Shown here piece after piece: positions 1-64,000 of a stretch of 64,000 nucleotides of DNA (its first letter is position 1; every line of letters begins with the position of its first letter). The stretch lies in contig NZ_CP119145.1 of the NCBI RefSeq assembly GCF_029167625.1, positions 2,728,001 to 2,792,000 of the forward strand, in the 5' to 3' direction. This stretch comes from Streptomyces sp. AM 4-1-1. Its GTDB lineage: Bacteria; Actinomycetota; Actinomycetes; Streptomycetales; Streptomycetaceae. A program made the position numbers and the translations under genes. The notes beneath the pieces are model-generated. The model was given only the letters and a program-made list of their open reading frames with translations, was not told where the DNA came from and ran no database searches.

Positions 1-1000
1 GGTGCGGGTCGTTGGCGAGCAGCGGCTTGCCGGTCGTCGTGTGCTGCCCGGAGACCACCCAGGAGTTCGAGCCGATGCCGTTGCCGTTGGGGCCGAGCAG
101 TGCGGGGATCTCGTCGAGGGTGTCGGACAGCGCACCGAGCTGGGACTGGAGGCCCTCGGTGGCGTCCGACGAGATGTCCGCGCCGGTGCCGCCCTCCGTG
201 GACGCCTCGGCCTCGGGATCGAACTTGCCGGTCTCCGGGGAGATCGCCCCCTCGGCGACGATCGGCTTGTGGTCCTTCGGGTAGGCCGGGTAGAGGTCCT
301 TGATCTGCTTCTCGTCGAGCCTGCTGGTCATCAGCGAGCGGTCGATCTCGTCCTGCATGTTGCCGCGCAGGTCCCAGGCCATCGCCTTCAGCCAGGCGAC
401 CGAGTCGACCGGGGACCACTCGGCGGGCTTGTAGTCGTTGGTGAACCCGAGGGCGGCGTACTCGACGGAGATGTCCTTGCCGTCGCGCCCCTTGAGATAG
501 GCGTTCACTCCGTCCGCGTACGCCTGGAGGTTCTTCTTGGTCTCCTCGGTCAGGACGGTGTCGTACTCCTGCTGCGCCACCCGTCGCCAGCCCATCGTGC
601 GCAGGAAGGCGTCGGTCTTGACCTGTCCCGAGCCGAACATCTCGGAGAGCCGGCCCGCCGTCATGTGCCGACGGACGTCCATCTCCCAGAAGCGGTCCTG
701 CGCCTGCACGAAGCCCTGGGCGCGGAAGAGGTCGGCGTCGGAGTCCGCGTAGATCTGCGGAACGCCGTAACCGTCGCGTTTGACATCGACGTTCTTGGAG
801 AGACCGGCGACCTTGATCGAGCCGGTCGTCTGCGGGTACGAGGCCCGGACGGTGCTCACGGACCAGTACGAGCCGTATCCGACACCCCCGACGAGCGCCA
901 GCACCAGGACGATCACGATCAGGCGGGCACGTCGCCCCTTCTTCTTACCGGACTTCTTCTCACCGGAAGAGCCGGAAGAGGCGGTTTTGTTGGCGGGCAT
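1..1000 (-). CDS. Penicillin acylase family protein, N-terminal part (3' end beyond window)
   Basis: Leftward gene starting with ATG at 1000; 333 residues are visible and the frame is still open at the window edge. Residues 1-24 are basic, 25-45 form one hydrophobic membrane segment, and an extracytoplasmic domain follows with the family's early DGYGVPQIYA and FVQAQDRFWEMD segments (about 76-110). Near the end of the visible part is GIGSNSW (308-314). In N-terminal nucleophile hydrolases of this family the precursor is cut before the Ser of this motif (Ser311 here), which becomes the beta-subunit nucleophile, so the visible part is mainly the alpha subunit and spacer. Family members hydrolyse amide bonds of beta-lactams, N-acyl-homoserine lactones or lipopeptides; the substrate cannot be told from the sequence. 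It diverges from the antiporter gene across about 225 bp. Confidence 0.93.
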   Translation of the reverse strand, partial: MPANKTASSGSSGEKKSGKKKGRRARLIVIVLVLALVGGVGYGSYWSVSTVRASYPQTTGSIKVAGLSKNVDVKRDGYGVPQIYADSDADLFRAQGFVQAQDRFWEMDVRRHMTAGRLSEMFGSGQVKTDAFLRTMGWRRVAQQEYDTVLTEETKKNLQAYADGVNAYLKGRDGKDISVEYAALGFTNDYKPAEWSPVDSVAWLKAMAWDLRGNMQDEIDRSLMTSRLDEKQIKDLYPAYPKDHKPIVAEGAISPETGKFDPEAEASTEGGTGADISSDATEGLQSQLGALSDTLDEIPALLGPNGNGIGSNSWVVSGQHTTTGKPLLANDPH

Positions 1001-1224
1001 CGCTGTCCTTCGAGGGGCAGGGTGGTCCTGAAAGTGCTGGAGCAACCATAGGCGCAGCGCGGAGACCACTCGGACGCGGTATGCGGATGCGGCCATTTGC
1101 GTAAGCGGCGCATCACCGTACGAACATCAGAACGCGTCAAGAAAGCGTTAAAGATTAGGTAAGGTAACGAAGTACCGGCCACCGGAGGACGATCCGGCAG
1201 GCGTACGCAGGGAAGGAACGGCCA

Positions 1225-3087
1225 CTGACTGTCCACGCGCTCAACGAACTCCTGCTCGTCTGCTCACTCGTCCTGCTCGTCGCCGTCGCGGCGGTACGCA
1301 TCTCGTCCCGCAGCGGGCTTCCGAGCCTGCTCCTGTATCTCGGCATCGGGATCGCCATGGGGCAGGACGGCTTCTTCGACGTCAAGTTCGACAACGCCGA
1401 GCTGACCCAGGTCATCGGCTACGCCGCGCTGGTCGTGATCCTGGCCGAGGGCGGCCTGGGCACGAAGTGGAAAGAGGTCAGGCCGGCCCTGCCCGCCGCC
1501 GCGCTGCTGTCGACCGTCGGCGTGGGGATCAGCGTGGGCGTCACCGCGGCCGGGGCGCACTATCTGGTCGGTCTGGAGTGGCGGCAGGCACTGATCATCG
1601 GCGCGGTGGTCTCGTCCACCGACGCGGCCGCGGTCTTCTCCGTGCTGCGCAAGGTGCCGCTGCCGTCCCGGATCACGGGTGTGCTGGAGGCCGAGTCCGG
1701 CTTCAACGACGCACCGGTCGTGATCCTGGTGGTGGCGTTCTCCGCGGTCGGTCCGGTGAGCCACTGGTACGTCCTGGTCGGTGAGATAGCGCTGGAGCTG
1801 GCGATCGGCGCGGCCATCGGCATCGCGGTGGGCTGGCTCGGTTCGTACGCGCTGCGGCATGTGGCACTGCCCGCGTCCGGCCTCTACCCGATCGCGGTCA
1901 TGGCCATCGCGGTGTCGGCCTACGCGGCGGGGGCCATGGCGCACGGCAGCGGTTTCCTCGCCGTCTACCTGGCCGCGATGGCACTCGGCAACGCCAAGCT
2001 TCCGCACTGGCCCGCGACCCGCGGCTTCGCGGACGGGCTCGGCTGGCTGGCTCAGATCGGCATGTTCGTGCTGCTGGGGCTGCTGGTCACGCCGCACGAC
2101 CTGATCGACGACTTCTGGCCCGCGGTGGTGGTGGGTCTGGTGCTGACCGTGGTGGCGCGTCCGCTGGAGGTCTTCATCTCGCTCGCGCCGTTCCGGCTGC
2201 CCTGGCAGGAGAAGGCGTTGATGTCGTGGGCGGGGCTGCGCGGCGCCGTGCCCATCATCCTGGCGACCATCCCCATGGTGTCCGGGATCGACGGCAGTAC
2301 CCGGGTCTTCAACATCGTCTTCGTGCTCGTCATCGTGTACACGCTCATCCAGGGGCCGACCCTGCCCTGGCTGGCGAAGGCACTGCGGATCGGTGACGAC
2401 CCGTCGGAGACGGCCGATCTCGGCATCGAGTCGGCACCGCTGGAGCGGCTGCGCGGACATCTGCTGTCGGTCGCGATCCCGCCGAGGTCGAAGATGCACG
2501 GCGTGGAGGTCGGCGAACTGCGGCTGCCGTCCGGGTCCGCGGTGACCCTGGTCGTACGCGAGGAGAAGAGCTTCGTACCGGCGCCCGCGACCGTGCTCCG
2601 GCGCGGGGACGAGCTGCTGGTGGTGGCGACCGATCCGGTGCGCGACGCGGCGGAGGCACGGCTGCGGGCCGTGGGCGAGGGCGGCAAGCTGGCCGGCTGG
2701 CTGGGGACCGGCGACGGAAACGGCGTGGGCGGCCCGGGGTCGGACCAGCTGCCGGTGTCGCCGCAGGTGACGAAGGTGGCGAAGAAGCTCGGCATCACGA
2801 CCGAGCCGAAATCGCGTGCGGCGAGGGCTCGGGAGACGAAGGCGCGCGAGGCGAAGGTCCGTGAGCTGCGGGCCCGTGAGACGAGGGCGCGGGAAGCGGC
2901 GGTACGGGAATCGAGGGAGCGGGGGACGGCGGTACGGGCGCCGAAGGATCGGGAATCGGCCGTACGGACGCCGAAGGAACGCGAGGTGGAGGTCCGGAGC
3001 GCCGGACCCCGTGGCCCCTCCGGTCCTCCGACGGGCGGGGCGGCACGGCCGGACGACGTACCGCAGGACGAGGGTGCGGGTACGTGA
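1225..3087 (+). CDS. Potassium/proton antiporter, CPA family with C-terminal TrkA-C domain
   Basis: Predicted inner-membrane cation/proton antiporter of 621 residues. The first 400 or so residues hold a dozen hydrophobic segments typical of Na+/H+ exchangers, including FVLLGLLVTP and the conserved GLRGAVPI segment. Residues about 400-480 form a TrkA-C/RCK-C type domain (RSKMHGVEVGELRLP, RRGDELLVVAT) that usually binds nucleotides and gates K+ transport. The first ATG (1357) would delete the first membrane helix, which is coded by uninterrupted in-frame codons upstream. I chose CTG at 1225 because AGGGAAGGAA lies at 1209-1218 with 6 bases of spacing. The last 90 residues are Arg/Glu-rich with an imperfect 10-residue repeat (VRESRERGTA, VRAPKDRESA, VRTPKEREVE) and look disordered. 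The stop codon lies inside the first unit of a 33-bp tandem repeat. Confidence 0.92.
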   Translation: MTVHALNELLLVCSLVLLVAVAAVRISSRSGLPSLLLYLGIGIAMGQDGFFDVKFDNAELTQVIGYAALVVILAEGGLGTKWKEVRPALPAAALLSTVGVGISVGVTAAGAHYLVGLEWRQALIIGAVVSSTDAAAVFSVLRKVPLPSRITGVLEAESGFNDAPVVILVVAFSAVGPVSHWYVLVGEIALELAIGAAIGIAVGWLGSYALRHVALPASGLYPIAVMAIAVSAYAAGAMAHGSGFLAVYLAAMALGNAKLPHWPATRGFADGLGWLAQIGMFVLLGLLVTPHDLIDDFWPAVVVGLVLTVVARPLEVFISLAPFRLPWQEKALMSWAGLRGAVPIILATIPMVSGIDGSTRVFNIVFVLVIVYTLIQGPTLPWLAKALRIGDDPSETADLGIESAPLERLRGHLLSVAIPPRSKMHGVEVGELRLPSGSAVTLVVREEKSFVPAPATVLRRGDELLVVATDPVRDAAEARLRAVGEGGKLAGWLGTGDGNGVGGPGSDQLPVSPQVTKVAKKLGITTEPKSRAARARETKAREAKVRELRARETRAREAAVRESRERGTAVRAPKDRESAVRTPKEREVEVRSAGPRGPSGPPTGGAARPDDVPQDEGAGT

Positions 3088-3376
3088 GGCGTACCGCTGG
3101 AGGGGGGTGCGGGTGCGTGAGGCGTACGGCTGGACGAGCATCCCGGTGCGTGAGGCGTACCGCTGGACGAGGACCCCGGTGCGTGAGGCGTACCGCTGGA
3201 CGAGGACCCCGGTGCGTGAGGCGTACCGCTGGACGAGGACCCCGGTGCGTGAGGCGTACCGCTGGACGAGGACCCCGGTGCGTGAGGCGTACCGCTGGAC
3301 GAGGACCCCGGTGCGTGAGGCGTACCGCTGGACGAGGACCCCGGTGCGTGCGGCGTACCGCTGGACGAGGACCCCT
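3080..3376 (+). repeat. 33-bp tandem repeat, nine units
   Basis: Nine head-to-tail units of 33 bp start at 3080, 3113, 3146, 3179, 3212, 3245, 3278, 3311 and 3344. Each begins GTGCGTGAGGCGTACCGCTG. The six units from 3146 to 3343 look identical; the first two and the last are variants. The first unit contains the TGA stop of the antiporter gene (3085-3087). Because the unit is 11 codons long, frames stay open on both strands, which creates artefactual repetitive reading frames. There is no spacer variation, so this is not a CRISPR array. It is probably a recent expansion by slippage or unequal recombination. Confidence 0.95.
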
Positions 3377-3803
3377 GCTGTCCGGGACGGCGTATGGCAC
3401 GGGATGAGGACCCCGGCGCCCCAGTCCCTACGCGGGAGCAAGGACCGTCGGCGTCCGGGACCTACCGCAGCGCAAGTACCCCGGTGTCCGGGACGGCGTA
3501 CGGCGGGACGGGCGCCCGGATGTCCGGGACGTACCGCTGGTCAAGGGCACCCGGCGCGTGGCGGCTGTAGCATGAGTCGAACCTGATCGACCCACCCAAC
3601 TGATCGACCAACTCTGCCTGACGCAGAGCTGGCGTGACCGTATGGCGGTCGTGGCGCCCCGCCCTCCCGGCGCGCGCCCGGCATCTACCGCAGTCCCGCG
3701 CGCAGAGGACAGCTCTCGGCAGCTCCCGCGGAGGACCGTACGCAGCACGCGTGCCGGGCCACTCGCGGCGGCGCGGCCACCAGGCGGCAGAAAGGCAAGG
3801 ACC
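3377..3803. other. Intergenic region with decayed repeat copies
   Basis: This stretch between the tandem repeat and the MFS gene holds degenerate relatives of the 33-bp unit around 3450-3560 (several GTCCGGGAC...TACCG blocks followed by an ACCCCGG-like end), then non-repetitive GC-rich sequence. I see no credible gene. The promoter of the downstream MFS gene should lie in its last 200 bases, but no box stands out. Confidence 0.5.
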
Positions 3804-5087
3804 GTGGCGTCCACGGTCTCCGACCCCCGCCCCGGATACGGACAGTTGCTGCGCACCCCTGGTGCGTGGACGTTCCTCCTGCCGGGCTTCGCGGCACGAC
3901 AGCCGTTCGCGATGCTGACGATCGGCATCGTGCTGCTCGTACAGCACACCACCGGTTCGTACGGCAGTGCCGGCGTCGTGGCCGCCGTCACCGGTGTCTC
4001 CATGGCATTGTTCGCGCCGCAGACCGGCAAACTCGCGGACCGCTTCGGACAGCGCGCGGTGCTGTTGCCGGGCGTACTGGTGCACACGGCTTCCGTGACG
4101 GCACTGACGGCGCTCGCACTGGCGGACGCGCCCCTGTGGGCGTTGTGCGCGGCGGCGGTGCCGGCCGGGGCGTCCGTGCCGCAGGTCGGGCCGATGGTGC
4201 GGGCGCGCTGGGCGGCCATCCTCGGCGCGGCCCCCGGGCGCAAGGCGTCGCCGCTGATGTCCACCGCCGCCGCCTTCGAATCCGTGACGGACGAGTTCAC
4301 GTTCGTCGTCGGCCCGGTGCTCGCCACGGCGCTCTGCACCGGAGTGCATCCGTCCGCCGGTCTGCTCGCCGAGGCGGGCCTGACCCTGGTCGGCGGTCTG
4401 CTCTTCGCCGCGCGACGCGGCACCCAGCCCGCCGTGCGCGACGCGGCCTCCGACGCGGGCCCCCGCACCTCCGCGCTGTCGGTGCCCGGTGTGCGGGTGC
4501 TGGCGGTGGCCTTCCTCGGTATCGGCGCGGTCTTCGGCGGAATGCAGGTCTCCCTGACCGCGTTCTCCGAGGAGATCGGCCGCCCAGGGGTGAACGGTCT
4601 TCTGTACGGGGTGTTCGCGGCGGGCAACATGCTGGCCGGGATCGTCTGCGGCGCCGTCGCCTGGAAGAGCGGGCCCCGGCGCCGGCTGCTCATCGGGTAC
4701 GCGGCGCTCACCCTGACCGCGTCCGGACTGTGGGCGTTGCACTCCGTGCCGCTGCTCGCCGGGCTCGGACTGCTGGTCGGCCTCTCCATCGCGCCCGCCC
4801 TGATAGGCGGCTACACGCTGGTCGAGGATCTGGTGCCGGGTTCCGCGCGGACGGAGGCGTTCACCTGGTTGACGGGCGCGGTGGCGCTGGGGCAGGCGGC
4901 GGCCGTCACGGTCGCAGGCAGGCTCGCGGACGCCCACGGCGCGAGCGCCGGCTTCGTGGTGCCACTGGTGGGGACCGCGCTGGCGCTGGTGACCCTGGTG
5001 ACACTCCGTTCGCGGCTGACACCCAGCGCTCCGGAACGGGTGGTGGCACGTGGGATCGGTCACCGCGGGCCGGTCACGGTGGACTGA
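3804..5087 (+). CDS. MFS transporter, 12-helix exporter-like
   Basis: A 427-residue major facilitator protein. From GTG at 3804 it runs VASTVSDPRPGYGQLL, then about 12 hydrophobic helices with the loop-2 motif GKLADRFGQR after the second helix, a central charged loop and a second set of six helices. The start was chosen because AGGCAAGGACC lies just before GTG 3804; upstream in-frame codons are Arg/Pro/Gly-rich and look non-coding. The substrate is unknown. The family resembles small drug or metabolite exporters. It is followed after about 66 bp by the fmdB-like gene, which has its own operator, so it is probably a separate unit. Confidence 0.88.
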   Translation: MASTVSDPRPGYGQLLRTPGAWTFLLPGFAARQPFAMLTIGIVLLVQHTTGSYGSAGVVAAVTGVSMALFAPQTGKLADRFGQRAVLLPGVLVHTASVTALTALALADAPLWALCAAAVPAGASVPQVGPMVRARWAAILGAAPGRKASPLMSTAAAFESVTDEFTFVVGPVLATALCTGVHPSAGLLAEAGLTLVGGLLFAARRGTQPAVRDAASDAGPRTSALSVPGVRVLAVAFLGIGAVFGGMQVSLTAFSEEIGRPGVNGLLYGVFAAGNMLAGIVCGAVAWKSGPRRRLLIGYAALTLTASGLWALHSVPLLAGLGLLVGLSIAPALIGGYTLVEDLVPGSARTEAFTWLTGAVALGQAAAVTVAGRLADAHGASAGFVVPLVGTALALVTLVTLRSRLTPSAPERVVARGIGHRGPVTVD

Positions 5088-5117
5088 TTCAACGGAATGC
5101 GTCACTATAGAGCGTCG

Positions 5118-5144
5118 TTAGCACTCATTGAGTGAGAGTGCCAG
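5118..5144 (+). promoter_or_regulatory. CIRCE-like operator (HrcA site) upstream of the FmdB gene
   Basis: TTAGCACTC (5118-5126), nine spacer bases, then GAGTGCCAG (5136-5144). The CIRCE consensus is TTAGCACTC-N9-GAGTGCTAA, so the left arm is perfect, the spacing is exact and the right arm differs at two positions. A TATAGA hexamer at 5106-5111 could be the -10 box. The ribosome binding site AGGAGG follows at 5143-5148. This predicts heat-inducible, HrcA-repressed expression. Confidence 0.85.
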
Positions 5145-5153
5145 GAGGAACAA

Positions 5154-5531
5154 GTGCCGACCTATCAGTACCAGTGCACCGAGTGCGGCGAGGGCCTTGA
5201 AGCGGTGCAGAAGTTCACCGACGATGCCCTGACCGAGTGCCCCAACTGCAAGGGACGCCTGAAGAAGGTGTTCTCCGCGGTCGGCATTGTCTTCAAGGGT
5301 TCCGGTTTCTACCGGAACGACAGCCGTGGCTCCTCGTCGAGCAGCGCGCCTGCCGCGAAGACGTCCGGTTCCTCTTCGTCGACGGGCTCGGACTCGTCGG
5401 GATCGGGGGCGAAGCCGACGGCGTCGTCGTCTTCCGCCACGTCGAACTCTTCGTCGTCGAGTTCGTCTTCTTCGTCGTCGGCTTCGTCTTCGTCCTCCTC
5501 CTCTTCGTCGAGTGGGACGTCGGCCGCCTGA
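5154..5531 (+). CDS. FmdB-type zinc-ribbon protein with serine-rich tail (Ruc-like)
   Basis: A small protein of 125 residues starting with GTG at 5154 behind AGGAGG. Residues 1-35 form the FmdB zinc ribbon: Cys8-x2-Cys11 and Cys29-x2-Cys32 can bind one Zn. Residues about 60-122 are almost entirely Ser with some Ala and Thr, so the tail is intrinsically disordered. Mycobacterial Rv0991c (Ruc) has the same plan, is controlled by HrcA, and has been described as a redox-activated chaperone that cooperates with the Hsp70 system. The CIRCE-like element upstream makes the same role likely here, by inference. A strong terminator follows at 5581. Confidence 0.92.
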   Translation: MPTYQYQCTECGEGLEAVQKFTDDALTECPNCKGRLKKVFSAVGIVFKGSGFYRNDSRGSSSSSAPAAKTSGSSSSTGSDSSGSGAKPTASSSSATSNSSSSSSSSSSSASSSSSSSSSSGTSAA

Positions 5532-5580
5532 GGCCACGCAATACGTCATGCGTGCGTACATGCACGCATTCGCATTTCAC

Positions 5581-5621
5581 CGAAGACCCCGCCGAGCCAT
5601 ATCCACTCGGCGGGGTCTTCG
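5581..5621 (+). terminator. Rho-independent-type hairpin after the FmdB gene
   Basis: A perfect 16-bp inverted repeat (5581-5596 with 5606-5621, 9-base loop) with arm CGAAGACCCCGCCGAG. No T-run follows, as is usual in Streptomyces. A second smaller palindrome lies just upstream (ATGCGTGC at 5549-5556 pairing with GCACGCAT at 5562-5569). Together they probably end fmdB transcription. Confidence 0.85.
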
Positions 5622-5835
5622 GTGTGTGGGGATGCTGGGATGTGTGGGGATGTGGGTGTGTGGGGGCGGGGCCTCTCGACGTGGCCCGGGGTCCGGGGTC
5701 GGGGGCCGTGGTCGGGGGCCGTGGTCGGGGCCCGCAGCCGTGACGCTTCGCGCATGTTCGTTCGATCGGCATGCGCTGGAGCCGCTTCGCGTTACGTCCC
5801 GTCTGCGGTGTGTCACATCCGGCTAGTGTGATCGC

Positions 5836-6717
5836 ATGGTTAACGCACAGACCGGCACAGAGGTCGGCACAGCGACCGGCGCGGAGAACGGCGCGGAGAT
5901 CGGTGTCATCGGCGGCTCGGGCTTCTACTCCTTCCTGGAGGACGTCACCGAGGTACGTGTGGACACCCCGTACGGACAACCCAGCGATTCCCTGTTCCTG
6001 GGCGCGGTCGCGGGCCGCCGGGTCGCCTTCCTCCCCCGGCACGGGCGCGGTCACCACCTGCCGCCCCACCGCATCAACTACCGGGCCAATCTCTGGGCAC
6101 TGCGTTCGGTCGGCGTGCGGCAGGTGCTCGGCCCCTGCGCGGTGGGCGGGCTGCGGCCGGAGTACGGGCCGGGGACGCTGCTCGTGCCCGATCAGTTGGT
6201 GGACCGCACCAAGACCCGCACCCAGACGTACTACGACGGGGAGCCCTGGGCTGACGGATCGGTGCCCAACGTGGTGCATGTGTCCTTCGCCGACCCCTAC
6301 TGCCCCGAGGGCCGTCGGGCAGCGCTCGACGCTGCGCGGGCACATGCCTGGGAACCGGTCGACGGCGGCACGCTCGTGGTGGTGGAGGGGCCGCGCTTCT
6401 CCAGCCGGGCGGAGTCGCGCTGGCATGCGGCGATGGGCTGGTCGGTGGTCGGGATGACCGGGCACCCGGAGGCCGTGCTCGCCCGTGAGCTGGGGCTCTG
6501 CTACACGACGATGACACTGGTGACGGACCTGGACGCGGGGGCCGAGGCGGGTGAGGGCGTCTCTCACGAAGAGGTGCTGAAGGTGTTCGCGGCCAATGTG
6601 GACCGGCTGCGCACGGTCCTGTTCGACGCGGTGGCGGGACTGCCGACGAGTGCGAGCCGCGACTGTGCCTGCTCGCACGCGCTGGACGGGATCAACACGG
6701 GGATCGAACTCCCTTGA
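5836..6717 (+). CDS. S-methyl-5'-thioadenosine phosphorylase family (MTAP/PNP)
   Basis: A 293-residue cytoplasmic enzyme of the purine nucleoside phosphorylase superfamily. It expects phosphate and methylthioadenosine (or a purine nucleoside) and yields adenine plus the sugar 1-phosphate in methionine salvage. Residues 1-20 are a non-conserved leader; IGVIGGSGFY marks the start of the fold. LPRHGRGH (phosphate and sugar site), NYRANLWAL, EGPRFSSRAESR and GMTGHPEAVLARE are the family's signatures. The usual NMT before the PE motif is GMT here. The C-terminus ends with CACSHALDG. It starts with ATG 5836 and appears monocistronic. Confidence 0.9.
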   Translation: MVNAQTGTEVGTATGAENGAEIGVIGGSGFYSFLEDVTEVRVDTPYGQPSDSLFLGAVAGRRVAFLPRHGRGHHLPPHRINYRANLWALRSVGVRQVLGPCAVGGLRPEYGPGTLLVPDQLVDRTKTRTQTYYDGEPWADGSVPNVVHVSFADPYCPEGRRAALDAARAHAWEPVDGGTLVVVEGPRFSSRAESRWHAAMGWSVVGMTGHPEAVLARELGLCYTTMTLVTDLDAGAEAGEGVSHEEVLKVFAANVDRLRTVLFDAVAGLPTSASRDCACSHALDGINTGIELP

Positions 6718-7060
6718 TGGGAGTCGTTTGGGGTTCTTAGTGGGGTTCTTCTGAGGCTCCCCCTGTGGGATTGGTCCTGGGGTTCGTCCTGGGGTCCCCT
6801 TGTGGGATTGGTCCTGGGGTTGGTCGCCCGTACGCGTGGGCGGGCCCGGTGGTGAACTCGTACGGGTGGGTCAGCTCGGCGGGTGAACTCGGGTGCGTGA
6901 ACTCATACGGGTGGGTGAACTCGGGTGGGTGAACTCATACAGGTGGGTGAGGGAGTTGTCCACATCGCCAGGTCTGTCCACAGGGCTCAGCGGGATTCTC
7001 GCGGACGGTGGATCGTGAGGGGCGTTCGTCCAAGTCCGCTCACGTCAGGTGGTGCCTGCC
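6718..7060. repeat. Intergenic region with short G-rich imperfect repeats
   Basis: Between 6720 and 6810 the phrase TGGGATTGGTCCTGGGGTT recurs. Between 6845 and 6955 there are five imperfect copies of a GGGTGGGTGAACTCG-like unit. The pattern is irregular and no open frame here has coding character. It is likely noncoding slippage sequence; no terminator hairpin was recognised. Confidence 0.5.
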
Positions 7061-7840
7061 ATGTCTCCGTCCGCTCCCGCGTTCCCGACCGCGCCCACGC
7101 CAGCCTTCCCGTCCGCGTTTCCGCCCATTCCGATGGCCTCCGCGTCGGCAGCCTCCGTGTCGCCATCTGTTGCGTCAACAGCCGCTACGTGGAAATCCGC
7201 TACGTCGAAGTCCGTTGCGTCGAAGTCCGTTGCGTCGAAGTCCGTTGCGTCGACGGTCTCTGAGTCGGTCCCGGATCTTCGCTCCGCCCTTCCGGGGCCA
7301 CCGGTTGCCATGCCCGAGCCGTGCGGGGTCCCCCAGTTCGCACCGATCCGGGTGCGGGGAGGTGGTGGGCACCGGCTGCGGCGGGCGGTGCGCCGGAGGC
7401 GGTGCACCTGGGCGGCGGGGCTCGCGCTGACGGCGGCGGCGCTGGCCGCTTCGGGACTGGGTGGCGCGGCGGCCGGGGGCTCGGGCGGGCCACCGGGCAC
7501 CGCCGGGGCGGGGGGACCACCCTCGGAGGGCGGTCGGCACGCGGAGCTGCCGGTGTCCACGCGGCTCGTCTCGGCGCCGGTCCGGATCGCGGACGCGGCC
7601 GCGGTCCGGCTGCTACGGACGGGCGACCGCGTGGATGTGATCGCCGCTGGGGGCACGGGCGCCGAAGCCCGGGTGGTGGCGAGGGACGTACGGGTCGCGG
7701 AGGTGCCACCGATGGTGGCCGATGACCCCGCTCAGGAATCCGGCGCGCTCGTCGTGCTCTCCGTCGGGCGGGACACCGCGAAGGCGCTGGCCGGTGCGGC
7801 GGTGTCGGGGCGACTGGCGGTGACACTGTGCGGCCCCTGA
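7061..7840 (+). CDS. SAF-domain (CpaB/RcpC-like) membrane-anchored protein
   Basis: One hydrophobic segment (RCTWAAGLALTAAALAAS) follows an Arg-rich stretch, then a Gly-rich linker and a SAF-like domain: STRLVSAPVRIADAAAVRLL, RTGDRVDVIA and a final GALVVLSVGRDTAKALAG. SAF domains of the CpaB group occur in Flp/Tad pilus assembly proteins, but no pilus genes are adjacent, so a secreted or periplasm-like role is all that can be inferred. The start is uncertain. ATG 7061 follows AGGTGG; GTG 7049 is just upstream. The N-terminal 80 residues are Ser/Ala/Pro-rich and include a 15-bp DNA repeat at about 7203-7255 (SKSVA repeated), so the true start may be ATG 7310, which opens MPEPCGVPQF just before the conserved part. 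Confidence 0.72.
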   Translation: MSPSAPAFPTAPTPAFPSAFPPIPMASASAASVSPSVASTAATWKSATSKSVASKSVASKSVASTVSESVPDLRSALPGPPVAMPEPCGVPQFAPIRVRGGGGHRLRRAVRRRRCTWAAGLALTAAALAASGLGGAAAGGSGGPPGTAGAGGPPSEGGRHAELPVSTRLVSAPVRIADAAAVRLLRTGDRVDVIAAGGTGAEARVVARDVRVAEVPPMVADDPAQESGALVVLSVGRDTAKALAGAAVSGRLAVTLCGP

Positions 7841-7870
7841 TCGCATACCGGGAACGGGCCCGGTCGGCGC

Positions 7871-8098
7871 TCAGACGTGGTGCGGCGGCTTCTCGTCCAG
7901 GAACCGGGCGAGGTCGGCGGCGCTGCCACCGGACGGGGGCCGCTCGCCCCACCCGCGGTCCGTGTCGTCCGAGGACTGCTGGTCCAGTGGGTCGTCGAAG
8001 ATCAGAGCCGTGGGCCTCGGCCGGGGTCGCGTCGGTTCCGGCGACTGGTCGGCCGGGTGTTCGGGATCGTGGGGTACGGGAGCGGGGGCGGAACTCAT
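7871..8098 (-). CDS. Small conserved Streptomyces protein of unknown function (75 aa)
   Basis: ATG at 8098 opens a 75-residue acidic, Pro-rich protein with the ending ADLARFLDEKPPHHV and the central segment DDTDRGWGERP, which I recognise as a conserved small actinomycete protein. There are no membrane segments and no known domain. It is last in the leftward run that begins with the oxidoreductase genes, 236 bp after the small membrane protein gene, and converges with the SAF-domain gene. The function is unknown. Confidence 0.75.
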   Translation of the reverse strand: MSSAPAPVPHDPEHPADQSPEPTRPRPRPTALIFDDPLDQQSSDDTDRGWGERPPSGGSAADLARFLDEKPPHHV

Positions 8099-8334
8099 AC
8101 CTCCAGAGTACGGCGGCCCCGAAACGCCCGAGGTCGGCGAGCGATCAGCTGGGGGTCCCAGGCGGTCGGCCGCTGTCGGGGCCGCGACCGTGCTGCGGCC
8201 GGACCTGCGGCGTCGGCGACCGGCGGGCCCGGTGTTCGACGGCCAGGCGGGCCCGGTGGGCGGCGGACGGGCAGGCCCGGTGGGCGGCGCTCCCGGACTC
8301 ACCGGACTTGGCGAACTCGCCGGACTCACCCGAC

Positions 8335-8703
8335 TCAGCGGTCCTTCGGATCGAGGAACCACAGCCCCAGCACGACGAGGAACGACAGACAGAGGAAGCC
8401 GGCACCCCACCACGCTGTTCCGGTATGGCCCTCCATCCACTCGTTGACGATGACGGTCAGCCCCCAGAGCTGGCCGATGACCACGGTCAGCGCCAGGCTG
8501 AGGCGGGCTGTGAGCTTCGAGGAGCGCTCGGGTTCCTGGTCGGTGCCCGCTCCTGGGCCTGGTCCGGTGTGCCGGATTCGGGGGTCGCCGTAACCGCTGG
8601 TCGCGCGGATCTGCGGATAGCGCTCGTGGACCGGGCGGTTCAGTTCGGGATGGGCGCTGCCCGGGTGGTAGTCGGGGCCCGGGGGTCGCGGGGAGTCGGT
8701 CAC
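8335..8703 (-). CDS. Small two-helix membrane protein in oxidoreductase operon
   Basis: A 122-residue protein from GTG 8703, whose start overlaps the Rieske stop codon (GTGA), so it is translationally coupled. Residues 1-65 are polar and Pro/Gly-rich. Two hydrophobic helices follow (LSLALTVVIGQLWGLTVIV and GAGFLCLSFLVVLGLWFL) separated by a short loop, and it ends in LDPKDR. It has no cofactor motif. From its position it is likely an accessory or assembly factor of the membrane complex, but this is inference. Confidence 0.8.
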   Translation of the reverse strand: MTDSPRPPGPDYHPGSAHPELNRPVHERYPQIRATSGYGDPRIRHTGPGPGAGTDQEPERSSKLTARLSLALTVVIGQLWGLTVIVNEWMEGHTGTAWWGAGFLCLSFLVVLGLWFLDPKDR

Positions 8704-9425
8704 GCCGACCTGCCGGGGGTCTCGGATTCCAGGGGTCCGTTCCCGGGACCGTGCGGGGGCGTGGTGCGCGAGGGGCGTGCGGCGGGTGCCTCCGCCGCGG
8801 GGCCCTTGGCTCCGGGACAGCCGATACGGGCCGCCACCTCGGGTTGTCGATCCACCAGTTGACGGCACAGCCCCTTCTCGACGGACTCACCGGAGCGGGT
8901 GGTGCCGACGGCCCACACGCTGCCGTCCTTCTGCTCGGTGAGCACCACCTTCGGGAGCGGGCGGGGCGGCGGGCCGGCAAGGACCTCGCCGGTGCGGCCG
9001 TCGAAGACGCCTTCGTGGCAGGGGCAGTACAACTCGCCCTCGGTGCCCCGGTCCTTGCGCCACAGCACGGCGCAGGCGAGGTGGGTGCAGACCGCGGAGT
9101 ATCCGGCGAGCGTGCCGTCGTCGAGGCGGACGGCGATCGCGCGGTCCTCGCCGCCGGGGTAGCGGAAGGCGATGGACTCACCAGGAAGGAGTTGTTCGGT
9201 GATCTGCTTCGGTTCGGGTGCCGCTTCGGTGTCGCCGTGGCGGTGGAGCACTCCCCCGGCGACACCGAGACCGCCGATCGCGAGACCCCCGGAGACGGTG
9301 GTGACGATACGGAGGTAGTCGCGGCGGGTGGTGAGGGAGTCGGCGGCGATCCGGTCGTGCAGGGCGCCCCGCGGGTCGCCCCCGGGCTGCTGGTCGCTGC
9401 CCGGCTGCTGGTCGGTGATGCTCAT
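8700..9425 (-). CDS. Rieske [2Fe-2S] protein, Tat-exported
   Basis: A 241-residue iron-sulfur protein. Twin-arginine motif RRDYLRI (34-40) precedes a hydrophobic stretch (about 42-60), which suggests Tat-dependent membrane insertion. The cluster ligands are visible: Cys113-x-His115 and Cys134-x2-His137, with Cys118 and Cys136 as the stabilising disulfide (CTHLAC and CPCHEGVFDG). A disordered Pro/Gly-rich tail follows residue 200. ATG 9425 overlaps the stop of the ferredoxin gene (ATGA). It should carry electrons between the membrane subunit and the ferredoxin/molybdenum module, although a Rieske protein is unusual in such an operon. Confidence 0.93.
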   Translation of the reverse strand: MSITDQQPGSDQQPGGDPRGALHDRIAADSLTTRRDYLRIVTTVSGGLAIGGLGVAGGVLHRHGDTEAAPEPKQITEQLLPGESIAFRYPGGEDRAIAVRLDDGTLAGYSAVCTHLACAVLWRKDRGTEGELYCPCHEGVFDGRTGEVLAGPPPRPLPKVVLTEQKDGSVWAVGTTRSGESVEKGLCRQLVDRQPEVAARIGCPGAKGPAAEAPAARPSRTTPPHGPGNGPLESETPGRSA

Positions 9426-10021
9426 CGGACGTCCTTCCCGTTGATCTCGACGACCGGAAGTCCGCCCGGTACCGGCCACTGGACCTTCTCGGCCGGAACG
9501 ACCATGGCCACGCCGGTCTGCACCTGCGACTCGCCGAAGGCGAAGGTGTCGACGACCTGGACCCCGGGCCGCTCGGCCTGGAGTTCCTCGACCGTGCCGT
9601 AGAAGAGCGCCCCGGTCGGGCAGACCGTGGCGCACATCGGGGCGAGGCCGTAGGCGGTGCGGTCGTAACAGAGGTTGCACTTCATCTGGAGCTTCGCCTG
9701 AAGGTCGATCTTCGGGACTCCGAAGGGGCAGGCGTTGACGCAGTTGGCGCAGCCGATGCAGCGGGTGGTGTCGGCCTGCTGCACCACACCGTCGGCGGTG
9801 ATCAGGATCGCGTCGGCGGGACAGACCTCGGCGCAGGGGGCGACCGGGTCCTCGCAGTGCAGACAGACCGTGGGAAGGGAGGCGACGGAGTGACCTTCGT
9901 CGGTGTAGTCGAGGTGCATCATCGATTTGCCCCGGTGCGAATCACACTCGCGGCAGGCGGAGACGCATGCCTGGCAGCCGATGCAGCGGCCCGGGTCGAT
10001 GAACATCGTTCTGCCCATCAT
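9422..10021 (-). CDS. Four-cluster ferredoxin subunit (4Fe-4S, NrfC/FdhB-like)
   Basis: A 199-residue electron-transfer subunit. Four cysteine groups are visible: CIGCQACVSAC near residue 13, CLHCEDPVAPCAEVC near 53, CIGCANCVNAC near 87, and CNLCYDR with a downstream CATVC near 115-135. This matches proteins that bind four [4Fe-4S] clusters and sit beside the molybdopterin subunit in DMSO reductase-family complexes. There is no signal peptide, so it is probably cytoplasmic. It starts 6 bp after the catalytic subunit's stop. Confidence 0.94.
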   Translation of the reverse strand: MMGRTMFIDPGRCIGCQACVSACRECDSHRGKSMMHLDYTDEGHSVASLPTVCLHCEDPVAPCAEVCPADAILITADGVVQQADTTRCIGCANCVNACPFGVPKIDLQAKLQMKCNLCYDRTAYGLAPMCATVCPTGALFYGTVEELQAERPGVQVVDTFAFGESQVQTGVAMVVPAEKVQWPVPGGLPVVEINGKDVR

Positions 10022-10027
10022 GAGGGG

Positions 10028-12337
10028 TCAGTTCCTCTCCGAGGTGCCACGGCCCTGCGGAGCCGTGGGGGGCAGCGGGTCCGTGCGGGATGCCTGGGTC
10101 TCCGGGTAGGTGACCCGGCCGGGGGGCACGGGTGGCGCGGGTACCTCGTCGATGCGTTCCGCGTGTTCGACGCGGCAGGCGCACACCTTGTACTCGGGGA
10201 TCTTGGAGCGGGGGTCGAGGGCGTCGATGGTGAGGACGTTGGCGGCGGCCGGGACCGGCCAGTGATAGGGGACGAAGACGGTGTCGGGGCGGATGGCCTC
10301 GGTGACGAGGGCGGGGAAGACCGCGCTGCCGCGCCGGGTGACGACACGGACCGGTTCACCGTTGCGGAAGCCGTGGGAGGGGTGGACCTCGGCCCAGGGG
10401 CGTGGGGTCTGTTCGACGAGGGCGCCCAGGCGGCGGGTCTGGTTGCCGGAGAGGAAGTGGGCGACGGTGCGGCCGGTGGTGAGCGACATGGGGTGCTCGT
10501 CGTCGTACGGGTCCGCCGGCTGGTGCCATTCGACGGCCTGGAGGTGGATCTTGCCGTCGGGGTGGTAGGTCCTGCCGTCCTCGAAGAGCCGGGGCGTGCC
10601 CGGGTGGTCGGTGGTGGGGCAGGGCCAGACGATGCCGCCGGTCTCCTCCAGGCGTTCATAGGTGATGCCGTAGTAGTCGTTGACGGTCCCGGCGGAGGCG
10701 ATGCGCAGTTCCTCGAAGATCGCGCGGGAGTCGGCGAAGTCGAACTTGTCGCCCACACCGAGGCGTTCGGCGAGGCGGCACATCACCCAGGCATCGGTCC
10801 GTACGCCGGGGTGCGGTTCCTGGGCCTTGTTGTGCTTGACGACGCGCGCCTCGGCGTTGGCCATCACTCCGTTGTCCTCGGCCCAGGTGGTGATGGGGAG
10901 GACGACGTGGGCGTTGGCGGCGGTCTCGGAGAGGAAGAAGTCGAACTGGGCGTGGAACTCCATGGTGTCGTACCCCTCCTTCACCACCCGGTAGTTGGGG
11001 AGGGAGACGAAGGGGTTGTTGCAGATGCCGATGAGGCCGCGGATCTCGCGGCGCTGCATCTGCCAGACCATTTCCACCATCGAGGTCCCGGCGGTGGGGA
11101 GTTCGGATTCCTCGATGCCCCAGATCTCGCAGATCTGGCGGCGGTGTTCCGGGTCGTTGATCGAGCGGCCGCCGGGAAGGAGATCGGACTTCTGGCCGTG
11201 TTCGCGTCCGCCCTGTCCGTTGCCCTGGCCGGTGAGGGTGCCGTAGCCGGCGCCGGGTTTGCCGATGTGGCCGGTGGCGGCGCAGAGGTTGATGACGGTG
11301 AGGCAGTTCTCGACGCCCTGCGAGTGGTGCTCGACGCCCCGTGCGTGCCAGGCCATGGCCTTGGGGGCGCGGGCGAAGGCGCGGGCCACCTGGACGATCT
11401 GTTCGGCGGGGATGCCGCAGATCTCGGCGGCACGGGCCGGGGGGTACTCCGCGACCTTGGCGCGTACCTCTTCCCATCCGGTGGTGTGTGCGGCGAGGTA
11501 GGCCTTGTCGGTGAGACCTTCCTCCACGACGACGTTCAGCACGGAATTGAAGAAGGCCGAGTCGGTGCCGGGTTTGAGGGCGACGTGGATGTCGGCGGTG
11601 CGGGCGACGGCGGTCTCACGCGGGTCGACGATGATGAGGGTGGCGCCGCGGTCCCGGGCCCCCCACACGTACTGGGTCATCACGGGGAAGCACTCGCCGA
11701 CGTTGGAGCCCGCGATCAGCAGGCAGTCGGTGAGCAGCATGTCGGAGAAGGGGTTGCCCGCCCGGTCGATGCCGAAGGCCAGTTTGTTGGCACTGGCCGC
11801 GCTGACCATGCAGAGCCGGCCGTTGTAGTCGACGTGTCTGGTCTTCAGCGCGACCCGGGCGAACTTGCCGACGAGATAGGTCTTCTCGGTGAACAGGGTG
11901 GCGCCGCCGAGGAGCCCGAAGGCGTCGTTCCCGTACCTGCCCTGGATGCGTTTGATCTCGGAGGCGGTGAAGTCGAGGGCTTCGTCCCAGGAGACCTCAC
12001 GGAAGGGCTCGTCCCGGGACCGGCGCATGAGCGGGGCGGTGAGCCGGTCGGGGTGGTTGACCTGCTGATAGGCGCTGATGCCCTTGGGGCACAGCCGCAT
12101 CCGGTTGATGTCGTGGTTGCGGGGCTCGACGCCGAAGACCTTGCCGCCGCGGTCGACACGCAGATACATCCCGCACTGCACCCCGCAGAAGCAGCAGTGG
12201 GTGGGGACGAGCGTTTCGCCGTTCTGGTCGGCGTGCCACCGGTCGGCGGAGATGCCGCCCGCGTCGCGGAAGGCGCGGGTGCCGGGCGGGGCGAGAGCGG
12301 GGTCGAGGGGGACGACCGTGCGGGGGTCGGCGGTCAC
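10028..12337 (-). CDS. Molybdopterin oxidoreductase catalytic subunit (nitrate reductase/formate dehydrogenase-like)
   Basis: A 769-residue Mo-bisMGD enzyme of the DMSO reductase superfamily. The N-terminal [4Fe-4S] motif is C-x2-C-x3-C (CCFCGVQC) with the fourth Cys in LCPKG about 30 residues on. The probable Mo ligand is Cys in NGRLCMVSAASA, as in assimilatory nitrate reductases and cysteine-type formate dehydrogenases. Other family segments are GSNVGECFPV, GHIGKPGAGYGTLTGQGNGQGG and, near the C-terminus, the molydopterin-binding MSLTTGRTVAHFLSGNQTRR. GTG 12337 is chosen because it overlaps the preceding stop (GTGA). There is no Tat signal, so it is likely cytoplasmic. The substrate (nitrate, formate or other) cannot be decided from the sequence alone. 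Confidence 0.93.
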   Translation of the reverse strand: MTADPRTVVPLDPALAPPGTRAFRDAGGISADRWHADQNGETLVPTHCCFCGVQCGMYLRVDRGGKVFGVEPRNHDINRMRLCPKGISAYQQVNHPDRLTAPLMRRSRDEPFREVSWDEALDFTASEIKRIQGRYGNDAFGLLGGATLFTEKTYLVGKFARVALKTRHVDYNGRLCMVSAASANKLAFGIDRAGNPFSDMLLTDCLLIAGSNVGECFPVMTQYVWGARDRGATLIIVDPRETAVARTADIHVALKPGTDSAFFNSVLNVVVEEGLTDKAYLAAHTTGWEEVRAKVAEYPPARAAEICGIPAEQIVQVARAFARAPKAMAWHARGVEHHSQGVENCLTVINLCAATGHIGKPGAGYGTLTGQGNGQGGREHGQKSDLLPGGRSINDPEHRRQICEIWGIEESELPTAGTSMVEMVWQMQRREIRGLIGICNNPFVSLPNYRVVKEGYDTMEFHAQFDFFLSETAANAHVVLPITTWAEDNGVMANAEARVVKHNKAQEPHPGVRTDAWVMCRLAERLGVGDKFDFADSRAIFEELRIASAGTVNDYYGITYERLEETGGIVWPCPTTDHPGTPRLFEDGRTYHPDGKIHLQAVEWHQPADPYDDEHPMSLTTGRTVAHFLSGNQTRRLGALVEQTPRPWAEVHPSHGFRNGEPVRVVTRRGSAVFPALVTEAIRPDTVFVPYHWPVPAAANVLTIDALDPRSKIPEYKVCACRVEHAERIDEVPAPPVPPGRVTYPETQASRTDPLPPTAPQGRGTSERN

Positions 12338-13509
12338 TTGTAGCCCTTCTTGACGTGGGAGAGGTAGGCGCCGCCGCGCAGCACTCGCTTGCAGCGCGGG
12401 CAGTATTCGACCCATTCGTCGAAGCCGAGCCGGAGGTCGCGCATGGTGTCGCGAAGGTTCTCGACATAGGGGCCGGTGTCGATCGGTTGGTGGCACCGAC
12501 GGCAGAGGAACGTCTCCCGGTCCTCCCGGCCGGTGTACTTGAACAGCTGCATTCCGACGGCGGCGGGCCGCTGGACGATGTGGAAGAACTTCCCGAACGG
12601 GATGTAGATGAGGGTGAAGACCACCGACACCATGTGGAGGATCGCCAGGAACTCGTAGCCGCCGCCGTGCAGGAAGAGCGAGGAGAAGGTGAGCAGCAGG
12701 CCGGTCACGGAGATGACGATCAGCGCGATCAGTGGCACCAGGTCGTAGGCGAAGCGTTGGCCCGTGGTGGCGCCGCGGTCCTTCATCCGGCGCCAGAGGA
12801 AGTACCCGGCGCCGGGGATGACGAGCACCGCGGCGATGTCGAGTCCGTGGAACATCAGCCAGCCGAGGAGGTTCAGTGAGTCGAAACCGATCAGCCTGAT
12901 GCCCCAGATCCGCATCTCGTAGCCGGGTCCTGAGCCACTGGGGGAGGTGAAGGTGAACCAGCCCCAGGTGAGCGGGAAGGTGATCAGGGAGGCCAGGACG
13001 CACCCCCAGAAGATCAGTTGGTGGGCGCCCCAGCGAGCGTGGGAGCGGGCACCGAGGAACTTCTGGAAGCCGAGGTAGGTGGCGATCATCTTCGGCAGTG
13101 CGGTGGGGGCCCTGCGGAAGTTGCCGAGGGAGAAGAAGCTGCCCCAGCCCTTGTCGAAGAGGCGTCGGGCACCGGGCGCGGAGATCCAGACGGTGTAGCG
13201 GTACGCGACGCCGAAGGCGAGGAAGACACTGGCGACGGCGTACGGGAGGAGGGCGGAGTCGAAGTCCCGGAGCAGTCGGCTGCCGAGCACGACGGCGATG
13301 ATCAGCAGGCCGGAGACGACGGCACCGGCCGCGGTCGCCCGGCCGGTGACGGAGTTCCGGGGACCGGACCGGGGCGCCCGGGGGCGTCGCGCCGATCCGG
13401 TACCGGCCGGAAGGTCGTCCGGGGTGAGCGTGCCGGGCGCCCCGCCCCTGGTGCGGGCACCGGGGCCGGGCTGCGCGGCTGAGGCGGAGGGTTCTGGTGG
13501 CTCGGTCAC
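12334..13509 (-). CDS. Six-helix membrane subunit with C-terminal double-CxxC domain (NarI/HdrE-like)
   Basis: A 391-residue protein, first gene of the oxidoreductase operon. After a disordered N-terminus (1-55) there are about six transmembrane helices, several with His residues positioned like haem-b ligands (GAHQLIFWG, MFHGLDIAAVL, AILHMVSVVF, GKFFHIVQ). The cytoplasmic tail holds CRRCHQP and CPRCKRV, a zinc-ribbon-like pair. It is probably the quinone-interacting anchor that exchanges electrons with the Rieske and ferredoxin subunits. Similar proteins are sometimes labelled nitrate reductase gamma-like. ATG 13509; the promoter should lie in 13510-13560. Confidence 0.82.
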   Translation of the reverse strand: MTEPPEPSASAAQPGPGARTRGGAPGTLTPDDLPAGTGSARRPRAPRSGPRNSVTGRATAAGAVVSGLLIIAVVLGSRLLRDFDSALLPYAVASVFLAFGVAYRYTVWISAPGARRLFDKGWGSFFSLGNFRRAPTALPKMIATYLGFQKFLGARSHARWGAHQLIFWGCVLASLITFPLTWGWFTFTSPSGSGPGYEMRIWGIRLIGFDSLNLLGWLMFHGLDIAAVLVIPGAGYFLWRRMKDRGATTGQRFAYDLVPLIALIVISVTGLLLTFSSLFLHGGGYEFLAILHMVSVVFTLIYIPFGKFFHIVQRPAAVGMQLFKYTGREDRETFLCRRCHQPIDTGPYVENLRDTMRDLRLGFDEWVEYCPRCKRVLRGGAYLSHVKKGYK

Positions 13510-13991
13510 CTGGCCACCGTATGGCGATATAGGTGGTTAGTCCCGTTTTGCTCGTTGGCGGGGAGGACGCGTCGCACGGGGTGGTGGATGGGTGGAGTGG
13601 CGCGGCGGGTGGGCCCCGTGGTGAGTTGGCGGGACGGGGAGGGGTGAGGTGGCGTGACGGGTGAGTGGGGTGAGCCGGGGCGCTTGGCGGGCGGGGAGGG
13701 GTGAGGTGGCGTGACGGGTGAGTGGGGTGAGCCGGGGCGCTTGGCGGGCGGGGAGGGGTGAGGTGGCGTGACGGGTGAGTGGGGTGAGCCGGGGCGCTTG
13801 GCGGGCGGGGAGGGGCGAGGCGGAGCGCCGGGTGGGCGGGGTGGTGAGGGAGGTGGAGTGACGGGGCGCGCGGGGGTGGGGCGCTTGGGGGGGTGGTGGG
13901 ACGTGTGGGGTGGGGCGCTTGGGGATTCGGGTGCTTGGGGGGCGTCTGGGGGTGAAGCGTGTGGGGCTGGGGGTTTCGTCAGAGGTGAGTG
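13510..13991. repeat. G-rich intergenic region with 57-bp tandem repeat
   Basis: Three full units of 57 bp occupy 13634-13690, 13691-13747 and 13748-13804, differing at only one or two positions, followed by a degenerating fourth copy. Each unit contains GAGGTGGCGTGACGGGTGAG and ends with CGCTTGGCGG. The sequence to 13980 stays extremely G-rich on the + strand with further loose repeats. The unit is 19 codons, so both strands stay open, but the amino acid patterns are repetitive noise. I see no gene. Confidence 0.85.
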
Positions 13992-14366
13992 CTATGCCCC
14001 GGGGCGGATCATCGCCGCTGTGCCCCAGGCCGATGTCGCCGCAGCGAACAGATCGGCGCTGCCGTCCCGTCCGCTGATGAGCAGGAAGACGCCCAGCAGA
14101 AACCCTGCGGCGCCCATGCCGGTCAATCCGACACGCAATGTGAGGCGGGTGATACGGGTGAGGCGGGTGATACGGGCAGCGGGGATACGGCCACGGGCGG
14201 CGCGGCGGGTCCGGCGCGGTCGGCCTACCGCCCGCCTTGCCCCGCGCTCGCCGTCCCTTGCGCGGAGTGGCGCCGGGGCGTGCGTGGGAGTGGACACCCG
14301 GCGGGGATTCACTGTGCGGTCGGTCGGTTCGTGGTGAGCGTGGGGCTGTTGGGGCATGCTCGTCAT
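13992..14366 (-). CDS. Small membrane protein, unknown function (124 aa)
   Basis: ATG 14366 is preceded by a good ribosome binding site (GAAGGAGCCCGC). The first 75 residues are polar and Arg-rich. A short imperfect repeat (RITRLTRITRLTL) leads into two weakly hydrophobic segments, GMGAAGFLLGVFLLISG and LFAAATSAWGTAAMI. No known domain. The conserved pattern 'GRDGSADLFAAATSAWG' suggests a two-helix membrane protein. It is isolated between a repeat-rich region and noncoding sequence. Confidence 0.62.
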   Translation of the reverse strand: MTSMPQQPHAHHEPTDRTVNPRRVSTPTHAPAPLRARDGERGARRAVGRPRRTRRAARGRIPAARITRLTRITRLTLRVGLTGMGAAGFLLGVFLLISGRDGSADLFAAATSAWGTAAMIRPGA

Positions 14367-14728
14367 GCGGGCTCCTTCTTCGAAGGGGGCCGGGATCGCC
14401 GCACCCATGGAGTACGAGTCCGGGTGGGCGGCGGGCGTCGGACGGTGTTCGCGCGTACACCGGACAGGAGTCGGCCGGGCACCCCTCGCGTGAGGGAGGC
14501 CCGGCCGGTTTCGCCCCCGTAGGAGGCCATCCGTACTCCCCCGAGTTACAGATGGCGTGGGGTCTGCTGTGTCGTCGCTGTCGTTGTTTCGATCAGTCAC
14601 CCTTCGGATACGGCCACGGCCGTCGCATGGTCAGGTTCTCCGTATCGATCTCTCCCTATCGAGACCTCCGCATCGAGACCTCCGCATCGATCTCTCCTTG
14701 TCGAGACCTGCCCATCGAGGCCCTGGGA
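14367..14728. other. Intergenic region with 14- to 17-bp repeats
   Basis: No convincing gene. Between about 14640 and 14725 there are repeated phrases of the form TATCGAGACCTCCGCATCGA, alternating CGAGACCT and CGATCTCTCC. These could fold or bind a protein, but may be slippage products. The upstream signals for the 124-aa membrane protein lie at the left end. Confidence 0.4.
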
Positions 14729-14938
14729 TCAGAACTGCTGCTTCCGTGCCTGATCAGCAAGTTGCGCGTGACCCACGAGCGCGGCGACCAGCCCGCTCGG
14801 GAGCCCACTCGCCGCCCCCCGGCCAGGTGTCTCCCGCCCCGCTCGGGCGAGTAGGAGGAGAGCTCTGTCGACGTGGCGGTGGAACCAGGTCCGGGCCGCG
14901 CCGAGCACGGCGATGACCAGGTGAACGAAATGTGACAC
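14729..14938 (-). CDS. Possible small protein (69 aa), uncertain
   Basis: GTG 14938 follows AAAGGAG with 7-base spacing, a good Streptomyces start. The product begins VSHFVHLVIAVLGAARTWFH, a possible amphipathic helix, followed by an Arg/Ala/Gly-rich part. There is no known family. An overlapping frame starting at 14946 is less likely because its start is too close to the ribosome binding site. It lies downstream of the sigma factor gene in the same direction. Confidence 0.35.
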   Translation of the reverse strand: MSHFVHLVIAVLGAARTWFHRHVDRALLLLARAGRETPGRGAASGLPSGLVAALVGHAQLADQARKQQF

Positions 14939-15116
14939 TTCACCACTCCTTTTCCGGTGCGGGACCCCCTCGCGGGGCCGCTGGGAATCGCTCACCGATT
15001 CCCCACTCGGCGCCGTCGCCGCACGCGTCCGGGAATGCGCACCGGAGGCGTACGGGCGACGGAGCCGCGAAGGAGGCCGGGGAGCCGGGCGAGGCCGGGG
15101 ACCCGGAGCCACGGGG

Positions 15117-15761
15117 TCACTCGGGATTGAGGCGTCGGTACAGACGGTCCCGGACGTCCTGACTCCTCATCTTCTTCTTGGCCGCGTACAGCGCCGACTT
15201 GACCGCGCCCGGCGTGGTGTCGATCGCCTCCGCCACCGAGCGTGCGTCCCACTTCAGTCCCATGCGCAGGACGAAGATCAGCGCCTCGTGGTGGGACAGC
15301 TCCGGCTGGAGCTGCGAGACGAGCTCCTTGAGCCGGGTGTCGGTCTGTGTGTCGAAGACCGGGGTACCGCTGTCGAGCAGCGCGACGTTGTCGCCGATGA
15401 ACTGTTCCGCGCGCTCCACGTCCTTGCGGAGCTGCTTCCTGCCCTCGTTGCGGCACACGGTCCGCGTGTAGCTCTCCGGGTCCCTCAGAGGCCCCTTCAG
15501 CAGGGTGCGCCACATCGAGATCCTGGTCTCCTGCCAGACGTCCTCGGTCCTGTCCCAGGGGACGTACTTGTACGCGATGAGCAGGCAGGTCCGGCGCATG
15601 CCGAGGACCTTCTCCCACTGGCGACGGGACTCGGGCGGAAGGGTCCCGCAGCTCCGGTCCTCCTCCGTCCGCCTCGGGCCCCGCTGCCCGGGGACGCCCG
15701 GGAATCCGCTGCCGTCGCCCGTTTCGTCGAACCCGCGCAGGGTTCCGCTTGATGGGACCAT
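15117..15761 (-). CDS. RNA polymerase sigma factor, ECF-like sigma-70 family
   Basis: A 214-residue sigma factor. After a 45-residue variable N-terminus, region 2 runs from about 50 to 120 (CLLIAYKYVPW, WQETRISMWRTL, DPESYTRTVCRNEGRKQLR), and region 4 from about 155 to 205 (LSHHEALIFVLRMGLKWDARSVAEAIDTTPGAVKSALYAAKKKM) with a helix-turn-helix. The distance between regions is short, as in group 4 sigma factors. No anti-sigma gene is adjacent. ATG 15761 was used, though a later start is possible because the first 40 residues look non-conserved. Its target promoters are unknown. Confidence 0.85.
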   Translation of the reverse strand: MVPSSGTLRGFDETGDGSGFPGVPGQRGPRRTEEDRSCGTLPPESRRQWEKVLGMRRTCLLIAYKYVPWDRTEDVWQETRISMWRTLLKGPLRDPESYTRTVCRNEGRKQLRKDVERAEQFIGDNVALLDSGTPVFDTQTDTRLKELVSQLQPELSHHEALIFVLRMGLKWDARSVAEAIDTTPGAVKSALYAAKKKMRSQDVRDRLYRRLNPE

Positions 15762-16011
15762 GTCTGATGAGCTCCCTGCTCGACAGTCGACATCGACATG
15801 CGCGTGCCGTCGATCGCCCAGGAGGTCCAGGAGGTCTCCGGACCGGTTCCTGAGCGCCTCGCGCGCCCTACCGAAGAACAGGAGTCGGTGCCGCCCCCTC
15901 GGGTGGGAAGATCCGGCGTTTTCCTCAACCAGCTTCCGATTCCCTCAACTTGTCCGGTCGATACGGGAGTTCCGGAGACCGTTCTCGTACGCCACCGGGA
16001 GGAGCATCAGG

Positions 16012-17160
16012 ATGACCACCCCGAACCACGGCTCCACCCCCGACCGAATCACCCCCGACCGGACCACCCCCGGCCGGTCCGTCCCCGACAACGGGTCCGC
16101 CCCCGGCAGCCACCGGTCCACCCCGCCGCTCGACGCGCTGACGGATGTCGCCGGGTTGCGCGTCGGCCACGCCCGCGTCCCGGGCGGGGGCGCGCTGAGC
16201 GGTACCACCGTGGTGCTGGCACCGGAGGGCGGTGCGGTCGCCGCCGTCGACGTGCGCGGCGGCGGCCCCGGCACCCGGGAGACGGACGCGCTCGACCCCC
16301 GCAATCTGGTCCAGCGCGTCGACGCGGTCGTGCTGACCGGCGGCAGCGCGTACGGCCTGGACGCCGCGTCCGGGGTGATGGCCTGGCTGGAGGAGCGGGG
16401 CCGGGGCGTCCGGGTCGGGCCCGATCCGGCACAGGTGGTGCCCGTGGTCCCGGCCGCGTGCCTCTTCGACCTCGGCCGGGGCGGCGACTGGCGGGCCCGT
16501 CCGGACGCATCGACCGGCCGCGCGGCGGTGGAGGCCGCCGCGCGTACCCGGCCGGGGGCGCCGGTCCCGCAGGGTGCGGTGGGCGCGGGCACCGGGGCGG
16601 TCGCCGGGCAGCTCAAGGGGGGCGTCGGCACGGCGAGCGTGCTCCTGCCGTCCGGAATCACGGTCGGCGCGCTGGTGGTGGTGAACGCGTCGGGCGCGGT
16701 GGTCGATCCGCGGACCGGGGTGCTGTACGGGGAGTACGGCGCCGACCGGCCGCCCGTACCGCCCACGCCCGAGGTGCACGAAGCGGCGCGGCTGCGGCTG
16801 GCGCGGGCGGGAGCCGCACGCCCGCTCCCGCCGTTCAACACCACGATCGCCGTCGTCGCCACGGACGCCGGGCTCAGCCGCGCCCAGGCCCAGAAGCTCG
16901 CCGGCACGGCGCACGACGGTCTGGCGCGCGCCGTCCGGCCGGTGCATCTGCTCACCGACGGGGACACCGTCTTCGCCCTCGCCACGGGCGAAGAACCCCT
17001 CGGCACCCCGGCCGGCGGGCCGCACGAGCTGAACGCCGTGCTGGCGGCCGGTGCGGACGTCCTGTGCCGGGCCGTCGTGAAGGCCGTACGCGCCGCGGAG
17101 TCCACCGAGGCCCCCGGCGGCCCCTTCCTCTCGTACACCGACCTCTACGGCCCGTCCTGA
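16012..17160 (+). CDS. P1 family peptidase (DmpA/NylC-like N-terminal nucleophile hydrolase)
   Basis: A 382-residue Ntn hydrolase of peptidase family P1, which includes beta-peptidyl aminopeptidases and 6-aminohexanoate oligomer hydrolase. Typical segments are GLRVGHARV, GGAVAAVDVRGGGPGTRETD, VDAVVLTGGSAYGLDAA, GAVGAGTGA, and the autocleavage region PPFNTTIAVVATDAGLSRAQ, where the Thr after Asn becomes the N-terminal nucleophile of the small subunit. The first 40 residues are Thr/Pro/Asp-rich with a three-fold PDRTTP-like repeat and are likely disordered. ATG 16012 follows GGGAGGAGCATCAGG. The natural substrate is unknown. Confidence 0.92.
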   Translation: MTTPNHGSTPDRITPDRTTPGRSVPDNGSAPGSHRSTPPLDALTDVAGLRVGHARVPGGGALSGTTVVLAPEGGAVAAVDVRGGGPGTRETDALDPRNLVQRVDAVVLTGGSAYGLDAASGVMAWLEERGRGVRVGPDPAQVVPVVPAACLFDLGRGGDWRARPDASTGRAAVEAAARTRPGAPVPQGAVGAGTGAVAGQLKGGVGTASVLLPSGITVGALVVVNASGAVVDPRTGVLYGEYGADRPPVPPTPEVHEAARLRLARAGAARPLPPFNTTIAVVATDAGLSRAQAQKLAGTAHDGLARAVRPVHLLTDGDTVFALATGEEPLGTPAGGPHELNAVLAAGADVLCRAVVKAVRAAESTEAPGGPFLSYTDLYGPS

Positions 17161-17307
17161 CACCGCCCACCACGCACCGCACTCCTCACCCGGCACCCCA
17201 CGCCCCGCACATCGTCCCCGACGCCCCTCCCTCCCCTCCGGCACCGCGTCCGGCGCATCCGACTCGGCCTCGGTGCGCGGGAGTTCGCTCCGGCGCACGG
17301 AAACCGG

Positions 17308-17333
17308 GGAACTTTCTGCGTGTGCCCTACGTT
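17308..17333 (+). promoter_or_regulatory. ECF-type promoter candidate before the DUF6227 gene
   Basis: GGAAC at 17308-17312, 18 bases, then GTT at 17331-17333. This fits the general extracytoplasmic-function sigma pattern (GGAAC with CGTT 17 bases on) and is close to the SigR consensus GGAAT-N18-GTT. It lies 88 bp before the chosen start. The sigma factor using it cannot be named. Confidence 0.45.
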
Positions 17334-17420
17334 TTTCACAACCCCGGTCACGATGTCGGACCCAGGGACTACGTTATGCACGCATCAAGTAACACGCGGC
17401 GACGGCCTGGAGACAGCACC

Positions 17421-18191
17421 TTGAGCGATCCGTACGAGACAACCGAGCAACACCTCGAACGACTCCTGCGACGCGCCCTGAACTCCTTCGATCTGCCCGA
17501 CAGTACGGTCGAACGGCTCGGTACGGCACTGGCGCACAGCAGCTCCCTGCACTCCTCGCACCACAGTGCCGTGCTTCACCGTGAGACCTATCGGCACACC
17601 TATCTGCTCGCCGACGGCTCCCCGCTGACGCTGTGGGAGCTGGTGCACAGCGGCGGCAGAGACACGGCGGGTACGGGCGCGGGAGACGGGTCGCGACACC
17701 AGCAGCACGAGCTGTACGACGACGAGGGCGAGGCGCAGGTCGCCGCCGCCCGGCTGACCGGCGGCCTCTCCGGCCTCTCCGCCTTCTCGGACGAGAACCC
17801 CCAGGCGGACCTGGAGTTACTGACGGTCCTGATGTCCGTGCCGCCCACGCCACTGCCCCGGGTGTACGCGCCGGACAACTCGGCGGACCACGCCCGCCGG
17901 GTGCTGCGACGCGCGGAGAACCCGGACTGCCCCGGCGAGGAGACGGTCCGGCTGCTGCGGGCCGCCTTCGCGCACCACATCACGCAGATCTTCGGCCGTC
18001 AGTGCCGCGTCGACGGCCGGGAGGCGGGCTTCACCCTCTACGAGCACGCGTTCCTGCTTCTCGACGGCAGCGAGACGAGCCTGTGGGAGGTCGAGCACAC
18101 GGCGACCTCGGACGGCCGCCACATGTGCGAGGTGTACGGGAACGAGCAGGCCGCCCGCGAGGCCATGGAGAGCCGTACGCGCATCAGCTGA
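17421..18191 (+). CDS. DUF6227 family protein
   Basis: A 256-residue soluble actinomycete protein. From TTG 17421 it begins LSDPYETTEQHLERLLRRAL, and contains HRETYRHTYLLADGSPLTLWELVH in the first half and TLYEHAFLLLDGSETSLWEVEH in the second half. These look like two copies of one roughly 100-residue unit, a tandem duplication within the protein. The function is unknown. The start was chosen because GGAG lies 8 bases before TTG; ATG 17376 would add 15 non-conserved residues. A strong terminator follows at 18315. Confidence 0.8.
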   Translation: MSDPYETTEQHLERLLRRALNSFDLPDSTVERLGTALAHSSSLHSSHHSAVLHRETYRHTYLLADGSPLTLWELVHSGGRDTAGTGAGDGSRHQQHELYDDEGEAQVAAARLTGGLSGLSAFSDENPQADLELLTVLMSVPPTPLPRVYAPDNSADHARRVLRRAENPDCPGEETVRLLRAAFAHHITQIFGRQCRVDGREAGFTLYEHAFLLLDGSETSLWEVEHTATSDGRHMCEVYGNEQAAREAMESRTRIS

Positions 18192-18314
18192 CGCCACCGG
18201 ACGCGCGTAGCGCCCGACGCCACGCGTCGAGCCGGGGCCCGCGGGCAGCGTCGTGCCGGGTGTCCCTCACGCAGCGCCGGACGCGCGTAGCTCCCACGCG
18301 GGGCCACGCGCGCG

Positions 18315-18350
18315 GGATGCCCGCGCCCCCATGCAGGGGCGCGGGCATCC
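18315..18350. terminator. Strong hairpin terminator between convergent genes
   Basis: A perfect 15-bp inverted repeat (18315-18329 with 18336-18350, 6-base loop) with arm GGATGCCCGCGCCCC. It sits 124 bp after the DUF6227 stop and 100 bp beyond the stop of the convergent MFS gene, so it may serve both directions. Confidence 0.85.
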
Positions 18351-18450
18351 TGGCCGTGCGCACGGCCGCCCTGATGACGCGTCTCGTCCGTGACGTGCCG
18401 TCAGCGAGGTCCGTAATGTCCGTGGGGTCCGGACGGGACGCGTCCGGGGT

Positions 18451-20112
18451 TCAGCGCGTCAGCACCCGGTCCTTCGTGGCGTCGCCCACCGCGTCACCCA
18501 CGGTCGCCTCCGTACCCGTACGCGCGCTCGCGCCCGTACCGACGGCCATGCCCGAGCCAGAACCCGACTCAGGACCAGAGCCCGAGTCCGAGTCCTGCCC
18601 CACGGCCTCCGTCGGAAGGTCGTCACCGCCGCCCTCCACATGCTGCTTCGGCCGGGCCGGCAGCGCGAACATCACCAGGAAGATCACCGCGAGCACCCCG
18701 GCCACCCACCACAGCGAGCGCTCGAACGCGTTCGCGTACGCGGGGCCCATGGCCTGCGGTGCCAGGTGGTCGCCGATCGCTCCGAAGAACACCACCGACA
18801 CCAGGGCGAGGCCCAGCGCGGTGCCCATCTGCTGCACGGTGTTGAACAGCCCGGAGGCCGACCCCGAGTGCTCCTTCGGCACCTCGGACAGCACCGCGTC
18901 CGCGAGCGGCGCCACGATCAGCCCCATGCCGACACCCATGACGAGCAGCGGCAGCGCCATCTGCCAGGACGTGATGTCCATGCCGTACCGCTCGGACTCA
19001 CCGATGTAGATCAGCAGTCCGGCGATCATGATGAGCGCGCCCGCCTGGAGGACCTTGCGGCCGAAGCGGGGCACCAGCTTCTGCACGGAGATCCCGGCGG
19101 CGCACGAGACCGCGACCGAGAACGGGATACCGGTCGTGCCCGCCCGCAGCGCGCTCCAGCCGAGGCCCATCTGCATGTACAGCGTCCACACCAGGAAGAA
19201 GATGCCGAGGCCGATCCCGAAGGTCAGCTGCACGGCGATGCCCGCCGCGAAGCTCTTGACCCGGAACAGCGAAAGCTCGACGAGCGGCGAACCGTCCATG
19301 CGCGCCTTCCGCCGCTCGAACGCCACGAGCGCCACGAACACCAGGACGCTGCCCGCCATCGACGCGTACCCCCACAGCGGCCAGCCCAGCTCGCGGCCCC
19401 TGGTCAGCGGGTAGAGGAGCATCAGCAGGGCCAGCGTCACCATGGTGACGCCCACCATGTCGAGCCGGAGCGCCTTCGGGGCCTTGGACTCGCTGATGAA
19501 CTTCCGCCCCAGGATCAGTCCCGCGATGCCCACCGGCAGGTTGATCAGGAAGATCGGCCGCCATTCCAGGCCGGCGATGTTCCACTCGGTGAGCAGCGCG
19601 CCCAGCAGGGGTCCGGAGACCGCGCCGAGCCCGACGATCGCACCGAACAGCCCGAAGACCTTGCCGCGCTCGTGCGCCGGGAAGGTGGCGTGCACGATCG
19701 ACAGGACCTGCGGGACCATCATCGCGGCGGTGGCGCCCTGGAGAATCCGGGAGGCCACCAGCATCTCCGGGTTCGCGGCGAAACCGCAGAGCGCGGAGGC
19801 GAGGGTGAAACCGGCGATGCCGATGAGGAAGAGCCGCTTGCGGCCGTAGATGTCGCCGAGCCTGCCGCCCGTGATCAGTCCGGCGGCGAAGGCCAGGGCG
19901 TATCCGGCGGTGATCCACTGGATCGAGCTGAACGAGGCGCCGGTGTCCCGCTGGATGCTGGGAATGGCGATGTTGACGATCGTGACGTCGACCAGGTCCA
20001 TGAAGGCCGCGGTCATCACGATGGCGAGCGCGAACCAGCGTCGGCGGTCCGCCGGGGCCGGGGACACCCCGGGAGCGGTTGCCGTGGACGGTGGAGAAGA
20101 GGAAGAAGTCAT
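18451..20112 (-). CDS. MFS drug exporter, DHA2 family (14 helices)
   Basis: A 553-residue drug:H+ antiporter-2 type protein. After a Ser/Pro-rich leader it reads FMDLVDVTIVNIAIPSIQ, the DHA2 motif in helix 1, then GGRLGDIYGRKR between helices 2 and 3, and GAVSGPLLGALLTE (motif C) in helix 5. There are 14 hydrophobic helices in all. The last 60 residues are a Gly/Ser/Asp-rich tail (about residues 495-553) encoded by low-complexity DNA. The start ATG 20112 is divergent from the WYL regulator gene, with a palindromic operator candidate between them, so the regulator probably controls it. The substrate is unknown. Confidence 0.92.
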   Translation of the reverse strand: MTSSSSPPSTATAPGVSPAPADRRRWFALAIVMTAAFMDLVDVTIVNIAIPSIQRDTGASFSSIQWITAGYALAFAAGLITGGRLGDIYGRKRLFLIGIAGFTLASALCGFAANPEMLVASRILQGATAAMMVPQVLSIVHATFPAHERGKVFGLFGAIVGLGAVSGPLLGALLTEWNIAGLEWRPIFLINLPVGIAGLILGRKFISESKAPKALRLDMVGVTMVTLALLMLLYPLTRGRELGWPLWGYASMAGSVLVFVALVAFERRKARMDGSPLVELSLFRVKSFAAGIAVQLTFGIGLGIFFLVWTLYMQMGLGWSALRAGTTGIPFSVAVSCAAGISVQKLVPRFGRKVLQAGALIMIAGLLIYIGESERYGMDITSWQMALPLLVMGVGMGLIVAPLADAVLSEVPKEHSGSASGLFNTVQQMGTALGLALVSVVFFGAIGDHLAPQAMGPAYANAFERSLWWVAGVLAVIFLVMFALPARPKQHVEGGGDDLPTEAVGQDSDSGSGPESGSGSGMAVGTGASARTGTEATVGDAVGDATKDRVLTR

Positions 20113-20135
20113 ACGACAAACATAAACAGCCATTA

Positions 20136-20150
20136 GGTCAGAACATGACC
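20136..20150. promoter_or_regulatory. Operator candidate between MFS exporter and WYL regulator
   Basis: GGTCA-N5-TGACC, a perfect inverted repeat (20136-20140 with 20146-20150) in the short divergent gap. It lies 24 bp from the exporter start and 24 bp from the regulator start, so protein bound here would affect both promoters. By position the regulator is the neighbouring HTH-WYL protein. Confidence 0.5.
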
Positions 20151-20173
20151 CAATGAACAGGCACCCTGGCGTC

Positions 20174-21403
20174 ATGACCGATACCCCGGCACGACTGCTG
20201 AACCTGCTGTCGCTCCTCCAGACACCGCGCGAGTGGCCGGGCAGCGAACTCGCCGAACGCCTCGACGTCAGTGCCCGCACCATTCGCCGCGACATCGACC
20301 GGCTGCGCGATCTCGGCTACCCGGTCGAGGCGTCTCGCGGCGCGGTGGGCGGCTACCGGCTCGTGGCCGGTACCGCGATGCCGCCGCTGCTCCTCGACGA
20401 CGAGGAGGCCGTGGCCATCGCGGTGGGGCTGCGGGCCGGGGCCGGGCACGCCATCGAGGGCGTGGACGAGGCGTCCGTACGGGCCCTGGCCAAGCTGGAA
20501 CAGGTGCTGCCGTCGCGACTGCGACACCGGGTGTCGACGCTCCAGAACGCGACGGTGCCGCTGACCAGGGGAGACGGCTCGACGATCGATCCGCGGACCC
20601 TGACGGTCATGGCGTCCACGGTCACCGGGCGGGAGCGGCTGCGGTTCGCGTACCGGGCCGGGGACGGCGCCGAGACGAAACGGGAGGTCGAGCCGTACCG
20701 GCTGGTGAGCACGGGGTGGCGGTGGTACCTCGTCGCGTACGACCTGGGGCGTGAGGACTGGCGTACGTTCCGGGTGGACCGGGTCAGCGAGCCGTACGCG
20801 ACGGGGGCCCGGTTCACACCCCGGGAGCTGCCCAGCGGGGACGCGGCGGAATTCCTCGCGCGTTCCATGACCCGCCTCCAGCCGGAGCTGGAGGTCGACG
20901 TGAGCTTCGCGGCCCCGGCGGACTTCGTCACCGCGCGGCTGCCGGGCAGGATCGGGGCGCCGGAACCGGTCGACGAGCGGCACTGCCGACTGCGGACGGT
21001 CACCGCGGACTCGCTGGAGTGGCTGGCGGTCCGGCTGGCGCTGGTGGACTGCGACTTCACCGTGCACGGACCGCCGCAGTTGGTGGCGTATCTCAGCGAT
21101 CTGGGCACCAGGCTGACCCGCGCGGCCACGCCGGCGGACGACAGCGGCGCGCGTCCCGGACCGGTCACCGCCAGACCGGTCACCGCCGACCCGGGCACCA
21201 CCGGCCCGGTCACCACCGGCCTGTCTGCCACGACCGGCCCGGTCACCACCGGTCCGCCCACGACCACCGGCCCACCCGCCACCGGACCGCTCACCGCCGA
21301 CCCACCCGCCACCGGACCGCTCACCGCCGGCCCGGTCGCCGGCCGACCCGCCTGCCCCGCCGATCAGGGGCCCGGCCCGCACAAGAAGCCGCACAAGAAA
21401 TGA
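20174..21403 (+). CDS. HTH and WYL domain transcriptional regulator (YafY-like)
   Basis: A 409-residue regulator. Residues 1-60 form a winged helix (RLLNLLSLLQ, ELAERLDVSARTIRRDIDRLRDLGYPVEA, GGYRL). The WYL ligand domain follows (about 135-215), with RLVSTGWRWYLVAYDLGREDWRTFRVDRV. A WCX-type dimerisation part continues to about 320. The final 85 residues are Thr/Pro/Gly repeats (TTGPVTTG, ATGPLTA) and look disordered. ATG 20174 was preferred because it begins the conserved HTH; ATG 20153 is also open. It diverges from the DHA2 exporter and probably represses it. Confidence 0.88.
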   Translation: MTDTPARLLNLLSLLQTPREWPGSELAERLDVSARTIRRDIDRLRDLGYPVEASRGAVGGYRLVAGTAMPPLLLDDEEAVAIAVGLRAGAGHAIEGVDEASVRALAKLEQVLPSRLRHRVSTLQNATVPLTRGDGSTIDPRTLTVMASTVTGRERLRFAYRAGDGAETKREVEPYRLVSTGWRWYLVAYDLGREDWRTFRVDRVSEPYATGARFTPRELPSGDAAEFLARSMTRLQPELEVDVSFAAPADFVTARLPGRIGAPEPVDERHCRLRTVTADSLEWLAVRLALVDCDFTVHGPPQLVAYLSDLGTRLTRAATPADDSGARPGPVTARPVTADPGTTGPVTTGLSATTGPVTTGPPTTTGPPATGPLTADPPATGPLTAGPVAGRPACPADQGPGPHKKPHKK

Positions 21404-21405
21404 GC

Positions 21406-21466
21406 CCCGGCGCCGGGGGGGGTGGGCGCCGGGACTCAGCTCAGGAGGCCGCCGGAAAAAGCGGCC
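21406..21466. terminator. Convergent terminator between WYL regulator and hrdD
   Basis: CCCGGCGCC (21406-21414) pairs with GGCGCCGGG (21425-21433). A second hairpin, GGCCGC (21447-21452) with GCGGCC (21461-21466) around CGGAAAAA, follows. Both genes end here from opposite sides, so these likely terminate both. Confidence 0.75.
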
Positions 21467-21492
21467 ACAGGTGGAGGCTACGTGACTCGGGG

Positions 21493-22491
21493 TCACGCCG
21501 CCGCGTCAAACCCCGTGTCGTGAGCCATTCGCTTCAATTCGAGCAGCGCGTGCTTCTCGATCTGGCGAATCCGCTCACGCGTCAGTCCGTGCTGCTTGCC
21601 GACCTCGGTCAGGGTGCGTTCCCGGCCGTCCTCGATCCCGTACCGCATCTTGATGATCGACGCGGTCCTGTTGTCGAGCTTGCCGATCAGGTCTTCCAGC
21701 TCCTCGCTGCGCAGCAGCGTCATCACGGACTGCTCGGGCGACACGGCGGAGGTGTCCTCCAGCAGGTCGCCGAACTGGGTCTCGCCCTCGTCGTCCACGG
21801 ACATGTTGAGACTGACCGGGTCGCGTGCCCAGTCCAGCACGTCGCTCACGCGCGCCGTATTGGAGTCCAGCTCGGCGGCGATCTCGGCGTGCTCCGGGTC
21901 ACGGCCGTGCTCGCGGTTGAACTCGCGCTGCACCCGGCGGATACGGCCCAGCTCCTCCACCAGGTGGACGGGCAGCCGGATCGTGCGGGACTGGTCGGCT
22001 ATGGAACGGGTGATGGCCTGGCGAATCCACCACGTCGCGTACGTGGAGAACTTGAAGCCCTTGGCGTAGTCGAACTTCTCGACCGCGCGCACCAGGCCGG
22101 CGTTCCCCTCCTGGATCAGGTCGAGCAGCGGGAGCCCCGCCCGCGGGTAACGACGGGCCACGGCAACGACGAGTCGGAGATTGGAACGGATGAACACGTC
22201 CTTGGCGCGCTCGCCCGCGGCGACCAGCGCCTCCAGCTCCTCGGGCTTCGCGCCACCGGCCTCGCTCTCCACCTGGCCGTCGAGGATCTGCTGGGCGTAG
22301 ACGCCCGCCTCGATGGTCTGCGAGAGTTCGACTTCCTTCGCTGCGTCGATCAGGGGTGTACGCGCGATCTCGTCCAGGTACATGCCGACCAGGTCGCGAT
22401 CGGCGATCTCCCCGCCCACGGCGCGAACACTGCTTGCCCGGTTGGTCCCGCCGGTGGCGGACGAACGACGGGCGACGGCACGGGTTGCCAT
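21493..22491 (-). CDS. hrdD: Group 2 RNA polymerase sigma factor HrdD
   Basis: A 332-residue principal-like sigma factor with all core-binding and promoter-binding regions. Region 1.2 runs DLVGMYLDEIARTPLIDAAKE, region 2 contains SNLRLVVAVARRY and GFKFSTYATWWIRQAI, region 3 has LVEELGRIRRVQREF, and region 4 ends RERIRQIEKHALLELKRMA. The N-terminus (MATRAVARRSSATGG) and length match my memory of Streptomyces coelicolor HrdD. It lacks the long region 1.1 of HrdB. HrdD is dispensable and is induced under thiol-oxidative and envelope stress in Streptomyces. A SigR-type promoter lies upstream. Confidence 0.93.
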   Translation of the reverse strand: MATRAVARRSSATGGTNRASSVRAVGGEIADRDLVGMYLDEIARTPLIDAAKEVELSQTIEAGVYAQQILDGQVESEAGGAKPEELEALVAAGERAKDVFIRSNLRLVVAVARRYPRAGLPLLDLIQEGNAGLVRAVEKFDYAKGFKFSTYATWWIRQAITRSIADQSRTIRLPVHLVEELGRIRRVQREFNREHGRDPEHAEIAAELDSNTARVSDVLDWARDPVSLNMSVDDEGETQFGDLLEDTSAVSPEQSVMTLLRSEELEDLIGKLDNRTASIIKMRYGIEDGRERTLTEVGKQHGLTRERIRQIEKHALLELKRMAHDTGFDAAA

Positions 22492-22553
22492 GCGTGCTCC
22501 CTTAACTGAGTAGGTCGCGACACCCTCCCGGGTGCCCTGCATCCGATGGAAAC

Positions 22554-22579
22554 AACGACTGGAATCCGGACAGAATTCC
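22554..22579 (-). promoter_or_regulatory. SigR-type promoter of hrdD
   Basis: On the minus strand GGAAT (22579 to 22575), exactly 18 bases, then GTT (22556 to 22554), matching the SigR consensus GGAAT-N18-GTT. It lies about 62 bp before the hrdD start codon. hrdD is a known SigR target in S. coelicolor, so the match is expected and supports the gene name. Confidence 0.85.
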
Positions 22580-22784
22580 CATGCCACCCATTCATTTCCC
22601 CGATCATGCAGTACCCTGCCGCGCGGATACGGGCCGCCTGATTCGGTGATCCGCCCGAGTGTGCAGGTCGGAGTGGGTGTCGGGGACGTTCCGGGCGTCG
22701 CGGCCAGTCGCTGTCGCCGCGAGGCGCATGAGACCGCGCTCACACGGCGCGTGGTCCTTTCACTCCGATGCACTCGCACTTCCC

Positions 22785-22819
22785 CGAGCCGTGACTCGGG
22801 ACTCCTGAGTCACGACTCG
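22785..22819 (-). terminator. Hairpin terminator after the DODA-type dioxygenase gene
   Basis: A 13-bp inverted repeat with one mismatch: CGAGCCGTGACTC (22785-22797) and GAGTCACGACTCG (22807-22819), 9-base loop. It lies 85 bp beyond the dioxygenase stop and separates that unit from the hrdD promoter region. The rest of 22620-22780 shows nothing recognisable. Confidence 0.7.
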
Positions 22820-22903
22820 TGCCCCGCGCCCGGCACCTCATGCCTCACGCACCGCGGCGCGCCGCCCGCACACCGCACGGCCCGCACGCCCGGCGCACGC
22901 GCC

Positions 22904-23686
22904 TCAGCCGAACTGGACCGATCGTTTGGCGAGCCCCATCCAGAACCCGTCGATGACGCTGCGCCCCTGGTCGAGCTCGTCCTCCGCCGCGCCCAGCGTC
23001 ACGAAGAGCGGGGCGAAGTGCTCGGTGCGCGGATGCGCCAGCGCCCCGGCCGGTGACGTGTGCTGGAAGTCCAGCAGGGCGTCGATGTCCCGCGCCCTGA
23101 GCGCCCGGTCCCCCCAGTCGTCGAACTCCGCCGACCAGCCGGGGGCGGCGCCGCCCGGATGCCGCAGCGCCGCCAGGTTGTGGGTGAAGAAGCCGCTGCC
23201 GACGATGAGCACACCCTCGTCGCGCAGCGGGGCGAGCCTGCGCCCGACGCCCATCAGCTTCCGCGGGTCCAGCGTCGGCATGGAGATCTGGAGTACGGGG
23301 ATGTCGGCGTCCGGGAACATCTCCACCAGCGGGACGTACGCGCCGTGGTCGAGTCCCCGGTCCGGGACGTCCTGGACCGGCGTACCCGCCCCGCGCAGCA
23401 GCGCCCGGACGCTCGTGGCCAGCTCGGGGGCGCCCGGGGCCGCGTACCGCACCTGGTAGTAGCGGTCGGGGAAGCCCCAGAAGTCGTGGACCAGCGGCAC
23501 GGTCCGGGTGGCGCCGAGGGCGAGCGGGGCCTCCTCCCAGTGGGCGGAGACGATCAGGATCGCGGTGGGGCGGGGCAGCTTCGAGGACCAGGCGGCCAGC
23601 TGACCGGGCCAGAGCGGGTCGTCGGCGAGCGGTGGGGCTCCGTGCGAGAGATACAGGGCGGGCATGCGCCCTTCGGTGGCGGTCAT
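22904..23686 (-). CDS. DODA-type extradiol ring-opening dioxygenase family protein
   Basis: A 260-residue member of the class III extradiol dioxygenase-like family that includes DOPA 4,5-dioxygenase (YgiD). Conserved His residues are His15 (LSHGAPP), His49 (SAHW), His114 (DHGAYVPL), His169 (FFTHN) and His223 (TEHFAPLF). His15, His49 and His223 fit the metal ligands. The enzyme should open catechol-type rings using Zn or Fe and O2. The start is ATG 23686. It diverges from a MarR regulator, which suggests induction by a phenolic compound. Confidence 0.9.
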   Translation of the reverse strand: MTATEGRMPALYLSHGAPPLADDPLWPGQLAAWSSKLPRPTAILIVSAHWEEAPLALGATRTVPLVHDFWGFPDRYYQVRYAAPGAPELATSVRALLRGAGTPVQDVPDRGLDHGAYVPLVEMFPDADIPVLQISMPTLDPRKLMGVGRRLAPLRDEGVLIVGSGFFTHNLAALRHPGGAAPGWSAEFDDWGDRALRARDIDALLDFQHTSPAGALAHPRTEHFAPLFVTLGAAEDELDQGRSVIDGFWMGLAKRSVQFG

Positions 23687-23767
23687 GGCCTCGACTCCTG
23701 TTCGATGCGGAGCGAAACGCGAAGGCTTTGCGCGATTCTTGTGCGGGTTCTCACCATGGCAGGTTTA

Positions 23768-23779
23768 TTGAATATTCAA
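23768..23779. promoter_or_regulatory. MarR-type palindromic operator candidate
   Basis: TTGAATATTCAA is a perfect 12-bp palindrome in the AT-rich gap between the dioxygenase and MarR genes. A related half-site, AGTTTAACT on the other side (23812-23820 region, TAGTTAAACTTTCAAG), lies nearer the MarR start. MarR proteins bind 16-20 bp AT-rich palindromes of this kind. Confidence 0.6.
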
Positions 23780-23840
23780 GTTCCCACCACATGGAGACCT
23801 TAGCTCTATCTAGTTAAACTTTCAAGAAAAAGGTCGTACA

Positions 23841-24353
23841 ATGGAGTACATGACCACGGCACCCTCCAGCGGGCCCCGTTGGCTCACCGACGAAGAACAG
23901 AAGGTCTGGAGTGCGTATCTGCACGCCACGATGCTTCTGGAGGACTATCTCGACCGTCAGTTGCAGCGCGACGCCGGTATGCCGCACATCTATTACGGAC
24001 TGCTCGTCCAGCTCTCCCAGGCCCCCCGCCGCCAGAAGCGGATGACCGAGCTGGCCAAGGACGCCAAGATCACCCGTTCCCGGCTCTCCCACGCCGTCAG
24101 CCGGCTGGAGAAGAACGGCTGGGTACGGCGCGAGAACTGCCCGTCCGACAAGCGCGGCCAGAACGCGGTCCTGACCGAGGACGGTCACGAAATGCTCCGG
24201 CGGTCGGCACCGGGCCATGTCGACGCCGTGCGGCAGGCGGTGTTCGACCGGCTCACCCCCGAGCAGATCGGCGCGCTCGGCGAGATCATGCGGACGATGG
24301 CGGCCGGACTTGAGCCGGAGCGGGCGGACTCGGATCTGCCCTGGCTCCGCTGA
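23841..24353 (+). CDS. MarR family transcriptional regulator
   Basis: A 170-residue winged-helix regulator. Helices 1-2 carry EEQKVWSAYLHATMLLEDYLDRQLQRDAG; the DNA-binding part reads RMTELAKDAKITRSRLSHAVSRLEKNGWVRRENCPSDKRGQNAVLTEDG (recognition helix and wing with the typical D-x-R-G). ATG 23841 was chosen because AAGG lies 7 bases upstream; ATG 23850 is too close to the next purine run. It diverges from the dioxygenase gene and likely represses both. Confidence 0.92.
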   Translation: MEYMTTAPSSGPRWLTDEEQKVWSAYLHATMLLEDYLDRQLQRDAGMPHIYYGLLVQLSQAPRRQKRMTELAKDAKITRSRLSHAVSRLEKNGWVRRENCPSDKRGQNAVLTEDGHEMLRRSAPGHVDAVRQAVFDRLTPEQIGALGEIMRTMAAGLEPERADSDLPWLR

Positions 24354-24597
24354 GCGGAACCAGGGCAGACACCGGCCGCCGGACCGTCGGGCCGTACGAG
24401 TGACCGTCGGGCCAGGCGTCGGACCGTCGATCCGAGCGGGCGTCCTCAACAACGCCGGACCGGCGGTCCCGGCGTCCTCAGTACCGCCCGGCCGCCGGTC
24501 CGAGTACCGCCGTACCGCCGAACCGAGCACCCTCAGTACCGCCGAACCGCCGGTCCGGGCGTCCTCGCGTACCGCCCGGCCGGCGGTCCCGGCGTCC
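24354..24597. repeat. GC-rich convergent gap with imperfect repeats
   Basis: Between the MarR and MFS stop codons, phrases such as CGGCGTCCTCAGTACCGCC and GTACCGCCGAACCG recur four or five times in irregular order (about 24430-24600). There is no gene and no clear terminator, but the complementary CCGCCGG/CCGGCGG blocks could fold. Confidence 0.4.
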
Positions 24598-26142
24598 TCA
24601 GTGCGCGATGACCGGGATCTTGTACTCGTCCTCGACCGCGTCCCCCGCGCCCGACTCGGACCCGGTGGTCCCGGACGTCGTCCCGTTCGCACCGCCGCCC
24701 GGACGGCCGGTGTTGATGAGGGTCACCGCGATGACGGAGGCGGCCACGAGGATGCCGACCGCCCACCAGATCGCACTGGTGAAGCCGCTCACCAAGGCCT
24801 GGAGCTGGAGCAGCTTCGGGTCCGAGGCCCCGGCCACGTGGTCGGCGACGTACGCCGTGGTGGCACCCGCCGCGATCGTGTTCAGCAGCGCCGTACCGAT
24901 GGCGCCGCCGACCTGCTGCGAGGTGTTCACCATCGCGGACGCCACCCCGGCGTCACGCGGCTCGATGCCGTACGTGGCCAGGGACATCGCCGGCATGAAC
25001 GCCGTACCCATGCCCAGGCCGAGCAGCAGCTGCCCCGGCAGGATCAGACCGGCGTACGAGGAACCGATCTCCAGTTGGGTCAGGATCAGCATTCCGGCCG
25101 CCGCGACCAGGAAGCCGGGGCCCATCAGCAGCCTCGGCGGCACCCGCGTCATCAGCCGGGCGCCGATCTGGGTGGAGCCGGTGATCATGCCCGCGATCAT
25201 CGGGAGGAAGGCGAAACCGGTCTTGACCGGGGAGTAGCCCTGCACGACCTGGAGGTAGTACGTCAGGAAGAGGAAGAGGCCGAACATCCCGATGACGGCG
25301 AGCCCCAGCGAGAGGTAGACCCCGCCCCGGTTGCGCTCCATCAGGACGCGCAGCGGCAGCAGCGGCGACGCGACCCGCGCCTCGGTGGCGACGAAGCCCA
25401 GGAGCAGCGCCCCGGCCGCGACGAACATGCCGATGGTCATCGGATCGGACCAGCCCGCGGACTCGGCTCGGGTGAACCCGTACACGAGCGAGACCAGCCC
25501 CAGGGTGGAGAGGACGACGCCCGGGATGTCGAGCGGCGAGCGGTTGCGTCCCCCGGCCGGCTCACGGATGACGAAGTAGGCACCCGCGGCGGCGATGATC
25601 GCGAAGGGGATGTTGACGAAGAACGTCCAGCGCCAGTTCAGGTACTCGGTGAGGAAGCCGCCCAGGATCAGGCCGACCGCGCCACCGCCACCCGCGATGG
25701 CACCGTAGATGCCGAACGCCTTGGCGCGCTCCCTGGCCTCGGTGAACGTCACCGCGAGCAGCGAGAGCGCGGCCGGTGCGAGCAGTGCGCCGAAGGCGCC
25801 CTGGAGTGCCCGGGAGCCGAACATCATCGCCTCGCCCTGCGCCGCACCGCCGAGCGCGGACGCGGCGGCGAAGCCGAGCAGACCGACGACGAAGGTGCGC
25901 TTACGGCCCCACAGGTCGGCGATCCGGCCGCCGAAGAGGAGCAGTCCACCGAAGGCGAGCGCGTAGGCGGTGATGACCCACTGCTTGTTCCCGTCGGATA
26001 TGCCCAGGTCCGTCTGGGCCGAGGGCAGTGCGATATTCACGATCGTGGCGTCCAGCACAACCATCAGCTGGGCGAGGGCTATGAAGGCCAGCGCTTTCCA
26101 GCGGCTGGGATCGGGTGCGAGGGTCTCGGCTGTTTTTGCCAT
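24598..26142 (-). CDS. MFS drug exporter, DHA2 family (EmrB/QacA-like)
   Basis: A 514-residue transporter with 14 hydrophobic helices. VVLDATIVNIALPSAQ (helix 1), GGRIADLWGRKR (loop 2-3), GSRALQGAFGALLAPAALS (helix 4) and GAVGLILGGFLTEYLNWRWTFFVNIP (helix 5 motif C and following loop) are diagnostic. Helix 13-14 is followed by a short acidic tail ending EDEYKIPVIAH. ATG 26142 follows AGGTGGC; GTG 26154 is an alternative. A TetR regulator gene lies 235 bp upstream in the same direction and likely controls it. Probable role: drug or metabolite efflux. Confidence 0.93.
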   Translation of the reverse strand: MAKTAETLAPDPSRWKALAFIALAQLMVVLDATIVNIALPSAQTDLGISDGNKQWVITAYALAFGGLLLFGGRIADLWGRKRTFVVGLLGFAAASALGGAAQGEAMMFGSRALQGAFGALLAPAALSLLAVTFTEARERAKAFGIYGAIAGGGGAVGLILGGFLTEYLNWRWTFFVNIPFAIIAAAGAYFVIREPAGGRNRSPLDIPGVVLSTLGLVSLVYGFTRAESAGWSDPMTIGMFVAAGALLLGFVATEARVASPLLPLRVLMERNRGGVYLSLGLAVIGMFGLFLFLTYYLQVVQGYSPVKTGFAFLPMIAGMITGSTQIGARLMTRVPPRLLMGPGFLVAAAGMLILTQLEIGSSYAGLILPGQLLLGLGMGTAFMPAMSLATYGIEPRDAGVASAMVNTSQQVGGAIGTALLNTIAAGATTAYVADHVAGASDPKLLQLQALVSGFTSAIWWAVGILVAASVIAVTLINTGRPGGGANGTTSGTTGSESGAGDAVEDEYKIPVIAH

Positions 26143-26376
26143 GGGAGTAGCCACCTAAGGGCGCGCGTCGGCGCGCGGGGTCGTTCCGGGAAGGTCTGTC
26201 CGCGCCGACCGGTGTCACCGGCCGTCGTCGGCGGTCATGGGATGAAGACGTGGGACGGGAAGCGAAAGGAAGAAGAGGGAGGGACAGGGACAGGAAGAAA
26301 GGAAGAAGTGAAGGAGGAACACGGACGGGAAGGCGCGGATGCGGGAGACCTGATGCTCAGCCGCCCGGCAGGGGCG

Positions 26377-27045
26377 TCACATCCGACTTCGCAAGTCGGC
26401 CAGGGTCGCCGCCGTCCCCGGGAGCTCGGACCGGGCCGGAGCCCTCAGACCGTCCAGGAACAGTTGCAGATGTCGGTGGGTGAACCGGTCGATGTCCGGA
26501 CAGGCGACGCCGGGCAGCGGCCGGGTGAGCTGGGAGAGGGCGACGATCACGTCACCGACGGCGATGTCGGTGCGCAGCTGCCCGGACGCCATCGCGCGGC
26601 CCACCAGCCCCTGTACGGCCTCTTCGAGGCGTCGGCGCTCGGCGAGCAGTTCGGGATGGTCCTTGTCGAAGCCGCCCGCGAGCATCGGGCACAGGGCCCC
26701 GATGCGCTCGTCGGCCGCCGCGTGCACGAACCGGCTCAGCGCGTCGAACGGGTCGGCCTCCTGGGAGGCCGCCTCCTCCGCGCGGCCGGTGGTCCGTGAG
26801 GTGACGGCGAGGACGACCTCGTGGATGAGCGCCGCCCGGTCCGGGAAGTTCCGGTAGAGCGTGGCGTTGCCGACGCCGGCCCGGCGCGCGACCTCGTCCA
26901 GCGGGACGTCCGGTCCGAACTCGACGAACATCTCACGCGCCGCCGTCACGATCCGCTCCCGGTTGCGCAGGGCGTCGGCCCGAGGACGGGCCGCACGGCG
27001 CTGCGCGGTTCCGGCTGCGGTCCCGGTGACGGTGACGGTCTCCAC
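26377..27045 (-). CDS. TetR/AcrR family transcriptional regulator
   Basis: A 222-residue repressor. The N-terminal HTH is clear: ALRNRERIVTAAREMFVEFG, then DVPLDEVARRAGVGNATLYRNFPDRAALIHEV (about residues 25-75). The C-terminal ligand domain contains LSRFVHAAADER and GQLRTDIAVGDVIVALSQL, resembling TetR_C_33/SbtR-like domains. It lies upstream of and in line with the DHA2 exporter gene, the usual arrangement for autoregulated efflux control. Confidence 0.92.
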   Translation of the reverse strand: METVTVTGTAAGTAQRRAARPRADALRNRERIVTAAREMFVEFGPDVPLDEVARRAGVGNATLYRNFPDRAALIHEVVLAVTSRTTGRAEEAASQEADPFDALSRFVHAAADERIGALCPMLAGGFDKDHPELLAERRRLEEAVQGLVGRAMASGQLRTDIAVGDVIVALSQLTRPLPGVACPDIDRFTHRHLQLFLDGLRAPARSELPGTAATLADLRSRM

Positions 27046-27717
27046 GGCGGCACTCCTTCTCTTCCGGTTCTCTTCGGTTCTCGTCCGGTCGCCCCGGTGC
27101 GGGCGGGCCGGTCACTCCGGTGCGTTCGCTCCGGTGCGGCCGGGCCGATCGCTCCGGTGCGGTCGGGCCGGTGCAGTCGGGCCGGTGCGCGGGCCCGGTC
27201 CGATGTTCTGCGTGTGCGGTACGAGGGCGGTCCCCGGGCGATACAACCGGGGAACACCTCCCCGTTTCACGGGGACACCGGTGCAAACGGGGAAGGCGTC
27301 CCCGGTTATTTCCGCCTCCCGTGTGAACTGGATCACCAAGCGTCCGCATCACCGGAACACCGTGCCGCCCGAGCCACCACCAGTCGCTCCCCGAGCCGGC
27401 CCTGCCCCCGGCCCCGAGCCACGACCGGTCACCCTCCGAACCGGCCCTGCCCCGGCCCCGAGCCACGACCGGTCACCCTCCGAACCGCCCCCGGCCCCGG
27501 ACCACGACCGGGCATCCCCCGCCCGGCCCGCCACCCCGCCCCGCCTCGCCACCACCGGTCGCCCGACCCCCTCCGCGACGGTCAGCTCATCCCCTCCGCC
27601 CGGTACGAAAACCGTCCGATCGGCCGCACCCAACGAGCGGCCCCGCACCACCCGTCACAGGCTGATCGGCAGAGCGCAGTCCGGTCGGCCGACTGCCGCG
27701 GACCCGAAGGCGCCTCT
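27046..27717. other. Divergent intergenic region with repeats and a long inverted repeat
   Basis: No gene recognised. From 27115 to 27200 short GTGCGGTCGGGCCGGTG-like phrases recur. AACCGGGGA (27245-27253) pairs with TCCCCGGTT (27299-27307) and encloses CCCCGT-TTC-ACGGGG, so a cruciform-like element of about 63 bp is possible. From about 27367 to 27530 a 41- to 44-bp direct repeat (containing CCACGACCGGTCACCCTCCG) occurs in two near-perfect and two degenerate copies. The protease promoter should lie at the right end. Confidence 0.5.
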
Positions 27718-28995
27718 ATGCAGAAGCCCCGCCACCGGATACGCAGACACCGCCGCCCCGTCGCGCTCGCCGCGGCCACCACGCTGGTCATCGCCACACT
27801 GGCCACGGCGAGCAGCACCCTCCCGGCCCCCAGCCGCACCACCGCCGGCCCGGTGGCCACCGCCGACGGGGTGGGCATCGGGCCGTGCCGCATCCCGACC
27901 GGCATGGGTGTGCAGATGTCGGAGGGCATGCCGACGTCCTCCGGATACGCGCGCTCCACCGGGGTGGTCCGCGCGCTCAACCTGATGATCGACTTCCCGG
28001 ACGCGCAGGGCACCGAACCCGCGCTCGACCGGCTCGCGGAGTTCTTCCCGCAGACCTCCGACTGGTTCCGCACCAGCTCGTACGGGCGCCTCACCTACCG
28101 TTCCGAGGCCCCGGTGAAGGAATGGCTGCGGATGCCGCTGCCGTTCTCCGCGTACGGGATAGAGCGCGGTTCGCCGTACGAACCGGGGTACCGCCATCTC
28201 GTCCAGGACCTCGTGGCCACCGCCGACCCGAGGGTGGACTTCAGCGCGTACGACCTGATCAACGTGCTGGTCACCCCGAACGCCGGTCCGTCGGCGCTGG
28301 ACACCGTCCTGTCGGTGACCTTCTCCGGCAACGACGACGCCCCTTCCGCCGACGGTGTCCCGCTCGCCAACACGTCCTTCGTCTACAGCCGCCAGGACGA
28401 CGGCTCGGGGTCGTACGCCACGACCGGCTACCGCGTCCTGCCGCACGAGAACGGCCATGTCTTCGGCCTTCCCGACCTCTACACCCTGGAGGGCGGCGGC
28501 TCGGTCGGGCACTGGGACATCATGTCCGAGGACTGGGGGGCCAACAACGACCTGCTGGGCTGGCACAAGTGGAAGCTCGGCTGGCTCGACGACCAGCAGA
28601 TCAGCTGCGCGTCGAAGCGGGGTGCCGTCGAGCACGTCCTCGCCCCGCTGGCCACCAGGGGCGGGGTCAAGCTGGCGTTCATACCGCTGAGCGAACGGTC
28701 CGGATACGCCGTGGAGGTACGGACCCGGGCGGGCAACGACGAGGCCGTCTGCCGGCCCGGGGTGCTCGTCTACAAGGTCAGCGCCGATGTGGACACCGGC
28801 CAGGGACCGGTCTCCGTGGCGGACAGCACCAAGGACAGCGGCGGCTGCACCCGGCGGCCCAATGTGCACGCCGAACTCTCCGACGCCCCCTTCCGGCCCG
28901 GCGAGACCTTCACGGACCGGGACAACGGGATACGGGTCTCGGTGCTCGCCAAGGACCACGACGGGAACTACCGGGTCCGGATCACCCGCCCCTGA
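27718..28995 (+). CDS. Secreted M6 family (immune inhibitor A-like) metalloprotease
   Basis: A 425-residue exported zinc protease. The signal peptide has a basic N-region (MQKPRHRIRRHRR) and a hydrophobic core (VALAAATTLVIATLATA). The catalytic motif is HENGHVFGLPDLY: His243, Glu244 and His247 are the zinc ligands and general base, with the later GHWDIMS Met-turn. A C-terminal beta-rich part ends VLAKDHDGNYRVRITRP. Cys57, Cys617-type pairs are not obvious, but CASK and CRPG cysteines could form a disulfide. ATG 27718 was chosen as the only start preceding a signal peptide. It probably degrades extracellular proteins. Confidence 0.92.
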   Translation: MQKPRHRIRRHRRPVALAAATTLVIATLATASSTLPAPSRTTAGPVATADGVGIGPCRIPTGMGVQMSEGMPTSSGYARSTGVVRALNLMIDFPDAQGTEPALDRLAEFFPQTSDWFRTSSYGRLTYRSEAPVKEWLRMPLPFSAYGIERGSPYEPGYRHLVQDLVATADPRVDFSAYDLINVLVTPNAGPSALDTVLSVTFSGNDDAPSADGVPLANTSFVYSRQDDGSGSYATTGYRVLPHENGHVFGLPDLYTLEGGGSVGHWDIMSEDWGANNDLLGWHKWKLGWLDDQQISCASKRGAVEHVLAPLATRGGVKLAFIPLSERSGYAVEVRTRAGNDEAVCRPGVLVYKVSADVDTGQGPVSVADSTKDSGGCTRRPNVHAELSDAPFRPGETFTDRDNGIRVSVLAKDHDGNYRVRITRP

Positions 28996-29088
28996 CGCCC
29001 GGAACCCGGCCCCCTCCCACACCCCACACCTCGCACCTCGGACCCCCCGCACCCCGCACCCCGCACCCCGCACTCCACCCCCCACGCC

Positions 29089-32000
29089 TCACGTCGCGGG
29101 CGGCTCGATGTCCGAGTCCAGCCGGGCCCACGCCCGCACGGCCAGCGTCGTCGGATGCTCGTCCCCCATCGTGGCGATCGACCTCAGCAGCGCGTCGTGG
29201 TGCAGCTCCTCCGCCTCGTTCGACGACCCCGCCGCCCGCAGGTCCAGCGCCAGGTTCGACGCGCAGCCGATCGCGTCGTAGTGGTCCGCGGTGAGGACCC
29301 GGACGAAGTCCGCGTACGCCTCGCGCTCCAGCCCCACCGCCTCCGTCAGCTCGCCGTGCGCGACCAGGTCGGTGGCGTGGTTCATCATGCTGGTCAGGGT
29401 GTACGGGTTGGCCCGCCCCAGCACCTCCCGGTACTGCTGGTACGTCCTGCGGGACAGCTCCAGGGCCGCGTCCCCCTCCCCGGTCAGCCGCAGGTACACG
29501 GCCAGGTTGTTCGCGCAGGCCAGGGCGAACGGGTGCCGCTCCCCGAGCTGCGCCCGGTGCCGGTCGAGGGCGTCCTGCGCGAGCGTCCGCGCGTCCCTCG
29601 GGTTGCCCGTGGCGACCAGCGCGCACGCCAGGTTGGTGGCCGCCGACAGGGTGTCCGGGTGATCGGGGCCGAGCACCGACAGATACGTCTCGTAGATATC
29701 CGTGCTGAGCGCCCGCGCCGCCTCGTACTGACCGGTGCGGCGCAGCACGGCGGAGAGGTTCCGGGCGGCGCTCAGGGTCTCCGGGTGCTTGTCGCCGGTC
29801 CGCTTGCGGAACGCCGCCACGGTCTCCTGGAGCAGCCGTTGCGCCTGTCCGGGCGAACCCGTCTCGCGCAGGTCACGGGCGTAGTTGCTGGCCGAGGTGA
29901 GGGTGTACGGGTGGGTGGCGCCCAGCACCTCGCGCCGGGTCTCCCACACCTCCCGGTCGAGTTCGCGGGCGCCGAGGCGGTCGCCGGACAGGAACAGCGA
30001 CACGGCGAGGTTGTTCGCGGCCATCAGGGTGCGCGGATGGTCGGTCCCGTAGATCCGGCGGCTGACCGTGTGGGTCTCCCGGTCGATGTCCCTGGCCTGG
30101 GTGTAGGCGCCGGTGCTGCGCAGGTCCGCGCCGAGGTTCCCGGCCGCGACCAGGGTGTACGGGTCCTCGTCGCCCAGCGCCTCGCGGGCCCGCCGCCAGA
30201 CGTCAAGGCCCAGCGCGTACGCCTCTTCGAGCCGGCCGCCGGAGCGGAGCGCGTTGGCCTGCTGGGTACGCATGTAGATCACCAGCGCGTCGTCCTCGCC
30301 GAACACCGGAATCCAGACGTCCAGGGCCCGTTGGGCGGTCTCCTGGGCGGCGGTGTGGTCGGAGCGGCGCCAGAGGTAGCGGACCGCGTCGATGATCCAG
30401 CGGCGCACGGCGTCGTCCTGGCTGGTGAAGGCGCGCGACGGGCGCATGTGCGGCAGCAGCGCGGCGTGCCGCTCCCAGGAGGCCGGGTCCTCGGTGTTCT
30501 TCGGGTTGGCCTCGGCGAGTATCGCGTGCACATGGGCGCGCATGGCCGGCCACTCCTCGCGCGGCACCTGGGAACGCAGCACCTCCTGGACCAGCCGGTG
30601 CACGCTGATGGTCTTGTCGCTCTGGTCGGTGCGGGCGAGGCCGTACCGGTTGATCTCGGTGAACAGTCCGCCCATCCGCAGCGGATCGCCGAGCCGCCGG
30701 TCGTAGGGGGCCAGCAGCTCCGCCGTCCGGCGTCCGTACAGCGTCCACATGGGGATCGGGCCCGGCCCGAAGAACGCGCAGACCTGGAGGAGTTGGGCGG
30801 CCGCCGGCATCGCGTCGCGGATCGCGCCGAGCGACAGCAGCCAGGTGGCGGCGGCCGACCGCGGATAGCTGGTGGGCGGCTCCTGCTCCAGCATGGTCGT
30901 CAACTGGTTGTTCAGCAGGCTCAGATACGTGTCGACGGGCATCGTGGACTGCTCCAGCCAGGCCGCCGCCTGTCCGACCGCCAATGGCAGATCCCCCAGC
31001 GCCTCGGCCACCAGACCGGCCTCGGCGGACGTCAGGTTCGGGTTGTGCCGCCGCAGCAGCCACACCGACTCGTCGCGGGTGAAGACGTCCACCTCGATCT
31101 GCGAGGCCAGTTGTGCCCAGTTCCGGTTGCGCGAGGTCACCAGCACATGGCCGGGCCCGTCGGGGATCAACGGGGCCAGGACGTCGGGGCGTTCGGCGTT
31201 GTCGTAGACGAGCAGCCAGCGCCGGTACGGCCGCCCCTGCCGCAGCGCCTCCAGCACCGCGCCCGCCGTGGTCGCCACGTCGTCACCGGTCGGCAGGCCC
31301 AACTCCGCCGCCAGTGCGGCGAGTTCCTGTCGTACGAGGCCGGGCTGACCGGCGCTGATCCACCAGACGGCGTCGTAGTCGGCGGCGAACCGGTGGGCGT
31401 ACTCGATGGCGACCTGCGTCTTGCCGACCCCGCCCATCCCGAACACGGCCTGTGGCGGCCCGCCCCGGGACCCGCCCAGCGCGAACCCGTCCCGCGTCTC
31501 CTCCAGCGTCCGGCCGCGCCCGGTGAAGGACGGGTTGCGCGACGGCACGTGCCAGACCCGGGGGACGATGCCCGGGTAGCGCGGGCCACGGTCATCGTCG
31601 GCGCCGCCACGGGCGAGCGCGAACACCCCCCCGGCGCCGCCGATCGACCCCGCTCCGATGCTCGTACCGAAGCCGCCGGCGACCCGGGTGGTGTCGGTGG
31701 CGGCGTTGTCCGGCCGCCCCACGGCGGCCAGCAGGGCCTCCTCCGCCTCCTCCTGGTCCCGTTCGACGAGGTCGACGGCGACGAGGTCCGCGAACGGCGC
31801 TGGCAGCGGCGCGTCATGGATGCGGACCGGGATCAGCATCCGCTGCGACGCCTCCGGGTCCCGGGACGAGACCGCCTTCCACATCTCGTGGGAGTGCGGC
31901 AGCCGTACGTAGTCCGGCGAGAGCAGCGCCACGATCCGCCCGGTCCCGTCCAGCGCCCGCCGCACATCGGTCAGCGCGTCGGCGCCCGCGTGCTCGGCGG

Positions 32001-33669
32001 CCCCGCTCAGCGCGACCTGGTAACCGGTGCCGGCGAGCCGGGCGGCTATCCACTCGGCCCACATCCGGTCGGCGGGCGCGTAGCTGAGAAAGATGTCGGA
32101 GGGGATGGGCGCCTTGGTCCGCTCGTACGAGGAGAGCAGCGCGCGCCGCATCGTCTCGGGCATCGGCCGCTGCTTCGTCACGCGCCCCTGGGTGATCCGC
32201 CCGGTCAGCCGCTCGGACGCGGCGAGCAGGCTGTTGCCCTGGTGCGGGCGGTCGCCGACGGGGGCGGGGATCTCCTCGTACGCGAAGAACGGCCGGTACG
32301 GGATCTCCACATCGCCCCAGTACTGGTCGCGTTCCTCCCGGGTCATGCCGTCGAGGAACGGCAGGAACCGGCTGCGGGCGAGGTCGCGGCCCGCCTCCAG
32401 CTTGTTCTGCTCGGCGTATTCGACGCGCATCGGGGCGGGCAGGATGCGGATGGGCCGCTCGGTGACCTGGGCGCGCACGGATTCGGCGACGGCCGCGGCG
32501 CCCTGGATGGACTGGGCGCTGAGCGTGAACGAGTCGACGACGATGTCCGGCAGCAGGACCGTGCAGATCCCGGCGGTGTCGGAGAGTCCCGTACGGCTGT
32601 CGATCAGCACGTAGTCGTAGCGGGAGCGCAGCTCCTCGCGGAGCGCGGTGAGGAACGCGGCGCCGCGCAGCCGGGTGTAGAAGTGGTCCCAGTCGAAGGT
32701 GGACACGGCGGCGGAGTAACCGTCGTCCTGGAGACCGGCGGGCAGGAAGTCGAGCCGTCCCCCCTCGGCGAAGTCCATGGCGACCCCGGTGATGCACCGG
32801 TCCACGTCGGAGTGGTCCCGGAACCAGCGGGCCCAGTCGGCGGCCCCGTCGGGCCCGGTCTGCGGGCCCGGCTCGTCGGCCCGCATCGAGTAGTCCCTGA
32901 TGAGGTCGATGACGCCCTCGGTGGAGCTGAGTTCGGGGTCGACGAGCAGCGGGTGGAAGTAGCGGTGGAGGCCGGGCGCCTCCAGGTCCCAGTCGATGAT
33001 CAGGACCCGTAAGCCGTTGCTGGCGAGAATCCAGGCGGTGTTGACGAGGGCCATGGTGCGGCCGACCCCGCCCTTGAACGAGTAGAAGGTGACGACGGTA
33101 CCGTCCGCGCCCCCTCTCACCCCTGCCCCGGCCTTGGCTCCGGTCCCGGGGCTGGTCGCAGGGCTGGGGCTAATCGCAGGGCTCGGGCCGGTCGCCGCAC
33201 CACGGGGCCCGCCCGCCGCACCGCCGACTCCTCGCACGCTGCCCCCGGACCCGGTCACCACGCCGCTGATCCCGGCTGCTACACCGCCGGTTCCGGTCGC
33301 CGCACCGCCGACCCCTCCCGCATCACCCCCGGCCCCGGCCCCGGTCACTCCACTGCCGGCCCAGAGCCCCCGCTCCCCGCCCCGGGACCCGGTCGCCGCT
33401 CCCCGAGGCCCGCCGTCCGCCAGGATCGGCCCGCCCGCCGTGCTCCCGTCCCCCCAGCTCGCCCCACCGGTCGTCCCCCTGCCCGGCGCACCCGCTGTGC
33501 TCCCACCCGTCGTTCTCCCGCTGTCCCGGTTCGACCCGCCGGTCGTCCTCCCGCCCGTCGCCCCCGCGCCGGCCCGGCGCTCCCCTCCCCCGGACCCGCC
33601 GGCCGCCGCCGGGTGGGGCCGGCCCGTGGGCCCGCCCCCCGTGCCGTTCGCCTCGGTCGCCTCGCTCAT
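29089..33669 (-). CDS. fxsT: FxSxx-COOH system tetratricopeptide repeat protein (FxsT): ParA-like, TIR-like, NB-ARC and TPR domains
   Basis: A very large 1526-residue cytoplasmic protein. Residues 1-190 are Gly/Ala/Thr/Ser low complexity. 191-460 form a ParA/MinD-like ATPase with FKGGVGRT (198-205) as deviant Walker A and [11 protein letters not shown] (355-365) as Walker B region. 523-640 is a TIR-like domain ([21 protein letters not shown]). 735-1050 is an NB-ARC/STAND ATPase with GMGGVGKT (744-751) and LLVYDN (819-824), then a winged-helix-like part. 1110-1520 hold about nine kinesin-light-chain type TPRs of 42 residues ([30 protein letters not shown]). The start is firm: GGAGGAG precedes ATG 33669, which overlaps the fxsC stop (ATGA). 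STAND proteins sense a ligand and oligomerise. The likely ligand or partner is the modified FxsA peptide, which is inference. Confidence 0.93.
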
Positions 33670-35057
33670 CGGCCTGCTCCTCCGTCACCACGGGGTTCTT
33701 GCGGTCCGTGGCCGCCGGACCAGCGGGGCCGGTTCACCGGCCGGCTGCCGGGAAGCGCGGTCGGTGCTCCGCCGCCCGGTCTCGGGCGGCGCGACGAGGG
33801 GCCGCCGCTGGGCCCGCGCAGGATCGGCCGGGAGGCCGCGGGGCCCTCCCCGGCGCCCCCGGGCGCCACGGCCGCGTGCCGCTTGCGGATCAGGTTGTTC
33901 TGCGCGGCCGACACCATCTGCCCCAGCGCCGTCTTGAAGTCACCGAGGCACACCCGGAGTTGGAACTGCTTATCGTGCATCCCCCGCGACGACTTGCGCT
34001 CGAAGACCTCCGTGACCCCGATCCACAGCTCACCCCGGTCGATCTCCTCCCTGGGGTGGCAGGGCACCAGCACGCCCGTCGCCGGGTGCTCGGTCCGGTC
34101 GAACTGCTCCAGCTGTCTGCGGTACGGATCGACCGGCGCGCTCCACGCGTCCACCAGGAGGATCGCCACCTGGTCGTCCTGCCACGCCTGGTTGAGCTGC
34201 CGGGTCAGTCCGCCGCGCACCTCGCGGTAGGCGGTGCCGTACCCCTGGGCCGTCACCAGCCGCTGCGCCAACTGGTGCAGCGGGTACTCCTGTTGTGGGT
34301 GGTACGGATTCCAGTCGATGCCGGCCCGGCCGTAGTACGGGGCGTCCCTGCGCGCCTCGGGCAGTGTCTCCGCCGTGCCCGCCGCGACGAAGAACTGGAC
34401 GGTGCTGCCCGGCCGGGTGGGCTCCGTGCGGGGCTGGAACGACGACCGCTCGTCCGCCAGCCGTATCCCGTCGAGCACCGGCAGCTCCTCGTGGGCCACC
34501 ACCTCAAGCACCCGCCGCGCGATCAGCCGTACCGCGTTGCGGTAGTCGTCCCCCGCAGGCTCCCGCTGGAGGATGCGCTGGAGGCCCACGTCCGCGTACC
34601 ACGGGCCGAACCCGGACGTGACGTACTGGATGTGGTCGATCTCCTGCGGCACATCGACCGGCTGCCACAGCACGGGGATCAACGCCGACGAGCCCTCCTG
34701 GGTCCGGGCGAAGTACTGGTTGGCGCGGCGCATCATCACGCTCACCTCCCGGGAGCACCACTCGCTGCGGAAGTAGGCGGGCGAGTACAGGGCGACCATG
34801 GCGCGGCAGGTGCCGAGCGCGCGCTCCAGCTGCTCGCTCCAGTGCTCGCCGATCCGGATCGAGCTGTTGTCCCGGAACCCGACCGAAGCCGGGGCCCGGA
34901 GCACGCCCTCGGCCAACTCGACGATCTGCGCGCACAGGTCGTCGTAGAACTGACACACGTAGGCGTCTTTGTCATCGACCCTGGCGTAGCTCAGAAAGAA
35001 ATACGGCCCCACCGCGCCCCCACGACTTGAGCTGCTGAAGACAGGCCCACAGCGCAT
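33666..35057 (-). CDS. fxsC: TIR-like FxsC protein
   Basis: A 463-residue protein with an N-terminal TIR-like domain (about 18-190): [60 protein letters not shown] and SREVSVM. The second half (about 220-410) is a separate alpha/beta part with a long alpha-helical stretch and [15 protein letters not shown] near its end. The C-terminal 50 residues are Gly/Arg/Pro-rich. TIR domains of this kind in bacteria mediate oligomerisation or NAD+ cleavage; the catalytic Glu cannot be assigned with confidence here. ATG 35057 was used; GTG for VGPYFF (codon 16) is possible. The stop overlaps the fxsT start. Confidence 0.88.
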
Positions 35058-35164
35058 CGGCAGGAAGTGAATACCCTCCCGACCGGGCGCTTATTGCCTC
35101 AGGGCAGCACGCACTCTGCCGACGGACGTGTTCTGGCGCGAACTCGACCGTACCCAGGGCGGAT

Positions 35165-36226
35165 TCAGCACGGCTCCGTCCCCCAGTCGACGATGGTACG
35201 GCGCAAAGCCCCGATGAACTCGCTTCCCGCGAAGGTCAGTTCACCGCTCGCGAGCAGAGTGCCCGCCGCTTCGAGCGTCCGGTCGCGCCAATGTCCGTAC
35301 TGCCCCTCGGCATACGCCCGCGTCAGCCCACCCGGCCGGTCGGCCCCCGCGTCCCGGGCCCGCTCCACCCGCCAGAAGTCCGACACACCCAGATGCGCGT
35401 AGGTCCCCTGGAGCAGTGCCCCGGCGGGGCGCGGATCGGTGCGCCACGGCGCTTCGTAACGCTCCCCCGAGTCCGGCCCGTGCAGCGGTACGAGGTCGAG
35501 CAGCGCCCCCAGTTGGATGTGCAGGAACTCATGCACCAGTGCGAGCGCGAGCCGCTGCGGATCGGGCGGCAGCGACACCCCGACCGCGCCGTACCCACGC
35601 CGTACCACCGACGACACGGCCGTCCCGTCCGCCTTCGGCAGCAGCGGTACGAGGGTGGAGAGCCCGGCCGCCACGGCGTCCGCGTGCCAGGGGTGCCGCT
35701 CGACGAGCACCCGCCACGCCCCCGCCAGCGCGCGTTCCCAGCGGCGCAGCGACTCGGTGTCGAGCGGCCCCGGCACGGGTCGGCCGTGCGCGTCCCGGTA
35801 CGGTCCCCGGTCGTCGATCCGCACGGTGAGCACGCGCCCGGCGCACTCCAGCCGCAGCACCGGCCCGTCGGCGGCGAGGAGTTCGGCGAGCCCGCCCAGC
35901 CGGGGGGCCTCGCCGTCGTCCGTGTGCAGCGCACGCAGCGCGTCGGCCGCCCACAGATCCAGGTACGGGCTCAGCAGGACCGACTCCCACTCCTGCCGCG
36001 ACCGCCGCCCGATCCGGGCGATCTCCTCGTACGTCTCCGCCAGCCGCGCCCGGCGCGCCAGCTCCGGCCGACGCTCCTCGGCGGCCCGCCGTACCGCGCT
36101 CAGCAGCAGCCGCCGCTTGCTCAACTGTCCGGTCCGCAGCACGGCGACGGCCTCGGCGCCGCCCCTCCCCGCGGCCAGGGCGAGAAACGTCTCCCGGGGG
36201 ACGACGTGCCGCACCACCGCGCTCAC
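35165..36226 (-). CDS. HExxH-motif protein, alpha-ketoglutarate-type peptide beta-hydroxylase candidate
   Basis: A 353-residue protein that starts with GTG 36226 overlapping the fxsB stop (GTGA). The motif HEFLH (His232-Glu233-His236) lies in LALALVHEFLHIQLGALLDLV, and Tyr/His residues follow (LLQGTYAHLGVSDFWR). NCBI families of this type, called aKG-HExxH peptide beta-hydroxylases, are adjacent to or fused with cyclophane-forming radical SAM enzymes and have been reported to hydroxylate the beta carbon of residues in the ring. The genetic coupling to fxsB makes that role likely here. There is no signal peptide. It is alternatively a zinc protease for the leader, which the fold cannot exclude. 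Confidence 0.85.
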   Translation of the reverse strand: MSAVVRHVVPRETFLALAAGRGGAEAVAVLRTGQLSKRRLLLSAVRRAAEERRPELARRARLAETYEEIARIGRRSRQEWESVLLSPYLDLWAADALRALHTDDGEAPRLGGLAELLAADGPVLRLECAGRVLTVRIDDRGPYRDAHGRPVPGPLDTESLRRWERALAGAWRVLVERHPWHADAVAAGLSTLVPLLPKADGTAVSSVVRRGYGAVGVSLPPDPQRLALALVHEFLHIQLGALLDLVPLHGPDSGERYEAPWRTDPRPAGALLQGTYAHLGVSDFWRVERARDAGADRPGGLTRAYAEGQYGHWRDRTLEAAGTLLASGELTFAGSEFIGALRRTIVDWGTEPC

Positions 36227-37500
36227 CGCGCTCGTACCTCCCCCGCCCCGCCGCCACCGCGTTCCCTGCCCCGCGACTCCCTCAACCCCCTCAACGCCAG
36301 CACGTCCGGGGCGAGCCGCTCCCGGATGTGCCCGATCAACGCGGCCATGTCGGCGCAGTACACGGTGGGGTGGCCGAACGGGTCACTCCCGTCCGCCGTC
36401 ACCCGGTACCGATGGGCGTGGAGCCCGCCCCCGCACACGGGCAGCAGCGGACAGGCCGCGCAGACCGGCGAGCGGCCGGGCACCCGGAACGCCGGGTGCA
36501 GGGCCGCGTCGGCGAAGGAGTCGCGGTGCACCCCGAGCGAGGTCGCGGCGGCCCCTTCGTACGACACCTTCAGGCTGTCCACGAGTTCGAGGGAGCCGTC
36601 GGTCTCCACGACCACCAGGTCGGGTTCCCCGGTGCCGACGATCTCGCTGCTCGCCCGGCCCCCCAGCAACAGCGTGATCAGTTCCTCGAAGAGCCGGATG
36701 CCGGTCTCCCGGCGCGGCGCCCCGTACCACCGGTCGAACACGGCGCCCAGCCAGTCGGCGTACGGCGTGCCCCCGCCGCGCCCCGGGTCCGGCGCCGCGC
36801 CCTCCGCACCGAGCCCGGCGGGCGGGGCGACCGGCGGCAGCCGGCGTGCGGCCAGCCCTGGCGGCGGTGCCTCCCAGGTCCCGTGCGGGAGCAGCAGATC
36901 CATCCGGGGCGGGGCGAATTCGAGCAGCGCCTCATAGGTGGCGACGGGGTCGGCGTCCAGATCGATCGTGCACAACACCCCCGCGTACAGAGGCTTGTTG
37001 GCGTCCGAGCCGAGCGTACGCAACGCATCGGCGACGACACCGTGGCTGCCCCGCCCGTCCGCGAACCGCCGGTACCGGTCATGCCCGCCGGCCGTGCCGT
37101 CCAGGCTGACCCCGACCCGTACCCCGTACCGGTGCAGCACCCGCAGCAGCCCGGGATCGTCCCTCAACAACACACCGTTGGTCTGCATCCCGTACGAAAC
37201 CCGTCCGCCCCCGCCCCCCTCCCCATCCCCGTCGAGCGCGTCGGAGAGAATCCGCAACGTCTCGCCGAGATGCCGGGCCCCGACGAGCAGCGGCTCACCG
37301 CCGTGGAGCGTGACCGACACGTCCCCGGGCACGGCCCGCCGGTACTCCGCGATCCGCTCGGCCACCCGTCGCACGGTGTCCAGTTCCATCCGGCGCGGCT
37401 TGTCCCGCCAGCTCTGGTCGGCGGCCTCGTACACATAGCAGTAGGAGCACGCCAGATTGCACCGGCTGTGCAGCTTCAGGAGGAACTGACGGAACCTCAC
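36223..37500 (-). CDS. fxsB: FxsB family cyclophane-forming radical SAM/SPASM peptide maturase
   Basis: A 425-residue radical SAM enzyme. It begins VRFRQFLLKLHSRCNLACSYC; Cys14-x3-Cys18-x2-Cys21 binds the SAM [4Fe-4S] cluster. GGEPLL (about 67-72) is the SAM-binding segment. The C-terminal SPASM region has Cys347, Cys350, Cys356 and Cys382 (CAACPLLPVC), so at least one auxiliary cluster is expected. FxsB-type enzymes join an aromatic side chain to the beta carbon of a residue two positions on, forming a three-residue cyclophane in the precursor. GTG 37500 was chosen since it starts at the conserved RFRQ. The gene lies 16 bp after fxsA. Confidence 0.93.
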   Translation of the reverse strand: MRFRQFLLKLHSRCNLACSYCYVYEAADQSWRDKPRRMELDTVRRVAERIAEYRRAVPGDVSVTLHGGEPLLVGARHLGETLRILSDALDGDGEGGGGGRVSYGMQTNGVLLRDDPGLLRVLHRYGVRVGVSLDGTAGGHDRYRRFADGRGSHGVVADALRTLGSDANKPLYAGVLCTIDLDADPVATYEALLEFAPPRMDLLLPHGTWEAPPPGLAARRLPPVAPPAGLGAEGAAPDPGRGGGTPYADWLGAVFDRWYGAPRRETGIRLFEELITLLLGGRASSEIVGTGEPDLVVVETDGSLELVDSLKVSYEGAAATSLGVHRDSFADAALHPAFRVPGRSPVCAACPLLPVCGGGLHAHRYRVTADGSDPFGHPTVYCADMAALIGHIRERLAPDVLALRGLRESRGRERGGGGAGEVRAR

Positions 37501-37516
37501 GCTCGGGCGCTCCGGC

Positions 37517-37705
37517 TCAGCGAGCCTGGTCGATCGCCGAGGTGAACGCCGAGACCGGCTCGGCGGAGGGGTGGAGCACATCGTCCCTGAGCCGGGACAC
37601 CATGGCGCCGAAGACCGTGTCCGGCAGCTCGGCCAGCTCCGCGTCACTCAGCTCACTGACGTCCGTGAGAACCGAGACGAGCGGACCGGAAGTGGTTGGC
37701 TCCAT
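37517..37705 (-). CDS. fxsA: FxsA precursor peptide (FxSxx-COOH RiPP) with four-residue C-terminal extension
   Basis: A 62-residue peptide from ATG 37705 (MEPTTSGPLVSVLTDVSE...). The leader part is acidic with LSDAELAELPDTVFGAMVSRL, a predicted helix for maturase binding. The core is Phe54-Thr55-Ser56-Ala57-Ile58, the FxSxx motif, but the frame continues with DQAR before the TGA stop. Family members typically end directly after FxSxx. The core Phe and Ser are the expected cyclophane residues. The position directly upstream of fxsB leaves little doubt about identity. A TGCTATATG extended -10-like element lies about 35 bp upstream (near 37730-37745, minus strand). Confidence 0.88.
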   Translation of the reverse strand: MEPTTSGPLVSVLTDVSELSDAELAELPDTVFGAMVSRLRDDVLHPSAEPVSAFTSAIDQAR

Positions 37706-37969
37706 GATCCCCTTACCGTTCATTTTGTGGCGGATCATATAGCACAGCACCGGTGATCGCCGCTCGCCGCCGCCACGAGAAACCCGAAGCCGCCACCAAC
37801 GCGGCGCGGCCCCCGCCCCCTCTCCACACCCACCCGCCCACCCGCCCGTCCACCCGCCCGACGGCCCGCCGACCCAGCGCCGCCCCATCGCCGACCGGAT
37901 TGTCAGACCCTCCTGCTTCGATGGCACAGCACAGCACGAAGACGAAGCAGATCAACCGGAGGGGGACCC

Positions 37970-38359
37970 ATGGGTACGTGGGGCAGCGGGAACTTCGACA
38001 ACGACACGGCTGCGGATCACCTGTCGGGCGTCATCGCCCGACTCGTCGGGGAGGTGACGGAGGCGATGGCCGACGATCCCGTCACTCTGGAGGCCGACGA
38101 GTACTGGGGCAACGCCGTGCCCTGCCACCTGGAGTTGCTGTACGTCCTCTACCGGGCCGGTCACACTTCTCCCCATCTGCCGCGCCCCGACGTGATCGAA
38201 GGATGGAAGAAGGACTTCATGGCCGTCTGGGAGAAGACCATCGACGGCCTGGAACCTTCGCCGGCCTTCAAGCGGGAAAGGCGGTCGGTGCTGAACCGCA
38301 CCTTCGACCAACTGATCGAGGCGGCCACCACGGAGGCTGCCGCGCTGACTGGCATCTGA
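37970..38359 (+). CDS. DUF4259 domain protein
   Basis: A 129-residue soluble protein beginning MGTWGSGNFDNDTAADHLSG, the hallmark of DUF4259 (GxWGxGxFxND and so on). The middle reads DEYWGNAVPCHLELLYVLYRAG and the end is alpha-helical. The function is unknown; some relatives are near toxin-antitoxin and immunity genes. ATG 37970 follows GGAGGGGGACCC. It faces away from the Fxs cluster, with about 265 bp between start codons. Confidence 0.9.
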   Translation: MGTWGSGNFDNDTAADHLSGVIARLVGEVTEAMADDPVTLEADEYWGNAVPCHLELLYVLYRAGHTSPHLPRPDVIEGWKKDFMAVWEKTIDGLEPSPAFKRERRSVLNRTFDQLIEAATTEAAALTGI

Positions 38360-38778
38360 CGGACGACAACACGACCGAGAAGACAACGATCCGGCGCCGG
38401 CTGATGCACCAGGCCTCCCAGACCCCCGTCCCGGTACCTCCCACCCCCACTCCCGCCCTAAACCATCCTAAATATCCGCAAAAGCTCCATAATGGCCATT
38501 AAGCCATATTCCAGTCACGCAACGACCCCCTTCAACCGTCAGCCTGGTAGCCGGAAACAGCAGATCAGAGGCGCGCGGTACGCGTTTCACGCGCCCACTC
38601 CGATACGGAAGCCCCTCACCGGCACGCATCCGCTAGGCTGTCCCTGGTCGGTCGTTGGTACGCCCCGCTGTCTGCCCGAACAAGAGGACAGAAAGCATCG
38701 CACCGCGTCCGACCAGCGGGCTCGCAGACCTCGCAGAAGATCTCTTACTGGGTCTTCACCAAGGTTCCCGCAAGCCCC
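38360..38778. other. Intergenic region with AT-rich patch before tRNA-Arg
   Basis: Nothing coding. Bases 38458-38515 are unusually AT-rich for this genome (CTAAATATCC, GGCCATTAAGCC). TAGGCT at 38634-38639 has the form of a Streptomyces -10 box and could drive the tRNA gene, but it lies 140 bp away and the -35 is weak. Confidence 0.35.
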
Positions 38779-38851
38779 GCCTTCGTAGCTCAGGGGATAG
38801 AGCACCGCTCTCCTAAAGCGGGTGTCGCAGGTTCGAATCCTGCCGGGGGCA
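38779..38851 (+). tRNA. tRNA-Arg, anticodon CCT
   Basis: A 73-base cloverleaf. The acceptor GCCTTCG pairs with CGGGGGC through two U-G pairs, followed by discriminator A; CCA is not encoded. D-arm TAGCTCAGGGGATAGAGCA, anticodon arm CGCTCTCCTAAAGCG-like with anticodon CCT in the loop, T-arm GCAGGTTCGAATCCTGC. It reads AGG codons, which are rare in Streptomyces. The two wobble pairs in the acceptor stem are a departure from the usual GCCCCCG form. Confidence 0.95.
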
Positions 38852-38855
38852 CAGC

Positions 38856-38912
38856 GTCTGCCAGGGCAGACACCGGGAAGGGCCAGGACAGGGCGGATGC
38901 CCTGCCTGGCCC
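38856..38912 (+). terminator. Double hairpin terminator after tRNA-Arg
   Basis: GTCTGCC (38856-38862) pairs with GGCAGAC (38865-38871). Then GGGCCAGG-A-CAGGGC (38880-38894) pairs with GCCCTG-CCTGGCCC (38899-38912) with one bulged base and a GGAT loop, followed by CTCTTCG. These should end the tRNA transcript. Confidence 0.85.
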
Positions 38913-39318
38913 CTCTTCGTCGGGTTCCGCTTTGACTACGGTCCTGACCGTGCTCGTAATAGGCGCCCGACCTTGCTCCCCGAACTCTCCCCAGATGATC
39001 ATGAGAGAGGCAGTGCGCCTCCCGAGCGCACAGGCAAGGCCCCGCGCCGAAGCGGAGGGCCGTCCGGCTACGGTCACTTGCCGTTGCTGTTCCTGCGGAT
39101 TGACGACCAGAACCGCGGTTCGGGCCACGCGTTTGATCTTGTGTGGGGCGACCGTCCAGCCGTTGGCCGGCGTGGTAGTGGTGATCGGCGCGCTCACGGG
39201 CGTCAATGACGGGCTAGACCGGTGTCCGGCCGGTGTGGTCGCATTCCTCACGGTGCCACTCGTAGGGCGCCCGCGCCGAGATGGTCACATCGGGCTCCGT
39301 CCCTGAGCGGCCCGCCTG
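38913..39318. other. Region downstream of tRNA without clear gene
   Basis: Open frames occur on both strands, but none has a ribosome binding site plus convincing composition. No integrase and no second copy of the tRNA 3' end was found within this gap. Function unresolved. Confidence 0.35.
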
Positions 39319-39807
39319 CTACCGGCCGCCCGTGATCCGCGAGATCAGCTCCGTCAGCACCCGGCCGAGGGCGGAGTCCCGCAGGGCCCGCTTGTGGATG
39401 GTCAGGCTCCATCTGCCGCCCGAGCTCCGCTTCAGGATGACCTCGGTCTGCAGGAGCGTGATGACGAGTACGGCGACCGGGAGCGTGAACGACTCCGGGT
39501 GGTCCGCGGGTGATCGCGCGTAGTCGACGGCCTCGCTGACCGTTTCCACCAGGTCCTCGCGCTGGGCCGCGGCGTACTCCAGTGCGGAGCGCGCCAACTG
39601 CCCGTCGCTGGGTGTCGGTTGATCCGGACGTAGATACGCCTCCGCGTCCACGACGGTCACCGAGGCGGCCAACTCCGCCTCGGTGGAGGGCAACTGGTCG
39701 GCGGCGGGGAGCAGACCACGCTCCTCCATCAACTCCGCGAGTGCCCGGATCGCCTCATCGTCGGAGAGCGCTCGAATGCGCTGTTCCAGATCATCTCGGT
39801 TCGGCAT
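39319..39807 (-). CDS. Unknown protein (162 aa) with one weak hydrophobic segment
   Basis: ATG 39807. The N-terminal half is acidic and helical (RDDLEQRIRALSDDEAIRALAELMEERGLLPAA). The second half has FTLPVAVLVITLLQTEVILKRSSGGRWSLTIHKRALRDSALGRVLTELISRITGG. The TLLQTE...K...GRWS...H pattern looks like a small alpha/beta domain found in several Streptomyces proteins next to STAND or effector-type genes, but I cannot name the family. The gene is isolated, 172 bp downstream of the next gene. Codon usage is somewhat less GC-biased than its neighbours. Confidence 0.65.
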   Translation of the reverse strand: MPNRDDLEQRIRALSDDEAIRALAELMEERGLLPAADQLPSTEAELAASVTVVDAEAYLRPDQPTPSDGQLARSALEYAAAQREDLVETVSEAVDYARSPADHPESFTLPVAVLVITLLQTEVILKRSSGGRWSLTIHKRALRDSALGRVLTELISRITGGR

Positions 39808-39979
39808 GTCTCCATTCTGGCCTCACCACCGGCCGTCCGGAAGCGCTCGCGCGAGGTGAAGGTCGAGCCAGGCGTGTCCGTCCTTCTGTCCGATCACGCA
39901 TGTGACCCTGGTGCCGCTCCTGGCCACTGACAGGGCACGGGAGGCCCTGGCGCTCCCGAGCACTACCGTGCCCCCTGCC

Positions 39980-40525
39980 TCACAGCGCGTCCGGCACCTC
40001 CAGGGCGTGCCGGGCCAGCTCGATGAAGAGCAGGTACTGATCCTCGTACGCCTTGTACGAACTCTCGTACCGGTCGCGGTAGTGGCCGTCCCGGTCGGTC
40101 AGTTCGCACAGGTAGTAACGGGTCTCTATGGCTACGGTGTTCAGCTTTCCCGCCGACTCGGAGACCGACGGTGGTCCTTCGAGGAGCACATCCCTCACGC
40201 ACTTCTCCACGTCGTTCAACGCGGGGCGCGAGGCCGTCTGCACTTCCCGTAACAACGCTCGGGCTTCGTTGGTGTCGGTGGCCCGGTCCACTTCCTCCAT
40301 GCGCCAGAGGATGCGGGAGAGTTCATGTGCCCGTGCGATCAACTCCCGGTACGCCTCCCGGCGGCGGTTCCTCGCCTCGGTCAAGTGTGTGGCGCGGGCG
40401 TTGACAAGGGCCTGCTGGCGCGCGACCTTCTCGTTTCCCCTGCTCGTGAGCAAGCTGGTGCCGAGACTGGCGCCCAGCGCCGTCGCAGCGGTGAGTACGC
40501 CCACCCACAATGTGCTGTCCGCCAT
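39980..40525 (-). CDS. Membrane-anchored coiled-coil protein, unknown function (181 aa)
   Basis: ATG 40525 gives MADSTLWVGVLTAATALGAS, an N-terminal hydrophobic anchor of about 20 residues. Then a long alpha-helical, Arg/Glu-rich stretch follows (RQQALVNARATHLTEARNRR, EAYRELIARAHELSRILWRMEEVDRATDTNEARALLREVQ), which should form a coiled coil. No known domain. A 9-bp inverted repeat (40504-40512 and 40531-40539) flanks the start codon, possibly an autoregulatory or RNA structure. Confidence 0.68.
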   Translation of the reverse strand: MADSTLWVGVLTAATALGASLGTSLLTSRGNEKVARQQALVNARATHLTEARNRRREAYRELIARAHELSRILWRMEEVDRATDTNEARALLREVQTASRPALNDVEKCVRDVLLEGPPSVSESAGKLNTVAIETRYYLCELTDRDGHYRDRYESSYKAYEDQYLLFIELARHALEVPDAL

Positions 40526-40539
40526 CGAACCATTGTGGG
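40504..40539. promoter_or_regulatory. Inverted repeat spanning a start codon
   Basis: CCCACAATG (40504-40512) and CATTGTGGG (40531-40539) are perfect 9-bp arms with 18 bases between. The start codon (40523-40525, minus strand) of the coiled-coil gene is in the loop. This could be an operator or an mRNA hairpin that controls translation. Confidence 0.45.
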
Positions 40540-40718
40540 AGGCGGACCGCCGGGCGCAAGAGGGCGTCAGCAGGAGGGCATCAGGACTTCCTTGGACGGA
40601 TACCGGTCGCTCAGCGGCGATGGGGTTTCGGCTTCCGTTCCGGCTCAACATGCCTGTATAGGGTGCCTGTTGAACCTGTCGTCAGCCGGAAGACCACCGG
40701 CCGTCCAGAGGAGCCCCC

Positions 40719-41546
40719 GTGGCCGAGCAGCAGTCGTCGTCCCCCGACGTGTCCCAGTGGCGCGACAGGATCAACACCTCTCAGCCGCACACCGCCCGGA
40801 TCTGGAACTACTGGCTCGGCGGCAAGGATCATTACGCGGTCGACCAGGAAGCCGGTGACCAGATCCGCCGACTGCATCCCGGCATCGGCGACTACGCCCT
40901 GGCCGACCGGTTGTTCCTCGGTCGGGCCGTGCGGCATCTGGTCGCGGACCGCGGTGTCCGGCAGTTCCTCGACATCGGTACCGGACTGCCGACCGCCGAC
41001 AACACCCACGAGGTCGCCCAGCGGCTCGCGCCCGAGTCCCGCATCGTCTACGTCGACAACGATCCGCTGGTACTCGCCCACGCGCGCGCCCTGCTCACCA
41101 GTACGCCCGAGGGGCGGACCGACTACCTCGACGAGGATCTGCGCAACGTCGACGTCATCCTGGAACGGGCCGCCGAGACACTGGACTTCAGCAAGCCTGT
41201 CGCGCTCGTACTCCTCGGTGTCGTCATCTTCCTCAACGACGACGCCGAGGCGCACGGCATCGTCGGCCGGCTGCTGGAGGCCCTGCCGTCCGGCAGCCAC
41301 CTGGTCCTCTCCCACACGGTCACCGATCCGTCGATGCCCGACGTCGACGCGGCCGTGGCGTTCTGGAACGAGCACGGCACCCCGAAGCTCACCCAGCGCA
41401 CCCCCGGCCAGGTCACCCGGTTCTTCGACGGCCTGGAACTCCTCGCTCCCGGAGTCGTCTCGTGCAGCCGCTGGCGCCCCGACGCCGGCCTCGGCGGTGT
41501 GCCCGACGAGGTGGCCATGTTCGGCGGGGTTGCGCGCAAGCCCTGA
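40719..41546 (+). CDS. SAM-dependent methyltransferase, DUF574 family
   Basis: A 275-residue Rossmann-fold methyltransferase of the actinomycete S-adenosylmethionine family (PF04672). Markers are HTARIWNYWLGGKDHYAVDQEAG near the N-terminus, DIGTGLPT (85-92) as the SAM-binding glycine motif, VYVDNDPLVLAHARALL as the acidic loop and a final MFGGVARKP. Substrates for this abundant Streptomyces family are unknown. GTG 40719 is preceded by GAGGAGCCCCC. It diverges from the coiled-coil gene. Confidence 0.9.
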   Translation: MAEQQSSSPDVSQWRDRINTSQPHTARIWNYWLGGKDHYAVDQEAGDQIRRLHPGIGDYALADRLFLGRAVRHLVADRGVRQFLDIGTGLPTADNTHEVAQRLAPESRIVYVDNDPLVLAHARALLTSTPEGRTDYLDEDLRNVDVILERAAETLDFSKPVALVLLGVVIFLNDDAEAHGIVGRLLEALPSGSHLVLSHTVTDPSMPDVDAAVAFWNEHGTPKLTQRTPGQVTRFFDGLELLAPGVVSCSRWRPDAGLGGVPDEVAMFGGVARKP

Positions 41547-41585
41547 GGTGGGTGACCGGCCGTCGGGGCGACGGGCGGGGGTTGG

Positions 41586-41783
41586 GATCGGCCATCGGTA
41601 GGGCGGAGGTCGGTCATCGGAACGTCGGGGGTCGGTCATCGGTAGGGCGGAGGTCGGCCGCCGGTACGACGGGGATCGGCCATCCGTACGTCGGGAGTTG
41701 GCCATCGGTACGAGGGAGGTCGGCCGCCGGCACGACGGGGATCGGCCGCCCTGACGACGGAGGTCGGTCGCCGGAGCCGGGCC
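41586..41783 (+). repeat. 22-bp imperfect tandem repeat, nine units
   Basis: Nine units of 22 bp, each of the form GGTCGGCCATCGGTACGACG plus two bases, run without gaps from 41586. Units alternate GTCATCGG, GCCATCGG and GCCGCCGG in the middle. Because 22 is not a multiple of three, no continuous protein repeat results. It lies in the gap between the methyltransferase and a small gene; 41784-41915 has nothing recognisable. Confidence 0.85.
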
Positions 41784-41915
41784 CGGCGCTGGGCAGGCGC
41801 GGGTCGGCAGGGCAAAGGGCGGAGGGGGCGGACGGCCGTGCGCGCCAAGTGAATTGTGGCCGCACCCCGAGGAAACGATGGGGGGATTGTCAGACCGGCC
41901 CCTTATTCTTGGACC

Positions 41916-42095
41916 ATGTCCGCACCTACTCGTACCCCTGGTTCCGTTCGTCCCCCCGCCGTCGTGAACGCCGCGATCCGTGCGCTGTGGCAGCGGGCGG
42001 GCAGTGGGCTGTCGCCCGAGGACGAGGCCGAGTATCAGCGACTGCTGGTCGAATGGGCCGCCGCCGTGCGTGCCGACGTGGTCGAGGCCGCCTGA
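41916..42095 (+). CDS. Small conserved actinomycete protein (59 aa)
   Basis: ATG 41916 opens a 59-residue helical protein: VVNAAIRALWQRAGSGLSPEDEAEYQRLLVEWAAAV. This pattern (IRALW, then a YxxLLxEWxxAV helix) recurs in small Streptomyces proteins of unknown function. It has no membrane segment. A weak purine run lies upstream. It is followed immediately by a tandem repeat array. Confidence 0.68.
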   Translation: MSAPTRTPGSVRPPAVVNAAIRALWQRAGSGLSPEDEAEYQRLLVEWAAAVRADVVEAA

Positions 42096-42138
42096 GCCGG
42101 CCCCGGGTTCTGGCCCGGTGTCGGTGTCGACCACCTCG

Positions 42139-42340
42139 CTCAGCGCAGTCCCTCGACGCCGGCCCCCACTGCCTCGCTCAGCGCAGTTCCTGGACGCCGG
42201 CCCTGGCCGCCGCGCTCAGCGCGGTTCTTCGACGCCAGCCTGGCCGCCGCGCTCAGCGCAGTTCTTCGACGCCAGCCTGGCCACCTCGCTCAGCGCAGTC
42301 CCTCGACGCCGGCCCCGGCTGCCTCGCTCAGCGCAGTTCC
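42139..42340. repeat. 37- to 38-bp repeats derived from the 3' end of the next gene
   Basis: Six copies of a unit with core CTCAGCGCAGTTC start at 42139, 42177, 42215, 42252, 42289 and 42327. The sixth is the stop codon and last codons (EELR) of the convergent membrane protein gene, so the other five are tandem duplicates of that coding end plus about 22 bp of flank. Copies differ at a handful of positions, suggesting serial duplication. Confidence 0.88.
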
Positions 42341-44271
42341 TCCGGGCACGGTGTCCCCGGTGAGAGCTGGTACGGCGCGGCAAGGCGGTAGATCCCCGGG
42401 CGCGGGGCCACGAGTTCGGTCCACTCGTCGCCGTCCGGGTTCTCGTCCATCTTCGCCAGGCACCCGTTCGTGTTGACGTACGTCTTCGGGGTGCTGTCGT
42501 CCTCGCGCCGCTTCGACTCCTCCGTCTCCTGCGGTCGCTCCAGGCTCTTGCCCTTCTCGTCGACGAGCGCGAGCCAGCGTGAGTACGGAATCCGGATCAG
42601 CACCCGTCCCGCCGACTTCACGTGGATCGTCAGCTCGCCCGCGCCCGCCCGGTCCACCGTCGCCGGTGGGTCGGCCAGCGGTACGGGCCGGTCGACCGCG
42701 TAGAGCCGCCAGTTCTCGTCGCCCCAGATCTCCTTCAGGTACGGCTGCCCCTGCCGTACCAGCTGGGCCTCCAGTTCCGCTCCCATGTCGGGCTTGCCCG
42801 TGGGCAGCACCACGTAGTGCACCGCCCAGCGGTCCAGCCACTGCCGGTAGTTGACCGCGTTCAGCGTGTCGTCGTAGAAGATCGGGTTGCGTTCCATGTC
42901 GGCCTGCCGGTTCCAGCCCCGGGCCAGGTTGACGTACGACACGAGCGCCGACGCCTCCCGGTGACTGCTCGCCGGGACGACCTCGACCCTGCCGCGTTCC
43001 GCACCGAGCTCCTGGAGCTCGTTGACCAGCGGTGCCAGCTCGCGCGTCCAGGACGCGGTGGGCGCGGTACGGACGATGTCGTCGACGCTCTTGAAACCGA
43101 TCCAGAAGTTCAGCCCGGCGAAGACGATCAGCAACGCGAACCAGCGGCGGCTCCGTGGTGCGGTGTACGGCAGGGCGGCGAGCAGGACGACCCCGGCGAA
43201 CAGCATCGCCAGCCGCGACACGTTCGAGCCGATCTGCGAGTCGATCACATACGTCAGCCCCGTCCCGATGCCGTACACGGCGGCGGCCGTCCGGACCGTG
43301 CGCCAGTCACGCGGTACGAGTACGAAGATGGCCAACGCGAAGAGGAACGGCAGCAACGCGGTCCCGAACGACATCGGCTGCGTACCTGAGAACGGGAACA
43401 GCCACGCCGACAGCGCCACCACCACGACCGGTGGCAGTCCCAGCGCGTACGCGCCGGGGCGCCGCTTGTTCAGGAACAGCGCCGCCGCGACCACCCCGAG
43501 GAACAGTCCGGCGACCGGGCTGCCCGCCGTGGCCAGCGCCGCGAGCGGCGCCGCCACGACCGCTTTCCCCCACCGCTTGTGGCGCCAGCGGTACGGCCAG
43601 CAGAAGACGGCCGCCACCGCGCCCAGCGCGAACATCATGCCGAGCCCGAACGTCACCCGCCCGGACAGCGCGTTGCACAGGAACGCGAAGACCCCCGCGA
43701 GGGAGCACGCCATCGGGTTGCGGACGGCCCGCACCCGGACCAGGATCATCGCCGTCAGGGCAGCCGACACCGTACCGACGATCATCATCGTCGTGCGGAC
43801 CCCGAGCACCGACATCAGATACGGCGACACCACGCTGTACGAGACGGGGTGCATCCCGCCGTACCAGGCGAGGTTGTACGCGGTCCCGGGGTGCCGGCCG
43901 ACGAACTCGGCCCAGGCGTCCTGCGCCGCGATGTCGCCGCCGCTGTTGGCGAAGAAGAAGAACCAGAGGATGTGGGTGACCGCGGCGACCGCGGTGGCGA
44001 CGGTGACGGGGTGCCGCAACAGTCGTCGGCAGCGGGCCCGGACGGTGGTGTCAGTGGGGCGGCGGGCCGCCCGTGCGGCGGGCTCGGCGGCCCCGGCGGG
44101 TGTACATATGCCCGTATCGGCGCCTTCGCCACCGATGCCGGATTCGGCGTCGGCGCTCGCGCTGTCGGTGCGCGCGGTGCCGGTACCGTCGGTGCTCGCG
44201 GTGTCACCGCTGTCGGTGCTGCCCATGTCGTCGGCCGCTTCTTCACCGGGTCTCGGCTTCGCGGTGGTCAC
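42328..44271 (-). CDS. Polytopic membrane protein, GT-C glycosyltransferase-like
   Basis: A 647-residue protein. The first 75 residues are Asp/Ser/Thr/Gly-rich. About eleven transmembrane helices follow (80-400), the first after HPVTVATAVAAVTHILWFFFF. In the first extracellular loop, NSGGDIAAQDAWAEFVGRHPGTAYNLAWYGGMHPVSYSVVSP holds acidic residues and a His placed as in GT-C enzymes. The C-terminal 230 residues form a soluble extracytoplasmic domain (AVHYVVLPTGKPDMGAEL, TIHVKSAGRVLIRIPYSRW). Likely a lipid-linked-sugar transferase or related cell-wall protein. ATG 44271 is preferred; the N-terminal segment could be shorter. Confidence 0.78.
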   Translation of the reverse strand: MTTAKPRPGEEAADDMGSTDSGDTASTDGTGTARTDSASADAESGIGGEGADTGICTPAGAAEPAARAARRPTDTTVRARCRRLLRHPVTVATAVAAVTHILWFFFFANSGGDIAAQDAWAEFVGRHPGTAYNLAWYGGMHPVSYSVVSPYLMSVLGVRTTMMIVGTVSAALTAMILVRVRAVRNPMACSLAGVFAFLCNALSGRVTFGLGMMFALGAVAAVFCWPYRWRHKRWGKAVVAAPLAALATAGSPVAGLFLGVVAAALFLNKRRPGAYALGLPPVVVVALSAWLFPFSGTQPMSFGTALLPFLFALAIFVLVPRDWRTVRTAAAVYGIGTGLTYVIDSQIGSNVSRLAMLFAGVVLLAALPYTAPRSRRWFALLIVFAGLNFWIGFKSVDDIVRTAPTASWTRELAPLVNELQELGAERGRVEVVPASSHREASALVSYVNLARGWNRQADMERNPIFYDDTLNAVNYRQWLDRWAVHYVVLPTGKPDMGAELEAQLVRQGQPYLKEIWGDENWRLYAVDRPVPLADPPATVDRAGAGELTIHVKSAGRVLIRIPYSRWLALVDEKGKSLERPQETEESKRREDDSTPKTYVNTNGCLAKMDENPDGDEWTELVAPRPGIYRLAAPYQLSPGTPCPEELR

Positions 44272-44553
44272 TACGACTTTCCCCGTCCTCAGCCGTCCCC
44301 GTGTTCCTGTGTGGACGCTGTCACGGCGCCCTTGAGTTGCCCGGGGACGCTAACACGTACGCGATCGGGAGGCGGGCGCCAGGGACCGTACCCGAGCGGG
44401 GAGGCGGGCGCCCGGACCCGCGCCCACCTCCTCGTTTCTGCTCGCCGCTCCTCGTTCGTGCTCGGTCCGGAACAGTCCGGATCGGTCCGGCCGTCGTACG
44501 GGCGCGGCCTGTCCGCCGATCCGTGTCAACCGGTCCGGGCCGGCCGATCCGCG

Positions 44554-47433
44554 TCAGCCGATCCGCGTCAGCTTCTTGCCGTAGCCCGGCTCCGCGAGGT
44601 CCTTCTGGAGCGCGACCGCCACCTTCACCTGGCTGGCGCCCTCCCCCACGGTGAGCGTGCCGACGTGGGTTCCGGCGACCGCCGAGTGCGGCACGGCCTG
44701 GCCGCCGTCGGACAGCTCCAGCTTGACCGTGAGCCCGGCCCAGCCGACCGCCTTCACGTCGCCCGTCGCGACGACCGGTGTCGTACCACCGAGACCGTCG
44801 TCCACGGCACCGACGACCTGCCCCTTCTTCACGATGGTCCGGCCCTGGAGCGCCTTCTGCGTGGCGATCATGACCTTCTTGCTCGCGGAGTTGACCGCGT
44901 CGATGATCGACGTGCTCGACTGCTGCGCGAGCACCGCGCCGACGATCAGCTGGTCGGTGCCGTCGACCATCTTGTGCGCCGCGAAGAGGAGGTTGCCGCC
45001 CGCCTTCGTGGTCGTGCCGGTCTTGATGCCCAGTGCGCCGTCGTACGGGACGAGCGAGTTCCAGTTCCGCCAGGGCTTGCCCGACGGGTCCTTCCACTCC
45101 GGCAGCTTGGTGATCGCCATCAGCGCGGGAATCTCCACCAGCTTCTCGCCGAGCTTCACCAGGTCCTCGGCCGTGCTCATCGTCGTCGCGTTGAGGCCCG
45201 AGGGGTCGGTGTAGACGGTGTTCTTCATGCCGAGGTCCTTGGCGGTGTCGTTCATCTTCTTGACGAACGCCTCCTCCGAACCCGCGTCCCAGCGCGCCAG
45301 CAGCCGCGCGATGTTGTTCGCCGACGGGATCATGATCGCTGCGAGCGCGTCGTACTCGCTGAGCTTGTCACCGGCCTTGACGGTGTTCAGCGTGGACTCG
45401 TTCTCGGAGGAGTCCAGTCCGCCCTCCTTCTCGGCCCGCTCGTCGATGTCGATCGAGGGACCCTTCTCGCCCTTCTTCAGCGGATGGTCCTTGAGCACGA
45501 TGTACGCGGTCATCGCCTTGGCGACACTCGCGATCGGTACGGGCTTCTGCTCGCCGAACGAGTCGACCGTCCCGAGACCGGTCGCCGTCATGTAGCCCTG
45601 GCCCTGGTCGGGCCACGGCAGGGTCGGCTTCTCGCCGTCGAAGGTGTACGTCGGCTGCGCCGTCATGGACAGCGCGGGCGTCGGCAGCGGGCGGACCGCC
45701 TGCACGATCGCAAAGACGATCAAGAGGAGCAGGACCAGCGGGGTCCAGATCTTGACCCGCCGGACCGCCGTGCGGACCGGGGTCTCCGGCGGCGGAGGGG
45801 TGTTCGTCAGCTCCGCCAGCAGATCCAGCGGAGGTCTGGGCGGCATCGGCTGCTGTCTGGTCCGCTCGGCCTCGGGGAATCCGGCGCCCGGCTTCGCGGG
45901 GGCGGTGGGCTTCCCCGGAGCGGGCTTCTCCGGAGCGGCGCCCGGAGCCGACGCCTTCGCAGCGCCGGCCGCGGTGGGTACGGAGGACGCCTCGGGCTTA
46001 CGGGGCGCGGGGGCGGGCCGTACGTCGTCCGCCCGGAGCGGCACGAACTTGCTGGTGCGCTCGGCGGGGGACTCGGGGGTCCCGGACGCCTTCGGGGTCT
46101 TCGAGGTCCCCGAGCCCTCCCGGCTCTTCGACGCGCCCGCCCCGGGCGGGGAGATCTTCAGCGCGGTCGTCGGCTGGTCCACCTCACCCGGGCGGAACGC
46201 CTTGAAGACGGCCGTGGGCTGGTCGACCTTCGGGCTGTCGGGGCCGGGCTTGTCGGAGTCGGGCCTGTACGAGTCGGACTTGCCGGAGTCGGGCTTGCCG
46301 GAGTCGGGCTTGTCCGCGCTGGGCCTGTCGGGGTCGGCGGTGGGTTCTTCTTCGGCAGCGGGTTCGTCCGGCTCGGGGGTGTTCTCGGGCTCGTCACCCG
46401 CCTCGGGCTCGTCGGCCCCGGAGGCTTCCGCCTTCGAGCCTTCCGCCTTCGGATCTTCCGCCTTCGAGCCTTCCGCCTGCGGAGCGTCGGTCTCGGGCTC
46501 TTCCACCTCGGAGGCGTCGGCCTTGCGGTCGTTGGCCTTGCGGTCGTTGGCCTTACGGTCGTCGGCCTCGCGGTCACTCTCGCGCTCGACGGCCTCGCGG
46601 TCGCCAGCGGGCTTGTCCGCCGCCTGCCCCGGCTCACTGACCTCATCGGCCTCGCCAACCCCGGTGGCCTTCTCGGCGCCGGTCTCCTCACGGGACTTCG
46701 GCACCCTGACCCCGGCCGGAGTCTCGTCGCGGGAGTGGGAAGCGCCACCGGAGCGGGATTCGGCGCCGGAACCGGCGTCGGCATCAACGCCGGCCTTCCG
46801 ATCCGGATCTGAATCCCCAGCACCGTCGCCGACGGCCTTCACGTCTGCGGCTTTCACGTCTGCGGCTTTCACATCAGTGGCCTTCACGTCAGCGGCCTTG
46901 ACGTCGGCGGCCTTCATGTCAGCGGCCTCGGAGCCACCGGGCTCCTCCGGCGCCACCGAATCCGCCGCTTCCTCCTCAGGACCGGCGCCCCCGCTCCCAG
47001 CCCCGGCCTCCGAAGCCCCGCCCGCGCCCTTCCCGGGCCCCTGGGCGCCCTTCTCCGCGCCGTTCGTACTGTTAGAGGTCCCTGAGCCCGTCAGGGCCTC
47101 GGCGTCGCGTCCAGAGGTTCGTACACGGAACACGGCGGTCGCACCGTCCGCGCCACCGGCACCATCCGTCTCACCGCCATCGCCACCGTCCGCGCGACCG
47201 CCATCGGCACCGAGCTTCCCGTTCCGCCCACCGCTTCCGTTCCGGTCGTCGCTGCCGGCCCTGTCGCCGTTCCCGGCCTCGACCTCGGCCTCACCACGCC
47301 CGGCCCGGTCGCCGTTCCCGGTCTCCGCCCCGGCGGACCGTTCGTGGAACACGGCAAGCCTCGGATCACGCTCGCTCGCAGTCGTCCCCGACGACTCCTG
47401 CTGCTTCGACTTGTCGGGGGACTCGCCCGCCAC
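44554..47433 (-). CDS. D-alanyl-D-alanine carboxypeptidase (PBP-type serine peptidase) with a very long disordered N-terminus
   Basis: A 959-residue protein. Residues 1 to about 545 are Ala/Glu/Asp/Lys/Ser-rich cytoplasmic low complexity with short repeats such as KAADV and KANDR. A single membrane helix (about 565-582, WTPLVLLLLIVFAIVQAV) leads to an extracellular serine peptidase domain with SVAK (636-639), SAN (704-706) and KTG (804-806), the active-site motifs of family S11. A C-terminal beta domain ends in KKLTRIG. It trims pentapeptide side chains in the cell wall. GTG 47433 was chosen because GGAGGAG lies 6 bases upstream; longer frames to 47568 exist. Confidence 0.9.
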   Translation of the reverse strand: MAGESPDKSKQQESSGTTASERDPRLAVFHERSAGAETGNGDRAGRGEAEVEAGNGDRAGSDDRNGSGGRNGKLGADGGRADGGDGGETDGAGGADGATAVFRVRTSGRDAEALTGSGTSNSTNGAEKGAQGPGKGAGGASEAGAGSGGAGPEEEAADSVAPEEPGGSEAADMKAADVKAADVKATDVKAADVKAADVKAVGDGAGDSDPDRKAGVDADAGSGAESRSGGASHSRDETPAGVRVPKSREETGAEKATGVGEADEVSEPGQAADKPAGDREAVERESDREADDRKANDRKANDRKADASEVEEPETDAPQAEGSKAEDPKAEGSKAEASGADEPEAGDEPENTPEPDEPAAEEEPTADPDRPSADKPDSGKPDSGKSDSYRPDSDKPGPDSPKVDQPTAVFKAFRPGEVDQPTTALKISPPGAGASKSREGSGTSKTPKASGTPESPAERTSKFVPLRADDVRPAPAPRKPEASSVPTAAGAAKASAPGAAPEKPAPGKPTAPAKPGAGFPEAERTRQQPMPPRPPLDLLAELTNTPPPPETPVRTAVRRVKIWTPLVLLLLIVFAIVQAVRPLPTPALSMTAQPTYTFDGEKPTLPWPDQGQGYMTATGLGTVDSFGEQKPVPIASVAKAMTAYIVLKDHPLKKGEKGPSIDIDERAEKEGGLDSSENESTLNTVKAGDKLSEYDALAAIMIPSANNIARLLARWDAGSEEAFVKKMNDTAKDLGMKNTVYTDPSGLNATTMSTAEDLVKLGEKLVEIPALMAITKLPEWKDPSGKPWRNWNSLVPYDGALGIKTGTTTKAGGNLLFAAHKMVDGTDQLIVGAVLAQQSSTSIIDAVNSASKKVMIATQKALQGRTIVKKGQVVGAVDDGLGGTTPVVATGDVKAVGWAGLTVKLELSDGGQAVPHSAVAGTHVGTLTVGEGASQVKVAVALQKDLAEPGYGKKLTRIG

Positions 47434-47627
47434 CGGTGCCTCCTCCATGCGCGGCGGGTACGTCCCCGCCGTGTCCGAACCATCTACCAGTGTCCTGTGT
47501 GAACCCTTGGCCCGACTGCTAGACGAGAACGACATAGCTACTGGTTCCCGTACAAAGCACCCAGGCACCCTCGACAGACCAATGTGAGAGGGGTCACCCT
47601 GTCATTCATCCACGCGGGGAGGCATGG

Positions 47628-48350
47628 ATGGGCAGGAGCCGCAGAACAATTCCGGAAGAGCTTCTACTGCTCGCTCTGGACCCGGCCACGGGTACCACAG
47701 CGCAGCCGCAGTCGCTCGACCTCGGCCTCGCCGGGGCGCAGCTAGTGGAGCTGGCTCTGGCAGGACGGATAGCCCCTGATGGGGATCGTATCGCCGTGGT
47801 GATGCCACGGCCGACAGGAGATCCGACTCTGGACTCCGCACTGGAACTGCTGCGCCGTCGCGGCAGCCCGGTCCGGGCCGTCCACTGGATCGGCGGGCCC
47901 CGGCTGGGGCTGCGCCAGACGTATCTCTCGCATCTGGAGCGGTGCGGCATGGTTCATGCCGTGGCGGGCCAGATGTGCGGAGTGCTGCCGACGACTCGCT
48001 ACCAGGCGACGAACACGGCCGTCAGCCGGGAGATCAGAACCCGGCTGGACAGTGCGATCCGCACCGGCGTACCGCCGGACCCGCGGACCGCGGCGCTCGC
48101 CGCGCTGGCCCACGCGGTCGGACTCGGCAAGCACCTCTACCCCGGGAACGAGGGGCGCTCGTCGCGCTCCCGGCTCCGGGATCTGATCAGGCACGACCCG
48201 ATGGGCGGACTCGTGGCGCACGCCGTGATGGACGTCCAGAACGGGGTGGCCGCACAGCCACGCCGTAATCAGGCGGCCGGTGTGCCGTTGCAATCGCAAG
48301 CGCAGCCGCAGCCGCGCCGCGATGGCATGGTGCGCACCGCGGTCCACTGA
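47628..48350 (+). CDS. GPP34 (GOLPH3/Vps74-like) family protein
   Basis: A 240-residue soluble protein of the GPP34 family. Typical parts are TIPEELLLLALDP, LGLAGAQLVELALAGRI and GGPRLGLRQTYLSHLERCGMV. Eukaryotic homologues bind phosphatidylinositol 4-phosphate and glycosyltransferases; the actinomycete role is unknown. The C-terminal 35 residues are Gln/Pro/Arg-rich. ATG 47628 is used. It diverges from the carboxypeptidase gene by 195 bp, and a strong terminator follows at 48542. Confidence 0.9.
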   Translation: MGRSRRTIPEELLLLALDPATGTTAQPQSLDLGLAGAQLVELALAGRIAPDGDRIAVVMPRPTGDPTLDSALELLRRRGSPVRAVHWIGGPRLGLRQTYLSHLERCGMVHAVAGQMCGVLPTTRYQATNTAVSREIRTRLDSAIRTGVPPDPRTAALAALAHAVGLGKHLYPGNEGRSSRSRLRDLIRHDPMGGLVAHAVMDVQNGVAAQPRRNQAAGVPLQSQAQPQPRRDGMVRTAVH

Positions 48351-48541
48351 GGACAGCACACCGCGTAACCCTCGACCCCCGGCAGTACCTTCACCACCAC
48401 TTCGTCATCGCTTCGTCACCACCTTCTTCGAGACAGTTCAGCACCGCTCAACACCCTCACTACCCCTAGAACACCCGTAGCACCGAGAACCGAATACCAC
48501 CGGCCCGGCGTCTTCCAGGACCCGGTTCGGGAGCCGCACCA

Positions 48542-48578
48542 CGCACGGGGCAGCCGGTCCGACCGGCTGCCCCGTGCG
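48542..48578 (+). terminator. Strong hairpin terminator after GPP34 gene
   Basis: A perfect 17-bp inverted repeat with a 3-base loop: arm CGCACGGGGCAGCCGGT (48542-48558) and its complement (48562-48578). It lies 190 bp downstream of the GPP34 stop and just before the DUF5753 regulator. The sequence at 48351-48540 contains no gene. Confidence 0.88.
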
Positions 48579-48674
48579 CCTGTGTGTGACCGTTTCCCAG
48601 CGCGACCAGGGCCGGGGGTGGCAATCTGCTCAGCAGTAGATACGCACAGCTACACAGCCGGAGGTGCCGTTTCC

Positions 48675-49544
48675 GTGCCGTCCAACGTCAACCCCACCGT
48701 CAGACGACGCCGGTTGGGGCAGGAGTTGCGCCGACTTCGCGAACTCAAGGGCATGACCGCCGAGGAAGTGGCGGAACGCCTGCTCGTCTCGCAGTCGAAG
48801 ATCAGCCGCCTGGAGAACGGTCGCCGCTCCATCAGCCAGCGCGATGTCCGGGATCTGTGCGGGGTGTACGACGTCGAGGACCACCGCATCGTCGACTCCC
48901 TGATGCAGATGGCCAAGGATTCCCGCCAGCAGGGCTGGTGGCATGCCTTCGGCGACATCCCGTACAGCGTCTACATCGGTCTGGAGACGGACGCCGAGTC
49001 GTTGCGGGTGTACGAACCGCAGGTCGTCCCCGGCCTGTTGCAGACCCGGCAGTACGCCGAGGCGCTGATCAACGGCGCGTTGCCGGAGACCTCGCCGTCC
49101 GACATCGAGAAGCGGGTGACCGTACGGGCCCGCCGCCAGGAGCGGATCACCGGGTCGGACCATCCGCTGCGGATCTGGGCGGTGATCGACGAGGCGGCGC
49201 TGCGCCGGCTCGTGGGCGGCAGACAGGTGATGATCGAGCAGCTGGAACAGCTCGTCGAGCTGTCGCACCTGCCGCATGTGACCGTGCAGGTGCTGCCGTT
49301 CGAGATGGGCGCGCACCCCGGTATCAACGGCCAGTACGCGATTCTGGAGTTCCCGGACGCGGCGGACTCCAGCGTGGTCTACATCGAGGGCGTCACGAGC
49401 GACCTGTATCTGGAGAAGTCGAACGACGTGCAGCGGTACAGCGTGATGTACGAGCACTTGCGGGCCCAGGCGCTGAACGTCGAGCAGACCCGTCACATGA
49501 TCTCGGACATCGTCAAGGGTTACGCGCGCGAGCCCGCTCCCTGA
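48675..49544 (+). CDS. Helix-turn-helix regulator with DUF5753 domain (Scr1-type)
   Basis: A 289-residue XRE-family protein. The HTH spans 12-70 (RLGQELRRLRELKGMTAEEVAERLLVSQSKISRLENGRRSIS). The DUF5753 ligand or partner domain (about 100-280) contains YEPQVVPGLLQTRQYAEALI, RRQERI and LPFEMGAHPGINGQYAILEFPD. GTG 48675 follows GGAGG by 10 bases. Such proteins pair with small DUF397 proteins and act in development or as antitoxin-like regulators; here the DUF397 gene is 187 bp downstream. Confidence 0.93.
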   Translation: MPSNVNPTVRRRRLGQELRRLRELKGMTAEEVAERLLVSQSKISRLENGRRSISQRDVRDLCGVYDVEDHRIVDSLMQMAKDSRQQGWWHAFGDIPYSVYIGLETDAESLRVYEPQVVPGLLQTRQYAEALINGALPETSPSDIEKRVTVRARRQERITGSDHPLRIWAVIDEAALRRLVGGRQVMIEQLEQLVELSHLPHVTVQVLPFEMGAHPGINGQYAILEFPDAADSSVVYIEGVTSDLYLEKSNDVQRYSVMYEHLRAQALNVEQTRHMISDIVKGYAREPAP

Positions 49545-49549
49545 GAGTG

Positions 49550-49598
49550 CCACCGGAGAAGGGCGGCGACACGGTACACCGTCGCCGCCCTCCGGTGG
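49550..49598 (+). terminator. Hairpin between DUF5753 gene and DUF397 gene
   Basis: GGGCGGCGAC (49561-49570) pairs with GTCGCCGCCC (49581-49590), extended by CCACCGG (49550-49556) with CCGGTGG (49592-49598). It separates the regulator from the DUF397 gene, so the latter should have its own promoter in 49600-49730. Confidence 0.8.
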
Positions 49599-49730
49599 AA
49601 GATCTGTATGGAATATGCCACCCGGTCGAGTGAACGCCCATCTCATGGGAGCAGGTTGGCGAGTAGCGTCGATCACGCCAACACGAACGCCGTTGGTGTC
49701 GCTCACACACCTCTCTGAACCGGAGTGAAC

Positions 49731-49937
49731 ATGGCTATTCTTCAGGGCGCTACGGACAAGTGGACCAAGTCCTCGTACTCCGGTGGCAACGGCGCTTGCG
49801 TCGAGGTCAAGTCCCCCGTGACGCAGGCCGTCGCCGTGCGTGACTCGAAGGCCCCCGAGGGCCCCTCGATCACGTTCGTGCCCGGCGCGTGGAGCGCGTT
49901 CGTGCGGGACGTCGGCGCCGGTTCCATCAACGCCTGA
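49731..49937 (+). CDS. DUF397 protein (partner of DUF5753 regulator)
   Basis: A 68-residue protein with the DUF397 signature: WTKSSYSGGNGACVEV, VAVRDSKAPEGPSITFVPGAWSAFVRDV. DUF397 proteins are small partners of Scr1-type regulators and have been proposed to be toxins or modulators. ATG 49731 was chosen over GTG 49725 as it follows GGAG better. A terminator candidate at 49958 follows. Confidence 0.92.
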   Translation: MAILQGATDKWTKSSYSGGNGACVEVKSPVTQAVAVRDSKAPEGPSITFVPGAWSAFVRDVGAGSINA

Positions 49938-49957
49938 TCCACCGGCCACCGCCCCGC

Positions 49958-49998
49958 GAGCCCTCTCGACTGGTCCGCCGTCCTGGCCGAGGGGGCTC
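49958..49998. terminator. Convergent terminator candidate
   Basis: GAGCCCTCTCG (49958-49968) pairs with CGAGGGGGCTC (49988-49998) with one mismatch. It lies between the convergent DUF397 gene and ADP-ribosylglycohydrolase-like gene. Confidence 0.65.
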
Positions 49999-50059
49999 AC
50001 TCATGCCCGGACCCTCACACCTGGGCCCGGCGGGCGGTTCCGTGCCCCGCCACGGGCGG

Positions 50060-51181
50060 TCACGCGCCGCGCGGGTAGCGGATCAGCCAGCCGGGGGCCG
50101 CGGCGGACGGGCCGTGCAGAGCGGGGCCCTGGGTCATCTCCATGGCGAAGTCGTCGGCGAGTTGCAGCAGGGTGGCCCGGCCCTCCAGTTCGGCCAGCCA
50201 GGCGGGCGGCAGCGCGGTCTCGCCGTGCAGGGCGCCGAGCAGCGCCCCGCAGAGGGCCCCGGTGGCGGCGGACGGGCCGCCGTGGTTCACGGCGAGGCGC
50301 AGCCCGTGCCGTACGTCCTCCCCCACCAGGGCGCAGTAGAGGGCGACGGCGAGGGCTTCCTCGGCGGAGTCGCCGGCGCCGAGCGATTCGATGAGGGCGG
50401 GGCCCGGGATGCCCTGGCGTACCGTGCCGAGCGCCTGCCGCAGGGCATCGGTGACCGGTTCGTGGCCGGGACGTTCGGCGACCAGGGCGATGGCGCTCTG
50501 TACGGAGTCGTCCAGGGTCCCGCTCCGGGCCAGGCCGTGCACGATGAGGGCGAAGGCGCCCGCCGCGAGCTGGGCGGTGGGGTGGCCGTGGCTCTGCGCG
50601 GCGCACTCGACGGCCAGTTGGAGGACGAGGTGCGGCTCCCACCCCACCAGCAGCCCGAACGGGGCGGATCTGGTGAGGGCGGCGGCGTCCCGGGCGGCCG
50701 GGTTCTTGGGCTGGTCGAGGGTGCCCATGACGGGATCGCCGAAGCCGAGGAGACATTCCCTGGCGGGGGCGCGGCGGGCGTACAGCCATTCCTCCTGGGC
50801 CAGCCAGCCGTTGTCCTCACGGCGTTCGTCGGGGCCCCAGTCGTGCTGGGTCGCCGCCCATCGCAGATAGGCGCGGTGCACATCGGTGGGCGGGTGCCAG
50901 GCCCCGATGTCGCGCCGCACCTGGGCGCGGATCAGTCCGTCGACGGTGAACAGGGTGAGCTGGGTGATCGCCGTGACCGTGCCGCGTCTGCCGTGGAAGG
51001 GCACGAAGTCGGTGACCGCCTCGGCGCCGTGGCTCTCCCGGATCTCTTCGAGCGTGAGGTCCGTGACGCCCGCGCCGAGCGCGTCGCCGATGGCGGCGCC
51101 CAGCAGACAGCCGCGTACCCGGCTGCGGAAGTCCTGCTGTTCGGCACGGCCCCAGACAGCAGCGGTCGGCGGTGTGCCCAC
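50060..51181 (-). CDS. ADP-ribosylglycohydrolase family protein lacking metal-ligand motifs
   Basis: A 373-residue all-alpha protein of the DraG/ARH family. The N-terminal GCLLGAAIGDALGAGV and the C-terminal GALCGALLGALHG are canonical. However, the metal site is absent. The usual TDDT at residues about 70-73 is TAIT here, and the usual GGDSDST near 301-307 is GGPSAAT, so the Asp ligands are replaced by Ala, Ile, Pro and Ala. The middle SKGCGAVMRSAPFGL segment is also changed to ARDAAALTRSAPFGL. Active family members remove ADP-ribose from Arg or other residues; this protein is probably a binding protein or has changed chemistry. GTG 51181. It converges with the DUF397 gene. Confidence 0.88.
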   Translation of the reverse strand: MGTPPTAAVWGRAEQQDFRSRVRGCLLGAAIGDALGAGVTDLTLEEIRESHGAEAVTDFVPFHGRRGTVTAITQLTLFTVDGLIRAQVRRDIGAWHPPTDVHRAYLRWAATQHDWGPDERREDNGWLAQEEWLYARRAPARECLLGFGDPVMGTLDQPKNPAARDAAALTRSAPFGLLVGWEPHLVLQLAVECAAQSHGHPTAQLAAGAFALIVHGLARSGTLDDSVQSAIALVAERPGHEPVTDALRQALGTVRQGIPGPALIESLGAGDSAEEALAVALYCALVGEDVRHGLRLAVNHGGPSAATGALCGALLGALHGETALPPAWLAELEGRATLLQLADDFAMEMTQGPALHGPSAAAPGWLIRYPRGA

Positions 51182-51548
51182 CAGGAACCCCCTCCGTGCC
51201 CGTACATGCCCAGCATCTGCGCAGCACTGTAATCGACCGGGAACGTTCGGTTGAGGGTCGGAACGGTATGCACGGAGTGACGGTTCTGATCGCTTTCAAG
51301 CGATTTGCTCGTCCGGTACGGGGGTGAGGTCGCGGGAGGGATGGGGCGGGGCGAGGGCGGGGGCGCGGAAGGGGTGGGGCGGGGGCGGGATCGCGGGAAG
51401 GGTGGCGCGGGGCGGGATCGCGGGCCCGTACTTCCCGTGGTCGCTCCCTTCCCGTAGTCGCTTCCCGTACGCGGCCCGGCAGGGACGTGCGCGGCCACGC
51501 GGCCACACCCCTCTCGGGTGTGGCCGCTCGACCGTTCGATCCGTGCGC
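51182..51548. terminator. Intergenic gap containing a terminator (51499-51527)
   Basis: GCGGCCACACCC (51499-51510) pairs perfectly with GGGTGTGGCCGC (51516-51527); this ends the leftward VOC gene at 51549. The sequence at 51320-51420 has GGGCGGGATCGCGGG-like repeats. The promoter for the ADP-ribosylglycohydrolase-like gene should lie at 51190-51260. No gene seen. Confidence 0.7.
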
Positions 51549-51938
51549 CTACGAGGGCCGGCCGCCGTACGGCACGGTGATGAGTTCAAGACTGTGACCG
51601 ACGGGGTCCATGAAGTAGACGCCCCGACCGCCGTCGTTGTGGTTGATCGCGTCGGGGTACTGCCGGTGCGGGTCGGCGTAGTGCTCGACACCGCGCTCCT
51701 TGATCCGCGCGTACGCCGCGTCGAACTCCTCCTCGGACACCAGGAACGCGTAGTGCTGAGGGGTGATCCTGTCCGCCGGAATCGCGGCGAAGTCCAGGGT
51801 GACGCCGTTGCCCAGCTCGACCGCGACGAACGGTCCCCACTCGCCGGCGATCTCAAGACCCATCATCTCCGCGAAGAACTCCGCGGATTCCCGGTTGTCC
51901 CGGGCGTGGACGATCGTGTGGTTCAAATCAACTGACAA
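51549..51938 (-). CDS. VOC family protein (glyoxalase/bleomycin resistance-like)
   Basis: A 129-residue VOC domain protein with two beta-alpha-beta-beta-beta units: LNHTIVHARDNRESAEFFAEMMGLEI in the first, FAAIPADRITPQHYAFLVSEEEFDAAYARIKERG across the centre, and GRGVYFMDPVGHSLELIT at the end. His7-type and Glu residues could bind metal (HTIV, GHSLELI), as in glyoxalase and dioxygenase members. TTG 51938 was chosen because GGAGG lies six bases upstream and the fold begins right after. Substrate unknown. Confidence 0.87.
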   Translation of the reverse strand: MSVDLNHTIVHARDNRESAEFFAEMMGLEIAGEWGPFVAVELGNGVTLDFAAIPADRITPQHYAFLVSEEEFDAAYARIKERGVEHYADPHRQYPDAINHNDGGRGVYFMDPVGHSLELITVPYGGRPS

Positions 51939-52054
51939 GGAATGCCTCCGAGGGCATCTCTCGACACCTCCATGCCTCACCCAGCCGGTGACCGACACGC
52001 GATGTTGCCGTCAATCGTAGCCCCAGCTCCTCGGGCGGCCGATGGCCGGATGGA

Positions 52055-52408
52055 TCACCGATCCGTTCCGGCCACGGCGGCGGGGGCGGGGGCGGCGACG
52101 GGAGGGGCGGCGGGGGCGGCAACGGGGGCCGCCTGGAGCCGCCCGCCCCGGCTGTGCGCGACGCGCAGCACATCACGCAGCGACTCGGTGGTCCTGGTGA
52201 GGGCGAACCTCACGGCCGCCTCCCCCGCCGCCTCATCGGCCAGCACGGCCGAAGCACCACCCAACACATCACCCGCGCAGTCCAGTTGATCATCCTCCAC
52301 CTCGTCGGCCAGGACCGAGAGCCTGCTGTCGGGATCGTTCGTACTGAGATAGCAGGGCTTGCCCTCCGGACCGGGCCACGGAAGAAGGCGAAGCGGGAAT
52401 GCGGTCAT
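52055..52408 (-). CDS. Unknown small protein with Ala/Pro tail (117 aa)
   Basis: A protein of 117 residues from ATG 52408. PLRLLPWPGPEGKPCYLSTNDPDSRLSVLADEVED opens it, then a helical middle (VLADEAAGEAAVRFALTRTTESLRDVLRVAHSRGGRL), and the last 27 residues are Ala/Pro/Val repeats (APAAPPVAAPAP) that look disordered. I recognise this as a conserved small Streptomyces protein often next to DUF397/DUF5753 genes. It diverges from such a regulator here. The function is unknown. Confidence 0.75.
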   Translation of the reverse strand: MTAFPLRLLPWPGPEGKPCYLSTNDPDSRLSVLADEVEDDQLDCAGDVLGGASAVLADEAAGEAAVRFALTRTTESLRDVLRVAHSRGGRLQAAPVAAPAAPPVAAPAPAAVAGTDR

Positions 52409-52531
52409 ACCGAGTCAACTCCTGTCAAACACGGGCAATGATTACCGTTCGTGTCCCAATGATTACGCCGCCGCCCTACGCTCGGAAGAGACGCACGACT
52501 GCCCGCGTACGGGACAACGGAAGGGGCCGCG

Positions 52532-53359
52532 ATGACCGAAGAACCCGCAGGCTGTGACGAGGAGTCGGGGCGCGCAGCGCTGGGCGGCGCACTGCGGTAC
52601 CTACGGGGAAAGGCGGGGAAGTCCCTCGGGCAACTGGCCGAGGAGACGCGGTACGACAAGAGCTATCTGTACCGGCTGGAGGTGGGTCAGCGGCTGTCGA
52701 AGCTCGCCGTGATGGAGGACCTGGACCGCTACTACGGGTCGCAGGACCTGCTAGTGCAGTTGTGGAAAGTGGCAAGGCGTGAGGTCTTCAAGGACAAGTA
52801 CAAGGAGTTCATGCGGCTGGAACAGACCGCTCGGATCATGTACAAGTTCGCGTTGGGAATCCCCGGGCTGTTGCAGACCGAGGAAGTGGCTCGCGCACTG
52901 TTGTCGGGAAACCAGGAAACGGAGAGCGAAGCCGACCAGGTGGAGGAGCAGGTCATAGCGCGTCTAGGACGTCAGCAGTTGCTCCACCGCAACCCGGCGC
53001 CTTCCGCCCGGATCATCATGGACGAGTACGCGCTGCGCCGTCCGGTGGCTGACTCCGAGGCTTGGGAGGCACAACTGGAACACCTGATCGAGATGGCCGA
53101 GCTACCCATGGTCACGCTTCAGGTACTTCCTCTGTCGGCCGGGGCCCATCACCTGATGGACGGCTCGATGACCTTGCTGTGGCAGGAGGACGGAAGTGCC
53201 GCTGCCTACACGGAAGGCAATCGGTGTTCCGAGCTGATGGAAGATCCGACCGACGTCACACGTGCGCGTCTGTCCTACGATCGGCTGCGAGATCTGGCGC
53301 TGCCCCCGTCCGACTCCATCGCTTTCATCAGGGGCGTCCTGAAGGAGCACAGAGAATGA
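52532..53359 (+). CDS. Helix-turn-helix regulator with DUF5753 domain, second locus
   Basis: A 275-residue XRE-family regulator. HTH: ALGGALRYLRGKAGKSLGQLAEETRYDKSYLYRLEVGQRLSK (about 15-60). DUF5753: ALGIPGLLQTEEVARALLSG, RLGRQQLLHRNPAPS, VTLQVLPLSAGAHHLMDGSMTLLW. ATG 52532 follows GGAAGGGG. Its stop overlaps the first DUF397 start (ATGA), so translation is coupled to the downstream array. It likely controls its own operon and binds the DUF397 products. Confidence 0.93.
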   Translation: MTEEPAGCDEESGRAALGGALRYLRGKAGKSLGQLAEETRYDKSYLYRLEVGQRLSKLAVMEDLDRYYGSQDLLVQLWKVARREVFKDKYKEFMRLEQTARIMYKFALGIPGLLQTEEVARALLSGNQETESEADQVEEQVIARLGRQQLLHRNPAPSARIIMDEYALRRPVADSEAWEAQLEHLIEMAELPMVTLQVLPLSAGAHHLMDGSMTLLWQEDGSAAAYTEGNRCSELMEDPTDVTRARLSYDRLRDLALPPSDSIAFIRGVLKEHRE

Positions 53360-53562
53360 ACCGCAGGCCCGACCTCTCCACTACGTCCTGGCGCAAGTCG
53401 AGTTATAGCGACGGTGGCGACAACAACTGCGTCGAGATCGCTGACAACTACCCCGGCCTCGTCCCCGTACGCGACAGCAAGGCCCCCACCGGACCCGCAC
53501 TCATCGTCCACGCCGACGCCTGGGCTGCATTCATCGCCGACGTACGAAGGACAGCGCTTTGA
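53356..53562 (+). CDS. DUF397 protein, array copy 1
   Basis: A 68-residue protein, ATG 53356 overlapping the regulator's TGA. DUF397 core: WRKSSYSDGGDNNCVEIADNYPGLVPVRDSKAP, ending WAAFIADVRRTAL. It is the first of four overlapping paralogues about 195 bp apart. Confidence 0.93.
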   Translation: MNRRPDLSTTSWRKSSYSDGGDNNCVEIADNYPGLVPVRDSKAPTGPALIVHADAWAAFIADVRRTAL

Positions 53563-53756
53563 CCGGACTCACCCACACCTCCTGGCGCAAGTCGAGCCAC
53601 AGCGACGGCGGTGGCACCAACTGCGTCGAGATCGCCGACAACTACCCCGGCCTCGTCCCCGTACGCGACAGCAAGGCCCCCACCGGACCCGCACTCGTCA
53701 TCCACGCCGACGCCTGGAACTCCTTCATCGACGACGTACGAAGGACAGCGCTTTGA
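53559..53756 (+). CDS. DUF397 protein, array copy 2
   Basis: 65 residues, TTG 53559 overlapping the copy 1 stop (TTGA). Core WRKSSHSDGGGTNCVEIADNYPGLVPVRDSKAP with end WNSFIDDVRRTAL. Nearly the same protein as copy 1 at the DNA level after the first 20 codons. Confidence 0.93.
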   Translation: MTGLTHTSWRKSSHSDGGGTNCVEIADNYPGLVPVRDSKAPTGPALVIHADAWNSFIDDVRRTAL

Positions 53757-53950
53757 CCGATCTCTCCGCCGCCGCATGGCGCAGGTCCAGCTACAGCGAC
53801 GGCGGCCTCAACAACTGCGTCGAGGTTGCCGACAACTTCCCCGGTCTCATTCCCGTACGCGACAGCAAGGCCCCCGCTGGGCCAGCGCTCATGGTCCGCG
53901 CTGACGCCTGGGCCGCGTTCATCGAAGGCGTACGGAGGGAGGCTCCGTGA
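53753..53950 (+). CDS. DUF397 protein, array copy 3
   Basis: 65 residues, TTG 53753 overlapping the copy 2 stop (TTGA). The core is the most divergent: WRRSSYSDGGLNNCVEVADNFPGLIPVRDSKAPAG, ending WAAFIEGVRREAP. This suggests copies 1, 2 and 4 have been homogenised more recently. Confidence 0.92.
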   Translation: MTDLSAAAWRRSSYSDGGLNNCVEVADNFPGLIPVRDSKAPAGPALMVRADAWAAFIEGVRREAP

Positions 53951-54138
53951 CCGATCTTTCTGCCGCTGCATGGCGCAAGTCGAGTTACAGCGACGGCGGC
54001 GACACCAACTGCGTCGAGATCGCCGACAACTACCCCGGTCTCGTCCCCGTACGCGACAGCAAGGCCCCCACCGGACCCGCACTCGTCATCCACGCCGACG
54101 CCTGGAACTCCTTCATCGCGTTCATCGGCAGTCACTGA
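53947..54138 (+). CDS. DUF397 protein, array copy 4
   Basis: 63 residues, GTG 53947 overlapping the copy 3 stop (GTGA). Core WRKSSYSDGGDTNCVEIADNYPGLVPVRDSKAP, ending NSFIAFIGSH. The last ten residues differ because the duplication ends here. A terminator at 54155 closes the operon. Confidence 0.93.
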   Translation: MTDLSAAAWRKSSYSDGGDTNCVEIADNYPGLVPVRDSKAPTGPALVIHADAWNSFIAFIGSH

Positions 54139-54154
54139 GCCCCGCGTCGATCAG

Positions 54155-54189
54155 TTCCGGGCCGTCCGCCTCACGCGGGCGGCCCGGAA
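54155..54189. terminator. Terminator of DUF5753/DUF397 operon and convergent IPT gene
   Basis: TTCCGGGCCGTCCGC (54155-54169) pairs with GCGGGCGGCCCGGAA (54175-54189) with a single mismatch and a 5-base loop. It is central between two convergent stops, so it may act in both directions. Confidence 0.85.
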
Positions 54190-54239
54190 CACCTCGCACG
54201 GAGCTGACGTCCGAGACGTGTGCCACCGTGGGCACGAGG

Positions 54240-55271
54240 TCACGAGGTATAGGTGTACGTCACCGGCGCGCTGGTGCCCCCGGCCGTTGCCACCGTGATG
54301 TCCACCGGCCCGGGGTGGTCGGCTGCCGGTGCGGTGGCCGTGCACAGTTGTGGACCGCACGAGAAGTGCGGGGCCCGCGTGCCGTCGAAGGCCACGGTGC
54401 CGGAGGCGAGGTGCTGACCGGTGATGACGATCTCGGTGCCGCCCGCGACCGGTCCGCCCGGAGTGCTTCCGGAGAGGACCGGGGCCGGAAGGGACGGCGG
54501 GGCGCCGGTGTAGTCGAACGTCACCGGGGCCGGGTCGGACACCCCACCAGGCCCGACCACGGTGATGGCCGCACTGCCCGAACCGCCCGGCGTGGTCACC
54601 GTGCAGGTGGTAGGGGTGCAGGTGCCGGGGGCCGGGACTCCGTCGATCAGCACCATGGCGTCGACCAACCAGGTCCCGGTGATGGTCACGGGTGTTCCGC
54701 CCGCACCCGGGCCGGTGGTGGTGTCCACCGTGCTGATCTCAGGTCTGCCGCCGCCGATGGTCGGCGGCTGCAATCCGCCGTAGGGGCCGAGGGCGTAGGT
54801 GCGGATGTGCGCGGTCGGGTACGGGTCGTTCGCGTTCGCCACCGTGGCGGTGATCGCGCCGGTGACGGGGCCGGTCCCCAACGCGGTGACAGGTATCTCC
54901 ATGAACTCCTCGCGGCCGGCCCGGCGGTTGCCGAGGAGGACGGCCTCCACGCGCCGGCCGTCCGGCGACACGGTCTGGGTGAAGGTGTAGTCGTGCGGCG
55001 CGGAGTCGAAGATCGCGCCGCTGGTCGTGACTCCCGGCGGCAGATCGACGGTGAAGTGGGTGGGTCCGGCAAGGTCCTCCGTATCTCCGGAGGTCCAGAT
55101 CACCGAGAACACGCCGGCCCGGTTCTGCTCGGTGGGGTAATCCCCGCCCAGGGTCAGGAAGACGCGCTGGCCCGGCACGGGTGCCGCCGAGGCGGGGGTC
55201 GTCATTCCGGCGGTGGTCACGGACAGGACTGCGGCGAGGCCGACTCCGGCCAATCGAGTGAGCATGGACAT
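54240..55271 (-). CDS. Secreted IPT/TIG-domain protein
   Basis: A 343-residue exported protein. Signal peptide: MSMLTRLAGVGLAAVLSVTT followed by ASA-AP cleavage region. The N-terminal 130 residues form a beta domain (VFLTLGGDYPTEQNRAGVFSVIW, FTQTVSPDGRRVEAVLL). Two IPT/TIG Ig-like repeats follow, around 165-255 (GTPVTITGTWLVDAMVLIDG) and 262-343 (GTEIVITGQHLASGTVAFDG), each with a Cys pair. Such proteins are usually cell-surface or secreted adhesins or carbohydrate-associated proteins. ATG 55271. Confidence 0.85.
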   Translation of the reverse strand: MSMLTRLAGVGLAAVLSVTTAGMTTPASAAPVPGQRVFLTLGGDYPTEQNRAGVFSVIWTSGDTEDLAGPTHFTVDLPPGVTTSGAIFDSAPHDYTFTQTVSPDGRRVEAVLLGNRRAGREEFMEIPVTALGTGPVTGAITATVANANDPYPTAHIRTYALGPYGGLQPPTIGGGRPEISTVDTTTGPGAGGTPVTITGTWLVDAMVLIDGVPAPGTCTPTTCTVTTPGGSGSAAITVVGPGGVSDPAPVTFDYTGAPPSLPAPVLSGSTPGGPVAGGTEIVITGQHLASGTVAFDGTRAPHFSCGPQLCTATAPAADHPGPVDITVATAGGTSAPVTYTYTS

Positions 55272-55860
55272 GCGGATATCCTCCCGGACGTCCGCCGCTC
55301 CGGACACGGGCTGACCCCAATTCACCCTAGGATCAACGCAATTGGAGCGATTCGGTACGTGGAGCCCGGCTCCGCCCGGCCACCGGAGAAGCATCCCGGG
55401 CTACCCCTCTGCGCGGCCGTTGCTGAGCAACTCGGCCCGCAGGAAATCCCGTTCGTGTCCGAGTACTGGCTTGGTCTAGACCAGGCGGGGTACGCTTCCG
55501 TCGCGCCCATGACAGCCCGTGGCCATGGAGCACCCCTTGACATGCTCATGCCTGTCGTGCCTTAGGGCGGGCGGGCACGACCCCCACAGGAGTTGTCATG
55601 AAGAGCCAAGAAGATACCTGCGTGGACGTGAATCCGAGCTGACGCGGTGCCGCACCATCCGGCCATGCCGGGGCTGCGGTGCCGCACCATCCGGCCCTGC
55701 CGGGGCGAACCGGATGTCAGGGCCGACCGGTGTCCCGGCGCCCGGAGCGGACGGTGCGCCACCCGCTCCGGGCGCCGGGTGCCTCCTCCTCCCGGCCGCC
55801 GGGCGGCCGGGAACCTTCAGACGACCGCATGCGAGCACGTGCGAAAGGGTGGGTACGGCG
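55272..55860. other. Intergenic region with a possible gene remnant and a direct repeat
   Basis: The frame 55345-55565 (+) reads PGLPLCAAVAEQLGPQEIPF and later YWLGLDQAGYASVAPMTARG, with good amino acid composition but no start, so it may be the end of a lost gene. A 32-bp direct repeat (GCGGTGCCGCACCATCCGGC) occurs twice at about 55643-55705. A 14-codon frame at 55598 with an AGGAG site is too short to judge. No complete gene. Confidence 0.4.
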
Positions 55861-56403
55861 ATGGAGAGAGTCGGCGAGCGAAGCCCGCGCCCTGCTCGGG
55901 GACTCGCCCCGGAGCGAACCGAGGACGACGGGCGGGCTCCCCGGACCACCCGGGCCACTCTGGCGGCCCGGTCTCTGGCCGCCCGGGTCCAGGTGCGCGG
56001 CCCGGGGCTCCTCAGGGTCAGCGTGGGCGCGGTGTTCCTCTGGTTCGGCGTCCTCAAGTTCTTCCCCGCGGCCAGCCCCGCCGAGGGGGTCGCCGTCCGG
56101 GCCGCGACGAAGCTCACCTTCGGTCTGCTGCCGCCGGACGTGGCGCTACGGGTCCTGGCGACGGCCGAGACGGCCATCGGCCTCGGCCTCGTCACGGGAG
56201 TGCTGCTCCGCCTGGCCCTGTTGGGGTTCTTCGCTCACATGGCCGGAGTCTTCTCCGCGCTCCTGCTGCTCCCGGGGGAGATGTGGCAGGGAAGCGTGCT
56301 GGTCCCCACCCTGGAGGGTCAGTACGTCATCAAGAACGTCGTCCTGATCGCGGCCTGTCTCGTGGTGGCGGCCGACGAATGGGGCCGGGCGGCGCCGCCG
56401 TGA
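55861..56403 (+). CDS. DoxX-like membrane protein
   Basis: A 180-residue protein. After a 45-residue polar N-terminus come four hydrophobic helices: LRVSVGAVFLWFGVLKFFPA, VLATAETAIGLGLVTGVLL, GFFAHMAGVFSALLLLPG and YVIKNVVLIAACLVVAADEW. The FWFGxLKF-like start and the KN motif in helix 4 are typical of DoxX/DoxD family proteins, which occur in redox and quinone-linked membrane complexes. ATG 55861. No partner is adjacent. Confidence 0.85.
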   Translation: MERVGERSPRPARGLAPERTEDDGRAPRTTRATLAARSLAARVQVRGPGLLRVSVGAVFLWFGVLKFFPAASPAEGVAVRAATKLTFGLLPPDVALRVLATAETAIGLGLVTGVLLRLALLGFFAHMAGVFSALLLLPGEMWQGSVLVPTLEGQYVIKNVVLIAACLVVAADEWGRAAPP

Positions 56404-56585
56404 GGACGTCCGGGGCAGCGGAGCGCGCCGACCGCGGCGCGGTGGCCCGTCTCGAACACCCCACGAGATCCCCGTTCGGGAGGCGTTGCCACGAGGACGC
56501 TGCCGTCACGACCGCCTGCCAGGTCCCCCGACAGCCGTCCCGCCAGTAGACCGACCCACCGGTCACCACATCGAGATGAGGAACC

Positions 56586-57359
56586 ATGAACCGACACAAA
56601 GCCACCGCCCACGCGATCGCCGTGACCCTGCTCGCCACCGGCCTCGCCGCCGCCCCGGCAGCCGCCGCCACCGCCGCCACCGGGGCGAAGGCCCGCGTCG
56701 GCGCCAACTGGGCGACCCAGTCGATCGTCTTCACCGCCGCCCCAGGACAGGCCAACGACCTCCACGTGGTTCCCATGGAAATCGGCTCCGAGGTCCGGCG
56801 GGTCGGCTTCCGCGACGTGGTCCCGATCGAACCCGGTGACCACTGCGCGTACCTCGAACCCGGGGACGAGACCTTCGTCTACTGCGAACTGCCCACCGGC
56901 AGTGCCCGCCCGGACAGGATCGATGTCTTCCTCGGCGACCGCGACGACAAGATCGTCACCAGCGATCCCGGCGTCGCCACCGTCAGCGGCGGCCCCGGCG
57001 ACGACGAACTGCACGCCCACTCCGCGCACACGGTGCGGGGCGACGCGGGGAACGACATGGTCATGGGGCGCGTGGTCCTGGACGGCGGCGACGGCATGGA
57101 CCACCTGATGGGCGACGACAACGACCAGCAGCTGTGGGGTGGCCGGGGCGACGACATGATCGAGGCGTACGGCGGTGCGGACATCGTGTACGCCGGGCCG
57201 GGCAACGACCACGTCATGGGCGGGGACGGCCGCGACATCATCCTCGGCGGCCCCGGCGACGACATGCTGTACGGCGAGGGCGGCGACGACCTGGTCAGCG
57301 GCGGCCCCGGGAAGGACGTCGTCGACGGCGGACCGGGCCGCAACATCGTCCTCCAGTAG
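56586..57359 (+). CDS. Secreted calcium-binding RTX-repeat protein
   Basis: A 257-residue exported protein. Signal peptide with AIAVTLLATGLAAAPAAAATA. A 90-residue N-terminal part is followed from about 125 by nine or so GGxGxD nonapeptide-like repeats (GGPGDDEL, GDAGNDMV, GGDGMDHL, GGRGDDMI, GGADIVY, GGDGRDI, GGPGDDML, GGDDLVSGG) which bind Ca2+ and fold into a beta roll outside the cell. No lytic or catalytic domain is present. ATG 56586. Function: likely surface or secreted structural protein. Confidence 0.92.
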   Translation: MNRHKATAHAIAVTLLATGLAAAPAAAATAATGAKARVGANWATQSIVFTAAPGQANDLHVVPMEIGSEVRRVGFRDVVPIEPGDHCAYLEPGDETFVYCELPTGSARPDRIDVFLGDRDDKIVTSDPGVATVSGGPGDDELHAHSAHTVRGDAGNDMVMGRVVLDGGDGMDHLMGDDNDQQLWGGRGDDMIEAYGGADIVYAGPGNDHVMGGDGRDIILGGPGDDMLYGEGGDDLVSGGPGKDVVDGGPGRNIVLQ

Positions 57360-57523
57360 GTGCCCCGGGCCCTCCAGGCCCCGGAGGCTCTGTCCCGTAG
57401 CACCGAGTTGCGGCAGCACCAACCGGACATCGCCGTATCCTCATGGACCACCGCGCCCCTTTCCAGCCCCACGCACCGGCGGCTCACGCCGTCGGCCCGG
57501 GGCGTCCGGCAACGGAGAAACCA

Positions 57524-57815
57524 TATGCATTGCGACAACGTCCTCGTCACCTTCGAGCGGGAGGGCTCGCGCGTCCGCGCATGGATCAGCACGTGGTCCT
57601 TCCCACCTACGGCTTCCGAACAGGACCACCGGTAGCCACCCTCACCGCTGCCCTGCGGCAGCGCGGCCTGGCGTGCACAGTCGAGACAGCCTCAGCAACT
57701 ACATCGTCCACGCCGAGCCTTCCGACGGCAGTTCGCTGATCATCTCGCCACCGCAGGAGCCACCCTCCGAACACCCCGCGTCCCCCGAGAGTTGGATGGT
57801 GTCAGTAGAAGGTCA
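57524..57815 (+). pseudogene. Frameshifted remnant of a conserved small protein
   Basis: ATG 57524 with GGAGAAAC upstream begins MHCDNVLVTFEREGS in one frame. The next frame continues LPTYGFRTGPPVATLTAALRQRG, and a third frame reads DSLSNYIVHAEPSDGSSLII and then EPPSEHPASPESWMVS. The second jump is a single base change in GTCGAGACAGC. Together they make one sensible protein of about 90 residues that needs two frame corrections. It ends at the convergent MFS stop. Confidence 0.55.
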
Positions 57816-59177
57816 GTTGGCCGGGCGTTCCTGCCCCTCGACGGCGCTGGCCGGGTGCAACGGCGTTCGGGTCAAACCTTGATGGTCTTGCTTGCCGAAG
57901 CTGGACCACAGCGTGGCCGTGAGGAGGAGCAGGACACCGAAGGCAAGGTAGACGGCCTTTCCTCCGAGGTGGTCGAAGAGGAAGCCGGTGACCAGGATCG
58001 CTGCGGCGCTGACGATCCGAATGAGAGCATCGAGGAGTCCGTACCAGGTGCCAAGGAGTGTCGAGGGTGCGCTTAGCTGGATGAGGAGTCCGGCTGAGCG
58101 GAGATAGACGGTGAAGCCGAGGCCGAAGAGGATCAGGCCGACCGCGAGAATCCACTGGTTTTGGCCGAGGAGCGCGGCTGTGAGTGTGCCGGCGCCGGCG
58201 AGGGCAGGGGCCCAGCGGAGGCTGGTGTGGATGCCGTCGGGTCCGGCTCTGGCGACGAGGAGACCGCCGATGATCGCGCCGATGGTCGAGAAGGCTAAGA
58301 AGGAGCCTGCGCGAGCCGGTGACATGTCGAGGGTTTCGCGCATCATTGGGAGCAGGGAGAGGATGACGGTGGAGAGGGCAAGCACCGTCAGTGCGTGAAA
58401 GATGGTGAACCGGCGCCAGGCCTTGCTGTTGTTGATCGTTCTTGCCACCGTGCGGCGGGACGGGAGGTTAGCTGGTGTCTCGTCCTGCTCGGCTGGTATG
58501 GCTTCCTCGTCTGCCGCGTCGGCGGTGTCCTGCGGTGTCGTGGCGGGCCTGCGGGCGGCGACTGCGATAAAGACGACGAAGACCGCAAGGGCGAGTACCT
58601 GGAGGCTGGCAGCGACCAGGAGTGCGCGTGAGCCGGGCATCAGGGTGATGACGAGGCCGGCAACGACGGGTGAGAGCAGTTCGCTGGCCGATCGGATGGT
58701 TCCGGCGATGCCCTGTACGCGGACGAGGCTCGTGGCGTCGAGGACTCTTGGCAGGAGGACGAACAGCGCCATTTCCCCAATGTGGTGGACGAGGTCGACC
58801 GTTGCGGCCGCGACGACGATGGCCCAGAGGTGGGAGGAGAGGAACGTCGAACCGAGCCCGATGAGAGCGAAGACGCCGATCTTGATCAGGTATGACGCGA
58901 CCAGGACTGTCTTCGGGTTGCCCCGGTCCAGGAGGGGGCCGGCTGCGATGGAGGCGACGACCTCGACGCCGTAGCCCACGCAGTAGACCAGGCCGACGGT
59001 GCTGACCAGTCCTGTCAGGTCCAGTGCCAGGTTGGCGAACGCGATGTCGTAGATGCCTTCGCTCATCGAGCGGGTCAGGACGAGGACGGCGAACACGGCG
59101 ATCAGCAGGATCAGCCATCGTGACGCGACGGGCAGTGAGATGGATCTGGTCGCTGGCTTCTGGTTGGTTGTGGTCAC
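57813..59177 (-). CDS. MFS transporter
   Basis: A 454-residue transporter with 12 helices. The first helices contain [28 protein letters not shown] and the loop [13 protein letters not shown]; a charged central loop ([19 protein letters not shown]) separates the two halves; [38 protein letters not shown] lies in the second half. It is MFS-type with EntS-like features. The GTG 59177 start overlaps the previous stop (GTGA). GC content here is lower than in flanking genes, which fits recent acquisition of this segment. Confidence 0.85.
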
Positions 59178-59464
59178 TGGTAGGCCAGCTCTCGCACAAT
59201 ATTGTCCGCGAGCGCAGCACCGGGTGCGTCGAAGGTCGGGTGTGGTCCGCTGTCGGGCACCCGGACGAAGAGTTGCGGCATCCGTGCGGTCGCGTCGTGA
59301 ACCTCGTACTCGACCCGGTAGTGAAGCGTTCCACGGCCGCGAGCCCGCATGAGGACACCCGGCTCGATCGTGAGTACCACTCGCGGGTCCCGTGGGAAGG
59401 GAAGCACCTGCATGGCTCCGAAGGTCGCGACGTCTGCGCGGCGGTCGATGAGTTGCAGTTCCAT
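59174..59464 (-). CDS. Unknown protein coupled to MFS gene (start uncertain, possibly truncated)
   Basis: The 96 residues from ATG 59464 read [26 protein letters not shown], then [47 protein letters not shown], a beta-rich domain. The stop overlaps the MFS start, so the two are translationally coupled. Upstream in-frame codons ([12 protein letters not shown]) also look coding but reach the sigma-factor fragment at 59507, where coding quality vanishes; the 5' part may be deleted. No family recognised. Confidence 0.55.
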
Positions 59465-59506
59465 CTCGGGATTGTCGTACAGAAGAGGTGACAGAGTGAG
59501 ATTGGG

Positions 59507-59680
59507 ATGTGCGCTGAAATCCTGCGGCAGCGCCGGGTGCTGATCATGTGTGACGTCCAAGGCTTGGCAGGAAGCGCCGTGGCCAGGTCCCTCGGGCTCA
59601 GCACAGCCACGATGAAGTCCCGGCTGCACCGGGCCCGAGCCGCCCTGCGCACCGACCTGACCCCTCGGAACGAAAGCACA
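59507..59680 (+). pseudogene. Sigma-70 region 4 fragment of an ECF sigma factor
   Basis: In the + strand, [44 protein letters not shown] is an unmistakable sigma region 4.2 helix-turn-helix, but nothing resembling region 2 precedes it and the frame begins at the junction with the MFS-linked gene. It is a remnant left by deletion or rearrangement rather than a functional sigma factor. Confidence 0.72.
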
Positions 59681-60154
59681 GCGATAACGGAAGCGACGTC
59701 CGGCGCCGGTGGGCCGACGGTATGCGGCTTGTGGCGGCCGACGCGCGAGCGCACCGGGAAGGTGGGTGGCAGGGCCGGATCGGTCCCCGGCAGCACGATC
59801 CACGCGCGGGTGTTGTCCACCGGCGCGACGTCCACCCGAGGCGTCCGGCCGAGGCCGTTCGACGCAGCGGCACCCCACCCCGCAGAGCCGGAGCAGTCTG
59901 GCTTGATCAGAATGGCGCGAACGGTAAACCACAATTCAACATGGCCACGATCACAAAGACCGCAGGCTGGTTAATTCACCTGACCAGACCACATATGAGA
60001 ATTAACGGAATCAAGACCTCCGAATATATTTTCACTCTCTCCGAGCAGTCGCCAATGATCACCTCTATCGTCATGCGCAGGGCACTCCCCCGGAGCACCG
60101 AGCACCCGCACCGGAGGGGGCTTCCTTCCTGTCGGCATCTCCGAGGAGCATTCA
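59681..60154. other. Mixed intergenic region, AT-rich near 59925-60080
   Basis: Left part is GC-rich noncoding. From 59925 base composition drops (AATTCACC, CATATGAGAATTAACGG, CCGAATATATTTTCACTC), unusual for this genome and suggesting a regulatory region or a recently acquired piece. No gene seen. The promoter of the small secreted protein gene should be here. Confidence 0.45.
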
Positions 60155-60505
60155 GTGAACGTACGCAAAAAGCGCACCGCCCTCCTGACCGCTGCCGCAG
60201 CCGGGATACTGGCGAGTGGCGCGATGACCGCAACTCCCGCGCAGGCCGACACCACATGCAACAGCGGGCGGCTCTGTCTGATCGAGTCGAGTGGCAACAT
60301 CAGGAACATTGACCCCGACATCGTCATCCCGGCTTGCAGCGTCGGTACCGTGTGGATCAGCGGCATCGATACGGCTCGCAACCGCTCCAACCGCGCATTC
60401 AGCGTGTGGGGCTCCAACGGGGCGTCTTTGAGCAGGCTCGATCCGGGCGAGACCATCGACTACACCCCCAGCGCATCATACAGATTCTGCAGGTGGGGGC
60501 TGTAA
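60155..60505 (+). CDS. Small secreted cysteine-containing protein (116 aa)
   Basis: GTG 60155 follows GGAGCATTCA. Signal peptide: VRKKRTALLTAAAAGILASG, cleavage likely after PAQA. The mature part (about 84 residues) begins DTTCNSGRLCLIESSGN and ends ASYRFCRWGL, with four Cys (CNSGRLC, IPAC, FC) that could form two disulfides. The CxSGxLCL start resembles small secreted peptidase-inhibitor-like proteins, but I would not name it. AT-rich upstream DNA suggests regulated or recently acquired expression. Confidence 0.75.
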   Translation: MNVRKKRTALLTAAAAGILASGAMTATPAQADTTCNSGRLCLIESSGNIRNIDPDIVIPACSVGTVWISGIDTARNRSNRAFSVWGSNGASLSRLDPGETIDYTPSASYRFCRWGL

Positions 60506-61261
60506 TTACAGCCCTGTAATACAGGACTGCAATCCTGGCTTCAGCTCAAAAGCGTTAAAAGAATCCGTGAACAGAAAATGAAATCTGCGGGGCTCGGACA
60601 GGTACGCCGATCACGGGCGTGCCTGCCCCATCCGTGGGGTGTGCCCGACGTCTCTGGGCGGTGTTGCCCCCGTCAGTCCCCAGCACCGGAAGCAGATCCG
60701 GCAGGTGTTTCGTCCGAGGCCCGTGCCCGCCTCCACCCGCTCCGCCGATGCCTTCCCGTACAGCGTCGTACGCGGTTTCGTCGGGCGGCCCGCCGGGTCG
60801 GCGATCTCGACGAGGTCCCGAACCGAGCACTACGAGCCGTAACTCGACTCCCTTATACGGAGGTTCGGCCGGTTGGCGCGGAGGGCGCGAACGAGCTGAT
60901 GGCCAACCTGTCGGCCTTCGATCTCGTCTACTCGCAGCGCCTTCTCCGCGATCGCGATCACGCGGAGAGCAGGCGGCCACGCGGGTGGCGAAGTTGCTCG
61001 GCCGGGGGACGAGCTGGGTCACGAACACGGAGGGCATGGGCGTCGGAGCACGTCTCGATGCGCGGCGAAGTCAGAAGCCGTCGCCCGCGACGGCCGTAGG
61101 AGGCCAAGACATGGACGCGCGGCGACAGCACTCGGACCTTGGCGGTCGTCGGCCCTCATCGCGCACGGGAAATATGCCCCCTCCACGGCCCAGCGCTGTC
61201 GTTCCTTCCGCCGCCGCCCCGTTTACGGGCCGTCCGCCCCGCGCGGACGGCCCGGCCCCGT
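60506..61261. other. 756-bp region without an intact gene
   Basis: Frames on the + strand carry coding-like scraps (VVRGFVGRPAGSAISTRSRT ending in a stop at 60843; ANELMANLSAFDLVYSQRLL at 60880-60950) but in different frames without starts or ribosome sites. I read this as a decayed gene. No hairpin terminator for the upstream gene was recognised. Confidence 0.4.
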
Positions 61262-62599
61262 TCACGGCTTGTCGTGGCCGGCGCGCAGGCTTGTCGTCAG
61301 GCTCAGCGCGAGCACGCCCAGGAACGTGAGCAGCGGAGCCTTCCACGTACCCGTCGCCGTATGCAGTACGGACGCCGTCAACGGGCCCGTGGCGGCGATC
61401 AGATAGCCGCCGGTCTGCGCCGCCGTCGAGAGCGCCGCCACGTGTTCGTGGTCCCTGCCCCGCTTGACGTACAGCACCCCGGCGACCGCCTGGCCGCCGC
61501 CGAGGCCCGCGCCGAGCAGCAGGGACCACAGCGCCGGTACGGAACCGGGGGCGGCCAGCAGGCCCACGTAACCCGTCGCGCAGATCAGGACGATGCCCAC
61601 GAGGTGCGGGCGCTGGTCCTCGCGGGCCGCGGCCAGTACCGGCAGGACGAAACCGCCGACGGCGACTCCGACGATGAACAGCGACTGCATGGTCCCCGCC
61701 GTCGTCCCGGCGACGCCCGCGTCCACCAGGATCGCGGGCAGCCACGCCAGCGTCGTGTAGAAGAGCAGCGTCTGGAAGCCGAAGTACGCCACCAGGCTCC
61801 ACGCCAGTCCCGTCCGCAGGACGCCGCCGGTCCGTTCGGCGGGGGTGGGTCCGGACGGTCCGCTCGGCTGGGGCGGCTGGGACGGCTGGGACGGCTGGGA
61901 CGGCTGGGGTGGCTGGGACGGCTGGGGTGGCTGGGGCCGCGGTCTCGTCGGGGACGCACCGGACCGGGCCGCGCCGTCCGGTGCGCGCAGTTGTGGTGCG
62001 ATGGCGACCGCCGCGAGTGCCGACGGGATCACGGCGAGGCCCATCGCGGTCTGCCAGGAGTGCCCGCTCGCCTGCCAGACCGGCACCATCAGCGCCGCGA
62101 CCAGCGCCGAGCCCGCGCCCATGGACAGCGCGTAGACGCCCATCATCACGCCGACGCGGCGGTGCGCGAACCGGCTGCGGACGAACACCGGGATCAGTAC
62201 GTTCACGATCGCCGTCGCGATGCTCACGATCACCGTGCCGACGAACAGACCGGGCAGGCCGAGTACGCGTACGACCGCTCCCGCGAGCAGCAGCACACTG
62301 GCCCAGAACAGGCCCCTCTCCTCGCCGAGCCGTCGGCGTACCAGTGTCGCCAGCGGTGCGAAGACGCCCATGCACAGCGGTGGCAGCAGGCCCAGCAGGG
62401 TGACCGTCCCGGTCCCGAACCCGGCCACCGGGGCCAGCGGGCCGAGCTGTCCGAACGCCACGCGGGTGTTGAAGCTGAGCAGCACGAAACCGGTCACCAG
62501 GACCACGGCCGAGGCCGTCGCGCGCGGCGGTCCGCCGGTGGTGTGCGGCGGGGAGGGGGACGGGGTGCGGGAGGCGGATGCCGGGGCGCGAACGGACAC
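61262..62599 (-). CDS. MFS transporter, CynX/NimT family
   Basis: A 445-residue transporter. GFVLLSFNTRVAFGQLGPL is the helix-1 motif of the cyanate/2-nitroimidazole (CynX/NimT) group, followed by VRRRLGEERGLFWASVLL and GVYALSMGAGSALVAAL. The central loop (about 225-250) has Pro-Gln/Pro-Ser repeats (QPSQPPQPSQPSQ) from a 15-bp DNA repeat. The second set of six helices contains AWSLVAYFGFQTLLFYTTLAWLPAILVDAG. GTG 62599. It diverges from a MerR regulator whose palindromic operator lies between them. Substrate unknown; probably an exporter. Confidence 0.9.
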   Translation of the reverse strand: MSVRAPASASRTPSPSPPHTTGGPPRATASAVVLVTGFVLLSFNTRVAFGQLGPLAPVAGFGTGTVTLLGLLPPLCMGVFAPLATLVRRRLGEERGLFWASVLLLAGAVVRVLGLPGLFVGTVIVSIATAIVNVLIPVFVRSRFAHRRVGVMMGVYALSMGAGSALVAALMVPVWQASGHSWQTAMGLAVIPSALAAVAIAPQLRAPDGAARSGASPTRPRPQPPQPSQPPQPSQPSQPSQPPQPSGPSGPTPAERTGGVLRTGLAWSLVAYFGFQTLLFYTTLAWLPAILVDAGVAGTTAGTMQSLFIVGVAVGGFVLPVLAAAREDQRPHLVGIVLICATGYVGLLAAPGSVPALWSLLLGAGLGGGQAVAGVLYVKRGRDHEHVAALSTAAQTGGYLIAATGPLTASVLHTATGTWKAPLLTFLGVLALSLTTSLRAGHDKP

Positions 62600-62718
62600 G
62601 GCGACCTTTCGGTGTTCTCGGTGTTCTCGGTGTTCTCAGTGCGTCCAGTGGTGGGCGACAGTGCTTCGGGCGGTGGGCGACACCACGTGCGGGGGCGGGC
62701 GACTCGGTCAGCTTCCAC

Positions 62719-62736
62719 GCTCAAGTACGCTTGAGC
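62719..62736. promoter_or_regulatory. MerR operator, perfect palindrome
   Basis: GCTCAAG-TACG-CTTGAGC, 7-bp perfect arms, lies 38 to 21 bp before the MerR start and about 120 bp from the divergent MFS start. MerR proteins bind such dyads within unusually long promoter spacers, so this should be the site controlling both genes. Confidence 0.72.
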
Positions 62737-62756
62737 GCAAGCCGACGGAGGTGTCC

Positions 62757-63209
62757 GTGAAGGATCTGTACTCGATCAGCGAGGTCGCCGAGGCGTTCGG
62801 CCTGACGGTCGCGGCCCTGCGGTTCTACGAGGAGCGCGGGCTCATCCGGCACAGCGAGCGCCGGGGGCGCGTACGCCAGTACAGCCGGGAGGATCTGGCC
62901 CGGCTCGCGTACGCGCAGCTCTGGCACGAGGACGGCATGCTCACGCTGACGGAGACCAGTGCCATCGTCGACAGCGAGAAGGTGGCCGACCGGCTCGGGC
63001 TGATCACCGCGCAGCGGGACGCGATGCTCGAACGGATCGAGAAGCTCGACCGTGCCGTGGCCGTCCTCACCCATATGCTCGGCTGCCGTACCGACAAGGC
63101 CCTGGACTGCCCGATGACCGGGACCTACGTCCGGGGGCGGGTCGACGCCGCGCTCAGCGGCACCCCGCACACGACGGACTTCCTGCCGCCGCCGGGACGG
63201 GGCGAGTGA
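62757..63209 (+). CDS. MerR family transcriptional regulator
   Basis: A 150-residue regulator. The HTH runs LYSISEVAEAFGLTVAALRFYEERGLI and the wing RRGRVRQYSREDLARLAYAQ. A long dimerisation helix follows (about 65-115) and the C-terminus contains HMLGCRTDKALDCPMTG, two Cys that might bind a metal or react with thiols or drugs. GTG 62757 follows GGAGG by five bases; GTG 62751 is too close. It diverges from the CynX/NimT exporter gene and likely activates it on effector binding. Confidence 0.9.
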   Translation: MKDLYSISEVAEAFGLTVAALRFYEERGLIRHSERRGRVRQYSREDLARLAYAQLWHEDGMLTLTETSAIVDSEKVADRLGLITAQRDAMLERIEKLDRAVAVLTHMLGCRTDKALDCPMTGTYVRGRVDAALSGTPHTTDFLPPPGRGE

Positions 63210-63455
63210 GCGGCAGGGGACGGGGAGGGGTGGGCAGCAGAGGTGGGGGGCGGGATGTGGCAGGGGCAGGGGCAGGACGTGGGTCGGCACGAATGGCGAA
63301 CACGGGAGGAACCTTCCCCGGCGGGCCGGTCGCCGCGTCGTCCGGTCACGACACCCCCATCCGCCCTCTCATCCGGCCCCTCCCACCCGTCCCTTTCCTC
63401 CGGGTCCTCTCATCCGGTCCTTTCATCCGGGCCCTCTCATCGCAGGAGCGACGCA

Positions 63456-64000
63456 ATGCACCAACTCACGTACGGCGACATCAAGTCGGCCACCGACCGG
63501 ATCGCCGGACGCGTCCGTCCCGTCGCCCTGACCCCGATGGACCCCGGCGCCATCCGCACCACCCACCAAGGCCCGCTCGACGACCGGGCCGGGCAGCCCG
63601 GTGAGGTGTGGCTGGCACTGGAGTTCATGCAGCACACCGGATCGTTCAAGGCTCGCGGCGCGCAGAACTTCGTCCAGGCCCACCGCGAGGCCGGCACCCT
63701 TCCCGAGGCCGGGGTGACCATCGCCTCCGGTGGGAACGCGGGTCTGGCGTGCGCCTGGGCCGCCCAGCAGCAGGGGGTTCGCGCCACGGTCTTCCTCCCC
63801 ACCACCGCCCCGGCGGTGAAGGTGGCCAGGCTCCGCGGCTACGGCGCCGAGGTACGGCTGATCGGCACGGAGTACGCCGAGGCCCTGGCGGCGTGCGAGG
63901 AGTTCACCGCCGCGACCGGCGCGCTCGCCTCGCACGCGTACGACCATCCGCTCATCGCCGCCGGGGCCGGAACGCTGCTGGAGGAGATCCACCAGCGGAT
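63456..64000 (+). CDS. PLP-dependent threonine/serine dehydratase-like enzyme (cut by window end)
   Basis: The visible 181 residues begin MHQLTYGDIKSATDRIAGRV at ATG 63456 behind GGAGCGACGCA. FMQHTGSFKARGAQNFV carries the PLP Lys (SFKARGA), and SGGNAGLACAWAAQ is the phosphate-binding glycine/Asn loop of fold-type II enzymes. Then FLPTTAPAVKVARLRGYGAEV and HPLIAAGAGTLLEEI follow, in line with threonine dehydratase/serine racemase type. Threonine to 2-oxobutanoate is the probable reaction. It is the last gene and runs off the end. Confidence 0.9.
   Translation, partial: MHQLTYGDIKSATDRIAGRVRPVALTPMDPGAIRTTHQGPLDDRAGQPGEVWLALEFMQHTGSFKARGAQNFVQAHREAGTLPEAGVTIASGGNAGLACAWAAQQQGVRATVFLPTTAPAVKVARLRGYGAEVRLIGTEYAEALAACEEFTAATGALASHAYDHPLIAAGAGTLLEEIHQR

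Follow-up and report, generated by a model that had tools for sequence, protein, structure and literature searches.

Organisation of the fxs locus

The window, the whole 64,000-nucleotide stretch of Streptomyces sp. AM 4-1-1 DNA that was analysed, contains a unit of five genes at positions 29089-37705, all on the minus strand (Table 1). All five products score above the curated NCBIfam cut-offs of the families that define FXS (FxSxx-COOH) systems (TIGR04268, TIGR04269, TIGR04267, NF040588/TIGR04276 and NF040586), with FxsC matching NF040588 at 160.6 bits (cut-off 130) and TIGR04276 at 126.4 bits (cut-off 55). The assignment of FxsB is borderline, as its margin is thin (370.7 bits against 370) and its match is split into two stretches. 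The coordinates and the five leftward genes given in an earlier note on this DNA proved exact, and its gene set holds; the arrangement goes beyond coincidence.

The genes fxsA and fxsB are separated by 16 bp and fxsH and fxsC by 107 bp, while fxsB/fxsH and fxsC/fxsT each overlap by 4 bp. The earlier note had counted four tight junctions out of five and a gap of 108 bp before fxsC; most junctions are indeed tight and the gap is present, but only four junctions exist, three of them tight, and the gap is one base shorter. The true start of fxsC may be a GTG at 35012 rather than the ATG at 35057, as the family profile aligns from residue 18 onwards and relatives start there; with that start the gap widens to 152 bp. 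The last gene of the operon is fxsT, its neighbour (27720-28995, plus strand) being convergent.

Table 1. Features of the fxs locus and its surroundings (positions in the window)
Feature	Position	Strand	Description	Evidence
fxsA	37517..37705	-	62-aa precursor ending ...PVSAFTSAIDQAR	TIGR04268 35.7 bits, cut-off 28
FTSAI motif of FxsA	37532..37546	-	predicted Phe-Ser cyclophane, i to i+2	sequence; FxS chemistry of MscB (PMC11002830, in part)
DQAR after the motif	37520..37531	-	four residues; literal FxSxx-COOH rule broken	sequence; clade tails
fxsB	36223..37500	-	425 aa, GTG start, radical SAM/SPASM maturase	TIGR04269 370.7 bits, cut-off 370 (borderline)
fxsH	35165..36226	-	stand-alone HExxH protein, motif HEFLH, candidate alpha-KG peptide beta-hydroxylase	TIGR04267 148 bits, cut-off 40
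fxsC	33666..35057	-	N-terminal TIR with WCSRE motif, second alpha/beta domain	
fxsT	29089..33669	-	ParA-like + TIR + NB-ARC + TPR, 1526 aa	NF040586 998.5 bits, cut-off 300; Pfam
ParA/MinD-like domain of FxsT	32476..33099	-	motif KGGVGRT, P-loop Lys replaced by Arg	NF047398 148.5 bits, cut-off 90
TIR domain of FxsT	31732..32094	-	catalytic-type Glu not conserved	TIR_2 78.9 bits
NB-ARC (STAND) domain of FxsT	31045..31449	-	GMGGVGKT, LLVYDN	PF00931 26.9 bits, cut-off 23.5
Part of C-terminal TPR array of FxsT	29554..30030	-	TPR_10, TPR_12	Pfam; kinesin-light-chain TPR E 6.1e-17
tRNA-Arg(CCT)	38779..38852	+	conserved edge of the variable slot containing the operon	

The FxsA peptide and its probable maturation enzymes

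FxsA ends in FTSAI-DQAR, four residues beyond the FxSxx of the described systems. As encoded it is thus no strict FxSxx-COOH peptide, and the locus is best called FXS-type, with the motif set back from the C-terminus. Such tails (1-8 residues) are found in 21/24 peptides of the clade in which FxsB and the HExxH protein are separate, and at nine loci a tailed peptide is accompanied by a strict one. Outside the clade, a pattern search of the FxsB strand within 300 bases of FxsB at 92 FxsB loci returned an untailed peptide at 30, a tailed one at three (L135, L139 and L031, the last probably by chance) and no candidate at 59. Against its nearest relative, L106 of Streptomyces sp. NRRL S-118, FxsA appears to be selected as a protein, given a dN/dS of about 0.19 (dN 0.125, dS 0.649; 58 codons). 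The leader is kept between the two and the tail differs.

Two enzymes probably decorate this tiny peptide. FxsB has the radical SAM and SPASM cysteines and the FxS substrate of triceptide (three-residue cyclophane) maturases; C14, C18, C21, C347, C350, C356 and C382 are invariant in three aligned FxsB proteins. It is related in sequence to ChlB (PDB 9gm3; E 1.5e-59), and FxsH to PDB 22nu (E 1.7e-44) and ChlH (8s5f; E 1.2e-4). Many FXS relatives possess a fused FxsBH, in contrast to the separate proteins of the window. The triceptide maturase MscB is presumably a member of the FxsB family. As described in the part of PMC11002830 covered, MscB joins Phe C4 to Ser C-beta, an FxS substrate logic shared with FxsA.

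FxsH fits the profile of the alpha-KG HExxH peptide hydroxylases, from which hydroxylation is predicted, and the best hit to it carries the HExxH motif in 58/58 loci. The HExxH protein was read as a peptidase by Kaur et al. 2020 (PMC7159879, in part). According to the part of PMC12636437 covered, in which ChlBH is a fused protein, this family has since been shown to hydroxylate, and its member PflC is also able to cleave, PflC/PosC removing a C-terminal tetrapeptide.

FxsT, FxsC and the candidate TIR effector

Pfam analysis of FxsT identified TIR_2, NB-ARC, TPR and a ParA-type P-loop. The Arg in the P-loop of the ParA-like domain is present in 32/32 aligned FxsT proteins showing this domain, and the P-loop Lys and Walker B Asp of NB-ARC are retained in 36/36. 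FxsT thus carries the P-loop, Walker B and GLPLA-type motifs of a STAND/NB-ARC switch, with its C-terminal TPR array as the likely sensor. A DNA-binding domain was detected by Pfam in neither FxsT nor FxsC.

The earlier note had proposed that the TIR domains of FxsT trigger the response. In the TIR of FxsT, however, a Glu occupies the catalytic-type position (located by its distance from the conserved Ser/Tyr) in only 3/65 aligned proteins, three more of the 68 being unaligned; in 23/65, including that of the window, it lies one residue earlier. The proposal is not supported in that form, and the TIR of FxsT is probably not enzymatic. FxsC shows a TIR fold with a Pfam TIR_2 match, and the NADase-type Glu is kept in 62/63 aligned proteins. 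On this difference, FxsC rather than the TIR of FxsT is the candidate NADase-type enzyme; its activity on NAD+ is a prediction, as receptor and adaptor TIRs score alike in its fold match (Hydra TRR-2 12.2, MAL 11.2). Compared with SPARTA TIR-APAZ, AbTir, SARM1 and plant TIR-NLRs, the candidate TIR effector would here be a protein separate from the NLR-like sensor.

Thoeris type III was rejected (ThcB4 26 bits, cut-off 220). Among weaker PADLOC matches, FxsT gave 37.7 bits with a second PDC-M28B model and 20.8-23.8 bits with TIR models, FxsC 18.3-23.2 bits with TIR models and FxsB 31.6 and 15.7 bits with viperin; none of the four neighbour genes tested gave a match.

Conservation among relatives

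The FxsB loci compared are the best 80 of 515 by FxsB similarity, and the 60 loci L031-L090 were drawn from among the strongest FxsT matches; both sets are non-random. For the FxsT tree, 130 of 135 proteins were kept, five being dropped for shortness or for want of a P-loop match, and L037, apparently the same record as L129, was left out. Separate FxsB and HExxH genes are the defining trait of the clade of 25 loci; L108, which shares one species name with L152, was placed in it by similarity and gave no FxsA.

The five genes co-occur across this clade in two different gene orders, L108 being a short contig with FxsT and FxsB only, and the distances among Fxs proteins correlate (r 0.90-0.96; 22 loci, uncorrected for species history). 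The view of the five genes as one unit gains support from these observations. The proposed coupling of the peptide maturase to the NB-ARC/TPR protein stands strongly: an FxsT-like gene lies in the fetched stretch of 75/80 FxsB loci (best 80 of 515). As the nearest FxsB/FxsT pair is on opposite strands in 43 of these 75, the association is not mere co-transcription.

FxsC and the ParA-like/TIR head of FxsT vary together, both occurring at 34 loci and neither at 41, with one exception at a contig edge; FxsC is thus lacking from 42/76 FxsT-bearing loci, 41 of which have a headless FxsT. On the tree, five pairs agree with this covariation, none oppose it and five do not differ (p 0.0625). The covariation marks the predicted TIR output as an optional effector module on a core of peptide and NB-ARC/TPR protein, and TIR and FxsC lie outside this core. 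The systems lacking FxsC also rule out TIR firing as a universal output.

Such coupling is already known. "Standalone" systems linking peptide genes to an NB-ARC/TPR ATPase were described by Kaur et al. 2020, in whose proposal the processed peptide acts as a toxin or as a signal that amplifies the system (PMC7159879, in part); the earlier note's statement that the coupling is not explained had overlooked this. The window is a unit of this known kind, sharing with the standalone system the peptide, the HExxH and radical SAM-SPASM proteins, the AP-ATPase with TPR and a variant MinD/ParA-like domain, and TIR. Neither vWA nor MoxR was found by Pfam among 20 ORFs at 9.4-52 kb of the window (chosen by base composition, which small genes may escape). 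The part of PMC7159879 covered describes neither FxsC nor a peptide tail, nor does it connect FxsC with the ParA/TIR head. Beyond it, the window and its relatives add the tail, the split reading of the two TIRs, the FxsC/head pairing and the finding, by ORF clustering, that every non-Fxs ORF family is confined to nine or fewer of the 25 clade loci. Exporters, transporters and processing proteases or leader peptidases were likewise absent from the recurrent families of these loci, which are partly annotated; the Pfam scan of the relatives' slots covered 10 chosen ORFs. No functional test of an Fxs peptide/STAND pair was recognised in the open-access literature searched, a statement that does not extend to paywalled work or to the literature overall.

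Proposed mechanism and alternatives

The favoured reading, put at a probability of roughly 0.45, is that of a standalone Fxs-type peptide/STAND system in which an intracellular cyclophane peptide gates FxsT and FxsT fires FxsC. Judging from their families, FxsB would link Phe54 to Ser56 of FxsA and FxsH would hydroxylate the peptide. With no exporter or protease gene recurring alongside, mature FxsA may be retained in the cell, where its co-occurrence with FxsT suggests that it acts as a ligand, licensing or inhibitory, of the TPR/NB-ARC part. STAND ATPases undergo nucleotide exchange and oligomerisation on activation. On the appearance of a trigger, FxsT would do likewise, and its ParA-like/TIR head, probably no enzyme itself, would engage FxsC, whose N-terminal TIR would cleave NAD+ or produce a nucleotide signal. 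As a result the cell would stop growing or die, defence against phages being the most plausible purpose. The sequences themselves show the gene set, the domains, the retained or lost active-site residues, the FxsC/head covariation and the tail of the peptide; its modification, its binding to FxsT, the trigger and the phenotype, including NAD+ loss and phage defence, are what we infer from these.

A more specific version is doubtful: an NLR-like immune switch whose self-made cyclophane cofactor never leaves the cell. Since maturation would draw on a radical SAM Fe-S enzyme and on an alpha-KG/Fe/O2 enzyme, the modification state of the peptide could report the supply of Fe-S, SAM and alpha-KG; infection or damage upsetting this supply, or attacking the peptide, would free FxsT to act through its ParA/TIR head on FxsC. 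In a further variant, by analogy with PflC/PosC (PMC12636437, in part), the stand-alone HExxH enzyme of the clade would trim the C-terminal tail, and trimming, not hydroxylation alone, would arm the peptide.

A rather unlikely alternative to the gating of FxsT builds on the proposal of Kaur et al. (PMC7159879, in part): the peptide itself, once mature, would be the effector, a toxin or an amplifying signal set free when FxsT is activated. FxsC and FxsT would then be its regulators. In its favour, FxsB is retained at 41 FxsT loci without FxsC, and six of these (L138, L143, L144, L151, L170 and L171) have a candidate peptide ending in FxSxx. The missing recurrent exporter or processing protease in the 25 clade loci (by ORF clustering) speaks against it, and a kept leader with a differing tail (window and L106) is more in keeping with a ligand that is retained than with a toxin that is set free. 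The supposed releasing peptidase, moreover, belongs to a hydroxylating family, though PflC can cleave (PMC12636437, in part).

It is unlikely that FxsT is an AfsR-like regulator of development or metabolism, with the peptide as an intracellular or cell-cell signal and no immune role. NB-ARC/TPR regulators are common in Streptomyces, and the FxsB family exceeds its cut-off in 35/61 genomes searched, rather common for a defence gene. FxsT and FxsC, however, lack a Pfam DNA-binding domain, the operon occupies a variable, slot-like location and FxsC keeps its NADase-type Glu. An ordinary RiPP antibiotic cluster with a STAND gene adjacent by chance is very improbable: radical SAM and HExxH proteins are typical RiPP tailoring enzymes, but FxsT recurs in 75/80 FxsB loci (best 80 of 515), in 43 of these 75 on the strand opposite FxsB, and the 25 clade loci share no recurring transporter or leader peptidase by ORF clustering.

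Significance

Work on RiPP maturation has largely proceeded apart from work on NLR-like STAND sensors. Together with its relatives, the locus points to the possibility that an intracellular receptor includes a modified peptide as an integral component, with a core of peptide, maturase and NB-ARC/TPR protein. The Glu of FxsC is singled out as the candidate enzymatic residue and the ParA/TIR head as the candidate module on which FxsC docks. As the tailed clade demonstrates, the precursor gene need not encode a free FxSxx carboxylate; the nine loci with both tailed and strict peptides are natural controls.

Operon organisation and genomic setting

The genes fxsA (peptide precursor), fxsB (radical SAM/SPASM maturase), fxsH (stand-alone HExxH protein), fxsC (TIR-bearing protein) and fxsT lie consecutively in that order on the minus strand. 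All five products pass the NCBI curated cut-offs of the Fxs families, FxsB by a minimal margin, bearing out the five-gene unit proposed in the earlier note. Junctions along the operon are 16 bp, -4, 107 and -4, so three of the four are tight, rather than the four of five counted previously; the larger gap is 107 bp. The operon ends with fxsT, and the adjoining convergent gene encodes an M6-peptidase-like protein (24.8 bits; cut-off 22) with an apparent signal sequence. The closest named operon relative among the fetched loci, in Streptomyces sp. NRRL S-118 (L106), has an identical gene order and is likewise flanked by an M6-like gene and tRNA-Arg(CCT).

It has been described that FxSxx peptide-processing systems are coupled to AP-ATPase/TPR proteins, the ATPase of standalone versions carrying an extra, inactive MinD/ParA-like domain, and the peptide has been proposed to be a toxin or signal (Kaur et al. 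2020, PMC7159879). The operon fits these standalone systems as far as they are described there; the coupling of peptide and ATPase is therefore already known. No functional test of an Fxs peptide/STAND pair was recognised in the open-access literature searched.

The M6-like gene and tRNA-Arg(CCT) are conserved flanks in relatives. Among 15 surveyed stretches (L091-L105; 12 same-genus genomes), none had fxs matches. The slot was visible whole, and without fxs, in seven (L091, L092, L093, L094, L099, L100, L105); the remaining eight showed one edge only, or neither clearly. An AMP-binding enzyme adjoins the M6-like gene in the three stretches scanned by Pfam (L091, L092, L099), and integrases lie next to the tRNA in L099 and L105. 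In S. flaveus (L125), an operon of the clade type defined below lies near an M6-like gene in another gene order, and may represent a second gain at one slot; the stretch fetched excludes tRNA-Arg(CCT). The slot behaves as an accessory locus does, which is not proof of defence. The one notable PADLOC match was candidate model PDC-M28B, which scored 78.2 bits against the ParA-like part of FxsT.

Features of the fxs locus and tailed peptides of two related loci
Feature	Sequence	Position	Strand	Remark
fxsA to fxsT	window	37705 to 29089	minus	
fxsB	window	36223-37500	minus	family match in two stretches, <1 bit from curated cut-off
fxsT, N-terminus	window	33110-33669	minus	~170 Gly/Ala/Thr-rich residues, imperfect direct repeats
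DUF4259 gene	window	37970-38359	plus	PF14078, 24.8 bits; divergent from fxsA; no wide recurrence among 25 clade loci at the ORF clustering used
tRNA-Arg(CCT)	window	38779-38852		variable DNA on flanks
Tailed fxsA, S. scabiei	L135	9636-9962		6 residues past motif; by solo FxsB
Tailed fxsA, S. stelliscabiei	L139	9630-9968		6 residues past motif; by solo FxsB

FxsA peptides and maturation enzymes

FxsB loci were collected from one genome per species and the best 80 of 515 taken. Separate FxsB and FxsH proteins, together with FxsC and FxsT, mark a clade comprising 25 loci (the window, L106-L127, L129, L152); the short contig of its member L108 shows only FxsT and FxsB. FxsA was detected in 24 of the 25. 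The window peptide ends in AFTSAIDQAR, and 21 of the 24 carry one to eight residues past FxSxx, three being tail-free (L107, L109, L110); on these sequences, the name-giving carboxyl end of the family is thus not fixed in this clade. Between the window and L106, FxsA is similar through FxSA[IL] and divergent beyond (dN/dS ~0.19 for leader and core). At 92 non-clade FxsB loci, searched up to 300 bases from FxsB on its own strand, a motif-bearing ORF stopped exactly at FxSxx in 30 and was tailed in three, with no candidate in 59. The tailed FxsA and solo FxsB of L135 and L139 adjoin another FxsB-FxsC-FxsT set.

Nine clade loci (L113, L116, L117, L118, L120, L123, L124, L126, L127) encode an additional peptide ending AFNSSI and, beside it, an additional maturase of the fused FxsBH form, which in L116 is truncated at the contig boundary. 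There the tailed FxsA goes with separate FxsB/FxsH and the strict AFNSSI peptide with FxsBH.

The radical SAM and SPASM cysteines of FxsB are conserved in an alignment of three proteins, and its closest solved structure is ChlB. Compared with L037 and L032, FxsB has an extra segment. FxsH carries HEFLH, and HExxH is present in the best match of 58/58 loci; the solved structures related to FxsH are 22nu and ChlH (8s5f). MscB is known to join Phe C4 to Ser C-beta (PMC11002830). Judging from the enzyme families, the window peptide would be crosslinked and hydroxylated. PflC/PosC, HExxH enzymes of a different pathway, are described as removing a C-terminal tetrapeptide (PMC12636437), making tail trimming by FxsH a testable idea. 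It is not relied on here, because the first tail residue varies and three clade peptides are tail-free.

FxsT and its co-occurrence with FxsC

FxsT comprises ParA-like (KGGVGRT), TIR, NB-ARC and TPR domains. All 36 aligned FxsT retain the P-loop Lys and Walker B Asp of NB-ARC; in each of the 32 showing the ParA-like domain, its P-loop Lys is replaced by Arg. The TIR domain lacks a conserved canonical Glu, with Glu at that position in 3/65 and one residue earlier in 23/65, the window included. FxsT of L106 starts just ahead of the ParA-like domain, without the Gly/Ala/Thr-rich stretch.

Among 76 FxsT-bearing loci (window and 75 of the 80), FxsC and the ParA-like region of FxsT are both present in 34 and both absent in 41; the remaining one, L108, has the region but lacks FxsC owing to the end of its contig (Fisher's p 8e-21, kinship ignored). 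Across 130 FxsT from this set and 60 of the strongest FxsT matches (L031-L090), 124 were concordant; the six discordant comprise four contig edges (L035, L073, L086, L108), L122, whose gene is split, and L087 as the single genuine exception. In a tree built from the NB-ARC/TPR portion, five independent pairs agreed, none opposed and five did not differ (p 0.0625). A Pfam scan of five FxsC-less FxsT (L133, L141, L144, L151, L161) found TPR in all, NB-ARC over cut-off in four and TIR in none. We conclude that peptide, maturase and NB-ARC/TPR protein form the core, and FxsC with the ParA/TIR head one putative effector module.

Tail-to-tail FxsB-FxsH with a short FxsT and no FxsC occurs in L133, L136, L137, L141, L144 and others, the short FxsT of L133, L141 and L144 showing NB-ARC/TPR only (Pfam). 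FxsT-like genes face an HExxH gene in L038, L041, L042, L043, L045, L048, L049 and L051, with no FxsB match inside these fetched stretches.

For this operon, we place at slightly under even odds (about 0.45) a reading in which the modified FxsA peptide would stay inside the cell as the ligand bound by FxsT, a putative trigger for FxsC, which as the output would act on NAD or a nucleotide.
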